A stretch of 53,440 nucleotides of DNA, taken from NCBI GenBank assembly GCA_003220225.1, contig QHRU01000076.1:1-53440 (forward strand), given 5' to 3'. Made by a program: the position numbers and the translations under genes. The DNA is from Candidatus Rokuibacteriota bacterium. Lineage in GTDB: Bacteria; Methylomirabilota; Methylomirabilia; Rokubacteriales; CSP1-6. The notes below the pieces were generated by a model, which was not told the origin of the DNA, did no database searches, and saw only the letters and a list, made by a program, of their open reading frames with translations. Below, one piece after another: positions 1 to 53,440 of this stretch (the first letter of the stretch is position 1; every line of letters starts with the position of its first letter).

Positions 1-141
1 GACGGGTCGGCCGGTCACGCTACGACTGGCAGCACGGGCACATGGCGCCTGTTCGACGTGAACGGCGCGCGGGTCCTGCGCTTTGAAGGAAGAAACAGGG
101 GCGGGCAGCCGAACTGGTCCGAAATCACGCAAGAGAAGTGA
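1..141 (+). CDS. C-terminal end of an unknown protein (partial)
   Basis: The window opens inside a reading frame that runs 46 codons to a TGA at 139-141. The tail is rich in polar and aromatic residues (TWRLFDVNG, PNWSEITQEK) and reads like a genuine protein end, although its third positions are less GC-rich than those of neighbouring genes. It ends one base before the stop codon of the convergent aldo/keto reductase. No family is recognised, and the 5' part lies outside the window. Confidence 0.45.
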   Translation, partial: DGSAGHATTGSTGTWRLFDVNGARVLRFEGRNRGGQPNWSEITQEK

Positions 142-142
142 C

Positions 143-1129
143 TCAGATGAACACCGCCTTCATCTGCGGCTCCGGGTAGCGCAGGCCCGACGCGGCGCCC
201 GTCGGGACGGCGTCCGAGATGCGCTTGACCTCGTCCGCGCTCAGCTGAACCGCCGCGGCGCCGACGTTCTCCTCGAGGCGGTCGCGGCGCTTGGTGCCGG
301 GGATCGGCACGACGTCGCCCCCCTGGGCGAGCAGCCACGCGAGCACGAGCTGGCCGGGCGTGCAACCCTTCTCGCGCGCGAACTGCTCGACCTTCTTCAC
401 GAACTCGACGTTGCGCTGGAGGTTCGTCTCCTCGAAGCGGGGGTGCTGGCGGCGGCGGTCGTCCGCCGGAAGGTCGGCGAGCTTGTGGACCTGTCCGGTG
501 AGCAGGCTGCGCCCGAGGGGCGAGTAGGCGACGAGCGAGATCCCCAGCTCGCGCAGGGTCGGAAGGGTCTGCTCCGCCTCCACGCGGTAGAGCAGCGAGT
601 ACTCCATCTGTACGGCGGCGAGCGGATGGACCTTCTGCGCGCGGCGGACGGTCGCCGGCGCCGCCTCCGAGAGCCCGAGGAAGCGCACCTTGCCGGCCTC
701 GACCAGTCGCGACATCGCGCCCACCGTGTCTTCGATCGGCACCTTGGGATCGACGCGGTGCTGGTAATAGAGGTCGATCACGTCCACGCCGAGGCGCTTG
801 AGACTCGCGTCGCACGCCTGCGGCACCCACTCGGGCCGGCCGTCGACGCCGGGCGTGCCGTCCGGCTTGCGCATGTTGCCGAACTTGGTGACGACCACGG
901 CGCGCTCGCGCCGGCCGCGCAGCGCCTGGCCGAGCAGCGTCTCGTTGTGGCCCCAGCCGTACATGTCGGACGAGTCCAGGAAGTTGACGCCGAGGTCGAG
1001 CGCGCGATGGATGACCGCGATCGACTGCGCGTCGTCTCCGGGGCCGTACGCGCCCGACATCGACATGCATCCGAGCCCGAGCGCGCTGACCTCGAGGGTG
1101 CTGCCGCCGAGCCGCCGTCGCTCGATCAT
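143..1129 (-). CDS. Aldo/keto reductase
   Basis: A 328-residue cytosolic NADPH-type aldo/keto reductase with a TIM-barrel fold. It starts MIERRRLGG. The family's catalytic tetrad is visible as D52, Y57 (in DMYGWG), K82 (TKFG) and H124 (YYQHRVD), and the C-terminal cofactor-binding segment VPIPGTKR is present. It belongs to the group often annotated as YajO/perakine-reductase-like; the substrate cannot be told. The start at 1129 is chosen because it overlaps, as ATGA, the stop of a 10-codon reading frame that carries the only good ribosome binding site (1164-1170). Initiation here is therefore probably coupled to that leader. An upstream in-frame extension to 1363 lacks family similarity. Confidence 0.9.
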
Positions 1130-1158
1130 GCTCGCTTGCCGTTGACGGTGAGGCGCAT
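1126..1158 (-). CDS. 10-codon leader peptide upstream of aldo/keto reductase
   Basis: ATG at 1158 preceded by AAGGAGA (1164-1170, read on the minus strand) opens a 10-residue frame, [10 protein letters not shown], whose TGA overlaps the reductase ATG as ATGA. The peptide resembles the first beta-strand of [2Fe-2S] CoxS/XdhC-type subunits (typically xLTVNGxx). It may be the stub of a deleted gene whose ribosome binding site has been captured by the reductase, or simply a coupling leader. The similarity rests on ten residues only. Confidence 0.4.
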
Positions 1159-1163
1159 CGTAG

Positions 1164-1170
1164 TCTCCTT
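1164..1170 (-). promoter_or_regulatory. Ribosome binding site of the 10-codon leader
   Basis: TCTCCTT on the plus strand reads AAGGAGA on the minus strand, 5 nt before the ATG at 1158. It is the only strong Shine-Dalgarno near the aldo/keto reductase and sits in front of the leader peptide, not in front of the reductase start. Confidence 0.7.
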
Positions 1171-1226
1171 CGTTGGCGCTACGGGTGCCGAGGATGGTAG
1201 CACGACGATCGCGTATGACGATCGCG

Positions 1227-1232
1227 TATAGT
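1227..1232 (+). promoter_or_regulatory. Putative -10 box (leaderless) for DUF1272 gene
   Basis: TATAGT ends 6 nt before the ATG at 1239 and there is no Shine-Dalgarno in between. The spacing fits a transcript starting at or near the start codon. Confidence 0.5.
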
Positions 1233-1238
1233 GACGCC

Positions 1239-1529
1239 ATGCTGGAGCTACGACCGAGCTGCGAGCTGTGCGATCGCGACCTGCCGCCCGCCTCGACCGA
1301 GGCCATGATCTGCACGTTCGAGTGCACGTTCTGCGCGCGCTGCGTTCGCGAGACACTGCACAACGTCTGCCCGAACTGCGGCGGCGGCTTCTCGCCACGC
1401 CCCGTGCGCCCACGCGACCGGCTCGCGAAGTATCCGCCCTCGACGAAGCGCGTGACGAAGCCGCTCGACGCCGCGCGGTACGCGCCGCTGCTCGCGCGCT
1501 ATCGCGACGTCCGGGCAGAGCAGCGCTGA
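1239..1529 (+). CDS. DUF1272 family small zinc-binding protein
   Basis: A 96-residue protein matching the DUF1272 pattern: MLELRPxCExCDxxLPP at the N-terminus, then a run of cysteines (C8, C11, C25, C29, C32, C35, C44, C47) ending in CPNCGGG. The cysteine arrangement predicts two zinc sites. The biochemical role of the family is unknown. The last codons overlap the next gene as TGATG (1527-1531), so the two are probably translated together. The C-terminal half after CPNCGGG (about 48 residues, basic) is a tail beyond the zinc-binding core. Confidence 0.85.
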
Positions 1530-2122
1530 TGGCCGCGCACGCGAGACACGGCAACCCGCCGGACCTCCGGCGCCTCATGCGCCGCCAGCTCGCGAAGACG
1601 CGCGCGCGGTGGCAGCGGCCGGAGCGCGTGGTGCGCGCGTTGGGCGTGCGGCGTGGCGCCGTCGTCGCCGACGTCGGCTCGGGTCCCGGCTACTTCACGA
1701 CGCGGCTCGCGCGCGCGGTCGGCCCGCGCGGGCGCGTGTACGCCGTCGATCCCGAGCCGGAGGTGTTGAAGGTGCTCGTGAAGCGGCTGGACGGCCGCAC
1801 CAACGTCACGCCGGTGCTGAGCCGCGACGACGACCCGATGCTGCCACCGGGCTCGTGCGACCTCGCAGTGTTCGTGAACGCCTACCACCACGTCGTCGAC
1901 GGCCCGGCCTTCGTGCGGCGGCTCGCCCGCTGCCTCAAGCCCGGCGGGCGGCTCGCCGCCATCGACTGGGCGTATCGCGAGACGCCGATGGGTCCGCCGA
2001 TGCACCGCCGGATCCCGCTCGAGAAATTCGTGAGCATCGGACGCGGCGCGGGATTGCGTCAGGTCGCGCGCCACGATTTCCTGCCCTACCAGTACTTCGT
2101 CGTGCTCCGGCGCCCGCGCTAG
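1529..2122 (+). CDS. Class I SAM-dependent methyltransferase
   Basis: A 197-residue Rossmann-fold methyltransferase. Motif I is VVADVGSGPGYFT (residues about 46-58), followed by an acidic strand end (VYAVDPEPE), a post-motif PGSCDLAVFVNAYHHV (motif II/III) and CLKPGGRLAAIDW. Such short proteins are usually called UbiE/arsenite-type methyltransferases, but the cysteines of ArsM are absent and the substrate is unknown. The start overlaps the DUF1272 stop. The stop codon shares a CTAG palindrome (2119-2122) with the stop of the convergent second methyltransferase. Confidence 0.85.
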   Translation: MAAHARHGNPPDLRRLMRRQLAKTRARWQRPERVVRALGVRRGAVVADVGSGPGYFTTRLARAVGPRGRVYAVDPEPEVLKVLVKRLDGRTNVTPVLSRDDDPMLPPGSCDLAVFVNAYHHVVDGPAFVRRLARCLKPGGRLAAIDWAYRETPMGPPMHRRIPLEKFVSIGRGAGLRQVARHDFLPYQYFVVLRRPR

Positions 2123-2934
2123 CGCTTCGTCCCCACCGCCAGCTTGGCCGAGTTCGGGATGTCGTAGCCGCCGGTCACGGCATAGGCGGAGGCCAGCCGC
2201 TCGAACGCGGCGCGGATGCGACGGCGCAGCTCCGGCGGCTGGCCGGTCACGACGCTGCTCATGCGCAGCATCCCACCGAGGCCGCCGCTCCACCACGCGT
2301 CCAGCGTCGCCGCATGGTGCATCCATCCGAGCGTCGTGACACCCGTGTCCGCGAGGCCGGCGCCGCGCAGCAGCGAGAGCAACGCCGTGTCCTCGGCGAA
2401 GCGGAACGCCGGAGGGCCGGCCGGCACATCGGCCGGCGGCTGGGCGCCGGCCGCGGCGATGGCGTCGAAGAACGTGCCGTTGATCCGCGAGCGTGCGGGA
2501 TCGTCCCACCACGTGAGGGCCAGCCGCCCGCCGGGCGCCAGCACGCGCCCCAGCTCCTTGGCCGCGAGCTCCGGCCGCGCGAAGTGGCCGATGCCGAAGT
2601 TGCAGACGACGGCGTCGAACGCGCAGTCGGTGAACGGCAGCGCCTCGGCGTCGGCCTCACGGAAGCGCACGTCGACGTGCGCGCGCGCCGCGAGCGCGAG
2701 CATCTCGACGGAGAGGTCCACGCCGGTGACTCGGGCGCCGCGCCGCGCGGCGGCCGCCGCCACGTGGCCGGGGCCACAGGCGACGTCGAGCACCGCGAGG
2801 CCGGCGCGGACGCCGGCGCCGTCGAGCAACGGCTCGATGGCACGCGCGGTGTTGGCGGCGAAGAAGTCGCCGTAGGTCGCGGCCAGGCGGTCGTGGCCCA
2901 CCTGCTCGAAGCGACGGAACGCCTCCACGTCCAT
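2119..2934 (-). CDS. Class I SAM-dependent methyltransferase
   Basis: A 271-residue methyltransferase starting MDVEAFRRFE. Motif I is LDVACGPGH (residues 49-57), then VTGVDLSVEML, a DAEALPF motif and VLAPGGRLALTWW, the typical UbiE/BioC-like (Methyltransf_11) arrangement. The substrate cannot be assigned. It is divergent from the M24 gene, and its -10-like TAATCT (2943-2948 on the minus strand) sits 8 nt before the ATG. It overlaps the convergent methyltransferase by 4 nt. Confidence 0.85.
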   Translation of the reverse strand: MDVEAFRRFEQVGHDRLAATYGDFFAANTARAIEPLLDGAGVRAGLAVLDVACGPGHVAAAAARRGARVTGVDLSVEMLALAARAHVDVRFREADAEALPFTDCAFDAVVCNFGIGHFARPELAAKELGRVLAPGGRLALTWWDDPARSRINGTFFDAIAAAGAQPPADVPAGPPAFRFAEDTALLSLLRGAGLADTGVTTLGWMHHAATLDAWWSGGLGGMLRMSSVVTGQPPELRRRIRAAFERLASAYAVTGGYDIPNSAKLAVGTKR

Positions 2935-2941
2935 GCTGCGG

Positions 2942-2948
2942 TAGATTA
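2942..2948. promoter_or_regulatory. Overlapping divergent -10 boxes
   Basis: TAGATT on the plus strand (2942-2947) and TAATCT on the minus strand (2948-2943) overlap. The minus-strand box lies 8 nt before the methyltransferase ATG (2934); the plus-strand box lies about 21 nt before the M24 ATG (2969). The two promoters would compete for the same DNA. Confidence 0.4.
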
Positions 2949-2968
2949 TGCGACACACGGAGGACCGC

Positions 2969-4273
2969 ATGGCCCGCAAGTCGCCCCCCCTCGCCCGACC
3001 CGTCAGCGCCGAGGACGTCGATCCGCGCCACCACTGGGACCGCCCGCTGCAGGCGCCCGGCCACACCCAGGTGGACTTCGAGGAGCGCGTGGACTTCAGG
3101 CGCCTGCACGCCTATCGCCTCGGCCGCGCGCGCCAGGCGCTCGCGAGATCCGGGCTCGGCGCCGTGCTCGTCTTCGACCAGTACAACATCCGCTACCTCT
3201 CGGGCACCGTCATCGGGGAGTGGGCGCGCGACAAGCTCACGCGCTGGTGCCTGCTGACCGGCACCGGCGAGCCGTGGGTGTGGGACTTCGGCTCGGCCGC
3301 GCGCCATCATCGCCTCTACGCGCCGCAGATCCCCGAGCGCCAGTCGCTGGCCGGCATGGTCGGCATGCGCGGGGCGGTGTCGCCGAAGGCGGGCCTCTTC
3401 AGGCGCGCGGCCGAGGAGATCCGCGACATTCTCAAGGCGGAGGGCGTGGCGGGCCTGCCGCTCGGCATCGATCTCGTCGAGCCGCCGTTCCTGTTCGCGC
3501 TCCAGGAGCTCGGCGTCGAGGTGCGCGACGGCCAGCAGGTGATGCTCGAGGCGCGCATGCTCAAGAGCCAGGACGAGCTGACGCTGCTGAACATGGCGGC
3601 GGCCATGGTGGACGGCGTCTACCAGGACATCTTCGAGGCGCTCAAGCCGGGCGCGCGCGAGAACGAAATCGTCGCGCTGGCCAACAAGCGCCTCTACGAG
3701 ATGGGCTCGGACAACGTTGAGGCGATCAACGCGATCTCCGGCGAGCGCTGCAGCCCGCACCCGCACAACTTCACCGACCGCATCATCCGGCCCGGCGACC
3801 AGGCGTTCTTCGACATCATCATGTCCTTCATCGGCTACCGCACGTGCTACTACCGCACGTTCAGCGTCGGCAAGGCCACGAAGCCGCAGCTCGTGGCCTA
3901 CAAGAAGGCGCGCGAGTGGATGGACGAGGCGATCGCGCTCATCAAGCCCGGCGTGACGACGGACAAGATCGCCCGCGCGTTCCCCAAGGCGCAGGAGATC
4001 GGCTTCGAGAGCGAGATGGCCGCCTTCGGCCTCAACTTCTGCCACGGCATCGGGCTCGGCCTGCACGAGCGGCCGATCATCAGCCGGCTGAACTCGTTCG
4101 ACGACCCGATGGAGCTGCAGGCGGGCATGATGTTCGCGGTCGAGACCTACTGCCCCGCCACGGACGGCACCTCGGCCGCGCGCATCGAGGAGGAAGTGAT
4201 CGTCACCCCGGGCGGGGCGCAGATCATCACGCTGTTCCCCGCCGACGAGCTGCCGATCGCCAACAAGTACTGA
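2969..4273 (+). CDS. M24 (pita-bread fold) metallopeptidase-like protein
   Basis: A 434-residue protein with a creatinase-type N-terminal domain (about 1-190) and a C-terminal M24 domain. The start at 2969 is preferred over the ATG at 2948 because GGAGG lies 5 nt upstream. Metal-ligand positions of the family are partly conserved: FFD (D282), HGIGLGLHE (H359), VET (E392) and RIEEEV (E407-E409). The second canonical aspartate, 11 residues after D282, is a cysteine (C293, in YRTCYYRTF). Loss of a ligand is known in creatinase, which works without metal, so this may be a lyase or amidinohydrolase-like enzyme, not a peptidase. An AraC-type regulator starts 10 nt downstream. Confidence 0.85.
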   Translation: MARKSPPLARPVSAEDVDPRHHWDRPLQAPGHTQVDFEERVDFRRLHAYRLGRARQALARSGLGAVLVFDQYNIRYLSGTVIGEWARDKLTRWCLLTGTGEPWVWDFGSAARHHRLYAPQIPERQSLAGMVGMRGAVSPKAGLFRRAAEEIRDILKAEGVAGLPLGIDLVEPPFLFALQELGVEVRDGQQVMLEARMLKSQDELTLLNMAAAMVDGVYQDIFEALKPGARENEIVALANKRLYEMGSDNVEAINAISGERCSPHPHNFTDRIIRPGDQAFFDIIMSFIGYRTCYYRTFSVGKATKPQLVAYKKAREWMDEAIALIKPGVTTDKIARAFPKAQEIGFESEMAAFGLNFCHGIGLGLHERPIISRLNSFDDPMELQAGMMFAVETYCPATDGTSAARIEEEVIVTPGGAQIITLFPADELPIANKY

Positions 4274-4283
4274 GCGACCGTCG

Positions 4284-5201
4284 TTGGACGGGGCACGGCT
4301 CGAGTACGACAAGCGAGTCAACCGCGTCATCGATCACGTCCGCGCGCATCTCGCCGAGCCGCTGACGCTCGCCGACCTCGCGCGGGTGGCGGCGTTCTCC
4401 CCCTTCCACTTCCACCGTGTCTTCAGGGCCATCACCGGCGAGACGCTGTTCGGCTTCATCCAGCGGGTGCGCGTCGAGCGGGCGGCGGCCGCGCTGATCG
4501 GCCGTCACGACGCGAGCGTGCTGGAGATCGCGCTCGATCATGGCTTCGCCTCGGCGGCGACGTTCGCGCGGGCGTTCCGTACGCACTTCGGCATGAGCGC
4601 GACGCGCTGGCGGGCGGGTGGCGCCGCGCGCTGGCGGGCGCGCCTGCGGCGCAAGCCGAGCAAACAACTCCGCAACGACGGCAAAGCACGCGCGCGGTCC
4701 CGGGCGCATCGTGGGCGCAAGGAGGCCGTCATGAGCATTCGCGTGCAGCAGCAGCCCCCCTACCACGTCGCCTACATGCGCTACGTCGGACCGTTCGGGC
4801 CGCGCGGCATCCCCGAGCTCTGGGACCGGCTCATGCGCTGGGCCGAGGCGCACGGGGTCCTCGAGAATGACAAGCTCGGCATCGCCTATGATGACCCGGC
4901 GATCACGCCGCCCGACAAGCTGCGTTACGACGCCTGTGTCGTCGTGCCGCCGGGCTTCGCGGCCGACCGCCTCGTCGCGCTCATGGACGTGCCCGGCAGC
5001 ACGTACGCGGTGGCCAGCTTCGTCGGCACCGCGCACCAGATCGTGGATGCCTGGCAGACCGTCTTCGCCTCGTGGCTCCCCGGCAGCGGCTACCAGCCCG
5101 ACGATCGCCCGTGCTACGAGCTCTACCGCGGCGACCCCGGCGTGGACGCCAAGACGCGGACGTTCCGCTGCGATCTCTGCCTGCCCGTGCGCCCGCTCTG
5201 A
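4284..5201 (+). CDS. AraC-family regulator with GyrI-like ligand-binding domain
   Basis: A 305-residue protein with two AraC helix-turn-helix motifs (about 12-110; LADLARVAAFSPFHFHRVF, then VLEIALDHGF). A very basic linker (about 110-148) leads to a GyrI-like/SOUL-type effector domain (150-305; VAYMRYVGPFG, DACVVVPPGF, LYRGDPGVD). The layout matches Rob/SoxS-like regulators that sense amphipathic or cationic ligands. The only plausible start is TTG at 4284, 10 nt after the M24 stop, so the pair is probably co-transcribed. An in-frame ATG at 4731 has a perfect AAGGAGG ahead of it and could give the effector domain alone. Confidence 0.88.
   Translation: MDGARLEYDKRVNRVIDHVRAHLAEPLTLADLARVAAFSPFHFHRVFRAITGETLFGFIQRVRVERAAAALIGRHDASVLEIALDHGFASAATFARAFRTHFGMSATRWRAGGAARWRARLRRKPSKQLRNDGKARARSRAHRGRKEAVMSIRVQQQPPYHVAYMRYVGPFGPRGIPELWDRLMRWAEAHGVLENDKLGIAYDDPAITPPDKLRYDACVVVPPGFAADRLVALMDVPGSTYAVASFVGTAHQIVDAWQTVFASWLPGSGYQPDDRPCYELYRGDPGVDAKTRTFRCDLCLPVRPL
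4719..4725 (+). promoter_or_regulatory. Internal Shine-Dalgarno within the AraC/GyrI gene
   Basis: AAGGAGG lies 5 nt before an in-frame ATG (4731) exactly at the boundary between the basic linker and the GyrI-like domain. It is better than the site in front of the full-length TTG start, and suggests a second, shorter product. Confidence 0.55.
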
Positions 5202-5222
5202 GCGCCCGGCCACGCCTCGGGG

Positions 5223-5228
5223 TAGAGT
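5223..5228 (+). promoter_or_regulatory. Putative -10 box (leaderless) for 94-aa protein gene
   Basis: TAGAGT ends 7 nt before the ATG at 5236, with no Shine-Dalgarno between. Confidence 0.45.
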
Positions 5229-5235
5229 CGTCGGC

Positions 5236-5520
5236 ATGGCCGAAGACTGCATGCTGTGCCGGGCGGAGCGCATCACCCCCTGGTTCCACGAGGACGAGAT
5301 CTGCTGGGTCGCCGAGTGCGAGATCTGCGAGACCCCGATGGTGGTCTGGCGGGAGCACGGCGTGGAGCCGCCGCCCGAGCATCTCTCGCACATGCTCGCG
5401 CATCTGAAGGACGTGGCAGAGCGGCAGATCGGTGAGCACTGGTTGGACCGGCACATGCGCAACATCCCCGACCACTGGCACGCCCACGCGCGGCCAGCCG
5501 GCGGGTTCTTCGGGCGATAG
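5236..5520 (+). CDS. Conserved small protein with two CxxC motifs
   Basis: A 94-residue hydrophilic protein starting MAEDCMLCRAER. Cysteines occur as CMLC (5-8), then a WVAECEICETPMVVW segment (CEIC), which together can bind one zinc or iron. The second half is rich in His (HLSHMLAHLKD, HWHAHARP). No family is recognised; the arrangement resembles HIT/zinc-ribbon fragments, but no catalytic motif is seen. It lies between the AraC regulator and a large GAF protein, each probably with its own promoter. Confidence 0.7.
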   Translation: MAEDCMLCRAERITPWFHEDEICWVAECEICETPMVVWREHGVEPPPEHLSHMLAHLKDVAERQIGEHWLDRHMRNIPDHWHAHARPAGGFFGR

Positions 5521-5524
5521 ACGG

Positions 5525-5530
5525 TAGAAT
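5525..5530 (+). promoter_or_regulatory. Putative -10 box (leaderless) for GAF protein gene
   Basis: TAGAAT ends 7 nt before the ATG at 5538; the spacer lacks a purine-rich ribosome binding site. Confidence 0.55.
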
Positions 5531-5537
5531 CGAGGCC

Positions 5538-7931
5538 ATGGCGACACACGAATCCGCGGATCTCCAGGCGGCTCTCAACGGGGACCTGGGCGGCATCCCG
5601 TTCCGCACCGAGCTGTCCCTCAAGCCGGTCATCGACTTCTGGACCCGGATGGCGGGTCAGGACTCGCCGAAGGGCGCAGTCGCCCGTGCGATCGCTGATC
5701 AGATCGCCAAGGTATCGGAGCTGCTGGCGCCCCTCACCGACTGCACGGTCGTGGAGCGGCACGCGGAGCTGCTCGATGTCTTGATGGCGGCGGCCATCCC
5801 GCCGGCGTCGCGCGATCACGCCTACGCCGCCGCGATGGTGCCGTTCCAGCTGCACGGCTTCTACGCCACGCCGCCGATGGAGCGCCTCCTCATGACGGAG
5901 GACTGGCGCCTCAAGGGCCGGATCAACCTCGACGCGCCGATGGTCGGCGCGATGCGCCGGGCTTACGCGTACGCGCTCGTGCTGCAGCGCCTGTATGGGA
6001 TCGAGCTGGAGCTGGACCATCCGCTCATCCTCAGCGTGCCCGACCCCGAGACGGGCCTCGACCGCCACTTCCGGCTGCTGTTCGACTGGACGTTCGTCGA
6101 GGTCGAGGCGACGGGGCCGCTGCCGGAGTTGCCGTCCGACATGTGCCACCGCCTTCAAGTGAATCTCCTGGACGCCGAGGGACTGAGCGACCTGCTGCCG
6201 TCGGACCGCTTCGTGCTGCGCGGCTTTACGATCCTCAAAGCGCTCGAGGTCACCGACGAGGAAGTGCTCTCCGCGCTCAAGCGCGACCTGATCGACCGCG
6301 AGTCGATCGTGTCGAAGGAGCGCTTCGGCGGCGTGGAGATGCGGCTGCGCACCCTGTTCCGCCGGCCGAATCTCAGGCTCGGGATCGGCGCCATCGACGG
6401 CGACCGCGTGCTCATCCTCAACGACTTCTCGTCGCACGAGCACTCGTGCATCTTCGCGGATTCCGCCCATCACGCCGTCTCGGAATTCGCGGGGACGATC
6501 TACATGCGCGCGGTGAAGCAAGGACGTCCGATCATCGTGGAGGATCTCGCCGCGATGCCAGGCCGTACGCCGGTCGAGGATAGCGTGCTCGCCTCCGGGG
6601 TTCGTACGCTGGTCGTCGCGCCGCTGCACTACCAGGATCGCGTGATCGGCACCCTCGAGCTGGGCTCGCCGGAGCCCGACGACCTCGACGCGACACATCT
6701 ACCGAAGATCCACGAGCTGCTCCCGCTCTTCGCCATGGCCGTGCGGCGCAGCATGGACGAGTTCAACGCGCGCGTGCAGACCGAGATCAAGGAGCGCTTC
6801 ACGGCCATCCACCCGATCGTCGAGTGGCGCTTCCGCAAGGCGGTGCTGGACGGGCTGGAGCGGACGGGCGATCCCGGGGCGGCCGAGCTGCAGCCGATCG
6901 TCTTCGAGAACGTGCACCCGCTCTACGCGCTGTCCGACATCCGCGGCTCGTCGATCCAGCGCGAGCGCGCGATCCAGGGCGACCTGCTCGCTCAGCTGGC
7001 GCTGGCTCATGACGTCGTGGACGCCGCCTACGCGGCGAGGCGCCTGCCCGCGCTCGACCAGCTCCGCTACCGGATCGACCGCCACGCCGAGCAGATCCGG
7101 GAGAGCCTCGCCGCCGGCGATGAAGTGGGGATCATCGGGTTCCTGCGCGCCGAGGTGGAGTCGCTCTTCGAGCATCTCGGGACGTTCGGCGACGCCGTGC
7201 GCGAGAAGATCGCGGCCTACCGCGCGGCCCTCGACCCGCGGCTGGGCGCCGTCTACCGGCAACGCCGCGTGTTCGAGGACAGCGTCACGCGCATCGGCGA
7301 CACGATCTCGTCGTACCTCGACCTCGAGGAGCAGGCGGCGCAGGACATCTTCCCGCATTACTTCGAGAAGCAGAAGACCGACGGCGTGGATCACCAGATC
7401 TACGTGGGCGGCTCCCTCGTCGAGGACGGGCGCTTCGACCCGATCTACCTCAAGAGCCTGCGCCTCTGGCAGCTCATGGTCGTGTGCGGCATCGCCGCGC
7501 GCGCCGACCGACTGAGCGCCGAGCTGCCGTTGCCTCTGCAGACGACGCACCTCGTGCTCGTGCAGCACGCTCCGATGTCGATCCGCTTCCGCTTCGACGA
7601 GAAGCGCTTCGACGTGGACGGCGCCTACGACATCCGCTACGAGATCGTGAAGAAGCGGATCGACAAGGCGCTGATCAAGGGCACCACCGAGCGCGTGACC
7701 CAGCCGGGCAAGCTCGCGATCGTCTACGGCCAGCCGGGGGAGGCCGCCGAGTACCGGGGCTACCTGGAGTACCTGCGCCATCTCGGTTACGTGAGCGGCG
7801 AGGTCGAGGACCTCGAGCTGGAAGAGCTGCAGGGCGTGCACGGCCTGCGCGCGCTCCGCGTGGGCGTGGCGCTGCGCGAGGTGCCCGCCGTGCCGTTCGC
7901 GGCCCAGGCGGTGCGCGCCGCCGCCCGCTGA
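5538..7931 (+). CDS. Large GAF-domain protein without a recognised output domain
   Basis: A 797-residue soluble protein. A GAF-like sensory domain lies at about 255-400 (LRLGIGAIDGDRVLIL, ASGVRTLVVAPLHYQDRVIGTLELGS). It is preceded by about 250 residues with no recognised family and followed by about 390 residues that are mostly helical up to about residue 640, then a mixed region with conserved-looking blocks such as FPHYFEKQKTDGVDHQIYVG. There is no histidine-kinase, GGDEF, EAL, HD or DNA-binding motif, so how any signal is passed on is unknown. It has no signal peptide or membrane span. The HAD hydrolase starts 4 nt downstream and is probably in the same transcript. Confidence 0.8.
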   Translation: MATHESADLQAALNGDLGGIPFRTELSLKPVIDFWTRMAGQDSPKGAVARAIADQIAKVSELLAPLTDCTVVERHAELLDVLMAAAIPPASRDHAYAAAMVPFQLHGFYATPPMERLLMTEDWRLKGRINLDAPMVGAMRRAYAYALVLQRLYGIELELDHPLILSVPDPETGLDRHFRLLFDWTFVEVEATGPLPELPSDMCHRLQVNLLDAEGLSDLLPSDRFVLRGFTILKALEVTDEEVLSALKRDLIDRESIVSKERFGGVEMRLRTLFRRPNLRLGIGAIDGDRVLILNDFSSHEHSCIFADSAHHAVSEFAGTIYMRAVKQGRPIIVEDLAAMPGRTPVEDSVLASGVRTLVVAPLHYQDRVIGTLELGSPEPDDLDATHLPKIHELLPLFAMAVRRSMDEFNARVQTEIKERFTAIHPIVEWRFRKAVLDGLERTGDPGAAELQPIVFENVHPLYALSDIRGSSIQRERAIQGDLLAQLALAHDVVDAAYAARRLPALDQLRYRIDRHAEQIRESLAAGDEVGIIGFLRAEVESLFEHLGTFGDAVREKIAAYRAALDPRLGAVYRQRRVFEDSVTRIGDTISSYLDLEEQAAQDIFPHYFEKQKTDGVDHQIYVGGSLVEDGRFDPIYLKSLRLWQLMVVCGIAARADRLSAELPLPLQTTHLVLVQHAPMSIRFRFDEKRFDVDGAYDIRYEIVKKRIDKALIKGTTERVTQPGKLAIVYGQPGEAAEYRGYLEYLRHLGYVSGEVEDLELEELQGVHGLRALRVGVALREVPAVPFAAQAVRAAAR

Positions 7932-7935
7932 GGCC

Positions 7936-8568
7936 GTGGCCCGCGTCGCCGGCGTCCTCTTCGACATCGGCGGCGTCGTCCAGGACTCGCCGCTGCACGC
8001 CATCGCCCGTTACGAGCGCGACCACGGCCTGCCCGCCAACGCGATCAACCGCGCCGTCGTGGCCTCGGGCGAGGCCGGAGCATGGTCGCGGCTGGAGCGC
8101 GGCGAGCTGACGCTGGAGGCCTGGTGCGCGCCGTTCGAGGCGGACTGCCGGGCGCACGGCGTGGCCGTCGACGGCAAGCGCCTCATGACCTACATCGCCG
8201 AGGCCGGACGCGAGCGCCCTCAGATGCTGCGCGCGATCCGCCGCCTGCGTGAGCGCGGGCTGCGCGTCGGCGCGCTCACCAACAACTGGCCGCGCGACGA
8301 GAACGAGCCGGGCCCGCATCGGCTGCGCCCGCACTTCGACGTGGTGATCGAGTCGCAGGCCGTCGGCATGCGCAAGCCCGACCCGCGCATCTACGAGCTG
8401 GCGTGCCGCGAGCTCGGCGTGACGCCGCCCGAGACGGCCTTCCTCGACGACATCGGGATGAACCTCAAGTCGGCGCGCGCGCTCGGCATGCACACGATCA
8501 AGGTCCAGGAGCCCGAGACCGCGCTGCGCGAGCTGGCGGCGCTCGTCGGCTTCGACCTGCTCGGCTGA
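7936..8568 (+). CDS. HAD-superfamily hydrolase
   Basis: A 210-residue HAD protein with a GTG start 4 nt after the GAF gene. The four HAD motifs are visible: nucleophile FDIGGV (D10), TNN (motif II), RKPDPRIY (motif III Lys) and FLDDIGMN (motif IV). The residue two after the nucleophile is Gly, not Asp, as in the subgroup that includes the N-terminal domain of soluble epoxide hydrolase and ACAD10/11. The substrate is unknown, probably a small phosphate ester. Confidence 0.85.
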   Translation: MARVAGVLFDIGGVVQDSPLHAIARYERDHGLPANAINRAVVASGEAGAWSRLERGELTLEAWCAPFEADCRAHGVAVDGKRLMTYIAEAGRERPQMLRAIRRLRERGLRVGALTNNWPRDENEPGPHRLRPHFDVVIESQAVGMRKPDPRIYELACRELGVTPPETAFLDDIGMNLKSARALGMHTIKVQEPETALRELAALVGFDLLG

Positions 8569-8582
8569 GTCCGCCGGAGGCT

Positions 8583-8588
8583 TATGAT
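8583..8588 (+). promoter_or_regulatory. Putative -10 box (leaderless) for Sec-AhpD gene
   Basis: TATGAT ends 6 nt before the ATG at 8595. A GGAGG at about 8576 lies too far upstream (about 14 nt) to be an ideal ribosome binding site. Confidence 0.45.
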
Positions 8589-8594
8589 GTCCGC

Positions 8595-9218
8595 ATGGCC
8601 AACGAGCGCGGACGACTGCCGAAGGCGCGACGCGAGGAGCTGAGCGAGCACCTGCAGCGGATGCTCGGGCGCTGGTACACGAACGCGTACCAGGACGACA
8701 ACCTGTTCCTCACCATGGCGCGCCGGCCCGGCCTGCTCGACGCCACGTGGGGCTTCATCCGCTACATCTACGGCGGCGGCTCCAGCGTCGAGCCCGAGCT
8801 GTTCGAGCTGGTCCGCGTCAAGCTCGCCTGGAACAACCGCTGCGTGCACTGAAGCCTCGCGCGATCCTCCTCGGCCGTGAGCCGGGGCGCGACGGAAGAC
8901 CTGGTGGCCAAGCTCACCGACTACGAGCACTCCGACCTCTCCGAGCGCACGAAGGCAGCGTTGCGCCTCGCCGACCGGTTGACCCGCGAGACTCCGGCGG
9001 TCGACGAGGCGTTCTACGACGACCTGCGCCGGCACTTCAGCGACGACCAGATCCTCGACCTCGGCATGACGATCACCTTCGCGAGCGGCTGGCAGCGCTT
9101 CATCGAAGCCTTCGGGATCGTGCCGGACCGCTGGCGTGACGGCGCACCGCCGCCCTTCCACGCGCTGCACGACCACGACTCGAAGCTTAGACTTCCTCCC
9201 ACGCTCGAGTCGCGTTGA
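8595..9218 (+). CDS. AhpD-like / carboxymuconolactone decarboxylase family selenoprotein (CxxU)
   Basis: Read through the in-frame TGA at 8850-8852, this is one 207-residue protein of the AhpD-like family. The block ELVRVKLAWNNRCVH leads to UGA at residue 86 (motif C83-V-H-U86), which is the second Cys of the family's CxxC redox site. The frame then continues without a shift through SLARSSSAVSRGATEDL into the expected helices (KLTDYEHSDLSERTKAALRLADRL), ending at 9218. Read as a stop, the UGA would leave an 85-residue protein ending just before its second active-site residue and would leave the well-conserved second half without a good start. A SECIS-like hairpin follows the UGA. Sec forms of AhpD-like proteins have been predicted before. 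The likely role is thiol-dependent peroxide reduction in the cytosol. Confidence 0.85.
8858..8891 (+). promoter_or_regulatory. SECIS-like hairpin after UGA of the AhpD-like gene
   Basis: The inner helix pairs 8870-8875 with 8881-8886 around the five-base loop CGUGA (8876-8880), which starts 24 nt after the UGA. U8871 can instead be bulged, with 8869-8870 pairing 8885-8886. An outer 5-bp helix CGCGC/GCGCG (8858-8862 with 8887-8891) closes the element. The loop has G as its second base and a GU step, and its distance from the UGA lies within the range published for bacterial SECIS elements. Confidence 0.75.
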
Positions 9219-9464
9219 CTTGCCCAGTTTCAGGAAGTGAAGCAGCTGTGCACACCCGCCGTTAGAACCCAACCCGATCAATAGAGTCGTCCCCGTATCC
9301 GGTACCAGCTCGGCAAGAAAAGGCGCGCGGTGCTTGCTATTCCGGATGATCTCTCCGTCCTGTCTGTCGAAAAATCGCGCTCTCATCGAGGCTTAGAGAC
9401 TATGACCCGTCCTGGAGTGGTATCATGGTCACGAGATCATGACCATGGGCGGTGTGGGGAGACC
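9219..9464. other. Intergenic region of lower GC, no gene seen
   Basis: About 246 bases separate the selenoprotein gene from the toxin-antitoxin pair. Base composition is visibly less GC-rich than the surroundings. No frame looks like a gene on either strand, and no tRNA is seen. Its last 40 bases hold the presumed antitoxin promoter and operator. The composition change suggests the toxin-antitoxin pair arrived by transfer. Confidence 0.5.
9421..9447 (+). promoter_or_regulatory. Promoter -10 and operator inverted repeat of the toxin-antitoxin pair
   Basis: A perfect 8-bp inverted repeat, CATGGTCA (9424-9431) and TGACCATG (9440-9447), has an 8-nt spacer. It overlaps a -10-like TATCAT (9421-9426) and ends 17 nt before the antitoxin ATG. 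The position fits autorepression by a Phd/VapB-type antitoxin dimer. Confidence 0.6.
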
Positions 9465-9698
9465 ATGAAGAAGATGCCGGCCGGCGAGTTCAAGGCCCGC
9501 TGCCTTCGGGTGATGGAAGAGGTCAAGAAATACCGGACGCCGGTCGTGATCACCAAGAAAGGACGCCCGGTCGCGAAGATCGTCCCTGTCGACGAGCCCG
9601 CCGACGACATCTTCGGGTGCATGGCCGACACCGTGAAGGTCGTCGGAGATGTCGAATCGCCGGTCTTCCCGGCGCGCGCCTGGAAAGTGCTGCGGTGA
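9465..9698 (+). CDS. Phd/YefM-family antitoxin
   Basis: A 77-residue protein starting MKKMPAGEFKARC. The Phd/YefM DNA-binding fold is recognisable from VMEEVKKYRTPVVITKKGRPVAKIVP (residues about 16-41 in two adjoining parts), followed by a C-terminal tail expected to wrap the toxin. The stop overlaps the toxin start as GTGA, the usual coupling of these pairs. It is expected to bind the inverted repeat just upstream and to neutralise the PIN toxin. Confidence 0.88.
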   Translation: MKKMPAGEFKARCLRVMEEVKKYRTPVVITKKGRPVAKIVPVDEPADDIFGCMADTVKVVGDVESPVFPARAWKVLR

Positions 9699-10090
9699 TC
9701 GTGCTCGACACACACACCTTCGCGTGGCTCATGTTGACGCCCAAACAGCTCTCCCCGGCCGCGACGAGCGCCATCCGGGCCGCCCTCGGCTCGGGCGGCA
9801 TCGCGATAGCATCCGTCACGGTTTGGGAGTTGGCGGTGATGGTGACACGAGGCCGGCTCGTGCCGAACGGGATGCCGGAAGCATGGCTCGCCGAGTTGCT
9901 CGCGCGAAGCGGGGTCGTCGTCAAAGAGATCACGCCAGCGATCGCCACGCTCGCGGCCCAGTTCCCCGAGCCGTTTCCGGGGGACCCGGCCGACCGCCTG
10001 ATCGCTGCCACGGCGCGTGCTGAGGGGATTCCGCTGGTCACGCGCGACGGTCGACTGCGCCGCAGCGCGGCTGTGCACACGATCTGGTGA
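9695..10090 (+). CDS. PIN-domain toxin (VapC-like ribonuclease)
   Basis: A 131-residue PIN-domain protein starting from GTG at 9695, inside the end of the antitoxin gene. The acidic metal ligands expected of PIN nucleases are present: D5 in VLDTHTFAW, E45 in VTVWELAV, D100 in PADRLIAATA and D118 in VTRDGRL. The VLDTHTF start places it in the COG3744-like group usually paired with Phd-type antitoxins. The predicted action is Mg-dependent RNA cleavage; the target (often tRNA in VapC) cannot be told. It ends 6 nt before the convergent CoA-transferase stop. Confidence 0.88.
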   Translation: MIVLDTHTFAWLMLTPKQLSPAATSAIRAALGSGGIAIASVTVWELAVMVTRGRLVPNGMPEAWLAELLARSGVVVKEITPAIATLAAQFPEPFPGDPADRLIAATARAEGIPLVTRDGRLRRSAAVHTIW

Positions 10091-10096
10091 GCGGGC

Positions 10097-11392
10097 TCAA
10101 CCGCTCGTCGCGCGGGTGACCTTCGCGGCGAGCAGCGCGTCGATGGCCGCCGCCTCGAAGCCCAGCTCGCCAAGGATCGCGCGCGTCTGGGACGCGAACG
10201 CCGGCGTCGGCGCGCCGGGCTGAAAGCCGCCGCCGTCCAGCTTCACGGGCGGCGCCAGCACGCGCACGGGCCCCAGCGCCGGGTGCGGCAGGTCGTGGAA
10301 GAACCCGTTGGCGCGCGCCTGCTCGTCGTCGAACAACTCGGCGGAGAAGCGGACGGCGGCGCCGGGCACGCCACGCTTGTCGAAGATCGGCTTCCACTCG
10401 GCGGCGGTGCGCGAGGCGAGCACCTTCTCGCACCGCTCGGCCAGCCCGGTGTAGTGGCGCTCGAGGGCGGCGCGGTCGGCGCCCCGCGGGGCGTCGTCGA
10501 CGAGGCCGAGCACCTCCATGAACGCGCGCTGCAGACCCGGGCTCACGCACGCCACGCCCACCACGTCGTCCTTCGTCGCGTACGTGCGGTAGTAGACGTT
10601 GACCATGCCCGGCGTGCGCGCGGAGGGCACGATCTCGTCCTGCTCCGTGAACGGCCGTCCCGCCGCCCGCATCGCGGCGAGGCGCGCGCGGACCTTCGCG
10701 TGCTCGGCGCCGTCCACCGACTCGACGCGTACCATCGAGTTGTTCTGCGCCACCAGCGCCGCCATCATCAGCGCCGCTTCCACCTCGCCGCCGCGGCCGG
10801 TGCGCTCACGCCGGAGCAGCGCGGACGCGATGCCGAAGGCGAGCGACAGCGCGCAGACGTAGTCGGCGACCGGCGCCTCCCCGGTAGCGGGAACGCCGTC
10901 CTCGACACGGCCGAGCGCGGCCATGAGGCCGGTCCGCGCTTGCACAACGAGATCCATGCCGGCCAGCCGCGCGTCGGGGCCGCGGCGGCCGAAGGCGCTG
11001 ACGCTGCCCACGATGAGTCGCGGGAAGCGCGGCGCCAGCGACGTCCAGTCGAGGCCGAACTCCTCGGCCAGTCCCGGGCGAAAGTTGGTGAGGATCACGT
11101 CGGCGCGCGCGAGCAAGCGCTCGATCACCTCCTGGGCGCGCGGATGGCGCAGGTCCAGCGGCAGCGAGCGCTTGCCCCGGTTGCGCGAGAGGAAGTGGCG
11201 CGTCTCGCCCGGCGCGAGGGGCGAGAGCTGGCGCACGGGATCGCCCTCGAGCGCCTCGATCTTGGTGACGCGCGCGCCGCCCTCGGCGAGCAATTGCGCG
11301 CAGAAGGGAACGGCGATGAACTGGCCGAACTCGACGACCTCGATGCCGGCGAACGGTCGCGACGACGTGTCCGCGCTCGACGAGGGACTCAT
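10097..11392 (-). CDS. CaiB/BaiF-type (class III) CoA-transferase
   Basis: A 431-residue formyl-CoA-transferase-family protein. The N-terminal Rossmann part begins GIEVVEFGQFIAVPFCAQLLAEGGA (in two pieces, residues about 16-40). NRGKRSLPLDL and ILTNFRPGLAEEFGLD are typical, and D147 in LAGMDLVVQARTG is the catalytic aspartate that forms the acyl anhydride. It transfers CoA between carboxylic acids; the substrate pair is unknown. It is divergent from the FMN oxidase with a 45-bp spacer, suggesting joint use in hydroxy-acid metabolism. A weak -10-like TACGCT lies 8 nt before the ATG on the minus strand. Confidence 0.92.
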   Translation of the reverse strand: MSPSSSADTSSRPFAGIEVVEFGQFIAVPFCAQLLAEGGARVTKIEALEGDPVRQLSPLAPGETRHFLSRNRGKRSLPLDLRHPRAQEVIERLLARADVILTNFRPGLAEEFGLDWTSLAPRFPRLIVGSVSAFGRRGPDARLAGMDLVVQARTGLMAALGRVEDGVPATGEAPVADYVCALSLAFGIASALLRRERTGRGGEVEAALMMAALVAQNNSMVRVESVDGAEHAKVRARLAAMRAAGRPFTEQDEIVPSARTPGMVNVYYRTYATKDDVVGVACVSPGLQRAFMEVLGLVDDAPRGADRAALERHYTGLAERCEKVLASRTAAEWKPIFDKRGVPGAAVRFSAELFDDEQARANGFFHDLPHPALGPVRVLAPPVKLDGGGFQPGAPTPAFASQTRAILGELGFEAAAIDALLAAKVTRATSG

Positions 11393-11424
11393 GGGCGGCT
11401 AGCGTAGCACGCGCCTCGTTCTGC

Positions 11425-11430
11425 TATCCT
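11425..11430 (+). promoter_or_regulatory. Putative -10 box (leaderless) for FMN oxidase gene
   Basis: TATCCT ends 7 nt before the ATG at 11438; no ribosome binding site lies between. Confidence 0.45.
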
Positions 11431-11437
11431 CGGGGCC

Positions 11438-12526
11438 ATGGGCTCAGGACTCGAAGACCGCTTCCAGACGCTGCACGAGATCGTCCGCGCCGCGAAGAAC
11501 CGCCTGCCCGCCGGGGAGTGGGACTACCTGATGGGCGCCACCGAGACCGAGACGACGCTGCGCCGCAACCGGCTGGCCCTCGACTCGATCGCCTTCCGGC
11601 CGCGCGTGCTGCGCGACGTCTCGAAGGTCGACGCGACGTCCACGTTCCTCGGCCGGCCCGTGCGCATCCCGGTGATCTTCGCGCCGATCGGCTCGGTCGA
11701 GTCGTTCACCCCGGGCGGCGGCGCCACCGCGGCGCAGGCGTCGGCGGACTTCGGCGTGCCGCAGATGCTCTCGAGCGTCTGCAACCCCGGGCTGGAGGCG
11801 GTGGCGAAGGCCGCCGACAACTTCCGCATCTTCCAGCTCTACGTGCGCGGCGACGACGCGTTCGTGGACGACTGGGTGCGCCGCGCGGTGGACAACGGCT
11901 ACGCGGCGTTCGCCATCACCGTGGATACCGCGGCCTACAGCCGCCGCGAGCGGGACCTGGCCCGGCGCTTCGTCAAGCCGTGGCGGCAGCGCGCCACCGG
12001 CCACGACTTCCAGTCGGCGTTCTCGTGGGATCACATCAAGCGCTTCAAGGACACGCACCGGATCCCGCTCATCCTCAAGGGCATCGCGACGGCGGAGGAC
12101 GCGGTGCTCGCGTGCGAGCACGGTGTTGACGTCGTCTACGTCTCCAACCACGGCGGCCGCCAGCTCGACCACGGGCGCGGCTCCGCCGACGTGCTGCCCG
12201 AGGTGGTGAGAGCGGTCGCGGGGCGTGCGCGCATCATCGTGGACGGCGCCTTCCAGCGCGGCACCGACGTCGTGAAGGCGATCGCGCTCGGCGCCGACCT
12301 CGTCGGCCTGGGCCGCATGCCGTGCATCGGCCTCGCCGCCGCCGCCGCGCCGGGCTGCGTGCGCGTGATGGAGCTGCTGGAGGACGAGATCCGCATCGCG
12401 CTCGGCCTGCTCGGGGTGGCGCGCTGGAAGGAGCTGGACGCGTCCTACCTGCACCATGGCGCGCCCGTGGTGGCGGTGCCGCGCGTCACCAGCGCGTTTC
12501 CGCTCCTCGACGAGCCGGGTTACTGA
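11438..12526 (+). CDS. FMN-dependent alpha-hydroxy-acid dehydrogenase/oxidase
   Basis: A 362-residue TIM-barrel flavoprotein of the lactate/glycolate/mandelate oxidase family. Signature residues are present: IFAPIGS, FQLYVRGD, TVDTAAYSRRERD, LILKGI (K214) and the catalytic SNHGGRQLD (H238, R241), then IIVDGAFQRGTDVVKAIALGA and VGLGR for the phosphate loop. It oxidises an (S)-2-hydroxy acid to the keto acid. The electron acceptor and substrate are not determinable. It ends 4 nt before the convergent amidohydrolase stop. Confidence 0.92.
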   Translation: MGSGLEDRFQTLHEIVRAAKNRLPAGEWDYLMGATETETTLRRNRLALDSIAFRPRVLRDVSKVDATSTFLGRPVRIPVIFAPIGSVESFTPGGGATAAQASADFGVPQMLSSVCNPGLEAVAKAADNFRIFQLYVRGDDAFVDDWVRRAVDNGYAAFAITVDTAAYSRRERDLARRFVKPWRQRATGHDFQSAFSWDHIKRFKDTHRIPLILKGIATAEDAVLACEHGVDVVYVSNHGGRQLDHGRGSADVLPEVVRAVAGRARIIVDGAFQRGTDVVKAIALGADLVGLGRMPCIGLAAAAAPGCVRVMELLEDEIRIALGLLGVARWKELDASYLHHGAPVVAVPRVTSAFPLLDEPGY

Positions 12527-12530
12527 GCGC

Positions 12531-13838
12531 CTACCAGGCCAGGATCTCCGGCCGAAAGTCCTCGATCCGCTCCTTGACAACGAGCACCGGGTCGATGCCG
12601 TAGAGGCGCCGCGCGTTCTCGCCGAGGAGCTTCCTCTGCACCGGCTCCGGCACGGCGAACTTGGCCATCGCCTCCAGCGCGTCCCAGACGTCCTCGGCGT
12701 CGTGATGCGGATAGTCGGACGACCAGATCCCCACGTTCTCGTAGAGGTCCCACATGCGGTAGACCGGCTCCTCGTCGCTCTCGAACGCGATGAAGCAGCG
12801 GCGATAGAACGTCTCGGAGGGATCGGCGATGCTCGTCTCGCGGCCGCGCTGGAACGCGTAGAGGTCGAGGAAGTTGCGGCTGCGGCCGAGCACCATCGGC
12901 AGCCACGTCGCGTTCGACTCCAGCACCGCGCACGTGAGGCGCGGGAACTTCTGGAGCCAGCCGGTCATGAGCACCGTGGTGAGCCACGTCATCGCCTCCA
13001 TGATGAAGCCCAGCGACTCGCTGGCGTCGATGGTCGGCTCCATGGCAAACACGATGTTGCTGACGAACTGCCCCGGCGAGTAGACGACGGCCTCGTCGGT
13101 GAAGAGCAGGCCGGTGCCGGCGCCGCGCGTCTGCGCGATGCGCTGCGCCCACTCCGACGTGAGCGCCTCGCGCGAGGGAAACGTATGCATCGCCAGCACC
13201 ACGCCGAGCTCCTCGAACTCGCGCCAGAGCAGATCGAAGTCGGGCAGCGTTGGATAGCGGCCGTTCCAGAAGCAGGGGCGGACGGCGGCCGCCTTGAATC
13301 CCTTCTTCGCCACGCGCCGCAGCTCGGCGATCGAGTGCTCGACGCTCTGGATCGGCAGCACGGCGCACGGAAAGAGCCGCCGCCGGTCGGCGGCCGCGTA
13401 GTCGTCGATCCAGTCGTTGTACGCCGTGGCGAGGACGCGCGCGGCCTCGGGGTCGCGCACGAGGGCCAGGCGCACGAACCACGAGGGAAACAGCATCACC
13501 TGGTCGGTTCCCAGCGCGTCCATGTCGCGCAGGCGGGCACGCGGGTCACGACTGCCCTTCAAGCGTCCGAAGCGCGCCTTCCACTCCTCGGTGCCCGGCG
13601 TCAGCCGGCCGACCTCCTTCTTGTTCCACCGCGGCCAGCCGACCTCCGCCGCGTTCGCGCGCTCGCGCGAGGCGGGCACGGCGCGGCCGTTGATCAGGAG
13701 CGTCTCGGTGTCGGTGTGGAAGTGGAACTGGGTCTTCGCCCAGGCGCGGACGCGAGCGGGTACGTACTCCTCCCAGATCTCCGGCGGCTCGACGATATGG
13801 CTGTCGCAATCGAAGACGGGAAAGGACTTGGTCGCCAT
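12531..13838 (-). CDS. Amidohydrolase-2 (ACMSD-like) family metal-dependent hydrolase
   Basis: A 435-residue TIM-barrel protein. The N-terminal metal motif is FDCDSHIVEPPEIW (D12, H14). A mid-barrel VLAMHTFPS carries a further His, and the late aspartate is in GIWSSDYPHHD. It ends with GENARRLYGI, typical of ACMSD/gamma-resorcylate-decarboxylase relatives. Proteins of this subgroup decarboxylate or hydrolyse aromatic or heteroaromatic acids; the substrate is unknown. AGGAGG on the minus strand precedes the ATG at 13838. Confidence 0.88.
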   Translation of the reverse strand: MATKSFPVFDCDSHIVEPPEIWEEYVPARVRAWAKTQFHFHTDTETLLINGRAVPASRERANAAEVGWPRWNKKEVGRLTPGTEEWKARFGRLKGSRDPRARLRDMDALGTDQVMLFPSWFVRLALVRDPEAARVLATAYNDWIDDYAAADRRRLFPCAVLPIQSVEHSIAELRRVAKKGFKAAAVRPCFWNGRYPTLPDFDLLWREFEELGVVLAMHTFPSREALTSEWAQRIAQTRGAGTGLLFTDEAVVYSPGQFVSNIVFAMEPTIDASESLGFIMEAMTWLTTVLMTGWLQKFPRLTCAVLESNATWLPMVLGRSRNFLDLYAFQRGRETSIADPSETFYRRCFIAFESDEEPVYRMWDLYENVGIWSSDYPHHDAEDVWDALEAMAKFAVPEPVQRKLLGENARRLYGIDPVLVVKERIEDFRPEILAW

Positions 13839-13888
13839 CGGCGCCTCCTGTGGGGACGCTACGGTACACTTGCGGGGCGGAGGCTACC

Positions 13889-14386
13889 ATGAGCACGATC
13901 CCAGCGCCCCGAGGCCACGCCGTCGTCGTCCAGCCGGACGAGGGCCCCTCGTACTGGCAACCGGTGCCGGCCAGCGGCCACGCCGATCCGAAGCTCACGC
14001 CGGAGCTCACGCGGTTTCCCGCGCTGTCGATGGGCTACCAGACGATCGCGCCTGGCGGCCGCGTGCGCGAGCACTCGCACGGCGACCAGATCGAATTGCA
14101 GATCTGCTTCCGCGGCCGCGGGCACGTGCTGGTCGACGGCGCGACGCACCCGCTCGTCCCCGGCACCGCCTGCTTCCTCGGCTACGACGTCAAGCACGAG
14201 ATCGTGAACGACGGCGCCGAGGACCTCGTGATGATGTGGCTCATCACGCCCCATGGCCTCGAGGAATTCTTCAAGGCGATCGGCCGGCCGCGCACGCCGG
14301 GTCAGCCCGCGCCCGCGCCGTTCGCGCGACCGGAGGACATCGTAGCCGTCGAGCGCGCCATGGGCATGAACGACACGCGTGCCTAG
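13889..14386 (+). CDS. Cupin-domain protein
   Basis: A 165-residue single-domain cupin. The metal-binding first motif is GGRVREHSHGDQIELQICF, with two His and a Glu, and the second is PGTACFLGYDVKHEIVNDG. GGAGG lies 8 nt before the ATG at 13889. It is divergent from the amidohydrolase, and both may act on related ring-derived or keto acids; that link is only positional. The stop overlaps the GTG of the next gene by 8 nt. Confidence 0.82.
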   Translation: MSTIPAPRGHAVVVQPDEGPSYWQPVPASGHADPKLTPELTRFPALSMGYQTIAPGGRVREHSHGDQIELQICFRGRGHVLVDGATHPLVPGTACFLGYDVKHEIVNDGAEDLVMMWLITPHGLEEFFKAIGRPRTPGQPAPAPFARPEDIVAVERAMGMNDTRA

Positions 14387-14750
14387 GGTCGCCGCGCTGA
14401 CGGCGGCCGCTCTGCTCTTCGCGGCGCCGGCGAGCGCCGGCGACGTGACGCTCGTCGGTCCCGAGGGCCGCGTCGCACTCTCGGAGGCCGCGCAGGCCGA
14501 CGCCGCCGCCGAGTGGAAGGCGCGCGAGGCCCGTCCGCACCTCTACCTCCGCGACGAGCCGTCGGTCGTGATGCCCCGGGGCGTGCGCGGCGGGCCGTCC
14601 ACGCACGCCACGGAGGTGCTCATCGGCATCGCCAATCCGAAGTTCCCGGAGCAGCCGCTCATGTGCCAGCCGGCGCTGCGGCCCTACTTCGACAAGGCCG
14701 CCGCGGACCACAGCGGCCGGATCCTCGAGCAGGTACGGCGGCAGAACTAG
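14379..14750 (+). CDS. Small secreted protein of unknown function
   Basis: A 123-residue protein from GTG 14379, overlapping the cupin gene's end. Residues 1-21 form a signal peptide (basic start, VAALTAAALLFAA, cleavage after ASA). The mature part has two cysteine-poor blocks, one with GPEGRVALSEA and one with PLMCQPALRPYFDKAA. No family is recognised. The single mature cysteine (in LMCQ) is not in a lipobox. It lies inside a tight run of small metabolic genes and precedes an alpha/beta hydrolase by 2 nt. Confidence 0.7.
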   Translation: MPRVAALTAAALLFAAPASAGDVTLVGPEGRVALSEAAQADAAAEWKAREARPHLYLRDEPSVVMPRGVRGGPSTHATEVLIGIANPKFPEQPLMCQPALRPYFDKAAADHSGRILEQVRRQN

Positions 14751-14752
14751 CG

Positions 14753-15547
14753 ATGCCGGCGATTTCCATCGGCGACGCGGACATCTACTACGAGGACGAG
14801 GGCCAGGGGCCGCCGCTCATGCTCGTGCCCGGCCTGGCCGGCCAGGGCTCGTTCTGGATCTCGCAGGTGCCCGACTTCTCGCGCGACTTCCGCACGATCG
14901 TCCACGATCACCGCGGCGCGGGACGCAGCACGCACTCGCGCATCACCTACTCCGTGGAGCAGATGGCGGACGACACCCTGCGGCTCATGGACGCCCTCGG
15001 CACCGACACCGCGCACTTCGTCGGGCACTCCACGGGCGGCGCCATCGGCCAGGTCATCGCGACGGACCACCCCGACCGCCTGCGCAGCCTCGTGCTGAGC
15101 GCGACGTGGGCGGGGCCGGATCCGTTCTTCCGGCGGCTCTTCGAGAGCCGCAAGCGGACGCTGCTCGACTCCGGCGTCGAGGCGTACCTGCGCGCGTCGG
15201 TGCTGTTCCAGGCGACGCCGAAGTGGGTGAGCGAGCACGACGAGTTCATCGGCGAGCTGCACCGCGTGACCGCGGCGAGCTATGCGCCCGTCGAGGTGGT
15301 CGCAAGCCGCATCGACGCCATCGTCCGTCACGACCGCCGCCGCCGACTCTCGGAGATCCGCGTGCCGACGCTCGTCGTCGTCGCGCGCGACGATATGATC
15401 ACGCCGCCGTTCTACTCCGAGGAGCTGGCGTCGGCGATTCCCGGCGCCAAGCTCGTGGTGCTCGAGGGCGGCGGGCACTTTTCGCCAGCCATTCACGCCG
15501 GGCCGTACAACGCCACCGTCGGCGCCTTCCTGCGCGCCGTCCGCTGA
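14753..15547 (+). CDS. Alpha/beta hydrolase (RutD / enol-lactonase-like)
   Basis: A 264-residue alpha/beta hydrolase starting 2 nt after the secreted-protein stop. The oxyanion region is LMLVPGLAGQGSFW, the nucleophile elbow GHSTGG (S93), the acid ARDD (D213/D214) and the base GGGHF (H242), giving a complete triad. The short start AISIGDADIYYEDEG resembles 3-oxoadipate enol-lactonase and the 3-aminoacrylate hydrolase RutD; no other rut genes are nearby, so the substrate stays open. Confidence 0.88.
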   Translation: MPAISIGDADIYYEDEGQGPPLMLVPGLAGQGSFWISQVPDFSRDFRTIVHDHRGAGRSTHSRITYSVEQMADDTLRLMDALGTDTAHFVGHSTGGAIGQVIATDHPDRLRSLVLSATWAGPDPFFRRLFESRKRTLLDSGVEAYLRASVLFQATPKWVSEHDEFIGELHRVTAASYAPVEVVASRIDAIVRHDRRRRLSEIRVPTLVVVARDDMITPPFYSEELASAIPGAKLVVLEGGGHFSPAIHAGPYNATVGAFLRAVR

Positions 15548-15570
15548 GCTCACGAGAGGAGGACGCTTCG

Positions 15571-15999
15571 ATGCAGATCCCCGACGCCGTGCGCACGGTG
15601 GTCGACACCGCGCCCTTTGCCCACCTCACCACCCTGAACGCCGACGGCGGTCCTCAGGTCACCATCGTCTGGGTGGACATCGAGGGCGACGAGTTCATGA
15701 TCGGCCACATGGGCGACCGGCGGAAGACGAAGAACGTCCGTCACGACCCGCGCGTGGCGCTCTCGATGCTGGCCACGACGCTGAGCCCGACCGGGCTGCG
15801 CGAGTACGTGGTGGTGTATGGCCGCGCCCGCGTGACCGAAGGCGGCGCCGCGCCGCTGCTCCAGAAGCTGGCGCGTCGCTACCTTGGGCCGAACGTCGAG
15901 TTCCCGCCGCCTGCGTACCGCAACCAGCCGGGCTTCATCACGCGGATCACGCCCGAGCGCTTCGGCGGTGTCGGGGTGTGGAGCCCGGCCAAGCACTGA
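15571..15999 (+). CDS. PPOX-class flavin/F420-binding oxidoreductase
   Basis: A 142-residue split-barrel protein of the pyridoxamine-phosphate-oxidase superfamily. HLTTLNADGGPQVTIVWVDIEG is the typical start (residues about 17-38), with RRKTKNVRHDPRVALSM as the cofactor phosphate-binding segment. The family includes F420H2-dependent reductases as well as FMN and heme binders; the cofactor cannot be decided here. GAGGAGG precedes the ATG at 15571. It is convergent with the Mur ligase gene. Confidence 0.85.
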   Translation: MQIPDAVRTVVDTAPFAHLTTLNADGGPQVTIVWVDIEGDEFMIGHMGDRRKTKNVRHDPRVALSMLATTLSPTGLREYVVVYGRARVTEGGAAPLLQKLARRYLGPNVEFPPPAYRNQPGFITRITPERFGGVGVWSPAKH

Positions 16000-16008
16000 C
16001 GCCGCCGC

Positions 16009-17373
16009 TCAGCCCAGCGCCGCCAGGACGCGCCGCGCCAGCCGCGGCAACTCCGGATCGCGCGCGCCCATCAATAAGATCGTGTCGCCGGGCCGCGCTT
16101 CGCCGGCCACCCAGCGTGTGACGGCCGCGTGGTCCTCGGCGTACGCGCAGCCGATATCGGCGGCGAGATCGCGGCTCGAGAGGTCGCGCGTGACGCTGCC
16201 GCCGGCATAGAAAATCTCCGCGTAGCAGAAGCGGTCGGACGGACGCAGCAGGGACGGAATCAGCTCGCGCAACTCGCCGCGCAGGAAGCGCGCGGGACCG
16301 AAGCCGTGCGGCTGGAACACGGCGACGACTCGCGGCGCCCCGGCCTGGGCCGTCGTCAGCGCCGCGCGGATCTTCTCGCCGTTGTGCGCGAAGTCGTCGA
16401 TGATCCGGATCCCCGTTCCGGTGACGCCGATCGTCTCGAAGCGGCGCGCGACGCCGGGAAAGCGCGGGAGCAGGCGCTCCACGTCGGCGGGCCGGATGCC
16501 CAGCTCGAGCCCGACGAGCGCGGCGGCCGCGGCGTTCTCGAGGTTGTGCAGTCCGGGCTGCGGGACGTCGAGTCCCACGTCGGAGCCGCGCCAGCGCAGC
16601 ACGCCGGTCGCGCGAGCGGGCCCGAGCGAGCGCGGTGTCACGGGAGCGTCGGCGCCCGCCCCGACGCCGTAGGACAGCGCGCCCGGGCGCCGGCCGAGGG
16701 CGGACGCCTCGGCGCAGCGCGCGTTCACCCAGAGTCGTCCGCACTGCGCGGCGAACGTGGCGAATTGAGCGCGCACCCAGTCGAGCTCGCCGTGATCGCG
16801 GCTGACGTTGTGGATCAGCCCCAGCGCCGGGTGATAGCCGACGAGGGTCCCGTCGGACTCGCACGCCTCGGCGGCCACCGCGCCGTCGCCCGGGCCGGGC
16901 ACGAGGCAGCCACCGCCGCCCTCGCCGACGAGCGCCGCGCCGCCGATCACCGAGGCCACCGCGCCCGACTCGCGCGCGAGCCACGCCACCATGCCCGTGA
17001 TCGTGCTCTTGCCGCTGGTGCCGCTGACGGCGACCCCGGGGCGCCCGGTGTCGACGAGCTCCGCGAGCAACGCCGGCCGCGCGAGCATGGCCAGGCCCCG
17101 CGCGCGCGCCGCGCGCATCTCCGGCGTCTCCGCCTCGACCGCGGTGGAGAAGACGAAGTGGTCGATGACGCCCGTGATCCCGCTCCCGTCGTGCGGCACC
17201 AGCTCGACGCCCGCGGCGCGGAGCGTGTCGGCCGCCTCGCGGTTCTTGCCCGCGTCGAACGCGCGGTCCGAGCCCTGCACCGCGTGGCCGCGCGCGCGCA
17301 TCAGGCGCGCGAGCGGGCTCATGCCCGCGCCGCCGACGCCCGAGAAGTGATAGCGCGTCCTCATTGTTGTCAT
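16009..17373 (-). CDS. Mur ligase family protein (MurC/Mpl-like)
   Basis: About 454 residues from the ATG at 17373 (a second ATG at 17364 is equally possible). The N-terminal Rossmann motif FSGVGGAGMSPLARLMRARGH and GSDRAF are of the MurC/Mpl type. The P-loop reads GTSGKST, not the GTHGKTT usual in MurC and Mpl. Further Mur motifs are LIHNVSRDHGELD, HNLENAAAA, DDFAHNGEKI and LMGARDPEL. It ligates an amino acid or peptide to a UDP-muramic acid-type substrate. No other cell-wall genes are nearby, so it may be a recycling enzyme or a Mur-fold ligase for another substrate. Confidence 0.85.
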   Translation of the reverse strand: MTTMRTRYHFSGVGGAGMSPLARLMRARGHAVQGSDRAFDAGKNREAADTLRAAGVELVPHDGSGITGVIDHFVFSTAVEAETPEMRAARARGLAMLARPALLAELVDTGRPGVAVSGTSGKSTITGMVAWLARESGAVASVIGGAALVGEGGGGCLVPGPGDGAVAAEACESDGTLVGYHPALGLIHNVSRDHGELDWVRAQFATFAAQCGRLWVNARCAEASALGRRPGALSYGVGAGADAPVTPRSLGPARATGVLRWRGSDVGLDVPQPGLHNLENAAAAALVGLELGIRPADVERLLPRFPGVARRFETIGVTGTGIRIIDDFAHNGEKIRAALTTAQAGAPRVVAVFQPHGFGPARFLRGELRELIPSLLRPSDRFCYAEIFYAGGSVTRDLSSRDLAADIGCAYAEDHAAVTRWVAGEARPGDTILLMGARDPELPRLARRVLAALG

Positions 17374-17499
17374 GGTACCCGAGGCGCCCGCGCTACAATC
17401 CAGCCTCGACATGATCCCCCCGCGCGGGCGGCCCGGAGACTGACGCGGTCCACGGGTCGCCACGCGCGAGGTCGTGGCGCCGGTCAGGCTACGCCGCCA

Positions 17500-17688
17500 A
17501 TGCTGAAGGAGCCGGTGAACGTCCCGCCGCCCACGACGGTGCCCGTCAACGGAACGATGAGCTTCGCGGAAGACGACTTCGAGCCTCTCTCGTCGTTCGA
17601 CTTCGAGTCGTCGGCTCTCGCCACCGACAAGGGGCCCATCGCGGTGGCGAAGATCAAGACACTGAGCAGGGTAGACCCGCGAGTTTGA
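17500..17688 (+). CDS. Possible small protein, 62 residues
   Basis: A frame from ATG 17500 to TGA 17688 has the strong GC bias at third codon positions expected of coding DNA here. It encodes an acidic peptide (MSFAEDDFEPLSSFDFESS). No ribosome binding site or family is seen. It sits alone in the 340-bp gap between the Mur ligase and the dehydratase. It could be a remnant of a larger gene. Confidence 0.35.
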   Translation: MLKEPVNVPPPTTVPVNGTMSFAEDDFEPLSSFDFESSALATDKGPIAVAKIKTLSRVDPRV

Positions 17689-17701
17689 CCTGTCCTTCGC
17701 G

Positions 17702-17707
17702 TATCAT
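17702..17707 (+). promoter_or_regulatory. Putative -10 box (leaderless) for IlvD/Edd-family gene
   Basis: TATCAT ends 8 nt before the GTG at 17716. TTGACC lies at 17685-17690, but the 11-nt spacer is too short for a standard -35/-10 pair. Confidence 0.45.
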
Positions 17708-17715
17708 GGTCCCTC

Positions 17716-19419
17716 GTGAGCGACCCACGCGGCCTGGCCCGGGGACTGACGAACTACGGCGACGCCGACTTCTCGCTGTACCTGCGGCGCTCGTTCGCGA
17801 CGTCCATGGGCTACTCGCGCGAGATGCTCGCGCGTCCCGTCGTCGGCATCGCGCAGTCGGCGAGCGGCTTCAACAACTGCCATCGCCACTTCCCCGAGCT
17901 GATCGACGCCGTCAAGCGGGGCGTGGTGGCGGCGGGCGGCCTGCCGCTCGACTTTCCCACCATCTCGCTCGGCGAGGTGTTCCTGTCGCCGACCAGCATG
18001 ATGTTCAGGAACCTCATGGCCATCGACGTCGAGGAGATGATCCGCGCCCAGCCCATGGATGCGGTGGTGCTCGTCGGCGGCTGCGACAAGACCGTGCCGG
18101 CGCAGCTGATGGGCGCGGCCTCCGCCGACGTGCCGGCCGTGCAGCTGCTTGCGGGACCGATGATGCCGATGGCGTATCACGGCGAGCGGCTCGGCGCCTG
18201 CACCGACTGCCGGCGCTTCTGGGCCAAGTACCGCGCGGGCGGGCTCAGCGCCACGGAGATCCAGGAGATCGAGGGCAACCTCGCGACGACGGCGGGCACG
18301 TGCGCGGTCATGGGCACCGCGTCGACGATGGCGTCGATCGCGGAGACGCTCGGCATGGCGCTGCCCGGCACGGCGGCGATTCCCGCCGTGCACGCCGACC
18401 GGCTGCGCGCCGCGGAGGCGAGCGGCCGCCAGGCGGTCGCGCTCGCGGCGGCGAAGCTTCGCCCCTCGCAGATCATCACCGCGAAGTCCGTCGAGAACGC
18501 GCTCCGCGTGCTGCTGGCGATCGGCGGCTCGACCAACGCGATCATCCATCTCACCGCGATCGCCGGCCGCGTCGGCGTACCGATCTCGCTCGAGCGGCTC
18601 AACGAGATGTCCGACTCGACGCCGGTGCTCGTCGACCTCAAGCCCACGGGCCAGCACTACATGTCGGACCTGCACGCGGCGGGCGGCGTCGGCGCCGTGC
18701 TGCGTGAGCTGAAGCCGCTGCTGCACCTGGACTGCCTCACGGTCTCCGGCGAGACGCTGGGCGCGCGGCTGGCAGCGGAGCCCGGCTGGGTGGATCGCGC
18801 GGTGGTGCGGCCGCTCGACGATCCCTACCAGAAGCAGGGCGGCCTCGTCGCGCTGTTCGGCTCGCTGGCGCCGGGCGGCGCGATCCTGAAGCGCTCGGCC
18901 GCCGATCCCGCGCTGTTCGAGCGCGAGGGCCGGGCGGTGGTCTTCGCCTCGCTCGACGACCTCGCCGCACGCATCGACGCGCCGGACCTCGACGTGAAGC
19001 CCGACGACTTCCTCGTCCTCCAGAACGCGGGGCCCAAGAGCGGCTACGCGATGCCCGAGGCCGGCTACCTGCCGATCCCGGCCAAGCTGGCGAGAACGGG
19101 CGTGAAGGACATGGTCCGCATCTCCGACGCGCGGATGAGCGGCACCGCTTACGGCACCATCGTGCTGCACGTGTCGCCCGAGGCCGCCGTCGGGGGGCCG
19201 CTGGCGCTCGTGAAGACCGGCGACCGCATCCGCCTGAGCGTCGCCCAGCGCTCGATCAATCTGATCGTCGACGAGGCGGAGCTGAGCCGGCGCCGCGCCG
19301 CGTGGCGCGCGCCGACGCCGCCGCCGACACGCGGCTATGCCAAGCTCTACATGCAGTCCGTGTTGCAGGCCGAGCACGGCTGCGACTTCGACTTCCTCAG
19401 AAAACAGGAGCCGACAGCG
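17716..19419 (+). CDS. IlvD/Edd-family dehydratase (sugar-acid or dihydroxy-acid)
   Basis: About 568 residues from GTG 17716; the TGA is at 19420-19422. The [2Fe-2S] ligands of the family are present: NNCHRHF (C55), GGCDKT (C123, with the metal-site K125) and GTCAVMG (C196). GGSTNAIIHL and the C-terminal DARMSGTAYGTIVLHVSPEA complete the active site. The family dehydrates sugar acids (arabonate, xylonate, gluconate) or dihydroxy-acids. The coupled DapA-family lyase downstream (GTGA overlap) argues for a sugar-acid pathway ending in a 2-keto-3-deoxy acid, not for valine synthesis. Confidence 0.9.
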
Positions 19420-20339
19420 TGAACCCCAAGCGCATCACCGGCGTGCTCTCGCCCGTCGTCACCCCGTTCAAGGCCGACCTCTCGCCCGACGCCGAGAAGT
19501 TCGTGCGGCAGTGCACGTGGCTGCTGTCGCAGAACGTCGGCCTCGCCGTGTTCGGAACGAACTCCGAGGCGAACTCGCTGGCGACGGAGGAGAAGATCGA
19601 GCTGCTCGACCGGCTGATCGCGGCCGGCCTCGATCCCGCGCGGATGATGCCGGGCACCGGCTGCTGCGCGATCACCGATTCCGTGCGGCTGACGAAGCAC
19701 GCGGTGAAGCTCGGCTGCGGCGGCGTGCTGATGCTGCCGCCGTTCTATTACAAGGGCGTGTCCGACGACGGGCTGTTCCGGAACTTCGCTGAAATCGTGG
19801 AACGGGTCGGCGACTCAGGACTGCGGATCTACCTCTATCACATCCCGCCGGTGTCGAGCGTGCCGATCACGCTCACGCTGATCGAGCGGCTGCTCAAGGC
19901 GTACCCCGGCACCATCGCGGGCGCGAAGGACTCCTCGGGAGACTGGAACAACACCAAGGCGATGCTCGATCAGTTCGCGAAATCGGGCTTCGACGTCTTC
20001 CCCGGCGCCGAGACGTTCCTGCTCGCCGGCCTGCGCAGCGGCGGCGCGGGCTGCATCAGCGCCACCGCCAACACGAACCCGGCGGCGATCGCGCGCCTCT
20101 ACGACACCTGGCGCGGCGCCGACGCCGACGCGCAGCAGAAGCGCCTCGACGAGATCCGCGGCACCTTCGCGAAGTACCCGATGATCCCGGCGCTCAAGGC
20201 CGCCATCGCCCACTGGTCGGGTATCGCGGAGTGGGCGACCGTGCGCCCGCCGCTCGTCGCGCTCACGAGGGAGCAGGCCGCGGCGCTCGTGAGCGATCTC
20301 AAGGCGCGCAATTTCGACATGCCGCGGTTGCGCGGGTAG
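19419..20339 (+). CDS. Dihydrodipicolinate synthase (DapA)-family lyase/dehydratase
   Basis: A 306-residue class I aldolase-fold protein from GTG 19419, overlapping the dehydratase stop as GTGA. The Schiff-base lysine is K170 in AGAKDSSGD and the proton-relay tyrosine is Y140 in LYHIPP. The DapA carboxylate motif GTTGE is replaced by GTNSE (46-50), so true DapA activity is unlikely. Together with the upstream dehydratase it probably cleaves or dehydrates a 2-keto-3-deoxy sugar acid. PVVTPF near the N-terminus is a family hallmark. Confidence 0.9.
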   Translation: MNPKRITGVLSPVVTPFKADLSPDAEKFVRQCTWLLSQNVGLAVFGTNSEANSLATEEKIELLDRLIAAGLDPARMMPGTGCCAITDSVRLTKHAVKLGCGGVLMLPPFYYKGVSDDGLFRNFAEIVERVGDSGLRIYLYHIPPVSSVPITLTLIERLLKAYPGTIAGAKDSSGDWNNTKAMLDQFAKSGFDVFPGAETFLLAGLRSGGAGCISATANTNPAAIARLYDTWRGADADAQQKRLDEIRGTFAKYPMIPALKAAIAHWSGIAEWATVRPPLVALTREQAAALVSDLKARNFDMPRLRG

Positions 20340-20342
20340 ACT
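20337..20342 (+). promoter_or_regulatory. Putative -10 box (leaderless) for MBL-fold gene
   Basis: TAGACT, whose TAG is also the stop codon of the DapA-family gene, ends 7 nt before the ATG at 20350. Confidence 0.4.
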
Positions 20343-20349
20343 CGACGGC

Positions 20350-21369
20350 ATGGCCCTCGAGCATCCCTGGAGCGAGCCGCCGGCGGCGGCGCAGACGATC
20401 GAGGTGGCGTCCGGCGTGCGCTGGCTGCGCATGCCGCTGCCGTTCCAGCTCGACCACATCAACCTCTGGCTGCTCGCCGACGGCGCCGGCTGGACGGCGG
20501 TGGACACGGGCCTGGCCCTGCCGCCCACGCGCGAGCGCTGGGAGCAGCTGTTCGCTCACGGACTCGACGGCAAGCCGATCACGCGCGTGATCGTCACACA
20601 CTTCCATCCCGACCACATCGGCAACGCCTCGTGGCTCACCGAGCGCTGGCAGGCCGACCTCTGGTGCACGCAGACGGAGTGGCTGGCCGCGGAGTATGCG
20701 CTGCGCAGCCGCGACGATGCCGACCTCGACCGCCGCGTGGCGTACTACCGGCGCAACGGCATCGCGGAAGAGGCGACGGCGAAGATGCGCGCGCGGGGCA
20801 ATCACTACCCCGGGCTCGTGGGCGGGCTGCCCTTTGCCTTCATGCCGATCGCCGACGGCGAGACCGTGACCATCGACGGCCGGCGGTGGCGCGTGATCAC
20901 GGCGCGCGGCCACTCGCCCGAGCACGCGTGCCTCTGGTGCGAAGACCTGCGCGTGCTCATCGCGGGCGACCAGGTGTTGCCGAAGATCACGACCAACGTC
21001 AGCGTGTGGCCCGAGCGCCCGCGCGAGAACCCGCTGCGCTACTACCTCGACTCGCTCGCGCGCTTCCTCCGGCTGCCCGCCGACACGCTGGTGCTGCCGT
21101 CCCACGGCCTGCCGTTCCGCGGCCTGCACCACCGGCTCTCCACGCTGGTGCAGCACCACGACGCGCGGCTGGCCGAGGCCGCCGACGCGCTCCTCGAGCC
21201 GAAGACGGGCGCCCAGCTCATCCCGGTCCTGTTCCGGCGCGAGCTGGACACCCACCAGCTCGGCTTCGCCATCGGCGAGACGCTCGCTCACCTGAACTTC
21301 CTCGAGGCCGAGGGCCGCGCGGTGCGCGCGCTGGGCGGCGACGGGATCGAGCGCTTCCACAAGCCCTGA
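20350..21369 (+). CDS. Metallo-beta-lactamase-fold hydrolase
   Basis: A 339-residue MBL-fold enzyme. The dinuclear zinc motif is VTHFHPDHIG (H84, H86, D88, H89), followed by a third ligand His in ARGHSPEHACLW, the bridging Asp in IAGDQVL and a last His in VLPSHGLPF. The C-terminal helical domain (about 260-339; LGFAIGETLAHLNFLE) is like that of glyoxalase-II/LACTB2-type members. The likely reaction is hydrolysis of a thioester or phosphoester; the substrate is unknown. It follows the DapA-family gene by 10 nt. Confidence 0.9.
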   Translation: MALEHPWSEPPAAAQTIEVASGVRWLRMPLPFQLDHINLWLLADGAGWTAVDTGLALPPTRERWEQLFAHGLDGKPITRVIVTHFHPDHIGNASWLTERWQADLWCTQTEWLAAEYALRSRDDADLDRRVAYYRRNGIAEEATAKMRARGNHYPGLVGGLPFAFMPIADGETVTIDGRRWRVITARGHSPEHACLWCEDLRVLIAGDQVLPKITTNVSVWPERPRENPLRYYLDSLARFLRLPADTLVLPSHGLPFRGLHHRLSTLVQHHDARLAEAADALLEPKTGAQLIPVLFRRELDTHQLGFAIGETLAHLNFLEAEGRAVRALGGDGIERFHKP

Positions 21370-21420
21370 GCCCGTTGTGACAACCGGGCGGCGCCGAGGA
21401 CACTCGTCCACGCCAAACAG

Positions 21421-21500
21421 CGGGCGGGGCCTCGACCCCTCGGTTCCCGGATGAAAATCCGAAGTACCGAGAACCGACGCTCCGCCCGTTGGCCTTTTTA
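21421..21500 (+). ncRNA. Structured element ending in a U tract (terminator or small RNA)
   Basis: A 10-bp helix pairs 21421-21430 with 21479-21488 (one G-U). Inside it CGGAT-GAAA-ATCCG (21448-21461) forms a tetraloop hairpin. The strand CTCGGTTC (21439-21446) can pair either with ACCGAG (21466-21471) or with GAACCGA (21471-21477), so two folds are mutually exclusive. TTTTT at 21495-21499 follows shortly after the outer helix. It lies 52 nt past the MBL gene, in its direction. It is at least an unusually complex intrinsic terminator; a regulatory RNA is possible. Confidence 0.45.
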
Positions 21501-21505
21501 TCGAG

Positions 21506-21530
21506 GCGCGCCCCGGGTTCCCCGGGGCGC
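21506..21530. terminator. GC-rich hairpin between convergent genes
   Basis: An 11-bp perfect inverted repeat, CGCGCCCCGGG and CCCGGGGCGCG, with a 3-nt loop. It belongs to the shared 3' module also seen at 32059-32085, where a comparable 11-bp GC helix lies next to the CGAACG-T-G-run sequence. Confidence 0.55.
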
Positions 21531-21551
21531 GTCCGAGCGTTGGGGGGGTAT

Positions 21552-21574
21552 GGGGGGCCATTTCGGGGCCCCCC
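21552..21574 (-). terminator. GGGGGGCC-type post-stop hairpin of the AOR gene
   Basis: GGGGGGCC (21552-21559) pairs with GGCCCCCC (21567-21574) across a 7-nt loop, 4 nt beyond the AOR stop codon. The same stem occurs after the kinase gene (32298-32319) and the HpnR gene (41180-41202). No U tract follows. Confidence 0.6.
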
Positions 21575-21578
21575 ATCT

Positions 21579-23435
21579 TCAGCTGATCCCGAGCTCGGCT
21601 AGCTTGGCGTCGGTCGGCTTGCCCGTCTGCGGGTCCCAGCCGGCCATTTCGTAGTAGGTCTTACGCGCGGCGAGGAATTCGTCGGGATCGATCCTGGCGC
21701 CCTTGATGGCGCCGTTGCCGATGCCCTCGTGCATGCGCTGGGGCAGCACGTCGTCCGCCGGGGTGAAGCCCTCCCGGTTGTTGAACATGCGCGCCAGCGT
21801 GTTGTTCCGCTCGCCCACCTTCATCAGCTCGTAGAGGCTCATGTTCCAGCCGGTGACCGCGTTGATGTAGTCGATCATGGGGTCGAGCTGCAGGGTGTTC
21901 AGCGGCGCGCCCACGAAATCGCACATGCCGACGGAGTTGTAGGCGCTCCACACCTGCTGCGTCACGTAGAACGCGCGCACCTTCTTGGCGTCGAGCGTCA
22001 TCGGGTCGAGCGGCTCGATCAGGCCGAGCACGCCCATCGGGTGGCCCTGGGGGTGGAAGCCGGCATAGAGCGGGTCGTGAGGCGCCTCCATGTGATCGGC
22101 GCCCGTCGGCGAGATCGCGTAGGCGAGCGACAGGCCCTTCTTGCCGCGCGGGTCGTGCATCGGCAGCTCCTGGCCCTTCACGTGGAGCGCGAAGCGCTCG
22201 GCGCCCTTGCCGAGGCTCTCCGCCGCGCGCTTGACGCCCTCGGCGAGCAGGTCGCCGAGGCCCTCGCGCCTGCCGATCATGTGGATGAGCCCGATCACGG
22301 CGTCGGCGTTGCCCCACGAGAGGTCCAGGCCGCCCGCCATCTCGCTCGTGATGATGCCGTGCTCGTAGCACTCCATCGCGAACGCGCAGACGGCGCCCGT
22401 GGAGATGGAGTCGAGCACGTACTGCGCATGCAGCTGGTTGATCAGGGCCAGCGCGTTGAGGTCCTTCACGCCGCAGAGCGAGCCGGAAGCGGCCAGGGTC
22501 TCGTACTCGGGCCCGCCGTATTTCGGCGTCACGCCCAGCTCCTTCACCTCGACCTCGCGCTTGCACGCCACCGCGCACGCGTAGCAGGTGCCGCGGTTCA
22601 CCAGAATCGTGTCGCGCATCTTCTGCCCGCTGATGTCTTTGGCGCCCTCGAAGGAGCCGTCCCGGAAGTTGCGCGTGGGCAGGATTCCGCTGGCCTCCAG
22701 CGCCAGCACGCCGCTGGATGAGCCCAGCTGGTGGAAACGGTCCTTGGAGCGGTCGTAGTTGTCCTTGAACCAGACGAGCTGCTTCTTCGCGGTGTCCTTG
22801 TCGGTGGCCGCCGGCGGCTTGCTGCCGCGCACGACGATGGCCTTGAGCTTCTTCGCACCCATCACGGCGCCGAGCCCGCCGCGCCCGTGGAAGTGTTTGA
22901 GCTGGTTCACGATGGCGGCGTAGCGCACGAGCTTCTCGCCGGCCACGCCGCACTGCAGCGTGCGCACGCGCTTGTCGCCCAGCTCGACCTCGATGCCGTC
23001 CTGCACGTCGCCCGAGAGCTTGCCCCAGTAGGGCGTCGCGTCGCGGAACTCGACCGCGGCGTCCTTGATCCAGACGTAGACCGGCGTCTTCGACGCGCCG
23101 TGCACGACGACGCCGTCCCAGCCCGCCGCCCGCAGCTCCGGGCCCCACCAGCCGCCGGCCTCGGACTCGCCGTAGCCGCCGGTCAGCGGCGACTTCGCCG
23201 CCGCCGTGTAGCGGTTGGTGCCGGAGAGCGAGAGCCCGTTGATCACGCTCGTCATCAAGACGAGCACGTTGTCGGGCCCGAGCGGATCGGCGCCGGGCTT
23301 CAGATCGCGCAGCAGCAGGTGCGCCGCGAGCGCACCGCCGCCGAGGTACTTGCGGTAGGTCGCCTCCGGGATCTCTTCGGCGCGATGGGTGCGGTCGGTC
23401 AGGTCGACGTGCAGGATCTTGGCGGTGATCGCCAT
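21579..23435 (-). CDS. Aldehyde:ferredoxin oxidoreductase family tungsten enzyme
   Basis: A 618-residue AOR-family protein starting MAITAKILHVDLT, with GGGAGG upstream. YLGGGALAAHLLL and the pterin motif GRGGLGAVMGAKKLKAI (about 184-200) are family hallmarks. The [4Fe-4S] cluster ligands are C284, C287 and C291 (CYACAVAC), with a fourth Cys near residue 510 (VGMCDF). It oxidises aldehydes, reducing ferredoxin, using tungsto-bispterin. It is shorter and simpler than multi-subunit forms; no electron-transfer subunit is adjacent. It is divergent from the Sec-OsmC gene. Confidence 0.92.
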   Translation of the reverse strand: MAITAKILHVDLTDRTHRAEEIPEATYRKYLGGGALAAHLLLRDLKPGADPLGPDNVLVLMTSVINGLSLSGTNRYTAAAKSPLTGGYGESEAGGWWGPELRAAGWDGVVVHGASKTPVYVWIKDAAVEFRDATPYWGKLSGDVQDGIEVELGDKRVRTLQCGVAGEKLVRYAAIVNQLKHFHGRGGLGAVMGAKKLKAIVVRGSKPPAATDKDTAKKQLVWFKDNYDRSKDRFHQLGSSSGVLALEASGILPTRNFRDGSFEGAKDISGQKMRDTILVNRGTCYACAVACKREVEVKELGVTPKYGGPEYETLAASGSLCGVKDLNALALINQLHAQYVLDSISTGAVCAFAMECYEHGIITSEMAGGLDLSWGNADAVIGLIHMIGRREGLGDLLAEGVKRAAESLGKGAERFALHVKGQELPMHDPRGKKGLSLAYAISPTGADHMEAPHDPLYAGFHPQGHPMGVLGLIEPLDPMTLDAKKVRAFYVTQQVWSAYNSVGMCDFVGAPLNTLQLDPMIDYINAVTGWNMSLYELMKVGERNNTLARMFNNREGFTPADDVLPQRMHEGIGNGAIKGARIDPDEFLAARKTYYEMAGWDPQTGKPTDAKLAELGIS

Positions 23436-23553
23436 ACGCGGTGTCCCTCCCTGGAAAGTCGCCGCCGATGCTACTACCGACGCCGCGCTTCGTCTACCGG
23501 CGCGGGGCCTCCGTGCGGCTATTCTATGCGGCGACACACGAGGAGGCCCGCCG

Positions 23554-24066
23554 ATGAGTGCGACCCCGGAAGGACTGGATCCGACGATCACCCGCCGCGA
23601 GATCGTCTTCGAAGCCGACGTCACGTCGGTCACGCCGTTCCTGAAGGTGGCGACGGTCAGCCGCGCCGGAACCGGCCACATGACGTTCGCCTGCGACGAG
23701 GGCCCGAACCTCGGCGGCCTCGGCTCGGCGCCCACGCCGCTGATGTACTTCAGCGCGGCCCTTGCCTTCTGACTCATGACTCAAGTGTCCCGGTACGGGC
23801 ACATGCTCAAGGTGACGGTCGGGCGGATGCGGATGCGCGTGACCGCGCGCTATCGCGTCACCGGCTCGGTCCTCGACGACACCGTCCAGGGGGAGATGCT
23901 GGGCGCCGACACGGTGCTCGAGCTCGACTCGCCCGATCCTCCGGACCGTGTGGCCCGCCTCGTCCGCAACGCCGAGCGCGGCTGCTTCGTCATGCAGGCG
24001 CTGCTGCGACCCGTGACGATCTCATCGGCCGCGGTTCTCAACGGCCGCCCACTCGAGCGCGCCTAG
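23554..24066 (+). CDS. OsmC-like selenoprotein
   Basis: Read through the in-frame TGA at 23770-23772, this is one 170-residue OsmC/Ohr-family protein. The N-terminal half ends APTPLMYFSAALAF and is followed by UGA at residue 73, where OsmC proteins carry the first reactive cysteine (…AALaxC). The frame continues through MTQVSRYGHMLKVTVGRMRM to the second conserved cysteine, C144, in RGCFVMQALLRPV, and ends at 24066. GAGGAGG precedes the ATG at 23554. A SECIS-like hairpin very close to that of E. coli fdhF follows the UGA. OsmC-like selenoproteins have been predicted in other bacteria. The role would be thiol/selenol-based reduction of organic hydroperoxides. Confidence 0.88.
23785..23802 (+). 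promoter_or_regulatory. SECIS-like hairpin after UGA of the OsmC-like gene
   Basis: GUG (23785-23787), bulged U (23788), CCC (23789-23791), loop GGUAC (23792-23796), GGG and CAC (23797-23802). The order three pairs, bulged U, three pairs, loop starting GGU reproduces the SelB-binding part of the E. coli fdhF element. The bulged U is the 16th base after the UGA and the loop starts at the 20th, close to the fdhF spacing as I recall it. Confidence 0.85.
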
Positions 24067-24069
24067 ACT

Positions 24070-24093
24070 CCCGGCGGCCGTTGGGCCGCCGGG
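24070..24093 (+). terminator. Hairpin after the OsmC-like gene
   Basis: A perfect 10-bp stem, CCCGGCGGCC and GGCCGCCGGG, with loop GTTG, begins 3 nt after the stop codon. It lacks a U tract, as do the other strong hairpins that directly follow stop codons in this window. Confidence 0.6.
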
Positions 24094-24129
24094 CTCGGCC
24101 TGTGGCTCGCGCACGGGGGACACGCGGGA

Positions 24130-24135
24130 TAGGAT
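24130..24135 (+). promoter_or_regulatory. Putative -10 box (leaderless) for DUF2214 gene
   Basis: TAGGAT ends 7 nt before the ATG at 24143; no Shine-Dalgarno lies between. Confidence 0.45.
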
Positions 24136-24142
24136 CGACGCC

Positions 24143-24586
24143 ATGGAGCCGCTCGTCGCCTACCTGCACTACCTCGCGATCGTCCTGATCTCGGGTTTTC
24201 TCGTCGCGGAGATGGTGGTGTGCCGGCCATCGCTCGAGGCCGAACAGGTGCGGCTGCTGCCGCGCCTCGACATCTTCTTCTTCTCGGCGGCGTTGCTGGC
24301 GCTGGCGACGGGACTGCTTCGGCTCTTCTACGACGCGAAGGGCGTGGGCTTCTACCTTCCGAACCCGTTCTTCGTCATGAAGATGGCGCTCTACATCGCC
24401 ATCGCCACGCTCTCGATCAAGCCGACGGTCTCCTTCCTGCGCTGGCGCCGGCGGCTCGCGGAGTCCGGCGAGCTGCCGCCGGCGCAGGAGATCGCGACCG
24501 CGCGCCGGCTCATCCACGTGGAGGTGGCGCTGCTCGCGCTGATGCCGCTGATGGCCGTGCTGATGGCGCGCGGGATCGGCCGCTAA
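24143..24586 (+). CDS. DUF2214-family membrane protein
   Basis: A 147-residue inner-membrane protein with four predicted membrane helices: LHYLAIVLISGFLVAEMVV (about 8-26), FFFSAALLALATGLLRLFY (about 45-63), FVMKMALYIAIATLSI (about 77-92) and VALLALMPLMAVLMARGI (about 127-144). The arrangement and the conserved R-D-x-x-F / K-G-x-x-F-Y-x-x-N segment match DUF2214 (COG3556), of unknown function; relatives have a CopD/HemJ-like layout. Its neighbours give no clue. Confidence 0.8.
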   Translation: MEPLVAYLHYLAIVLISGFLVAEMVVCRPSLEAEQVRLLPRLDIFFFSAALLALATGLLRLFYDAKGVGFYLPNPFFVMKMALYIAIATLSIKPTVSFLRWRRRLAESGELPPAQEIATARRLIHVEVALLALMPLMAVLMARGIGR

Positions 24587-24669
24587 CTGTGCCGACACCG
24601 GCCGCGTAACCCGCTTCGCCCCGGGCGACGACTCCGGTATCATCGCAGCGAGGGCCCGCCGCGCGCGCG

Positions 24670-25389
24670 ATGATCGCTCTTCGCCACGTCACCAAGCGCT
24701 TCGGCGGTCGCGTCGCCCTCGACGACGTCTCCCTCGCCGTCGAGCCGGGGACGACCCACGTCCTGCTCGGCTCGAGCGGCGCCGGAAAATCCACGGTCCT
24801 GCGCCTCATCCTCGGTCTCCTGCGCCCCGACGCGGGCGAGGTCCGCGTGGAGCCGACCGCGCCCATGGGCTACGTCGTCCAGGAAGGCGCGCTCTACCCC
24901 CACCTCTCCGCTGGGCGGAACGTCGTGCTGCCGGCGCGCGCGGCCAACTGGAGCGCGGAGCGCCAGGCGGCTCGTCTGGACGCCCTCGCCGCGCTGGTCG
25001 GGCTCGAGCCCGAGCTGATGGCGCGCTACCCTCACCAGCTGAGCGGCGGCCAGCGGCAGCGCGTCAGCCTGATGCGGGCGTTGATGCTGGATCCGCCCGT
25101 GCTCCTGCTCGACGAGCCGCTCGGGGCGCTCGACCCGATCACGCGCGCCAGCCTCCAGGCGCAGCTCGGGCGGGTCTTCGGCGAGCTGCACAAGGCCGTC
25201 ATCCTCGTCACCCACGACGTGCGCGAGGCCTTCGTCTTCGGCTCGGTGATCACGCTGCTGAGCCACGGCCGCGTCGTGCAGCAGGGAACGCTCGCCGATC
25301 TCGCGCAGCGGCCCGCCGACCCGTTCGTCACCGAGTTCCTGAGCGCCCAGGCGCCGCCGCCGGAGATGGCGCGGGAGCTCCGGCTGTGA
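24670..25389 (+). CDS. ABC transporter ATP-binding protein (OpuBA/ProV-type)
   Basis: A 239-residue ATPase: Walker A GSSGAGKST (residues 34-42), Q-loop VVQEGALYPHLS, signature LSGGQRQR, Walker B VLLLDEPLGALDP and H-loop LVTHDVREAF. The QEG-A-L-Y-P Q-loop and lack of C-terminal CBS domains fit the OpuBA/EgtV branch of quaternary-amine importers. The GTGA overlap with the next gene (25386-25389) couples it to the fused binding protein/permease. Confidence 0.92.
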   Translation: MIALRHVTKRFGGRVALDDVSLAVEPGTTHVLLGSSGAGKSTVLRLILGLLRPDAGEVRVEPTAPMGYVVQEGALYPHLSAGRNVVLPARAANWSAERQAARLDALAALVGLEPELMARYPHQLSGGQRQRVSLMRALMLDPPVLLLDEPLGALDPITRASLQAQLGRVFGELHKAVILVTHDVREAFVFGSVITLLSHGRVVQQGTLADLAQRPADPFVTEFLSAQAPPPEMARELRL

Positions 25390-26900
25390 CGCGGCGAGGC
25401 TCGATCGCGGCCGTCGGCGGAGTCCTGATGGCGCTGCTGGTCTGCGCCGCGGCGGCGCCCGCCGAGCCGCCGCGCATCCGCGTGGGCTCGAAATCGTTCA
25501 CGGAGAGCTACATCCTGGCCGAGATGGTCGCGCAGATCGTCGACGAGACGGGCGAGGCGCGCGCGGAGCGGCGGCTGGGGCTCGGCGGCACGGGCATCGT
25601 CTACGGCGCCCTGGCCAGCGGCGACATCGACATCTATCCCGAGTACACGGGGACCATCGCCCAGGCGATCCTCAAGGAGCCCACGCTCGCCTCGGTCCAA
25701 GCCATGCGCACGCGGCTCGGCGCGCGCGGACTCACGCTCGGCGTCGCGCTCGGCTTCGACAACACCTATGCCCTCGCCGTCCGGCGCGACGCGGCGGCGC
25801 GCCTGGGCCTGCGCACGATCGGCGATCTCGCGCGCCATCCCGGGCTGCGGGCGGCCTTCGACCCCGGCTTCCTCGACCGCGGGGACGGCTGGCCGGGGCT
25901 CCAGCGTCAGTACGGCCTGCGCTTCGCCGAGGTGCGCGCCATGGAGCACGCGCTCACGTATCCCGCGCTCGTGAGCGGCCGCGTGGACGTGATCGACGTC
26001 TTCTCGACCGACGGCCAGCTCGCGCGCCTGGACCTGGCGCTGCTCACCGACGACCGGCGCTTCTTCCCCGACTACAGCGCCGTGCTGCTCGCGCGCCGCT
26101 CGCTCGCCGAGCGCTTTCCACGCACGTGGGCGGCGCTCCAGGGACGTCTCGGCGGTCGGATCGACAACGCGACGATGGCGCGCCTCAACGCGCTCGCGGA
26201 TCTCGAGCGCCGATCGTTCGCGGAGGCGGCCGCGACCTTCCTCGGGCGGTCGAGCGCCGAGACCGCGCGGCGGCCGGCCCGGGAGCTGGCGACGCTGACC
26301 CTCGAGCACGTGTGGCTGGTCGCCGTCTCGCTGACGGCGGCCGTGCTGCTCGGGCTGCCGCTCGGCATCCTCGCCGCGCGCCGGCGGCGGCTGGCGCAGG
26401 CGGAGCTGATGGGCGTGGGCGTGATCCAGACGATTCCCGCGCTCGCGCTGCTCTCGTTCATGATCCCGCTCTTCGGCATCGGCCAGCTGCCGGCGCTCGT
26501 CGCGCTGTCCCTCTACGCGCTGCTGCCCATCGTGCGCACCACGCACGCCGCGATCAGCAGCCTCGATCCGCGGCTCGTCGAGATGACGACGGTCCTCGGG
26601 CTCCGCGGCTGGCGCCGCCTGGCCTGGGTCGAGCTGCCGCTGGCCTCGGTGACCATCATGGCGGGGATCAAGACCGCGGCCGTCCTCACCGTGGGCACGG
26701 CGACGCTCGCGGCGTTCATCGGCGGCGGCGGGTACGGCACCCTGATCGTGACCGGACTCGCCCTCAACGACGTCGGCACCATCCTCACCGGCGCGATTCC
26801 AGCCGCGGTGATGGCGCTCGTCATCCACGCCGCGTTCGAGGCCCTCGACCGTGTCGTGGTCCCGCGCGCGCTGCGCGCGGCGCCCTCAGCGTCGAACTAG
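25386..26900 (+). CDS. Fused substrate-binding protein and permease of an OpuBC/EgtU-type importer
   Basis: A 504-residue protein with a signal peptide (about 1-27), then a type II periplasmic-binding domain of the OpuAC class (about 30-285; IRVGSKSFTESYILAEM, LASGDIDIYPEYTGT), then a permease domain with about five membrane helices (about 300-490; the EAA-like loop is MTTVLGLRGWRRL). In the known OpuBC/EgtU fusions the permease comes first and the binding domain last; here the order is reversed. Substrates of this class are quaternary amines such as choline, glycine betaine and ergothioneine. The convergent egtB/egtD genes next door favour ergothioneine or a betaine precursor; this is inference. 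Confidence 0.9.
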   Translation: MTRRGSIAAVGGVLMALLVCAAAAPAEPPRIRVGSKSFTESYILAEMVAQIVDETGEARAERRLGLGGTGIVYGALASGDIDIYPEYTGTIAQAILKEPTLASVQAMRTRLGARGLTLGVALGFDNTYALAVRRDAAARLGLRTIGDLARHPGLRAAFDPGFLDRGDGWPGLQRQYGLRFAEVRAMEHALTYPALVSGRVDVIDVFSTDGQLARLDLALLTDDRRFFPDYSAVLLARRSLAERFPRTWAALQGRLGGRIDNATMARLNALADLERRSFAEAAATFLGRSSAETARRPARELATLTLEHVWLVAVSLTAAVLLGLPLGILAARRRRLAQAELMGVGVIQTIPALALLSFMIPLFGIGQLPALVALSLYALLPIVRTTHAAISSLDPRLVEMTTVLGLRGWRRLAWVELPLASVTIMAGIKTAAVLTVGTATLAAFIGGGGYGTLIVTGLALNDVGTILTGAIPAAVMALVIHAAFEALDRVVVPRALRAAPSASN

Positions 26901-27656
26901 CGGGCCGGCCTCGAGCCGCTCGTGCAGCGCGCGGCAGGCCGCGACGACGTCGGCGTCGTAGCCCGGGAACCACGCGGCCATCCACTCCGGGCGCTCGAAG
27001 AACGCCAATGGCGGCCGCCCCGTGCGCCGGATGGCGCCGCGCCGCACGAGGCCACTGGCGTTGATGAAGCTGACGTCGGTGAGCAGGCGGCCCGGCGCGG
27101 CGAAGCCGGCCGTCGCCGGCGCCAGGCGCCGGATCTCCGCGAGGCACTCGGCGACCGCGCGCAGACAGAAGACGTGCGCCCGCGACCGCAGCCGCGAGGG
27201 CAGCGCCGCGAGCACCTCGCGCATCGTCAGGCCCGTGAAGATCGTGTCGTCGACGACCGCGAGCGACGCGGCGTCGGGCAGCGCGCCGAGCTGGCGCGCG
27301 AGCGGCGCCGGAGCGGCGAGGCGATAGCCTCCGTCCGCGTCCTCCTCGCGCCAGACGTCGACCCGCCAAACGCTCGGAAACCAGCCGGTGCGCTCGTGCA
27401 CCTGCGCGGCGACGGCGGCGCCGGCGGGGCCGATCGCCACGACCGCTCCGAACGGCCGATGCCCGCCCTGCTCGATCAGCGCGGCGATCTGAGCGGCGGG
27501 CGTGAGCACGACCACGCGGTCCGGCTCTCGCGCCAGCAGGGTGAAGAGCACCCGCCCCAACTGTCGGATCGGGGCGTCCCCGCCGTGCCGAGCCAGCTCC
27601 TCCGAGAGATCGTCGTGCACGTAGAGCCGGCGCGGCGTCGGCGTGCCCATCGTCAC
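26886..27656 (-). CDS. Phosphoribosyltransferase-fold protein in the egt cluster
   Basis: A 256-residue protein with the PRPP-binding loop LAVVDDTIFTGLT (136-142 core) at the end of a beta-strand, as in type I phosphoribosyltransferases. Further elements include VVAIGPAGAAVAAQ (a PPi-loop-like region) and a C-terminal extension ending LVRR. It starts inside the end of egtD (ATGA overlap at 27653-27656) and so is the third gene of an egtB-egtD operon. It is not one of the canonical ergothioneine genes; the substrate is unknown. Its end overlaps the convergent importer gene by 15 nt. Confidence 0.82.
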   Translation of the reverse strand: MTMGTPTPRRLYVHDDLSEELARHGGDAPIRQLGRVLFTLLAREPDRVVVLTPAAQIAALIEQGGHRPFGAVVAIGPAGAAVAAQVHERTGWFPSVWRVDVWREEDADGGYRLAAPAPLARQLGALPDAASLAVVDDTIFTGLTMREVLAALPSRLRSRAHVFCLRAVAECLAEIRRLAPATAGFAAPGRLLTDVSFINASGLVRRGAIRRTGRPPLAFFERPEWMAAWFPGYDADVVAACRALHERLEAGPLVRR

Positions 27657-28639
27657 GGGGACGCCGCGGGTCGCGCCAATGCCAGGCCGAAGTGATCGTG
27701 CTCATCCGTGTACCAGGCGTCCAGGGCCAGCCCGCCGTCGGCGAGCATCGCTTCCGTCGAGGCGCGCGTGAACTTGTACGAGCTCTCGGTCCAGATCCCG
27801 TCGCCCTCGTGGAGGTCGAGGACCATGTCGAGCTTCGGCAGGTGCACGCGCTGCGGCGCGGTGGCGAGCAGGTGCATCTCGACGCGGCTCGCGGCGTCGT
27901 CGTAGAAGGCGTGGTGACGATAGGCGTCGAGGCGGAAGTCGGCGTCGAGCGCGCGGTTGACGACGGCGAGGATGTTCCGGTTGAAGGCCGCGGTCACCCC
28001 CGCGGCGTCGTCGTACGCGGGCTCGAGGATGCTGCGCTCCTTGACGAGATCGACGCCGAGGAGCAGCCGGCCGTCGGCGCCGAGCAGGCGGCCGATCTCC
28101 CCCAGCAATGCCGCGCGCGCGGCCGGCTCGAAGTTGCCGATGGTGCTCCCGAGGAAGAGCGCGAGCCGCCGGCCGATCGGCGCCGGGACGTGGACCAGGT
28201 CCCGCTCGAAATCGCCGATCACGCCGTGGACGTGCAGCCAGCCGTAGTCGCGGGTGAGGCCGCTCACGGCGTCGCGGAGGCCGTCGCGGCCGAAGTCGAT
28301 CGGGACGTACCGCACCCCGGCGGGGGAGCGGAGCGCGTCGAAGAGCCAGCGCACCTTGCGGCACGAGCCGGGCCCCAGCTCGACGATCTCGTCCGGCGCC
28401 GTGCGCTGCGCGACCTCGCCGGCCACCCGGGAGAGCAGGGACGCCTCGACGCGCGTCAGGTAGTACTCGGGAAGCTCGGTGATGCGCTCGAAGAGCCGCG
28501 CGCCGATCTCGTCGTAGAAGTACTTGGGCGGGATGGAGCGCGGCCACGCGCTCAGCCCGCGTCGCACGTCAGCCTCGAGCATCTTGACGAAGGCCGCGTC
28601 GTCCGCGTGGACGTCGAACCGGCAGCGGGCGGGCCACAC
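27653..28639 (-). CDS. egtD: L-histidine N-alpha-methyltransferase
   Basis: A 328-residue protein of the EgtD/DUF2260 family that trimethylates histidine to hercynine. Features: PPKYFYDEIGARLFERITELPEYYLTR spread over residues 37-63, SAM motif IVELGPGSCRKVRWL (85-99), FLGSTIGNFEP, LLLGVDLVKE and a C-terminal LHEGDGIWTESSYKF. The GTG start lies 1 nt after the egtB stop (TGA-C-GTG), so the genes are translationally coupled. It is cytosolic and uses three SAM per histidine. Confidence 0.92.
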   Translation of the reverse strand: MWPARCRFDVHADDAAFVKMLEADVRRGLSAWPRSIPPKYFYDEIGARLFERITELPEYYLTRVEASLLSRVAGEVAQRTAPDEIVELGPGSCRKVRWLFDALRSPAGVRYVPIDFGRDGLRDAVSGLTRDYGWLHVHGVIGDFERDLVHVPAPIGRRLALFLGSTIGNFEPAARAALLGEIGRLLGADGRLLLGVDLVKERSILEPAYDDAAGVTAAFNRNILAVVNRALDADFRLDAYRHHAFYDDAASRVEMHLLATAPQRVHLPKLDMVLDLHEGDGIWTESSYKFTRASTEAMLADGGLALDAWYTDEHDHFGLALARPAASP

Positions 28640-28640
28640 G

Positions 28641-29942
28641 TCAGCGCGCCACGGTCCGGAAGCCGGCGAAGACGTTGCGCCGCTGCCGCTTGAAGAAATT
28701 GCGCCACGTACCCCGGATCAGGCGTGAACGCGTCGTCCAGCATCCGCCCTTGAGCACGTTCTTCTGGCCGAAATGCGGCTCGGAATACTCCTTGTACGGG
28801 TCGCACACGAACCCGGGATACGGCTGGAACGTGTCGGCCACCCACTCCCACACGTTGCCGATCATCTGCCGGCAGCCGACCGGACTGTCGCCGGCCGGCA
28901 GCGCGCGCACGTCGAGCGTTCCGCCGGCGCGGTAGTCGAGATTGGCGCGCGCGGGCGTCGGCGGCGCGTCGCCCCAGGGGAAACGCCGCTTGCGGCCCGT
29001 GGCCGGGTCGAGCGTGGCCGCCATCTCCCACTCCGCCTCGGTGGGGAGCCGCCGGCCCGCCCAGCGGCAGAACGCCTCCGCCTCGTACCAGTTCACGTGC
29101 ACGACCGGGTGCCACGGCTCGAGGGGCCCCAGCAGGTCGAAGCGGCGCTCGCACCAGCGACCGCCGGCGCGCTGCCAGAACACCGGATGCTCGGCGCCCT
29201 CGCGGCGGCGCCAGTCCCAGCCGCGCCGTCCCCAGCACTCGCGACGCCGATAGCCGCCGTCGTCGACGAAGCCCAGGAACTCCGCGTTGGTGACGGGCGT
29301 CGCGGCGATCCGGAACGGCTCGACCTCGACGGGGTGCGCCCACTTCTCGTTGTCGAAGACGAACGGCTCGTCGGGTTCGGCGCCGAGCGTGAACGCGCCG
29401 CCGGGGACGGAGACGTCGCGCGGACGGAACCCGGGATCGACGGGCGGCGCAGGCGCGGGAGTGGCGCCGAGGCTTGCCGGCCGCGCGTAGCCGAGCGTCT
29501 GGAGGATCGCCGTCAGGTTCTCGCCGTGCATGTCCTCGTGCAGCGCGGCCAGCGTGTAGAAATACGCGTCGTCGCCGCGCGGCTCGCGCGACTCGAGGCG
29601 AGCCACGCTCCGCCGCAGCACCTCCGTGATGTACGCGCGCGTCGACGCGCGGGACGGAAAGCGATGATCCCAGCGCCGCGTGTAGGAGACGTTGAACGAG
29701 TCGTAGACGTCGTCCGCCCCGGGCAGCAGCGGGTCGGCGCCGTCGAGCCGGCGCAGCAGCCAGTACTCCTGGAACCAGCCGACGTGGCCCATCTCCCAGA
29801 TCGGCGGCTCGACGAAGTGCGCGCGCGTGCCCAGCATCTGGGCGTCCGTGAGATCGTCGAGCAGCGCGAGCTCGACCCGGCGGGCGTCGAGCAGCGCTTC
29901 GAGCAGCGCATCGGACGTGGTGGCGGCCTGGGGCGTGATCAT
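28641..29942 (-). CDS. egtB: Ergothioneine synthase EgtB (sulfoxide synthase)
   Basis: A 433-residue non-heme iron enzyme. The N-terminal DinB-like domain carries the three-His iron site: H53 (MGHVGWFQEYWLL) and H135/H139 in LHEDMHGE (HX3HXE). The C-terminal FGE-sulfatase (SUMF1) domain (about 175-433) has VPGGAFTLG, RLPTEAEWEMA, NVWEWVADTF and KGGCW. It joins hercynine to a thiol (gamma-glutamylcysteine or cysteine) with O2. No egtA, egtC or egtE is nearby, hinting at the shorter route or unlinked genes. The ATG at 29942 is chosen over 29963 on alignment; neither has a clear ribosome binding site. Confidence 0.92.
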   Translation of the reverse strand: MITPQAATTSDALLEALLDARRVELALLDDLTDAQMLGTRAHFVEPPIWEMGHVGWFQEYWLLRRLDGADPLLPGADDVYDSFNVSYTRRWDHRFPSRASTRAYITEVLRRSVARLESREPRGDDAYFYTLAALHEDMHGENLTAILQTLGYARPASLGATPAPAPPVDPGFRPRDVSVPGGAFTLGAEPDEPFVFDNEKWAHPVEVEPFRIAATPVTNAEFLGFVDDGGYRRRECWGRRGWDWRRREGAEHPVFWQRAGGRWCERRFDLLGPLEPWHPVVHVNWYEAEAFCRWAGRRLPTEAEWEMAATLDPATGRKRRFPWGDAPPTPARANLDYRAGGTLDVRALPAGDSPVGCRQMIGNVWEWVADTFQPYPGFVCDPYKEYSEPHFGQKNVLKGGCWTTRSRLIRGTWRNFFKRQRRNVFAGFRTVAR

Positions 29943-29985
29943 CGCGTGCCGGCGCCGGCGCATGAAAGTCTAGCGCCGGGTGGGG

Positions 29986-30012
29986 GCCCCGCAACTCCCG
30001 ATACCGCGGGGC
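29986..30012 (-). terminator. Hairpin downstream of the xylonate-dehydratase-type gene
   Basis: GCCCCGC (29986-29992) pairs with GCGGGGC (30006-30012) across 13 nt, about 40 nt past the stop codon at 30052 and before egtB. There is no U tract. It would separate the two minus-strand units. Confidence 0.4.
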
Positions 30013-30051
30013 GGCCTTCACCTATAGCTCGCCCGGCGCGCGAGACGAGGC

Positions 30052-32007
30052 TCAGCGTCTCAGGGCGGCGATGATCGCGTCGACGTCGTAGACGCAGCCG
30101 CCCCACGTCCCGCCGCCCGCCTGCTGCAGCGCCGCCCAGAGCCGCGTGTCGTCCGCGATCTCGGGATCGGCCGAGAGATCCGGCCGCGGCGGGCGCGAGG
30201 CCAGCACGCGCGCGCCCTCGTCCGGTGGGAAGGCGCGTCCGCCCTCGCCCACGAGGTCGATCGAGCCCTCGAGCCGGTTGCGATCGACGACGATGCGGAT
30301 GGCGTCGCCGTCCTTCACCTTGCCGATCGGCCCGCCGGCGAGCGCCTCGGGTCCGACGTGGCCGATGCACGCGCCGGTGGAGACGCCGGAGAAGCGCGCG
30401 TCGGTGATGACGGCCACGTGCTTGCCGAACGACAGGTGCTTGAGCGCGGCGGTGATCTGGTAGATCTCCTCCATCCCGGCGCCTATCGGGCCGCGACAGA
30501 TCAGCACGAGCACGTCGCCGGCCTTGATCCCGCCGGCGCCGGGATTCTTGATGGCGGCGATGGCGTCCTTCTCGCGCACGAAGACGCGCGCCGGACCGGT
30601 CTTGCGGTAGACGCCGTCGGCGTCCACGACGGTGGGATCGATCGCGGTGGACTTGATCACCGAGCCCTCGGGCGCGAGGTTGCCGCGCGGAAAGGTCACC
30701 GTGCTCGTCAGCCCGCGGGAGCGCGCGCGGTCGGGGTCCATGATGACGTCGTCGGGCGCCACGCCGTCGGCGCGCTGCAGCCGCTCGCGCAGGACGCGGC
30801 GACGCTCGCTCGTCTCCCACCAGTCGAGCACGCGGCCGAGCGTCTCGCCGCTCACCGTCAGCGCGGACAGCTCGAGCAGGCCGAGACGTCGCAGGTGCAG
30901 CATGACCTCGGGCACGCCGCCGGCGAGGAACGCGCGCACGGTCGGGTGCGGCCCGTTCGGCAGCGTGTCGACCAGGCGCGGCACGCGCCGATTGACGGCG
31001 ATCCAGTCCTCGATGTGCGGCCGGCGCAGCCCGGCGGCGTGGGCGATCGCCGGCGTGTGCAGGAGCAGGTTCGTCGAGCCGCCGAAGGCCGCGTGCACGA
31101 CCATCGCGTTGCGGATCGCCGCGTCGGTCACGATCGACGACGCGGTGACGCCGCGCGCGGCCAGGCTGACGAGCGCGCGCGCCGAGCGCCGCGCCATGTC
31201 CGTCCAGATCGGCTGGCCCGACGGCGCGAGCGCTGAATGCGGCAGTGAAAGCCCGAGCGCCTCGCCGATCACCTGCGACGTCGCGGCCGTGCCGAGGAAC
31301 TGGCAGCCGCCGCCCGGCGAGCCGCAGGCGCGGCAGCCGAGATCGGCCGCCTGCTCGAGCGTCAGCTCGCCGTGGGCGAAGCGTGCGCCGATCGACTGCA
31401 CCTTGCCCGCGTCCTCGCCGTCCGTCGGCGGCAGCGTGACGCCGCCGGGGACCAGCACGACGGGCAGCGCACGCATCGCAGCCAGCGTCATCATCATCGC
31501 GGGCAAGCCCTTGTCGCAGGTGGCGACGCCGAGCACGCCCTTGCGCGTCGGCAGCGAGCGCACGAGGCGTCGGAGCACCAACGCCGCGTCGTTGCGATAG
31601 GCGAGGCTGTCCATCATGCCCACGGTGCCCTGCGTGCGCCCGTCGCACGGGTCCGAGCAGAACGCGGCGAACGGCAGGCACTCCTGCGCGCGAAACTCCT
31701 CGGCCGCCGCCTGCATCAGCAGCCCGATCTCCCAGTGACCGGTGTGGTAGCCGAGGGCGATCGGCCGGCCGTCGGCGCCGCGGATGCCGCCGTTGGTCCC
31801 GAGCATCAAGAACTGCGGGCGGCCGAGCTCGCGCGGGTCCCAGCCCATCCCCGCATTCTGCGTGAGGCCGAAGATGTCGCCGCTCGGCCGCTCGAGCAGC
31901 ATCTCGGCGGTGAGGGGGAGGCTTCCCGACGGGCCGGCGGCGGCGGTCTGGACCTCGAGCAGCGAGCGCGCGGACTCGACGATGGTCTCGAAGCCTGTCG
32001 ATTTCAT
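30052..32007 (-). CDS. YjhG/YagF-family D-xylonate dehydratase
   Basis: A 651-residue IlvD/Edd-superfamily protein of the long YjhG/YagF type. The N-terminal block [20 protein letters not shown] and NAGMGW, the cluster-ligand segments [20 protein letters not shown] and [12 protein letters not shown], and late motifs [16 protein letters not shown] and [12 protein letters not shown] agree closely with E. coli YjhG, as I recall it. It dehydrates D-xylonate (or a related aldonic acid) to the 2-keto-3-deoxy acid. It stands alone in its transcript; the other dehydratase with a lyase partner is at 17.7-20.3 kb. TACCCT lies 6 nt before the ATG. Confidence 0.92.
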
Positions 32008-32058
32008 GTCGGGAGGGTACCACCGCACCCGCCCGCCGGATCGATGGTGGGGGTAGAG

Positions 32059-32085
32059 GAGCGCCCGGGTTCACCCCGGGCGCTC
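32059..32085. terminator. GC-rich hairpin at the outer end of the 32.1-kb repeat
   Basis: GAGCGCCCGGG (32059-32069) pairs perfectly with CCCGGGCGCTC (32075-32085) across a 5-nt loop. It corresponds to the 11-bp GC helix at 21506-21530 and is followed by the same CGAACG-T-G-run sequence. Confidence 0.5.
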
Positions 32086-32310
32086 CGAACGTTTGGGGGG
32101 GTTGGGGGGCCCCGCGCGTCGAGGGGCGCCACGGCTTCGCCGGGGCGGCCCGAGCGTTGGGAGGTTTGGGGGGCCCCGCGCGTCGAGGGGCGCCACGGCT
32201 TCGCCGGGGCGACCCGAGCGTTTGGGGGGTTTGGGGGGCCCCGCGCGTCGAGGGGCGCCACGGCTTCGCCGGGGCGACCCGAGCGTTTGGGGGGTTTGGG
32301 GGGCCCTTCG
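32086..32310. repeat. Tandem repeat, about 65-bp unit, three copies plus ends
   Basis: The CCCCGCGCGTCGAGG landmark starts at 32110, 32174 and 32239, and a shortened copy begins at 32304, giving periods of 64-65 bp. Each unit holds two G runs (TTTGGGGGG twice), the word GGGGCGCCACGG, a CGGC-TTC-GCCG hairpin and CCGAGCG. It fills the gap between two minus-strand genes and looks like an expansion of the 3' module that follows the kinase gene. Frames across it are open on both strands but repetitive and not credible as genes. Confidence 0.85.
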
Positions 32311-32319
32311 AGGCCCCCC
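32298..32319 (-). terminator. GGGGGGCC-type post-stop hairpin of the first hybrid kinase
   Basis: GGGGGGCC (32298-32305) pairs with GGCCCCCC (32312-32319) with a 6-nt loop, 5 nt past the kinase stop codon. The stem is identical to those at 21552-21574 and 41180-41202. Confidence 0.6.
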
Positions 32320-32324
32320 ATGTA

Positions 32325-34526
32325 CTAAGTCTCCGGGCGGCTGCGGGGAACGCGGCCGGCCGTGGCCTCGGCGATCGCGCGCGTGAGCTGTTCCATCATC
32401 ACCGGCTTGCTGATGATGACGCGCACGCCCGTCGGCTTCTCGCCCTTGGCCAGCATCAGGTCGCCGAAACCCGTCAGCATGATGATCGGCTTGTCGGGCG
32501 CGACGCGCGCGATCGTCGCCGCGACCGCGTCGCCGCTCATCTCGGGCATCGCCCGGTCCGTGATGACGAGATCGAACCAGCCGGACATGAACTTCTCGAG
32601 GCCCTCCACGCCGTTATCCGCGGTCTCCACGGTGTGTCCCACGGCGAGGAGCTGCTGCGAGAGCACCTTGCGCACGACGGGCTCGTCCTCCACGACGAGG
32701 ATGCGCAGGCGACGCGGCGACTCCTCCGCCTCGGGCCCGCGTGCGGCGGCCGCCGACGGCGAGCCCTCCGGGAAGCGCAGGCTGATCGTGGTGCCGGCGC
32801 CCGGGCGGCTCTCGATCTTGAGCGTGCCGCGGTGCCGCTCGATGAGGGCGTGCACCAGCGAGAGCCCGAGCCCGCTGCCCTGCTGGCCCTTCGTGGAGAA
32901 GAACGGCTCCAGGCAGCGCCGCCGGACCTCGTCGCTCATGCCGACGCCGGTGTCGGCCACATCGACCCGGACTCCGTCGCCGTCGGGCTGCGCGCGCACC
33001 GTGATCGTGCCGCCGGCGGGCATCGCGTCGACCGCGTTGAAAATCAGGTTGGTCAGCATCTCGCGCAGCTCGGTCTCGTCGCCGACGATCGGCGGCAGCC
33101 GATCGGCCACGTCCGTCTCCATGCGGATCGTGACGCCGATGGCGAGCGCCTGGCTCCGCCAGCGGGGCGCCGTCAGCGCGACGGCTTCCTTGATGCAGCG
33201 GTCGAGGTTCACCGGCGCCAGCGTCGCCGTCTCCACGCGCTCGCGGTAGAGATCACGCAGCCGGCGGACGACGGCGGCGGCGTCGCGCGCAGCGATGTTG
33301 ATGAGGCGCACGTAGGCCTCGGTCCGGGCCGGGTCCGAGGGGCCCGCGGGGTTACGCAGCAGCAGCTCGCTGAAGCCCACGATCGGCGACAGCGTGTTGT
33401 TGAAGTCGTGCGCGATCCCGCTTGCCATCTGCCCCACCGCGCGCAGCCGCTCCTGCTGGAGCCCGTGCCGCTGGGCCGTCTTGAGCTCGGCGAGCGTCGC
33501 CTCCAGCTCGCGGTGGCTGCGTTGCAGGGCCGCCGCCGCGCGCTGCCGCTCGGTGATGTCGTTGAAGCTGACGACCAGGCCCGTGAGGTGATTGCGCTCG
33601 ATCATCGGCGTGGCCACGTAGTCGACGGGGAAGTAGCTGCCGTCGGAGCGCGCGAACACCTCGTCGGTCACATGCCGCGCCCGCCCGTCCTCGAGCGGGG
33701 TGAAGATCGGGAAGTCGGCCTCGGGCAGCGGCGTGCCGTCCGTGTTGAGCACGTTCAAGATTCGGCTGATCGGCAGGCCGACGGCGCGCCGGGCGTCGGC
33801 ACCGAGCATCTCGGCGGCGGCCGGGTTGATGAAGGTGATCCGGCCCTCGATGTCGAGCCCGAAAATCCCCTCGCCCGTGGCCTCGAGGATCTGCGCGGTC
33901 TGCGCGAACACGCGCTCGTTGAACCGCCACGCGATGACGCTGCCCACGCAGGAGGCCAGCACGAACGCGGCGTGGATAGTCGCCCACGTCCACGGCGACT
34001 CGTACGCGGCCGGGTGGTTGTAGACCTCCTTCGGCCACAGCACGCCGACGACACCGTGATGGACGGCAACGAAGGCCACCGACAGCAGATACGGGATCCA
34101 GTCCTGGCAGAGCGCCAGGAACGCGAGCATCACGAAGAAGTGGAAGTGCGCTTCGATGTAGCCGCCGGAGAGGTGCACGAGGATGCCGGAGGCGCTCATG
34201 AGCCCGAAGCCCACGCACGTCGCCTGGAAGGTGCGGCTGGCGCGCGGCCAGCTCGCAAGCGCGGCGAAGAACGCGACCACGAGCGCCTCGGCCGCCGTGT
34301 GCAGCACGGTCGCGTGCGCGAAGAGCGCGCGCAGGCTGAGCTCCCAGCGATGGCCGAGGAGCGGCCCCGCGAGGACGATCGCGGCGGCGTGGAACCACGC
34401 GAGCCCCACGAGGAAGCGGCGTCGGCGGCGCCAGACGTTCTCGGGCAGCGAGCCGCCCGACGGGACGAACGACCACACCCGCGTGCACAGCTCGATGACG
34501 GTGTGCCGGCTCGGAATTGGTCGCAC
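32325..34526 (-). CDS. Membrane-bound hybrid sensor histidine kinase with receiver domain
   Basis: A 733-residue protein from GTG 34526, with GGGGGGAGG upstream. Order: six or so membrane helices (about 35-215, 7TM/MASE-like, His-rich loop YIEAHFHFFVML), a PAS domain (about 215-335; GIFGLDIEGRITFINPAAAEMLG), a histidine phosphoacceptor helix (GIAHDFNNTLSPIVGFSELL), an ATPase domain (NLIFNAVDAMP, DTGVGMS, GSGLGLSLVHALI) and a C-terminal receiver (ILVVEDEPVVRK, phospho-Asp in DLVITDRAMP, Lys in ISKPV). The signal is unknown. No DNA-binding response regulator is adjacent. Confidence 0.92.
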   Translation of the reverse strand: MRPIPSRHTVIELCTRVWSFVPSGGSLPENVWRRRRRFLVGLAWFHAAAIVLAGPLLGHRWELSLRALFAHATVLHTAAEALVVAFFAALASWPRASRTFQATCVGFGLMSASGILVHLSGGYIEAHFHFFVMLAFLALCQDWIPYLLSVAFVAVHHGVVGVLWPKEVYNHPAAYESPWTWATIHAAFVLASCVGSVIAWRFNERVFAQTAQILEATGEGIFGLDIEGRITFINPAAAEMLGADARRAVGLPISRILNVLNTDGTPLPEADFPIFTPLEDGRARHVTDEVFARSDGSYFPVDYVATPMIERNHLTGLVVSFNDITERQRAAAALQRSHRELEATLAELKTAQRHGLQQERLRAVGQMASGIAHDFNNTLSPIVGFSELLLRNPAGPSDPARTEAYVRLINIAARDAAAVVRRLRDLYRERVETATLAPVNLDRCIKEAVALTAPRWRSQALAIGVTIRMETDVADRLPPIVGDETELREMLTNLIFNAVDAMPAGGTITVRAQPDGDGVRVDVADTGVGMSDEVRRRCLEPFFSTKGQQGSGLGLSLVHALIERHRGTLKIESRPGAGTTISLRFPEGSPSAAAARGPEAEESPRRLRILVVEDEPVVRKVLSQQLLAVGHTVETADNGVEGLEKFMSGWFDLVITDRAMPEMSGDAVAATIARVAPDKPIIMLTGFGDLMLAKGEKPTGVRVIISKPVMMEQLTRAIAEATAGRVPRSRPET

Positions 34527-34638
34527 GACGGCCTCCCCCCGGGAACATCCAGCAAGGAAGGTGCCGAAAGTCGCGCGCCGGGTTTTCAGCCGGTTACGGC
34601 CAGCCCCGCAGGGGGCGCCGGATCGAAACTGATCAGGC

Positions 34639-36723
<2,085 letters not shown>

Positions 36724-36758
36724 GGGCCTCTCCACTCGGATGTTGGTTGCGGACGGAC

Positions 36759-36764
36759 TATACT
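36759..36764 (+). promoter_or_regulatory. Putative -10 box (leaderless) for molybdopterin oxidoreductase gene
   Basis: TATACT ends 8 nt before the ATG at 36773 and is among the best -10 matches in the window. Confidence 0.55.
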
Positions 36765-36772
36765 CCTACACC

Positions 36773-38812
36773 ATGACGACTTCGACCGTCGAGCGCCCCA
36801 GCGTCTGCCCTCTCGATTGTCCCGACACCTGCAGCCTGACCGTCACCGTGGACGCCGGCCGCATCACGAAGATCCGCGGCTCGCGCGCGAACCCCTACAC
36901 GGCGGGCGTGCTGTGCGCGAAGGTGCCGGAGTCGTACCCGGAGTTCGTCCACGGGCCCGGCCGCCTCGTCACGCCCCTGCGCCGTGCCGGGGCCAAGGGC
37001 GAGGGGCGCTTCGAGCGGATCTCGTGGGACGAGGCGCTCGACCTGATCCACGCGCGCTTCACCTCGGTGATCGCGCAGCACGGCGCGCAGGCGATCATGC
37101 CGCTGAACTACGCCGGTCCGCACGGCACGCTCGCGGGGGGCTCGATGGACCTGCGCTTCTTCCATCGTCTCGGCGCGACGCTGCTCGACCGCCCGCCGCT
37201 CTGCGGCGGCATCCGCAGCGAGGCGTGGGCGGGCACCTACGGCGCCGCCGCGCCGGGCATCCCGCCCGAGCAGATGGAGCACAGCAAGCTGATCGTGGCG
37301 TGGGGCTACAACGTCACGTGGTCGGGCCTGCACATGACGCCCGTCATGGATCGCGCGCGGCGCGACGGCGCCAAGCTCGTGGTGGTCGATCCCAAGCGCA
37401 CCAAGATCGCCGAGCGCGCCGACCTGCACCTGCCCGTCAAGCCGGGCACCGACGTCGTGCTGGCGTGGGCGATCGCCGCCGAGCTGGAGCGGCGCGGCGG
37501 GATCGACCGCGCGTTCGTCGAGCGCCACGTGGGGGGCTACGAGGAGTTCATGACGCTCGCGCGGCCGTGGACGCTCGCCGCCGCCGCGCGCGAGTGCGGC
37601 CTCCGCGAGGCGGCGATCCAGCAGTTCGCCGACTGGTTCCGGACGATCTCGCCCGCCGCCATCGCCGTCGGCAACGGGATCGAGCGCAACCAGAACGGCG
37701 GCAGCGGCGTGCGCGCGGTGTTCGCGCTGCCCGCCCTCGCCGGAAAGTTCGGCGTGCGCGGCGGCGGCCTCATCAACGGCGCGCGCGGCGCGTTTCCGAA
37801 GACGCCGGCGAAGCTGACGCGTCCGGACCTCGTGCCGAAGGGCACGCGCACGGTCAACATCGTGGACGTCGGCCGCCACCTGACCGATCTGAGCCTGGCG
37901 CCGCCGCTGAAGGCCATCTTCGTCTACAACCACAACCCGCTCGTCGTGCACCCGGACCAGAACCGCATGCGGCGGGGGCTGGCGCGCGAGGACCTGTTCG
38001 TCGTCGGCTGCGACGTGGTGATGACCGACAGCCTGGCGTACGCCGACGTGGTGCTGCCGGCGTGCAGCCACTTCGAGCACGACGACCTCTTTGCCGCCTA
38101 CGGCACGCACTGGCTGCAGCGCGCGGAGCCGGTGATCCGTCCTCAAGGTCAGGCGCTGCCGAACACCGAGATCTTCCGGCGGCTCGCGGCGCGCTTCGGC
38201 TTCGACGGCCCGGAGTTCACGGCCTCGGACGCGCAACTGATGGACGACGCCATCGACGGCAGCGACCCGCGGCTCGGGGGCGTGCAGCCGAGCCGGATCC
38301 CCGTCGACGCGGCGCTGCTGATGAAGTTCGACGGCGCCGAGGCGAATCTCTTCACGAATGTCTTCCCGAAGACGAAATCGGGCAAGGTCGAGCTCGCCTC
38401 GCCGTACCTGGAAGAGAAGTTCGGGGCGCGGCTGCCGTCCTACCGGCCGTTCACGTCGTCGTACCCGCTCATCCTCATCACCCCGGCCTCCGACCGGCGC
38501 ACCACGTCCACCTTCGGCGGCTGCACGGCGAACGCCGAGACGCCGCCGCTCGAGATCCACCCCGACGACGCGAAGAAGCGCGGGCTGAGCAACGGCATGC
38601 GCGTGCGAGTCTGGAACGACCTCGGCGAGGTGCGCCTGCCCGTGCGCGTGACGGACGCGGTGCCGCCCGGCGTCGTGTGCTCGCTCAAGGGCGCGTGGAT
38701 GAAGACCAGCGACAACGGCCAGACCGTCTCCGCGCTGGCGCCCGCGCACCACGCCGACATCTGCGGCGGCGCCTGCTACAACGACACGCGCGTCGAGGTG
38801 GCCCCGGCCTGA
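36773..38812 (+). CDS. Molybdopterin (bis-MGD) oxidoreductase of the DMSO-reductase family
   Basis: A 679-residue single-subunit enzyme. The N-terminal [4Fe-4S] site is C12, C16, C20 and C48 (VCPLDCPDTC … VLCAK). Pterin-binding segments include GNGIERNQNGGSG, YNHNPLVVHPDQN and the C-terminal domain SDRRTTSTFGGC … GVVCSLKGAWMK. There is no twin-arginine signal, so it is cytoplasmic. The Mo-ligand residue is not assignable by eye. No iron-sulfur or membrane partner is adjacent. The substrate is unknown; formate-dehydrogenase-like and polysulfide/thiosulfate-type relatives are all possible. Confidence 0.9.
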   Translation: MTTSTVERPSVCPLDCPDTCSLTVTVDAGRITKIRGSRANPYTAGVLCAKVPESYPEFVHGPGRLVTPLRRAGAKGEGRFERISWDEALDLIHARFTSVIAQHGAQAIMPLNYAGPHGTLAGGSMDLRFFHRLGATLLDRPPLCGGIRSEAWAGTYGAAAPGIPPEQMEHSKLIVAWGYNVTWSGLHMTPVMDRARRDGAKLVVVDPKRTKIAERADLHLPVKPGTDVVLAWAIAAELERRGGIDRAFVERHVGGYEEFMTLARPWTLAAAARECGLREAAIQQFADWFRTISPAAIAVGNGIERNQNGGSGVRAVFALPALAGKFGVRGGGLINGARGAFPKTPAKLTRPDLVPKGTRTVNIVDVGRHLTDLSLAPPLKAIFVYNHNPLVVHPDQNRMRRGLAREDLFVVGCDVVMTDSLAYADVVLPACSHFEHDDLFAAYGTHWLQRAEPVIRPQGQALPNTEIFRRLAARFGFDGPEFTASDAQLMDDAIDGSDPRLGGVQPSRIPVDAALLMKFDGAEANLFTNVFPKTKSGKVELASPYLEEKFGARLPSYRPFTSSYPLILITPASDRRTTSTFGGCTANAETPPLEIHPDDAKKRGLSNGMRVRVWNDLGEVRLPVRVTDAVPPGVVCSLKGAWMKTSDNGQTVSALAPAHHADICGGACYNDTRVEVAPA

Positions 38813-39687
38813 GCCGCGGCCCGGTCGTCGGCGGCGTCGAGACCGGCGGCACGCGCACCCGCTGCGTCATCGGCACCGGCCCCGAGGACGTCCGCGCCGA
38901 GACGAGCGTGCCCACGACCACGCCGGCCGAGACGCTCGGCCGCGCGGCCGACTTCTTCCGCACCCACGCCGAGCGCGTGGCCGCCATCGGCATCGCGTCC
39001 TTCGGTCCGATCGACCTCGACGAGCGCTCGCCGACCTTCGGCTGGGTCACGACCACGCCGAAGCCCGGCTGGGCCCGCGCGAACGTGGTCGGCGCGTTCC
39101 GTGCGCTCTCCGTGCCCGTCGCCTTCGACACCGATGTCAACGGCGCCGCGCTGGGCGAGCATCGCTGGGGCGCGGGGCACGGCGTCGATCCGTTCGTCTA
39201 CGTCACCGTCGGCACCGGCATCGGCGGCGGCGCGATCGTGAACGGCCGGCCGCTCCACGGGCTGGTGCATCCGGAGATGGGGCACCTCGCGATCCCGCGC
39301 GATCCCGCCGATCCCTTCGCCGGCGCCTGCCCGTATCACGGCGACTGCCTGGAGGGCCTCGCTTCGGCCGTCGCGCTCCGCGCGCGCTGGGGCGCGGCAC
39401 CGCAGACGCTGCCGGCCGGGCACGAGGCGTGGCCCCTGCAGGCGCGCTATCTCGCCCTCGGCGTCGTCGCCATCGCGGCCGTGCTCTCGCCACGGCGGGT
39501 CGCGCTCGGCGGCGGCGTGATGCGCGCGGCCGGTCTGCTCGAGCGCGTGCGCCACGAGGTCGAGGCGAGGCTCGCCGGGTATGTGCGCGCTCCCGAGCTG
39601 GTGGCGCCGGCGCTCGGCGAGCGCGCCGGCGTCCTGGGCGGACTCGCCCTCGCGCAGAGTGCGCTCGCGCGCGGCAGCGTACAATAA
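38809..39687 (+). CDS. ROK-family sugar kinase
   Basis: About 292 residues of a ROK kinase (fructokinase-like). The ATP phosphate loop VVGGVETGGTRTRC is at the very start, followed by IASFGPIDLD, the catalytic-base region DTDVNGAALGEH, YVTVGTGIGGGAIVNGRPLHG and a zinc-type motif CPYHGDCLEG. There is no ATG, GTG or TTG near the expected N-terminus; the only sensible start is CTG at 38809, which overlaps the previous stop as CTGA. It phosphorylates a hexose, possibly fructose. Confidence 0.85.
   Translation: MSRGPVVGGVETGGTRTRCVIGTGPEDVRAETSVPTTTPAETLGRAADFFRTHAERVAAIGIASFGPIDLDERSPTFGWVTTTPKPGWARANVVGAFRALSVPVAFDTDVNGAALGEHRWGAGHGVDPFVYVTVGTGIGGGAIVNGRPLHGLVHPEMGHLAIPRDPADPFAGACPYHGDCLEGLASAVALRARWGAAPQTLPAGHEAWPLQARYLALGVVAIAAVLSPRRVALGGGVMRAAGLLERVRHEVEARLAGYVRAPELVAPALGERAGVLGGLALAQSALARGSVQ
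39680..39685 (+). promoter_or_regulatory. Putative -10 box (leaderless) for hpnR
   Basis: TACAAT overlaps the ROK stop codon and ends 8 nt before the ATG at 39694. Confidence 0.45.
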
Positions 39688-39693
39688 GCGGCC

Positions 39694-41175
39694 ATGAAGG
39701 TGCTGCTCGTCCACCCGAGCCCGTTGATGTACTCCGAGATCTTTCTCCGGCTCGAGCCGATCGGCGTCGAGCGCGTGGCGGCGGCGGTGCGCGCGGCCGG
39801 CCACGAGGTGCGCCTGCTGGATCTACAGATCTTCGGCCACGCCGACTACTACCGCGAGCTGGCCGACTTCGCGCCCCACGCCGTCGGCTTCTCGCTGAAC
39901 TATCTCGCCAACGTGCCCGAGGTGCTGGACCTCGCGAAGGAGACGAAGCGACGGCGGCCCGGCTGCTTCGTCTTCGCCGGCGGCCACAGCGGCTCGTTCA
40001 TCGCCGAGGAGCTGCTCGAGCACGCCGAGGGCGCGCTCGACGCGATGGTGCGCGGCGAGGGCGAGGCGATCACGCCGCGGCTGCTCGAAGCGGCCGGGGA
40101 CCCGCGCCTGGCCACGCTGCCCGGCGTGGTCACGCCCGACGGCGCGGGACCCGCGCCGACGATGCTCGACGACATCGACCGCTTCCAGCCCGCCCGCGAC
40201 CTGACGCGCCGCCGCCACAAGTACTTCATCGGCGTCCTCGATCCGTGCGCCTCCGCCGAGCTGACGCGCGGCTGCCCCTGGGACTGCTCGTTCTGCAGCG
40301 CGTGGACCTTCTACGGCCGCTCGTACCGCAGGGCCTCGCCGGAGGCCGCCGCCGAGGACCTCGCGCGCATCGCCGAGCCCAACGTCTTCATCGTGGACGA
40401 CGTGGCCTTCATCCACCCCGAGCACGGCTTCGCGATCGGCCGCGAGCTGGAGAAGCGCCGCGTGCGCAAGCAGTACTACCTGGAGACGCGCTGCGACGTG
40501 CTGCTGCGCAACCACGAGGTCTTCGAGTACTGGAAGCGGCTCGGCCTGCACTACATGTTCCTCGGCCTCGAGGCGCTGGACGAGGAGGCGCTCAAGCTGC
40601 ACCGCAAGCGCGTGACGCCCGGCGAGAATTTCAAGGCGCTCGAGGTCGCGCGCGAGCTGGGCTTCACCGTCGCCGTCAACATCATCGCGGATCCCGACTG
40701 GGACGAGCGGCGCTTCGCGATCGTCCGGGAGTGGGCGCTGACGGTGCCGGAGATCGTGCACCTCACCGTGGCCACGCCGTACCCCGGCACGGAGATCTGG
40801 CACACGGAGTCGCGGCGCCTGACGTCGCTCGACTACCGCCTCTTCGACGTCCAGCACGCGGTGCTGCCGACCCGCCTGCCGCTCAAGCGCTTCTACGAAG
40901 AGCTCGTCGCGACGCAGGCCGTGATCAACCGCAAGCACCTCGGCTTCACGGCGCTGCGCGAGGTGGCGGGGCTGTCCGCGCGCCTGGCCCTGCGTGGCCA
41001 GACGAACTTCCTGAAGATGCTGTGGAAGTTCGGGTCCGTCTACAACCGCGACCGCCAGTACAGCGACCACCTGCGGCCGGTGACGTACCAGATGCGCCCG
41101 CCGGCGGCGGTGGCGGCGAAGCCGGGCGCCCGCGATCTGTTCGTGCACCGGCCGGCGCGCGTGGCGGGCTCATGA
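39694..41175 (+). CDS. hpnR: Hopanoid C-3 methylase, B12-binding radical SAM enzyme
   Basis: A 493-residue protein with an N-terminal cobalamin-binding domain (about 1-150; GGHSGSF, RGEGE) and a radical SAM core whose cluster motif is CPWDCSFC (C194, C198, C201). The start MKVLLVHPSPLMYSEIFLRL and internal blocks such as SAWTFYGRSYR, QYYLETRCDVLLRN and PYPGTEIW match my recollection of HpnR. It transfers methyl to C-3 of hopanoids, giving 3-methylhopanoids. No other hopanoid gene (shc, hpn) is in the window. Confidence 0.88.
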   Translation: MKVLLVHPSPLMYSEIFLRLEPIGVERVAAAVRAAGHEVRLLDLQIFGHADYYRELADFAPHAVGFSLNYLANVPEVLDLAKETKRRRPGCFVFAGGHSGSFIAEELLEHAEGALDAMVRGEGEAITPRLLEAAGDPRLATLPGVVTPDGAGPAPTMLDDIDRFQPARDLTRRRHKYFIGVLDPCASAELTRGCPWDCSFCSAWTFYGRSYRRASPEAAAEDLARIAEPNVFIVDDVAFIHPEHGFAIGRELEKRRVRKQYYLETRCDVLLRNHEVFEYWKRLGLHYMFLGLEALDEEALKLHRKRVTPGENFKALEVARELGFTVAVNIIADPDWDERRFAIVREWALTVPEIVHLTVATPYPGTEIWHTESRRLTSLDYRLFDVQHAVLPTRLPLKRFYEELVATQAVINRKHLGFTALREVAGLSARLALRGQTNFLKMLWKFGSVYNRDRQYSDHLRPVTYQMRPPAAVAAKPGARDLFVHRPARVAGS

Positions 41176-41179
41176 ACGT

Positions 41180-41202
41180 GGGGGGCCCCGCAATGGCCCC
41201 CC
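41180..41202 (+). terminator. GGGGGGCC-type post-stop hairpin of hpnR
   Basis: GGGGGGCC (41180-41187) pairs with GGCCCCCC (41195-41202) across a 7-nt loop, 4 nt past the hpnR stop codon. It is the third copy of this stem in the window. The sequence following it ends GCGCCCCTCGA near 41264, as in the other two loci on their gene strands. Confidence 0.6.
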
Positions 41203-41266
41203 TGGCTCTTCAAACGAGGGGAGCTACGCCCCCCTCGGACTCCCCCGGCCAGCGCGCCCCTCGATC

Positions 41267-42196
41267 TCAGCGGCTCGCGGCGGTGACCGCCATCGGCTTG
41301 TAGACCGGCGTGCGCCACTCGGAGTGGCGCTTGTCGATCCCGCGCACGAGATCCATGTAGGCACGGCTGAGCTTCTTCGTGATCGGGCCGACCTCGCCGT
41401 TGCCCAGCGGGAATTTGTCGATCGAGAGGATCGGCGTGATCTCGTAGCCGCTGCCGCAGAGGAAGGCCTCGTCGGCGACGTAGAGCTCGGTGCGCGCGAT
41501 CTCGCGCTCCTGCACCTCGAGGCCCAGGTCGGGGATGACGTCACCCAGCAGCGTGGTGCGCGTGATGGATTCGAGGATGTCGGCGGTGAGCGGCGGCGTC
41601 AGCAGCGTGCCCCGCCGGATCATGAAGAAGGTCGCGCCGGTGCCCTCGGCCACCGTGCCGCTCTGGTTCAGCAAGATCGGCGAGTCGTACCCGTCGGCCT
41701 TGGCCTGCAGCGTGGCCAGCCGCCCGTTCTGGTAGTTGGAGCCCGACTTCAGCCGGATGGGGATCGCGTTGTCGTGGGTGCGCCTCCACGACGACACGCA
41801 GCAGCGCAGCCCGGTCGGCGCGCTCGGGCGCCGCCGCGGGTTGATGTAGAGCCCCGTCGGCGTGGTGGCGTCCAGCCCGGTGCCCAGCACGTAGGCCACG
41901 AGGTGCATGTGGATGTCCTCGCGGACCTCGTTCGCCGTGATCACCTCGCGCACGGCCTCGTAGAGGTCGACGTCGCTGTAGGGCACGCTGAAGCGCATCA
42001 TCTTCATCGACTCGCGCAGCCGCGCGAAGTGCTCGGCGAGCCGGAACCCGTACATCTCGCCGTCGTCGGCGTTCCAGTAGGCGCGCAGCCCCTCGAAGCA
42101 GTTCGTCGCGTAGAAGACCGCGGCGCTGTTGACGGGCAGCACCGCCTGCTCGCCGGGCACCACCTTGCCGTTCATCCAGATCTTGAAGTCGGCCAT
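41267..42196 (-). CDS. ilvE: Branched-chain amino-acid aminotransferase
   Basis: A 309-residue class IV PLP aminotransferase. NCFEGLRAY near the N-terminus, the PLP lysine K150 in RLKSGSNYQNGRL, the GTVAEGTGATFFMI segment that holds the phosphate and carboxylate, and EAFLCGSGYEITPI are typical of IlvE. It makes or degrades valine, leucine and isoleucine. It follows the VWA gene by 2 nt as the last gene of an operon with a MoxR ATPase, an unexpected partner. D-amino-acid or aminodeoxychorismate activity is less likely. Confidence 0.88.
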   Translation of the reverse strand: MADFKIWMNGKVVPGEQAVLPVNSAAVFYATNCFEGLRAYWNADDGEMYGFRLAEHFARLRESMKMMRFSVPYSDVDLYEAVREVITANEVREDIHMHLVAYVLGTGLDATTPTGLYINPRRRPSAPTGLRCCVSSWRRTHDNAIPIRLKSGSNYQNGRLATLQAKADGYDSPILLNQSGTVAEGTGATFFMIRRGTLLTPPLTADILESITRTTLLGDVIPDLGLEVQEREIARTELYVADEAFLCGSGYEITPILSIDKFPLGNGEVGPITKKLSRAYMDLVRGIDKRHSEWRTPVYKPMAVTAASR

Positions 42197-42198
42197 CC

Positions 42199-44151
42199 TC
42201 ACGCTCCCCGCGCCCGCCGGCGGGCGCTCACGTAGTCCACCACGAGATATTCTCCCAGCCGGTCCGGCGTCGCGAAGAACGCGCGGCCGCGGTTGATGCG
42301 CGCCATCTGCTCGACGAACGAGGTCAGCCACGGGCTGCGCTCGAGCATGAACGTGTTGATGATGATGCGCTCGCGCGTGCAGCGCTGCACTTCCTTCAGC
42401 GTCTCCTGGATCGTGCGCGGCATGGGGGGGTAGCTGAAGTCGGCGACCTCGCCCTCGAGGTGCGCGGTCGGCTCGCCGTCGGTGACCATGAGGATCTGCC
42501 GGTTGCCCCCGGCGTGCCGCGCGAGCAGCCGCCGCGAGAGCATGAAGCCCGCGTGCATGTTGGTGCCCATGTTCCACTCGCTCCACGACAGCGTCGGCAG
42601 CTGCTGCGTGGTGAACTCGCGCGCGTAGAGCGAGAAGCCGACGATGTAGAGCGCGTCGCGGGGGAACTGGCTGCGGATCAGAGCGGAGAGCGCGAGGGCG
42701 ACCTTCTTCGCGGGCAGGAAGTAGCCGTTGTTCAGCATCGAGCGGCTCATGTCGAGCATGACCACGGTGGCCGCCTGAGTGCGCTGCTCGGTGCGGATGA
42801 CCGCGAAGTCGTCGGGCACGAGGCGCACGGGCGTGCCGGGGCCGCCGCGCGCGAGCGCGCGCATGACCGTCTCCTTCAGGTCGAGCAGGAACGGGTCGCC
42901 GAACTCGTACGCCTTGCTCTCGTCGGTCTGGTCGCCGCCGGCGCCACGCCGGTCGACGTGGTGGCCGCCGAAGCGGTCGCGCTTGAGGCGCGCGAAGATG
43001 TCACGCAGCGCCTTGTCGGCGATCTTGCGGATGGCGCGCGCGGTCAGCTTGAGATCGTCGTCCTCGCCCTCGAGGTAGCCGGCGTCCTTGAGCCGCTTCG
43101 CGATCTCCTGCAGCCGCTCGAGGTCGCGCGCCGCCTCCTCCCCCGCGAGCTTCGCGACGTCCTCGGGGTTCAGCTTCGCGAGATCCTCCAGGGTGCGGGT
43201 GCCGCGCAGCTCGCGCTCCAGCGCGTCGAGCCGCTGCATCTCCTCCATGAGGCGCATGGCCTCCTCGAGGCCGACCTGCTCGTCGCCGCGGAAGGGATAG
43301 CGCTGGGCCATCTCGTCGAGCGGCAGCAGGTCGGAGAGGTGCATGCCGAGCTGGCGCATGGCCGCTTCCAGGCGCTCGTCCTGCATGAACAGGGAGCGCA
43401 TCATCTCGTCCAGCTGCGCGCGCTGCTCGGGCGAGAGCGACTGCATGAGCGACTGCATGGCCGCCATCCGCTGGCCGATCTGCTCGAGCAGGTCGTCGAG
43501 GCTCTCGGCGCCGGGGAACTGATCGCCCCACTTCTGCTTGAACGTGTCGAAGTCCGGCTCGCCGCCCTCGGCCTTCTCGCGCAGCATGCGGTTGAGATCC
43601 TGGATCATCTCGCGCATGCGCTTGAGATCCGCGGGCGTCATGTTGCCGAGCGCGCTCTTCATGCCCTGCATGAACGGCTGCATCGCCTGCGCGCGCAGCG
43701 AGGCCAGCAGGTCCTGGAACTTCTGCTCGGCTGTCGCGTCGGAGAAGTCGTAGTTCTGCAGCTCGCGCAGACGCCCGGCGGCGTCGGGCGGGATCTTGTC
43801 GAGCGCCTGCTGCGCCTTCTCGCGCTCGCGGCCCTTCAGGTCCCGCTGGATACCCTCGCGCTCGGTCTTCACGACGTCGTCGAGCTTCTTGGCGATGTCC
43901 TCGAGGCTGGAGCCGAGGTCGTAGCGCTGCAGGCGCTGTTGCCGCTGCTGGCGCAGCTTGTCGAGCAGATCCTTGAGGCCGGGCATGCGCGGGCCGTCGG
44001 GCGGCCGCATGCCCTGCTGGAGCAGGCGCTGGAGGGCGGACTTCAGATCGCCGTAACCGAGGACGTCGTCCGCGATCTCGTCCAGGACGTCGTCGGCGTC
44101 GAGGTCGGGGATGGCCTGCGTGCCGTCCCAGCGCGAATAGCGGTGGAGCAC
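42199..44151 (-). CDS. VWA-domain protein, partner of the MoxR-type ATPase
   Basis: A 650-residue protein from GTG 44151, one nucleotide after the ATPase stop. Residues about 1-440 are largely helical and charged, with long coiled-coil-like stretches (LLDKLRQQRQQRLQRYDLG, LRELQNYDFSD). The C-terminal von Willebrand A domain has a complete metal-ion-dependent adhesion site: DMSRSM, the Thr in GTNMHAGF, and TDGEPT. MoxR-VWA pairs act together as ATP-driven chaperones that activate enzymes or insert metals; the client is unknown. There is no signal peptide, so it is cytoplasmic. Confidence 0.88.
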   Translation of the reverse strand: MLHRYSRWDGTQAIPDLDADDVLDEIADDVLGYGDLKSALQRLLQQGMRPPDGPRMPGLKDLLDKLRQQRQQRLQRYDLGSSLEDIAKKLDDVVKTEREGIQRDLKGREREKAQQALDKIPPDAAGRLRELQNYDFSDATAEQKFQDLLASLRAQAMQPFMQGMKSALGNMTPADLKRMREMIQDLNRMLREKAEGGEPDFDTFKQKWGDQFPGAESLDDLLEQIGQRMAAMQSLMQSLSPEQRAQLDEMMRSLFMQDERLEAAMRQLGMHLSDLLPLDEMAQRYPFRGDEQVGLEEAMRLMEEMQRLDALERELRGTRTLEDLAKLNPEDVAKLAGEEAARDLERLQEIAKRLKDAGYLEGEDDDLKLTARAIRKIADKALRDIFARLKRDRFGGHHVDRRGAGGDQTDESKAYEFGDPFLLDLKETVMRALARGGPGTPVRLVPDDFAVIRTEQRTQAATVVMLDMSRSMLNNGYFLPAKKVALALSALIRSQFPRDALYIVGFSLYAREFTTQQLPTLSWSEWNMGTNMHAGFMLSRRLLARHAGGNRQILMVTDGEPTAHLEGEVADFSYPPMPRTIQETLKEVQRCTRERIIINTFMLERSPWLTSFVEQMARINRGRAFFATPDRLGEYLVVDYVSARRRARGA

Positions 44152-44152
44152 G

Positions 44153-45544
44153 TCAGCTCCGGTACCGGGTCTGGCCGGCCTGCGAGTCCTTGTTCAGCTT
44201 TCGGCTGAGGTGCAGGCCCTCGAGCACGAACTCGACGGCGGCGGCGAGGCCGGACGCGCCGTCACCGCCGAGCTTCTGAGCCGCCGCGCGCAGCGCCGGC
44301 GTCGTCTCGGCCTGCCGCACGTACTCCGCCGAGGGCATCGCGTCGGAGACCTGCACGCTGAGGCCGCCCTGGAAGGCGGCCACCACCGGATCCAGCTCGG
44401 CCGGCGTCAGCGAGCGGTTGAAGACGTTGAGCACGGCGCGCTGCACGAGCTTACCGAGGATCTTGTCCTCGCTCGTGTCACCGAGCGTCTCCAGCTCGAT
44501 CTTGCCCGCGGTGGACGCCACCAGGGCGCCGAGGTCGCTCACGCGCGGCGCGGCGTCCGTCTCGCCGAGGCGGATGGCCCGCTTGAGCGCGCTGGAGACG
44601 AGGTTCTCGTAGTTGCAGATGCTCACACGCACGGAGACGCCGGAGCGCTGGCTGATCTCGCTGGCCTTGCGCGCGAGGTGCGTCAGCTCGGCGACGACCT
44701 GCTTCATGTACTCGGGCGTCGTCGTGTGCACGCCGTCGGCCGGGAAGGCCGTGCGTTCGGCCTCCATGATCGCGATCTCGTCCGCCACGCGCCGCGGGTA
44801 GTGGGTGCGGACCTGCGAGCCGAAACGGTCCTTGAGCGGCGTGATGATGCGGCCACGGTTCGTGTAGTCCTCGGGGTTGGCGCTCGCGACGACGTACACG
44901 TCGATGGGCAGCCGCACCTTGTAGCCGCGGATCTGGACGTCGCGCTCCTCCATGATGTTCAGGAGGCCCACCTGGATCCGCTCGGCGAGGTCCGGCAGCT
45001 CGTTGAGCGCGAAGATCCCGCGATGCGTGCGGGGCAGCAGCCCATAGTGGATCGTCAGCTCGTCGGCGAGGTAGCGGCCCTCGGCCACCTTGATCGGATC
45101 GACCTCGCCGATCAGATCGGCGATCGTGATGTCGGGCGTGGCCAGCTTCTCGCCGTAGCGCCGGTCGCGCGGCAGCCAGGCGACCTCGGCGGCGTCGCCG
45201 CGCTCGGCCACGCGCTGGCGGCACGCCGGGCAGATCGGCGCCAGCGGATCGTCGTTGATCTCGCAGCCGGCGAGCACGGGCACGGTCTCGTCGAGCAGGC
45301 CGGTAAGCAGCCGCGCGATCCGCGTCTTGGCCTGGCCGCGCTCGCCGAGCAGCACGACGTCCTGACCGCTGAGCACGGCGTTTTCGATCTGGGGGACCAC
45401 CGTGTCGTCGTAGCCGACGATGCCGGGCAGGAACGACTCGCCGCGCCGCAGCCGGGTGACGAGGTTGTCCCGCATCTCCTGCTTGACCGACTTCGAGGCG
45501 TAGCCGCGGGTGCGAAGCTCTCCGACCGTCCGTGGTTGGGTCAT
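44153..45544 (-). CDS. MoxR/ChlI-type AAA+ ATPase
   Basis: A 463-residue ATPase of the magnesium-chelatase-I/MoxR clade. Walker A is GERGQAKT (67-74), a form found in ChlI-like proteins; the Walker B region is GIFALNELPDL, with Asn before the Glu; sensor 1 is VVASANPED; the arginine-finger region is PLKDRFGSQVRTHYP. An insertion with C94, C105 and C108 (CEINDDPLAPICPAC) could bind a metal. It is translationally coupled to the VWA gene and starts the AAA-VWA-BCAT operon. Confidence 0.9.
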   Translation of the reverse strand: MTQPRTVGELRTRGYASKSVKQEMRDNLVTRLRRGESFLPGIVGYDDTVVPQIENAVLSGQDVVLLGERGQAKTRIARLLTGLLDETVPVLAGCEINDDPLAPICPACRQRVAERGDAAEVAWLPRDRRYGEKLATPDITIADLIGEVDPIKVAEGRYLADELTIHYGLLPRTHRGIFALNELPDLAERIQVGLLNIMEERDVQIRGYKVRLPIDVYVVASANPEDYTNRGRIITPLKDRFGSQVRTHYPRRVADEIAIMEAERTAFPADGVHTTTPEYMKQVVAELTHLARKASEISQRSGVSVRVSICNYENLVSSALKRAIRLGETDAAPRVSDLGALVASTAGKIELETLGDTSEDKILGKLVQRAVLNVFNRSLTPAELDPVVAAFQGGLSVQVSDAMPSAEYVRQAETTPALRAAAQKLGGDGASGLAAAVEFVLEGLHLSRKLNKDSQAGQTRYRS

Positions 45545-45618
45545 GATCGAATCTTCGCCACTATGCGGCGGGGCCCGGGCAGTGTCAACCTCGGGCGGCC
45601 GCGGCGCCCGGCGCGGCC

Positions 45619-47481
45619 TCAGTCGGGCGAGACGAGATGCTCGGTCCGCTCGGGCCGTTCGAGTGTCCGGCGCACCGCGTCCATCAGGGTGAAGACGGTG
45701 AACGGCTTCTGCACGAGCGCGCCGTCGGGGACGGGCGGCATCTCCGCATAGCCCGTCATGTACAGCACCCGGGCGTGGGCACGGACGGCTGCGAACGGCC
45801 CGGTGAGCTGCAGCCCGTTCATCCTGGGCATCATCACGTCGGTCAGCAGGAGGTGGATCGGGCCCCGGTACCGCTCGGCGACCTCGAGCGCCTCCTCACC
45901 GTTGCCCGCGGTCAGGACCGTGTAGCCGTGCTCCCGGAGCATGTCGCTCGCGAGCGCGCGCACCGCCGGGTCGTCTTCGGCGACGAGAATCGTTTCCGAT
46001 CCCGTGCGCGGCATGCTCGGCGCCGGCCGCGCTTCCGGCGCGGGCTCGCCGACCTGGGGCAGATAGACCCGGAACGTCGTGCCGTGTCCCGGCGCGCTCT
46101 CGACGACGATGTGGCCGTCGTGCTGCTCGACGATTCCGTAGACGGTCGAGAGCCCGAGCCCGGTGCCCTCGCCGATCCGCTTCGTCGTGAAGAAAGGCTC
46201 GAAGATCCGCGCCTGCGTGGCCGGCTCCATGCCGACGCCCGTATCGCTCACGATGAACTCGACCCAGCGGCCCGCCGGCAGTGCCGCCGGAAGGTGTCCC
46301 CCGCCGCGCCCGTCGCTGTCGACGTTGTCCGTGGCCAGGGTCAGCTGCCCGCCGTCAGGCATGGCGTCGCGCGCGTTCACGGCCAGATTGAGGATCACCT
46401 GCTCGAGCTGAGCGCGGTCGGCATTGACCCAGCCGGCCGTCCGGGCGAGCGTCGTGACCACGCCGATGTTTTCGCCGATCAGCCGCCGGAGCATCTTCGC
46501 CATGTCGACGATCGCGGTGTTGAGGTCCAGCGTGCGCCGCTCGAGGCGCTGCTGCCGGCTGAAGGCGAGCAGCTGCCGTGTGAGCGCGGCGGCGCGCTCC
46601 GCCGCCTCCCCGATGGCGTCGGCGTCGCCGCGCGCTCGCGCGTCATGCGGCAAGCGGTCGAGCAGGACCTGGGCGCGACCGAAGATGACCGTCAGCATGT
46701 TGTTGAAGTCGTGGGCGATGCCGCCCGCCAGCAGTCCCAGGGCCTGCATCTTCTGCGCCTGCATGAACTGCTGCGTGCGGTGCTCGACCTGCTGCTCGAG
46801 CCGGGCCGCGTGCTGCCGCAGCATCTCCTCCTCGACCTGGCGCCGATACACCTGCATGAACAGCGGCAGCAGCACCAGGTAGAGCATCGCGCCGCCCGCG
46901 AGGGAGATCGCCCAGATGACCGTGCGGCTCCAGCGGATCGTGTTCAGCAGGCGATCCGGCGTCTTGTAGACCTCGACGACGCCGAGGACGCGGCCGTCGC
47001 GGCCGACGATCGGCACGTAGATCTCGGCCAGGATCCCGAACGCCGGCCGCTCGTAGTGCTGCTCCGACTTGGCGAGCCGCTTGATCTCGACCTCGACGCT
47101 TCCCGCGAGCGCGCGCTGCAGCTCAGCGTTGCCGGGAAAGCGCTGACCGATGAGGTTGGCCTGATCCGACCAGAGGATCTCGGACTCCCGGTTCCACACC
47201 TTCGCGCGCACGACTTCGGGCAGGCTCGTGATCGTCGCCGCGAGCACGCGTCCCGAGCGCTGGCGCGCCTCGGACCCGCCGGGCTCGGTGAAGATCCGCT
47301 GGAGCCCTTCCCGCTCGACTTCGCGCCTGACCAGCGCCGCGGTGTTCTGCCACTCCCACTCCGAGACGGCCCGCGTCAGCAGCGAAGAGAGCGTGTACCC
47401 CATGGCGAGGGCGAGCGCGACGATCCCGATCAGACACAGCCCCGAGAAGCGCGTGAAGACCGGGTGCTTGAGCCAGTTCAT
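45619..47481 (-). CDS. Hybrid sensor histidine kinase with periplasmic sensor and receiver domain
   Basis: A 620-residue protein. A first membrane helix (about 12-33), a periplasmic region of about 150 residues ending GRDGRVLGVVEVYKTPD (a single-Cache-like sensor), a second helix (about 190-212), a coiled coil, a phosphoacceptor helix (LLAGGIAHDFNNMLTVIFGRAQ), an ATPase domain (NLAVNARDAMP, DTGVGME, GTGLGLSTVYGIV) and a receiver (ILVAEDDPAVRAL, phospho-Asp in LLLTDVMMP, Lys in VQKPF). TATGGT lies 6 nt before the ATG on the minus strand. No dedicated response regulator is adjacent. Confidence 0.92.
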   Translation of the reverse strand: MNWLKHPVFTRFSGLCLIGIVALALAMGYTLSSLLTRAVSEWEWQNTAALVRREVEREGLQRIFTEPGGSEARQRSGRVLAATITSLPEVVRAKVWNRESEILWSDQANLIGQRFPGNAELQRALAGSVEVEIKRLAKSEQHYERPAFGILAEIYVPIVGRDGRVLGVVEVYKTPDRLLNTIRWSRTVIWAISLAGGAMLYLVLLPLFMQVYRRQVEEEMLRQHAARLEQQVEHRTQQFMQAQKMQALGLLAGGIAHDFNNMLTVIFGRAQVLLDRLPHDARARGDADAIGEAAERAAALTRQLLAFSRQQRLERRTLDLNTAIVDMAKMLRRLIGENIGVVTTLARTAGWVNADRAQLEQVILNLAVNARDAMPDGGQLTLATDNVDSDGRGGGHLPAALPAGRWVEFIVSDTGVGMEPATQARIFEPFFTTKRIGEGTGLGLSTVYGIVEQHDGHIVVESAPGHGTTFRVYLPQVGEPAPEARPAPSMPRTGSETILVAEDDPAVRALASDMLREHGYTVLTAGNGEEALEVAERYRGPIHLLLTDVMMPRMNGLQLTGPFAAVRAHARVLYMTGYAEMPPVPDGALVQKPFTVFTLMDAVRRTLERPERTEHLVSPD

Positions 47482-47648
47482 CCCGCCACCATAGGTGCGA
47501 CGATCGTGCCAGGCGGCGCCCCCGGATCGGACCCCCATTCATGGGGTCGCCGCCGGCTCCCGTCCCTACCGCTCGTACGTCCCGCCGCGCCGGGCGGCCA
47601 GTTTCGAGCCGGCGGCTCGAGCCGCTGGCGAGGATTCGCCCAGCGGCA

Positions 47649-48821
47649 TCAGCCCTCCGCGCGCGAGCTCCTGTCCGCGAGCACCACGGCACCGGCGGCC
47701 GTGATCAGCGACGCCGCCAGCGCCCAGAAGACCGCCGGGTACGAGCCGAGGCCGAGGAGCAGCAGCGAGGCGCCGACGGGCCCGACCGCGCGCGCGGCGT
47801 TGGAGCCCAGCGCGACGGCCCCGGAGATCGTGCCGTAGTTGCGCGCGCCGAAGATCTCGGCCAGCGACGACGCGCGGGCCAGGGTGGCCATGCCATTGGC
47901 CGCCCCCTGGAGCACGATGAAGGGCACCAGCGTGCCGACGCGCGCGAGCAGCGGCAGCTGCGCGATGCCGAGCGCCTGCCCGACGAAGACGGCGGCCACC
48001 ATGACGCGGGCACCCAGGCGGGCCGAGATCGGCACGAACAGCACGCGACCCGCCAGCTGCATCGCGCCCGTCCAGCCGATCGCCGCCGCCGCGAAGGCGG
48101 CCGAGTAGCCGCGGTCGACGAGAAACGGGATGAGGTGCGTGGTGACGGCCGCCGTCGCGAAGTTGGAGACGAGGAACGCGATCGAGAGCACCCAGAACAC
48201 CGCCGTGCGCGCGGCCTCGCCCAGCGTGAGGCTGGGCGTCGGCGCCCCGTCCTCCGCGCTGGCGGACGCGTGGGCGGTGCCCTGGCGCAACAGCAGCGCG
48301 TGGATCGGGATGGTGATCACGCCGAGGATCACCGCGAGGATCGTCAAGGCGCGTCTCCAGCCCAGGAGCTCGAGCAGGGCGGCCTCGATGGGCATGAAGA
48401 TCGTGCTGGCGAGCCCCGCCACGAGGGTCACCGTGAGCAGCGCGCGGTCGCGGCCCCGCGCGAACCACGAGACGACGACGGCGAACGCCGGCTCGTAGAG
48501 GGTGGCGGCCATGGCCAGCCCCATCAGGGACCACACGGCGTAGAGCGCCGGCAGGCTCTCGACGCGGGCCCACGCGAAGGTGAGCGCGGTGGCGAGCACG
48601 GAGCCGGCGGTCATGAGCGCTCGCGGGCCGCGGGCGTCGAGCCAGCGGCCGACGGAGATGCTGGTCAGCGCGGACACGCCGAGGCCGATGGAGAAGGCCG
48701 CGGTCACCGCCACGCGGGAGGCGCCGAGGTCCTGCTCCATCGGCCTCAGGAACACGGGGAACCCGTAGTAGATGATTCCCCAGGTGACCGTCTCCGTCAC
48801 CGACAGCGCGGCGACGATCAC
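47649..48821 (-). CDS. Major facilitator superfamily transporter
   Basis: About 390 residues with 12 predicted membrane helices and the MFS motif-A-like loop GRWLDARGPRALM between helices 2 and 3. It resembles the monocarboxylate/oxalate-formate antiporter group (start …VTETVTWGIIYYGFPVFLRPMEQDLG). GTG 48821 is the first usable start. The in-frame codons just upstream read TIYYGW, a segment usually present at the start of these proteins, so the true start may be a rarer codon a little further upstream. Confidence 0.85.
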   Translation of the reverse strand: MIVAALSVTETVTWGIIYYGFPVFLRPMEQDLGASRVAVTAAFSIGLGVSALTSISVGRWLDARGPRALMTAGSVLATALTFAWARVESLPALYAVWSLMGLAMAATLYEPAFAVVVSWFARGRDRALLTVTLVAGLASTIFMPIEAALLELLGWRRALTILAVILGVITIPIHALLLRQGTAHASASAEDGAPTPSLTLGEAARTAVFWVLSIAFLVSNFATAAVTTHLIPFLVDRGYSAAFAAAAIGWTGAMQLAGRVLFVPISARLGARVMVAAVFVGQALGIAQLPLLARVGTLVPFIVLQGAANGMATLARASSLAEIFGARNYGTISGAVALGSNAARAVGPVGASLLLLGLGSYPAVFWALAASLITAAGAVVLADRSSRAEG

Positions 48822-48864
48822 CCAGCCGTAATAGATCGTGCGCGAGCCGAGTCGGACGTCCGCG

Positions 48865-50022
48865 TTATTTCTCCGCGGTGCGCACAGCCGCCGGGCCCCC
48901 GTTGACCTTGATGCGGGCGATTTCCTTGAGCCCGCGGCCGTCGAAGGAGAACACCTGCACGTCCTTCTCGACCATGTTGCCCACGAGGATCGTCTTGCCG
49001 TCGGGCGAGAAGGCGGCGCCCTGCGACCAGTGGCCGATCGGCGCCTCGGCGACCTTCGTCAGCTTCATGCCCTTCGCGCGCAGGACCACGAGCTTGCCGT
49101 GGTCCGCGTAGAACGGCGACTCCTTCGCCTTGTTGCTGCCGTTCATCACCACCACCGCGACGTGCCGGCCGTCGGGCGAGACCTTGATGCCCTCCGGCGT
49201 CTGGCCGACGCTGACCGTCTCCACGACACGCGGCGGCCGGGCGCGGACGTCGATCAGGCTCACCGTGTCGGTGTCGCCCTGGCCGAGCCCGATGTTGGCC
49301 ACGGCCGCGAAGTCGCCCTTCGACGACACGTCGATCCCGTAGGGCCGCAGCCCGGCGTTGATGTCGCGCTTGGTGTACTCGACCTTCGTGCCGTCGATCG
49401 AAAGCACCGAGATCTTGTTGTCGCCGTCGCGCGTGACGAGCGCCATCGTGCCGTCGGGCGTGAAGGTCACGTGGCTCGTGCCCGACTTCTCGTCGGCGAT
49501 CGTGACCTTGCCCACCGGTGTCACCGTCTTGCCGGAGATCGTGAACACCGACACCGTGCCCTCGCTGCGGTTGGCGACGAGCGCCAGCGTGCCCTGGCGA
49601 TTGATCGAGATGCCGGCGGCGCTCTTGCCCGCCTCCAGCGTCGTGATGACCGCCGGCGGCGACGCTTTCAGATCGATGACCGACACGCGGGTGTCCGGCA
49701 CCGTCTTGGTCGGATCGCTCGGATCCACCCTGCTCGACGAGCCCACGAGCGCCAGGCTCTCGTCGGGGGTGAGGGCGACGCTGAGAGGCGGGCCCACGAC
49801 GCTGCCCGGCGCGGCGATCTCGGCGACCAACCGCGGCGGCGAGGCCTTGAGGTCGATGATCGTCACCGTGTCCGGCCGGGGATTCGGCACGATCTTCACG
49901 GTGCCGTTGTCGAGCATGACCTTGTTGTCGTTCGACGTGACGGCCAGCTGCGCCGGCGCCGAGGTCGCGAGCGCCAGCATGGCCAACAGCACGAGGACGA
50001 AGACGCGTCGCTGAGCCTTCAT
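48865..50022 (-). CDS. Secreted YVTN-type beta-propeller protein
   Basis: A 385-residue protein with a signal peptide (about 1-25, VFVLVLLAMLALATSAPAQ) followed by about seven beta-propeller repeats. Repeated words are VTIIDLKASPP / VSVIDLKASPP / VSLIDVRARPP and F/LTPDGTMALV, SPDGRHVAVV, SPDGKTILVG. It is probably periplasmic and acts as a binding scaffold, as for other lactonase/YVTN propellers; no enzymatic residues are evident. GGGAGG precedes the ATG. It is divergent from msrA. Confidence 0.88.
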   Translation of the reverse strand: MKAQRRVFVLVLLAMLALATSAPAQLAVTSNDNKVMLDNGTVKIVPNPRPDTVTIIDLKASPPRLVAEIAAPGSVVGPPLSVALTPDESLALVGSSSRVDPSDPTKTVPDTRVSVIDLKASPPAVITTLEAGKSAAGISINRQGTLALVANRSEGTVSVFTISGKTVTPVGKVTIADEKSGTSHVTFTPDGTMALVTRDGDNKISVLSIDGTKVEYTKRDINAGLRPYGIDVSSKGDFAAVANIGLGQGDTDTVSLIDVRARPPRVVETVSVGQTPEGIKVSPDGRHVAVVVMNGSNKAKESPFYADHGKLVVLRAKGMKLTKVAEAPIGHWSQGAAFSPDGKTILVGNMVEKDVQVFSFDGRGLKEIARIKVNGGPAAVRTAEK

Positions 50023-50112
50023 GTCACACCTCCCGTGGAGTCGAGCGGGCGCTAGGACACCAGATCGCTGCGCGAAACGCAAGACGTTACAATGAGCCCG
50101 GAGGTCACGACC

Positions 50113-50769
50113 ATGTGGGGCTCGCACAAGACGACGCTGCCGACGACGGAGACCGCGCTGCCCGGCCGCGCGGAGCGGATGCCCGTGCCCGCCACCCACC
50201 ACGTGAGCGGACGGCCGCTGACGCCGCCGTTCCCCGCCGGCATGCAGACCGCGATCTTCGGACTCGGCTGCTTCTGGGGCGCCGAGAAGGCGTTCTGGCT
50301 CACGCCCGGCGTCTTCACGACCGCGGTCGGGTACGCCGCCGGGCTCACGCCGAATCCCACCTATGAGGAAGTGTGCACCGGGCGCACCGGTCACAACGAG
50401 GTCGTGCTGGTCGTGTTCGATCCCACGGCGATCTCGTACGAGGCACTGCTGCGGGTGTTCTGGGAGGCGCACGATCCCACGCAGGGCATGCGCCAGGGCA
50501 ACGACGTCGGCACGCAGTACCGCTCCGGCATCTACGTGGCGTCGCCCGCGCAGCGCGCGGCCGCCGAGGCGTCGCGCGACGCCTACCAGCGCGCGCTGAC
50601 GGCCGCCGGCCACGGCCGCATCACCACCGAGATCCTCGACGCGCCCGAGTTCTACTACGCCGAGGGCTATCACCAGCAGTACCTCAGCAAGAACCCATGG
50701 GGTTACTGCGGCCACGGCGGCACCGGCGTGGCGTGTCCGACGGGCGTCGCGGCGACCGCGCGCGCGTGA
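50113..50769 (+). CDS. msrA: Peptide-methionine (S)-S-oxide reductase
   Basis: A 218-residue MsrA. The catalytic cysteine is C53 in [34 protein letters not shown] and the C-terminal recycling cysteines in [12 protein letters not shown] are all in place. It reduces methionine-S-sulfoxide in proteins using thioredoxin. The ATG at 50113 has GGAGG upstream; an in-frame ATG at 50092 overlaps a -10-like TACAAT and is less likely. The downstream serine hydrolase overlaps as GTGA. Confidence 0.94.
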
Positions 50770-51857
50770 ATGTCTCGGCGCCGGGCGACTGGCCGACGGC
50801 CAAGCCCGAAGATGCGGGGCTGGATCCACGTCGGCTCGACGACGCGATCGCGTATCACCGAGCCCACGAGACGCGGTGGCGGCGCGATTTCCTCCTGGAC
50901 GACGGCTGCTTCATCGGTGTCGCCGACGAGCCCCAGAGCGCCGGCGGCGTGCTCGGTCCGGTGCGGCCGCGTGGCGGGCCGAGCGGCCTCGTCGTCCGCG
51001 GCGGCCGCGTGGTGGCCGACTGGGGCGACACCGAGCGCGTGGAGATGTCCTTCGGCATCGCCAAGAGCTACCTCGCGGCGCTGGCCGGCGTCGCCGTCGC
51101 GCACGGCCTCATCGAGACGATCGACGATCCCGTGCGCGACTACGCGACCGACAACGCCTTCGTCTCCGAGCAGAATCGCGCGATCACGTGGCGCCACCTG
51201 CTGCAGCAGACGAGCGAGTGGTCGGGCACGCTCTTCGGCAAGCCCGACTCCATCGACCACAACCGCGATCTCGGCAAGGCCGACTTCGGCCAGACCGACA
51301 AGGGCGTGCCGCGCCCCATGCGCCCGCCGGGGACGCTGTGGGAGTACAACGACGTCCGCGTCAATCGCCTGAGCCTGTCGCTGCTGCAGCTGTTTCGCAG
51401 CCCGCTGGCCGACGTGCTCCGCGACGCGATCATGGCGCCGATCGGCGCGTCGTCGACGTGGGAGTGGCGGCCCTACGCGAACGCGTGGGTCGAGATCGAC
51501 GGGCGCCAGATGCCGTCGGTGCCCGGCGGCTCCCACTGGGGCGGCGGCCTCTGGATGTCCGCGCGCGATCACGCGCGCTTCGGCCTGCTGCACCTGCGTC
51601 GCGGCCGCTGGGGCGACGCGCAGATCCTGCCGGCAGCGTGGATCGACGAGTGCCGCCAGCCGTGCGCGATCAACCCGGAGTACGGCCTGCTGTGGTGGCT
51701 CGATGTCGGGCGGACCGGCGCGTGGGCCGCGCGCGGCGCCGGCAGCAGCCTCGTCTGGATCGATCCCGACGACGATCTCGTCGCCGTCGTGCGCTGGATC
51801 GACAAGCCGCACATCGGCGGCTTCCTCGAGCGCCTGCTCGACGCCGTCGAGCGCTGA
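50766..51857 (+). CDS. Serine beta-lactamase-like hydrolase with altered nucleophile motif
   Basis: A 363-residue protein of the beta-lactamase/DD-peptidase (NylB-like) fold from GTG 50766, coupled to msrA. The second motif, WEYNDVRVN (Y-x-N type), and the third, SHWGGGLW, are clear. At the SxxK site the sequence is [16 protein letters not shown]100 is present but the nucleophile position (97) is glycine (GGC at 51054-51056) where the family has serine. Either the enzyme is inactive, or S95, two residues before, compensates, or the base is an error. No signal peptide is seen. Confidence 0.85.
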
Positions 51858-51862
51858 CCTCG

Positions 51863-52525
51863 TTGCTTCCGACCCTCGAGCTCGAGACGGGACGCCCGTC
51901 GACGGCGTCGGTGATCTGGCTGCACGGCCTCGGCGCCGACGGCCACGACTTCGAGCCGATCGTGCCGGAGCTGGACCTGCCCGACGCGCTGGCCGTGCGC
52001 TTCGTGTTCCCGCACGCGCCGACGCAGCCGGTCACGATCAACGGCGGCGCCGTCATGCGCGCGTGGTACGACGTCTACGCGCTGGAGGGCGTGCGCCGCG
52101 AGGACGCCGCGGGCATCCGCGCCTCTCAGGCGAGCGTCGAGGAGCTGATCGCGCGCGAGAAGGCGCGGGGCATTCCGGCCGCGCGCCTCGTGCTGGCGGG
52201 CTTCTCGCAGGGCGGGGCGATCGCGCTCCACACGGGGCTGCGCCACCCCGAGCGGCTGCCGGGCATCATGGCGCTCTCGACGTACCTGCCGCTCGCGAGC
52301 AGCCTCGCCGCGGAGGCCAGCGCCGCCAACCGGGGCGTGCCGATCTTCATGGCGCACGGCCTCTACGACCCGCTCATCCCCATCGAGCGCGCGCAGATGT
52401 CGCGCAAGCTCCTCGAGAGCGCGGGCTACCGCGTCGAGTGGCACGAGTACCCGATGGAGCATTCGGTGTGCGCGGAAGAGATCGCCGACGTCTCGGCGTG
52501 GCTCCAGCGCGCGCTGAAAGGCTGA
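51863..52525 (+). CDS. Phospholipase/carboxylesterase-family alpha/beta hydrolase
   Basis: A 220-residue esterase starting from TTG 51863, 5 nt after the serine hydrolase. Motifs: oxyanion VIWLHGLGADGHDF, nucleophile elbow LAGFSQGGAIAL, acid HGLYDPLIP and base PMEHSVC. This is the YpfH/EstB-type carboxylesterase family (short-chain esters, acyl-protein or lysophospholipid substrates). It is cytoplasmic. It ends 5 nt before the convergent thioesterase. Confidence 0.9.
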   Translation: MLPTLELETGRPSTASVIWLHGLGADGHDFEPIVPELDLPDALAVRFVFPHAPTQPVTINGGAVMRAWYDVYALEGVRREDAAGIRASQASVEELIAREKARGIPAARLVLAGFSQGGAIALHTGLRHPERLPGIMALSTYLPLASSLAAEASAANRGVPIFMAHGLYDPLIPIERAQMSRKLLESAGYRVEWHEYPMEHSVCAEEIADVSAWLQRALKG

Positions 52526-52530
52526 TCGCC

Positions 52531-53301
52531 CTAGCTCCTCGCCTCGACGATCAGGCTCTGCACCGCCCGCCCGATCGGGCCGCGCACGTCGTGCAGGCGC
52601 GTGTCGGCCAGCCCGACGCCGCTGTCCTCGTAGAGCGAGAGGCAGTCCATCCCCACCCATTCGCCGTGCAGCGGCCGATGCACGCTCACCGAAAGATCGG
52701 CGTTGATCGCGGTGAAGCGCTTGTGCTCGATGGCGGCGCTGACACCGCTGCCGGAGTCGGCGGCGACCAGCACGCGCTCGAGCGGAGAGGTGTCCGTGCC
52801 GGCCACGAGCGGCAGGCGCTGGCGCATCCACGCGGCCACGCGCCCGCTGCCCCACTCGCCGCGGGCGAGCCGCGTTTCCATCGCCGCGTGGTAGCTGACG
52901 GGATCGTTGAAGAACGGGAACTCGAACGGCCGGCCGCTCTCGGGCGGCGGCAGCGACGGATCGTTCGCCGGCGAGGCGACGGCAACCGCGGCCGGCCGCA
53001 CGAGCGCCGCGAGCGCCTGGGCGACCGGCCGGTCGCCGTGCAGCAGGCGTGCGACGAGGCGCTGCACCTTCGCCCCCGCGCGCAGCGCCTCGACGCGGAC
53101 GGCGAGACGGTCGATGGGCACCGGCAGCAGGAAGTCGACGGTCACGCGCGTGATCACGAAGCCGGGCGCCTGCGCCGCGATCGCGCGCGCGAGGAGTGCG
53201 GCCGGCGGTCCGCCGTGCTGGTGCCGGGGACTCCACGGGCCGCGCGTGTGAACGGTGGCGACGAAGGCGTCGCCGTCGGGGACGTAGAAGGCGTCGGTCA
53301 T
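52531..53301 (-). CDS. Acyl-CoA thioesterase-like protein (double hotdog)
   Basis: A 256-residue protein of the TesB-like thioesterase family. The first hotdog shows GDAFVATVHTRGPWSPRHQHGGPPAALLARAI with a helix typical of the fold (residues about 9-40). The second hotdog begins FTAINADLSVSVHRPLHGEWVGMD and contains SLYEDSGVGLADTRLHD. It would hydrolyse medium- or long-chain acyl-CoA. The start codon overlaps the stop of the upstream alpha/beta hydrolase as ATGA. Confidence 0.85.
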   Translation of the reverse strand: MTDAFYVPDGDAFVATVHTRGPWSPRHQHGGPPAALLARAIAAQAPGFVITRVTVDFLLPVPIDRLAVRVEALRAGAKVQRLVARLLHGDRPVAQALAALVRPAAVAVASPANDPSLPPPESGRPFEFPFFNDPVSYHAAMETRLARGEWGSGRVAAWMRQRLPLVAGTDTSPLERVLVAADSGSGVSAAIEHKRFTAINADLSVSVHRPLHGEWVGMDCLSLYEDSGVGLADTRLHDVRGPIGRAVQSLIVEARS

Positions 53302-53440
53302 GCGAGCCCGTGCACGATCCGGTCCAGCAACTCCTCCGGACGATCGACGTGGAGAAAGTGGCCGGCGCCCTCGATGGTGTCGACGCGACAGCCGGCCGCC
53401 TCGAGCCGGCGGACGTCCGCGTCGGACACGTACTCGGACT
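53298..53440 (-). CDS. Alpha/beta hydrolase, C-terminal fragment (runs off the window)
   Basis: The minus strand encodes the last 46 residues of an alpha/beta hydrolase: SEYVSDADVRRLEAAG, then the catalytic histidine in EGAGHFLHVDRPEELLDRI and the stop at 53298. The family assignment rests on the GAGHFLHVDRPEE motif. The rest lies beyond the end of the window. It is upstream of and coupled to the thioesterase gene. Confidence 0.75.
   Translation of the reverse strand, partial: SEYVSDADVRRLEAAGCRVDTIEGAGHFLHVDRPEELLDRIVHGLA

Follow-up and report, generated by a model that had tools for sequence, protein, structure and literature searches.

A UGA-containing OsmC-fold gene of a Rokubacteria genome, very probably a selenoprotein gene of a catalogued family

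The OsmC-fold gene and its neighbours

The window analysed here is a stretch of 53,440 nucleotides from a draft genome of Candidatus Rokuibacteriota. When the frame from 23554 to 24066 is translated, a single UGA is met, at codon 73, and the frame closes with a TAG terminator. The features of the window needed for the analysis are the following.

8595 to 9218, plus strand: AhpD/CMD-like gene with a CxxU motif (CVHU), its UGA at 8850-8852; TIGR01926-like, below the cut-off; UGA kept in orthologues
21579 to 23435, minus strand: aldehyde ferredoxin oxidoreductase (AFOR), divergent neighbour; Pfam AFOR_N 235.9 bits and AFOR_C 425.8 bits on 21579-23429, ATG at 23435
23540 to 23546, plus strand: Shine-Dalgarno-like GAGGAGG, 5' of the ATG, seen in the sequence
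23554 to 24066, plus strand: OsmC-fold gene, member of NF041052, predicted selenoprotein of 170 aa with Sec at residue 73 when TGA is translated as U
23770 to 23772, plus strand: UGA codon, predicted to encode selenocysteine within a UxxT motif (U-L-M-T); present at this codon in every orthologue read, a Tectomicrobia homologue among them
23785 to 23802, plus strand: bSECIS-type hairpin GUG-U-CCC GGUAC GGG-CAC
23983 to 23985, plus strand: codon of the second conserved Cys, C144, invariant in a 15-sequence alignment
27653 to 28639, minus strand: EgtD, histidine N-alpha-methyltransferase; TIGR03438, 348.4 bits (cut-off 290.9)
28641 to 29963, minus strand: SenA, selenoneine synthase, not itself a selenoprotein; NF041186, 466.9 bits (cut-off 420)

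The protein encoded at 23554-24066 scored 158.8 bits with the NCBIfam profile NF041052, "OsmC-related (seleno)protein" (cut-off 95), nearly the whole profile being matched, and 149.9 bits were obtained with the same profile in a six-frame search of the genome. The Pfam OsmC domain was recognised over residues 56-157 (48.5 bits, cut-off 27.5). In NF041052 the first redox position is occupied by Sec or Cys and a second Cys is conserved, which corresponds here to U73 and C144. Structural elements were predicted in the order E-E-H(61-84)-E-E-H(130-151)-E, with the redox residues carried by both long helices. A Foldseek search with the predicted fold returned OsmC/Ohr proteins as top matches, 3cje first, and the assignment to the OsmC fold has the moderate confidence of that model (mean pLDDT 66.7).

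The best match in both sequence and fold is 3cje, an OsmC-like hydroperoxide resistance protein of Jannaschia sp. CCS1, which is 24% identical over the structural alignment but has Cys where the gene has its predicted Sec. The CVMTQ of this Cys form lines up with ULMTQ, and its second Cys with C144. Two points of the initial annotation are borne out by this alignment, namely that the UGA stands at the first catalytic Cys of OsmC proteins and that the second half of the protein follows in the same frame with the second Cys. The presence at this locus of an OsmC-fold gene with a genuine in-frame UGA is confirmed. Ordinary gene calling splits such genes, here into ORFs of 127 and 96 aa.

When the window was scanned for UGA-containing genes by GC content at codon positions, 180 candidates were obtained, among which the UGA at 8850 ranked best, and was confirmed by homology, and that at 23770 ranked tenth. 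The UGA at 8850, within CVHU of the AhpD/CMD-like gene, was kept in five orthologues of 56-88% identity. Most of the many paralogues of this gene in relatives have an in-frame TGA as well. The minus-strand frame 26886-27656, adjoining EgtD and SenA, appeared phosphoribosyltransferase-like by eye (VVDDTIFTG) and had no Pfam or NCBIfam match.

The company of the OsmC gene had been put forward as one of its novelties. Its members, the AhpD-like CxxU selenogene, SenA and EgtD, are real, but they do not form a conserved neighbourhood, which weakens the claim to newness: neither AFOR, nor the ABC transporter, nor SenA/EgtD recurred beside the OsmC gene in as many as three of the named relatives with flanking sequence. 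The sole recurrent upstream neighbour in the named relatives with flanks was a peroxiredoxin (Prx)-like gene.

Conservation of the UGA, the selenocysteine machinery and the hairpin

Fourteen named genome records (13 Rokubacteria and one Tectomicrobia) contained homologues 65-81% identical to the gene, all with UGA at the identical codon. In a search of 95 genomes of the phylum (Methylomirabilota, of which we take the Rokubacteria to be part, following GTDB), TGA was present in all 22 matches above the NF041052 cut-off, and no Cys form above that cut-off was seen. As the gene was absent from two genus-mates, its distribution is patchy. Mismatches among orthologues at codon positions 1, 2 and 3 amounted to 0.19, 0.14 and 0.41 downstream of the UGA, compared with 0.11, 0.13 and 0.41 upstream. 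Differences are therefore concentrated at the third position also after the UGA, a sign that selection in this frame acts on the downstream half. The pN/pS values (0.14-0.40 upstream, 0.22-0.60 downstream) point to purifying selection on both sides. Judging from the genomes compared, the conservation of the UGA is far beyond chance.

The host genome, a metagenome-type draft of 6.03 Mb in 167 contigs and 97% complete, encodes a tRNA-Sec with anticodon TCA (UCA; 69.7 bits), SelB (372 bits) and SelA (585 bits) on contig C5 and SelD (335 bits) on contig C159, each above its cut-off. The selA, selB, selC and selD genes, for which a search had been proposed, are therefore all present in one genome. 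Of eight neighbouring genes that are supported by homology or have a clear frame, six end in UGA and none contains it internally, in agreement with the earlier remark that UGA is a normal stop in this region. The selD gene carries an in-frame UGA of its own, in the motif CAGUASK; together with the gene that follows it, it lies at C159:12780-15227 of the host genome (L022, L135).

Just downstream of selD lies a glycosyltransferase-like gene that matched TIGR04348, which we take to be the SenB family, over nearly its full length and below the cut-off (104 bits, cut-off 300); this gene could possibly serve the selenosugar step. The selenoneine pathway runs through SelD, SenB and SenA (PMC10903977), so that selenoneine synthesis is plausible in this host.

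The loop of the hairpin that follows the UGA of the OsmC gene, GGUAC (23792-23796), begins 20 nt past that codon. In the window sequence alone, the energy of the hairpin did not stand out from what is expected of coding DNA rich in GC (P = 0.21 in a comparison with synonymous recodings). The stability of a single sequence was thus rejected as proof of a SECIS, and the evidence for an RNA element was drawn from comparison between species. Among ortholog pairs with identical amino acids, synonymous codon differences reached their minimum for the gene between codons +4 and +11, at 9% (0.09) compared with 42% (0.42) gene-wide. No base pair was altered on both sides in the closest orthologues, where covariation is uninformative. 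Across an alignment of 40 OsmC selenogenes, including divergent ones, 43 cells were changed in a compensatory manner on both sides compared with 17.1 ± 2.9 after shuffling, and the covariation score was 0.364 compared with 0.142, a value reached in none of 500 shuffles; this comparison can be inflated by relatedness, whereas the slid control retains relatedness, and all slid controls scored lower. In L043 (40% identity), the stem differs and the GGUAC loop and its distance are identical, and in other subfamilies of OsmC selenogenes from the phylum, stems such as UCGCGC/GCGCGA, UCUUGC/GCAAGA and UUCGGC/GCCGAA again enclose a loop near nt 20. Codon freezing, covariation and loop position together reveal, just past the UGA, a hairpin conserved as RNA, as in bacterial selenoprotein genes.

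The SECIS of E. coli fdhF is a short hairpin soon past the UGA, with a GGU-bearing loop and a bulged U. The window hairpin, which the initial annotation had described as a copy of this architecture, shares with the fdhF form, as generally known, the short stem, the closeness to the UGA and the GGU-bearing loop. The location of the hairpin and the distance of its loop stood up to comparison, but the bulged U did not: the window sequence admits an arrangement of three pairs, bulged U and three pairs, which fits the closest orthologues as well but is broken in L041, L064, L068 and L043, and a contiguous 6-bp stem with U.G was kept in 97.0% of cells compared with 92.4% for the bulged-U version. 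On the aligned sequences, the conserved feature of the hairpin is the loop distance and not the bulged U.

Decoding of the UGA and likely function

These data point to the product of the OsmC gene being a full-length selenoprotein, a reading to which we give a probability of about 0.95. SelB and Sec-tRNA(UCA), whose genes are present, would decode the UGA at 23770-23772 as Sec, guided by the hairpin at 23785-23802.

If the UGA were a true stop, the gene would be either a pseudogene or the product of a sequencing or assembly error replacing TGC or TGT, for which one base change would suffice in a metagenome-type draft of so many contigs. However, the identical TGA is found in many separately assembled genomes, coding constraint acts on both sides of it, and no Cys version was seen among the above-cut-off members in the phylum. 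An error of this kind, which the initial annotation had named as a refutation, is very unlikely because the independent assemblies, from which rather than from reads this is judged, all show TGA. With conservation of the TGA across genera and purifying selection downstream both found, the probability of a true stop is close to nil. The UGA could also close a 72-aa N-terminal half, with translation restarting at the ATG at 23776-23778 to give a separate 96-aa C-terminal half. The frame 23776-24066 is open, and 19 of 21 orthologues have ATG two codons past the UGA; L034 and L066, however, have CTG there, and a simple search found AGG or GGA upstream of the ATG in none of the 21, for which reason the use of this ATG as a restart codon was rejected. 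Besides, the first helix would then be severed at its reactive residue, and the frozen synonymous codons and the Sec machinery would be left unexplained, so that two polypeptides are most improbable. Much the same holds for decoding as another amino acid, either Trp through a change of code or Cys through insertion, the latter of which would preserve function, since homologues have Cys at this position. Against it, UGA terminates six of the eight homology-supported neighbours, which use TGG too, a full Sec machinery is encoded, and in several OsmC families the UGA is followed by a hairpin whose loop stands at a fixed distance; we regard such decoding as highly unlikely. The selenocysteine interpretation of the initial annotation is therefore supported, and none of its refuters, among them absent sel genes and homologues without Cys at the UGA column, held on examination.

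In OsmC/Ohr hydroperoxide reductases, a pair of Cys provides the attacking and the resolving residue. By analogy, Sec73 in the first long helix would attack, as a residue of the peroxidatic type, and would be resolved by C144 in the second long helix. The likely task would be to reduce hydroperoxides, organic ones or others, or to carry out a related thiol-redox reaction, and Sec may confer speed and resistance to overoxidation. Such a task is suggested by the fold and, in some relatives, by the Prx-like selenogene that directly precedes the OsmC gene. The two genes are adjacent in L057-L059, and the Prx-like gene is nearby on the upstream side in L061; in L058 (5338-5991) it reads GRWUPYC on read-through and is separated from the OsmC selenogene by about 10 nt. 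This pairing, which is absent from the window itself, supports a role in peroxide defence. The Prx-like ORFs in L057, L059 and L061 are split at a similar site.

On these grounds a peroxide-reductase role appears fairly probable. A Sec protein that is not a peroxidase, with the OsmC fold used for thiol-disulfide exchange or for sulfur or selenium transfer, is rather unlikely, though to be taken seriously: the name of NF041052 says merely "OsmC-related (seleno)protein", and SenA and EgtD in the window, with SelD in the genome, place selenium chemistry nearby. SenA and EgtD, however, are not conserved neighbours, the OsmC/Ohr fold and the two-residue spacing (73/144) resemble those of hydroperoxide-resistance proteins, and some relatives have the Prx-like selenogene just upstream.

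Known relatives and further OsmC-fold selenogenes

As the initial annotation had stated, OsmC-like selenoproteins have been predicted before; those with UxxT were described from Sargasso Sea data in 2005 (PMC1088965) and from GOS data (PMC2398784), OsmC-like selenoproteins are listed in a 2022 review and in a 2026 review (PMC13188914), and they have their own NCBIfam model. The novelty claimed for the host type is contradicted by the 2026 review, which cites a genome of the Methylomirabilota as extremely rich in selenoproteins, 63 genes for them being predicted (PMC13188914). Given NF041052, the UxxT proteins known from 2005 and this genome, neither the family nor the host group is new. The OsmC gene is very probably a true selenoprotein gene; its family is catalogued, and its phylum has been reported to be rich in selenoproteins. 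It differs in nothing substantive from NF041052, of which it is a member. With the Sargasso Sea/GOS proteins (COG1765/PF02566) it shares the domain, the UxxT motif and a predicted bSECIS element, a likeness drawn from their published description; those came from marine reads, whereas this gene is from Rokubacteria.

The part that merits attention is the set of OsmC paralogues, above all a branch in which Sec takes the place of the second Cys. In three more OsmC-fold genes of the host genome, L002 on contig C28, L003 on C108 and L005 on C126, the codon of a redox position is likewise an in-frame UGA; none of the three passed an NCBIfam cut-off. We consider it somewhat more probable than the contrary that Rokubacteria have made the OsmC fold a multi-branch selenoprotein family, with at least four divergent UGA-kept branches in one genome, one of them Ohr-like with Sec as the resolving residue, and that these would form, with the many AhpD-like CxxU selenogenes and SenA/EgtD, a selenium-centred peroxide defence. 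The data indicate that Rokubacteria rely heavily on selenium in thiol-redox chemistry.

In the Ohr-like L003 (1468-1896), the first Cys is kept (SSCGVTL) and Sec would occupy the second position (RUPLYRTV). This arrangement was kept in all 20 genes read (L149-L168, its own included), and at least one TGA was present in 24 of 24 matches of this type. Since the OsmC entry in the published motif list is UxxT only (PMC13188914), Sec at the second Cys with the first Cys kept is absent from that list and may be new. A single organism with Sec at the attacking position of some OsmC-fold proteins and at the resolving position of others would make it possible to test directly what Sec contributes at either site.

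L002 (1489-1911) belongs with L100-L134 to a branch of OsmC selenogenes with GAUTSMT that is common in the phylum, and the genes of this branch have SECIS-like hairpins with swapped stems whose loop begins about nt 20 past the UGA. L005 (909-1397), with L169-L180, represents a fourth OsmC-fold branch, VAGUM[FY]GTL, with UGA in the relatives read and a hairpin farther from the UGA, its loop lying near nt 26.
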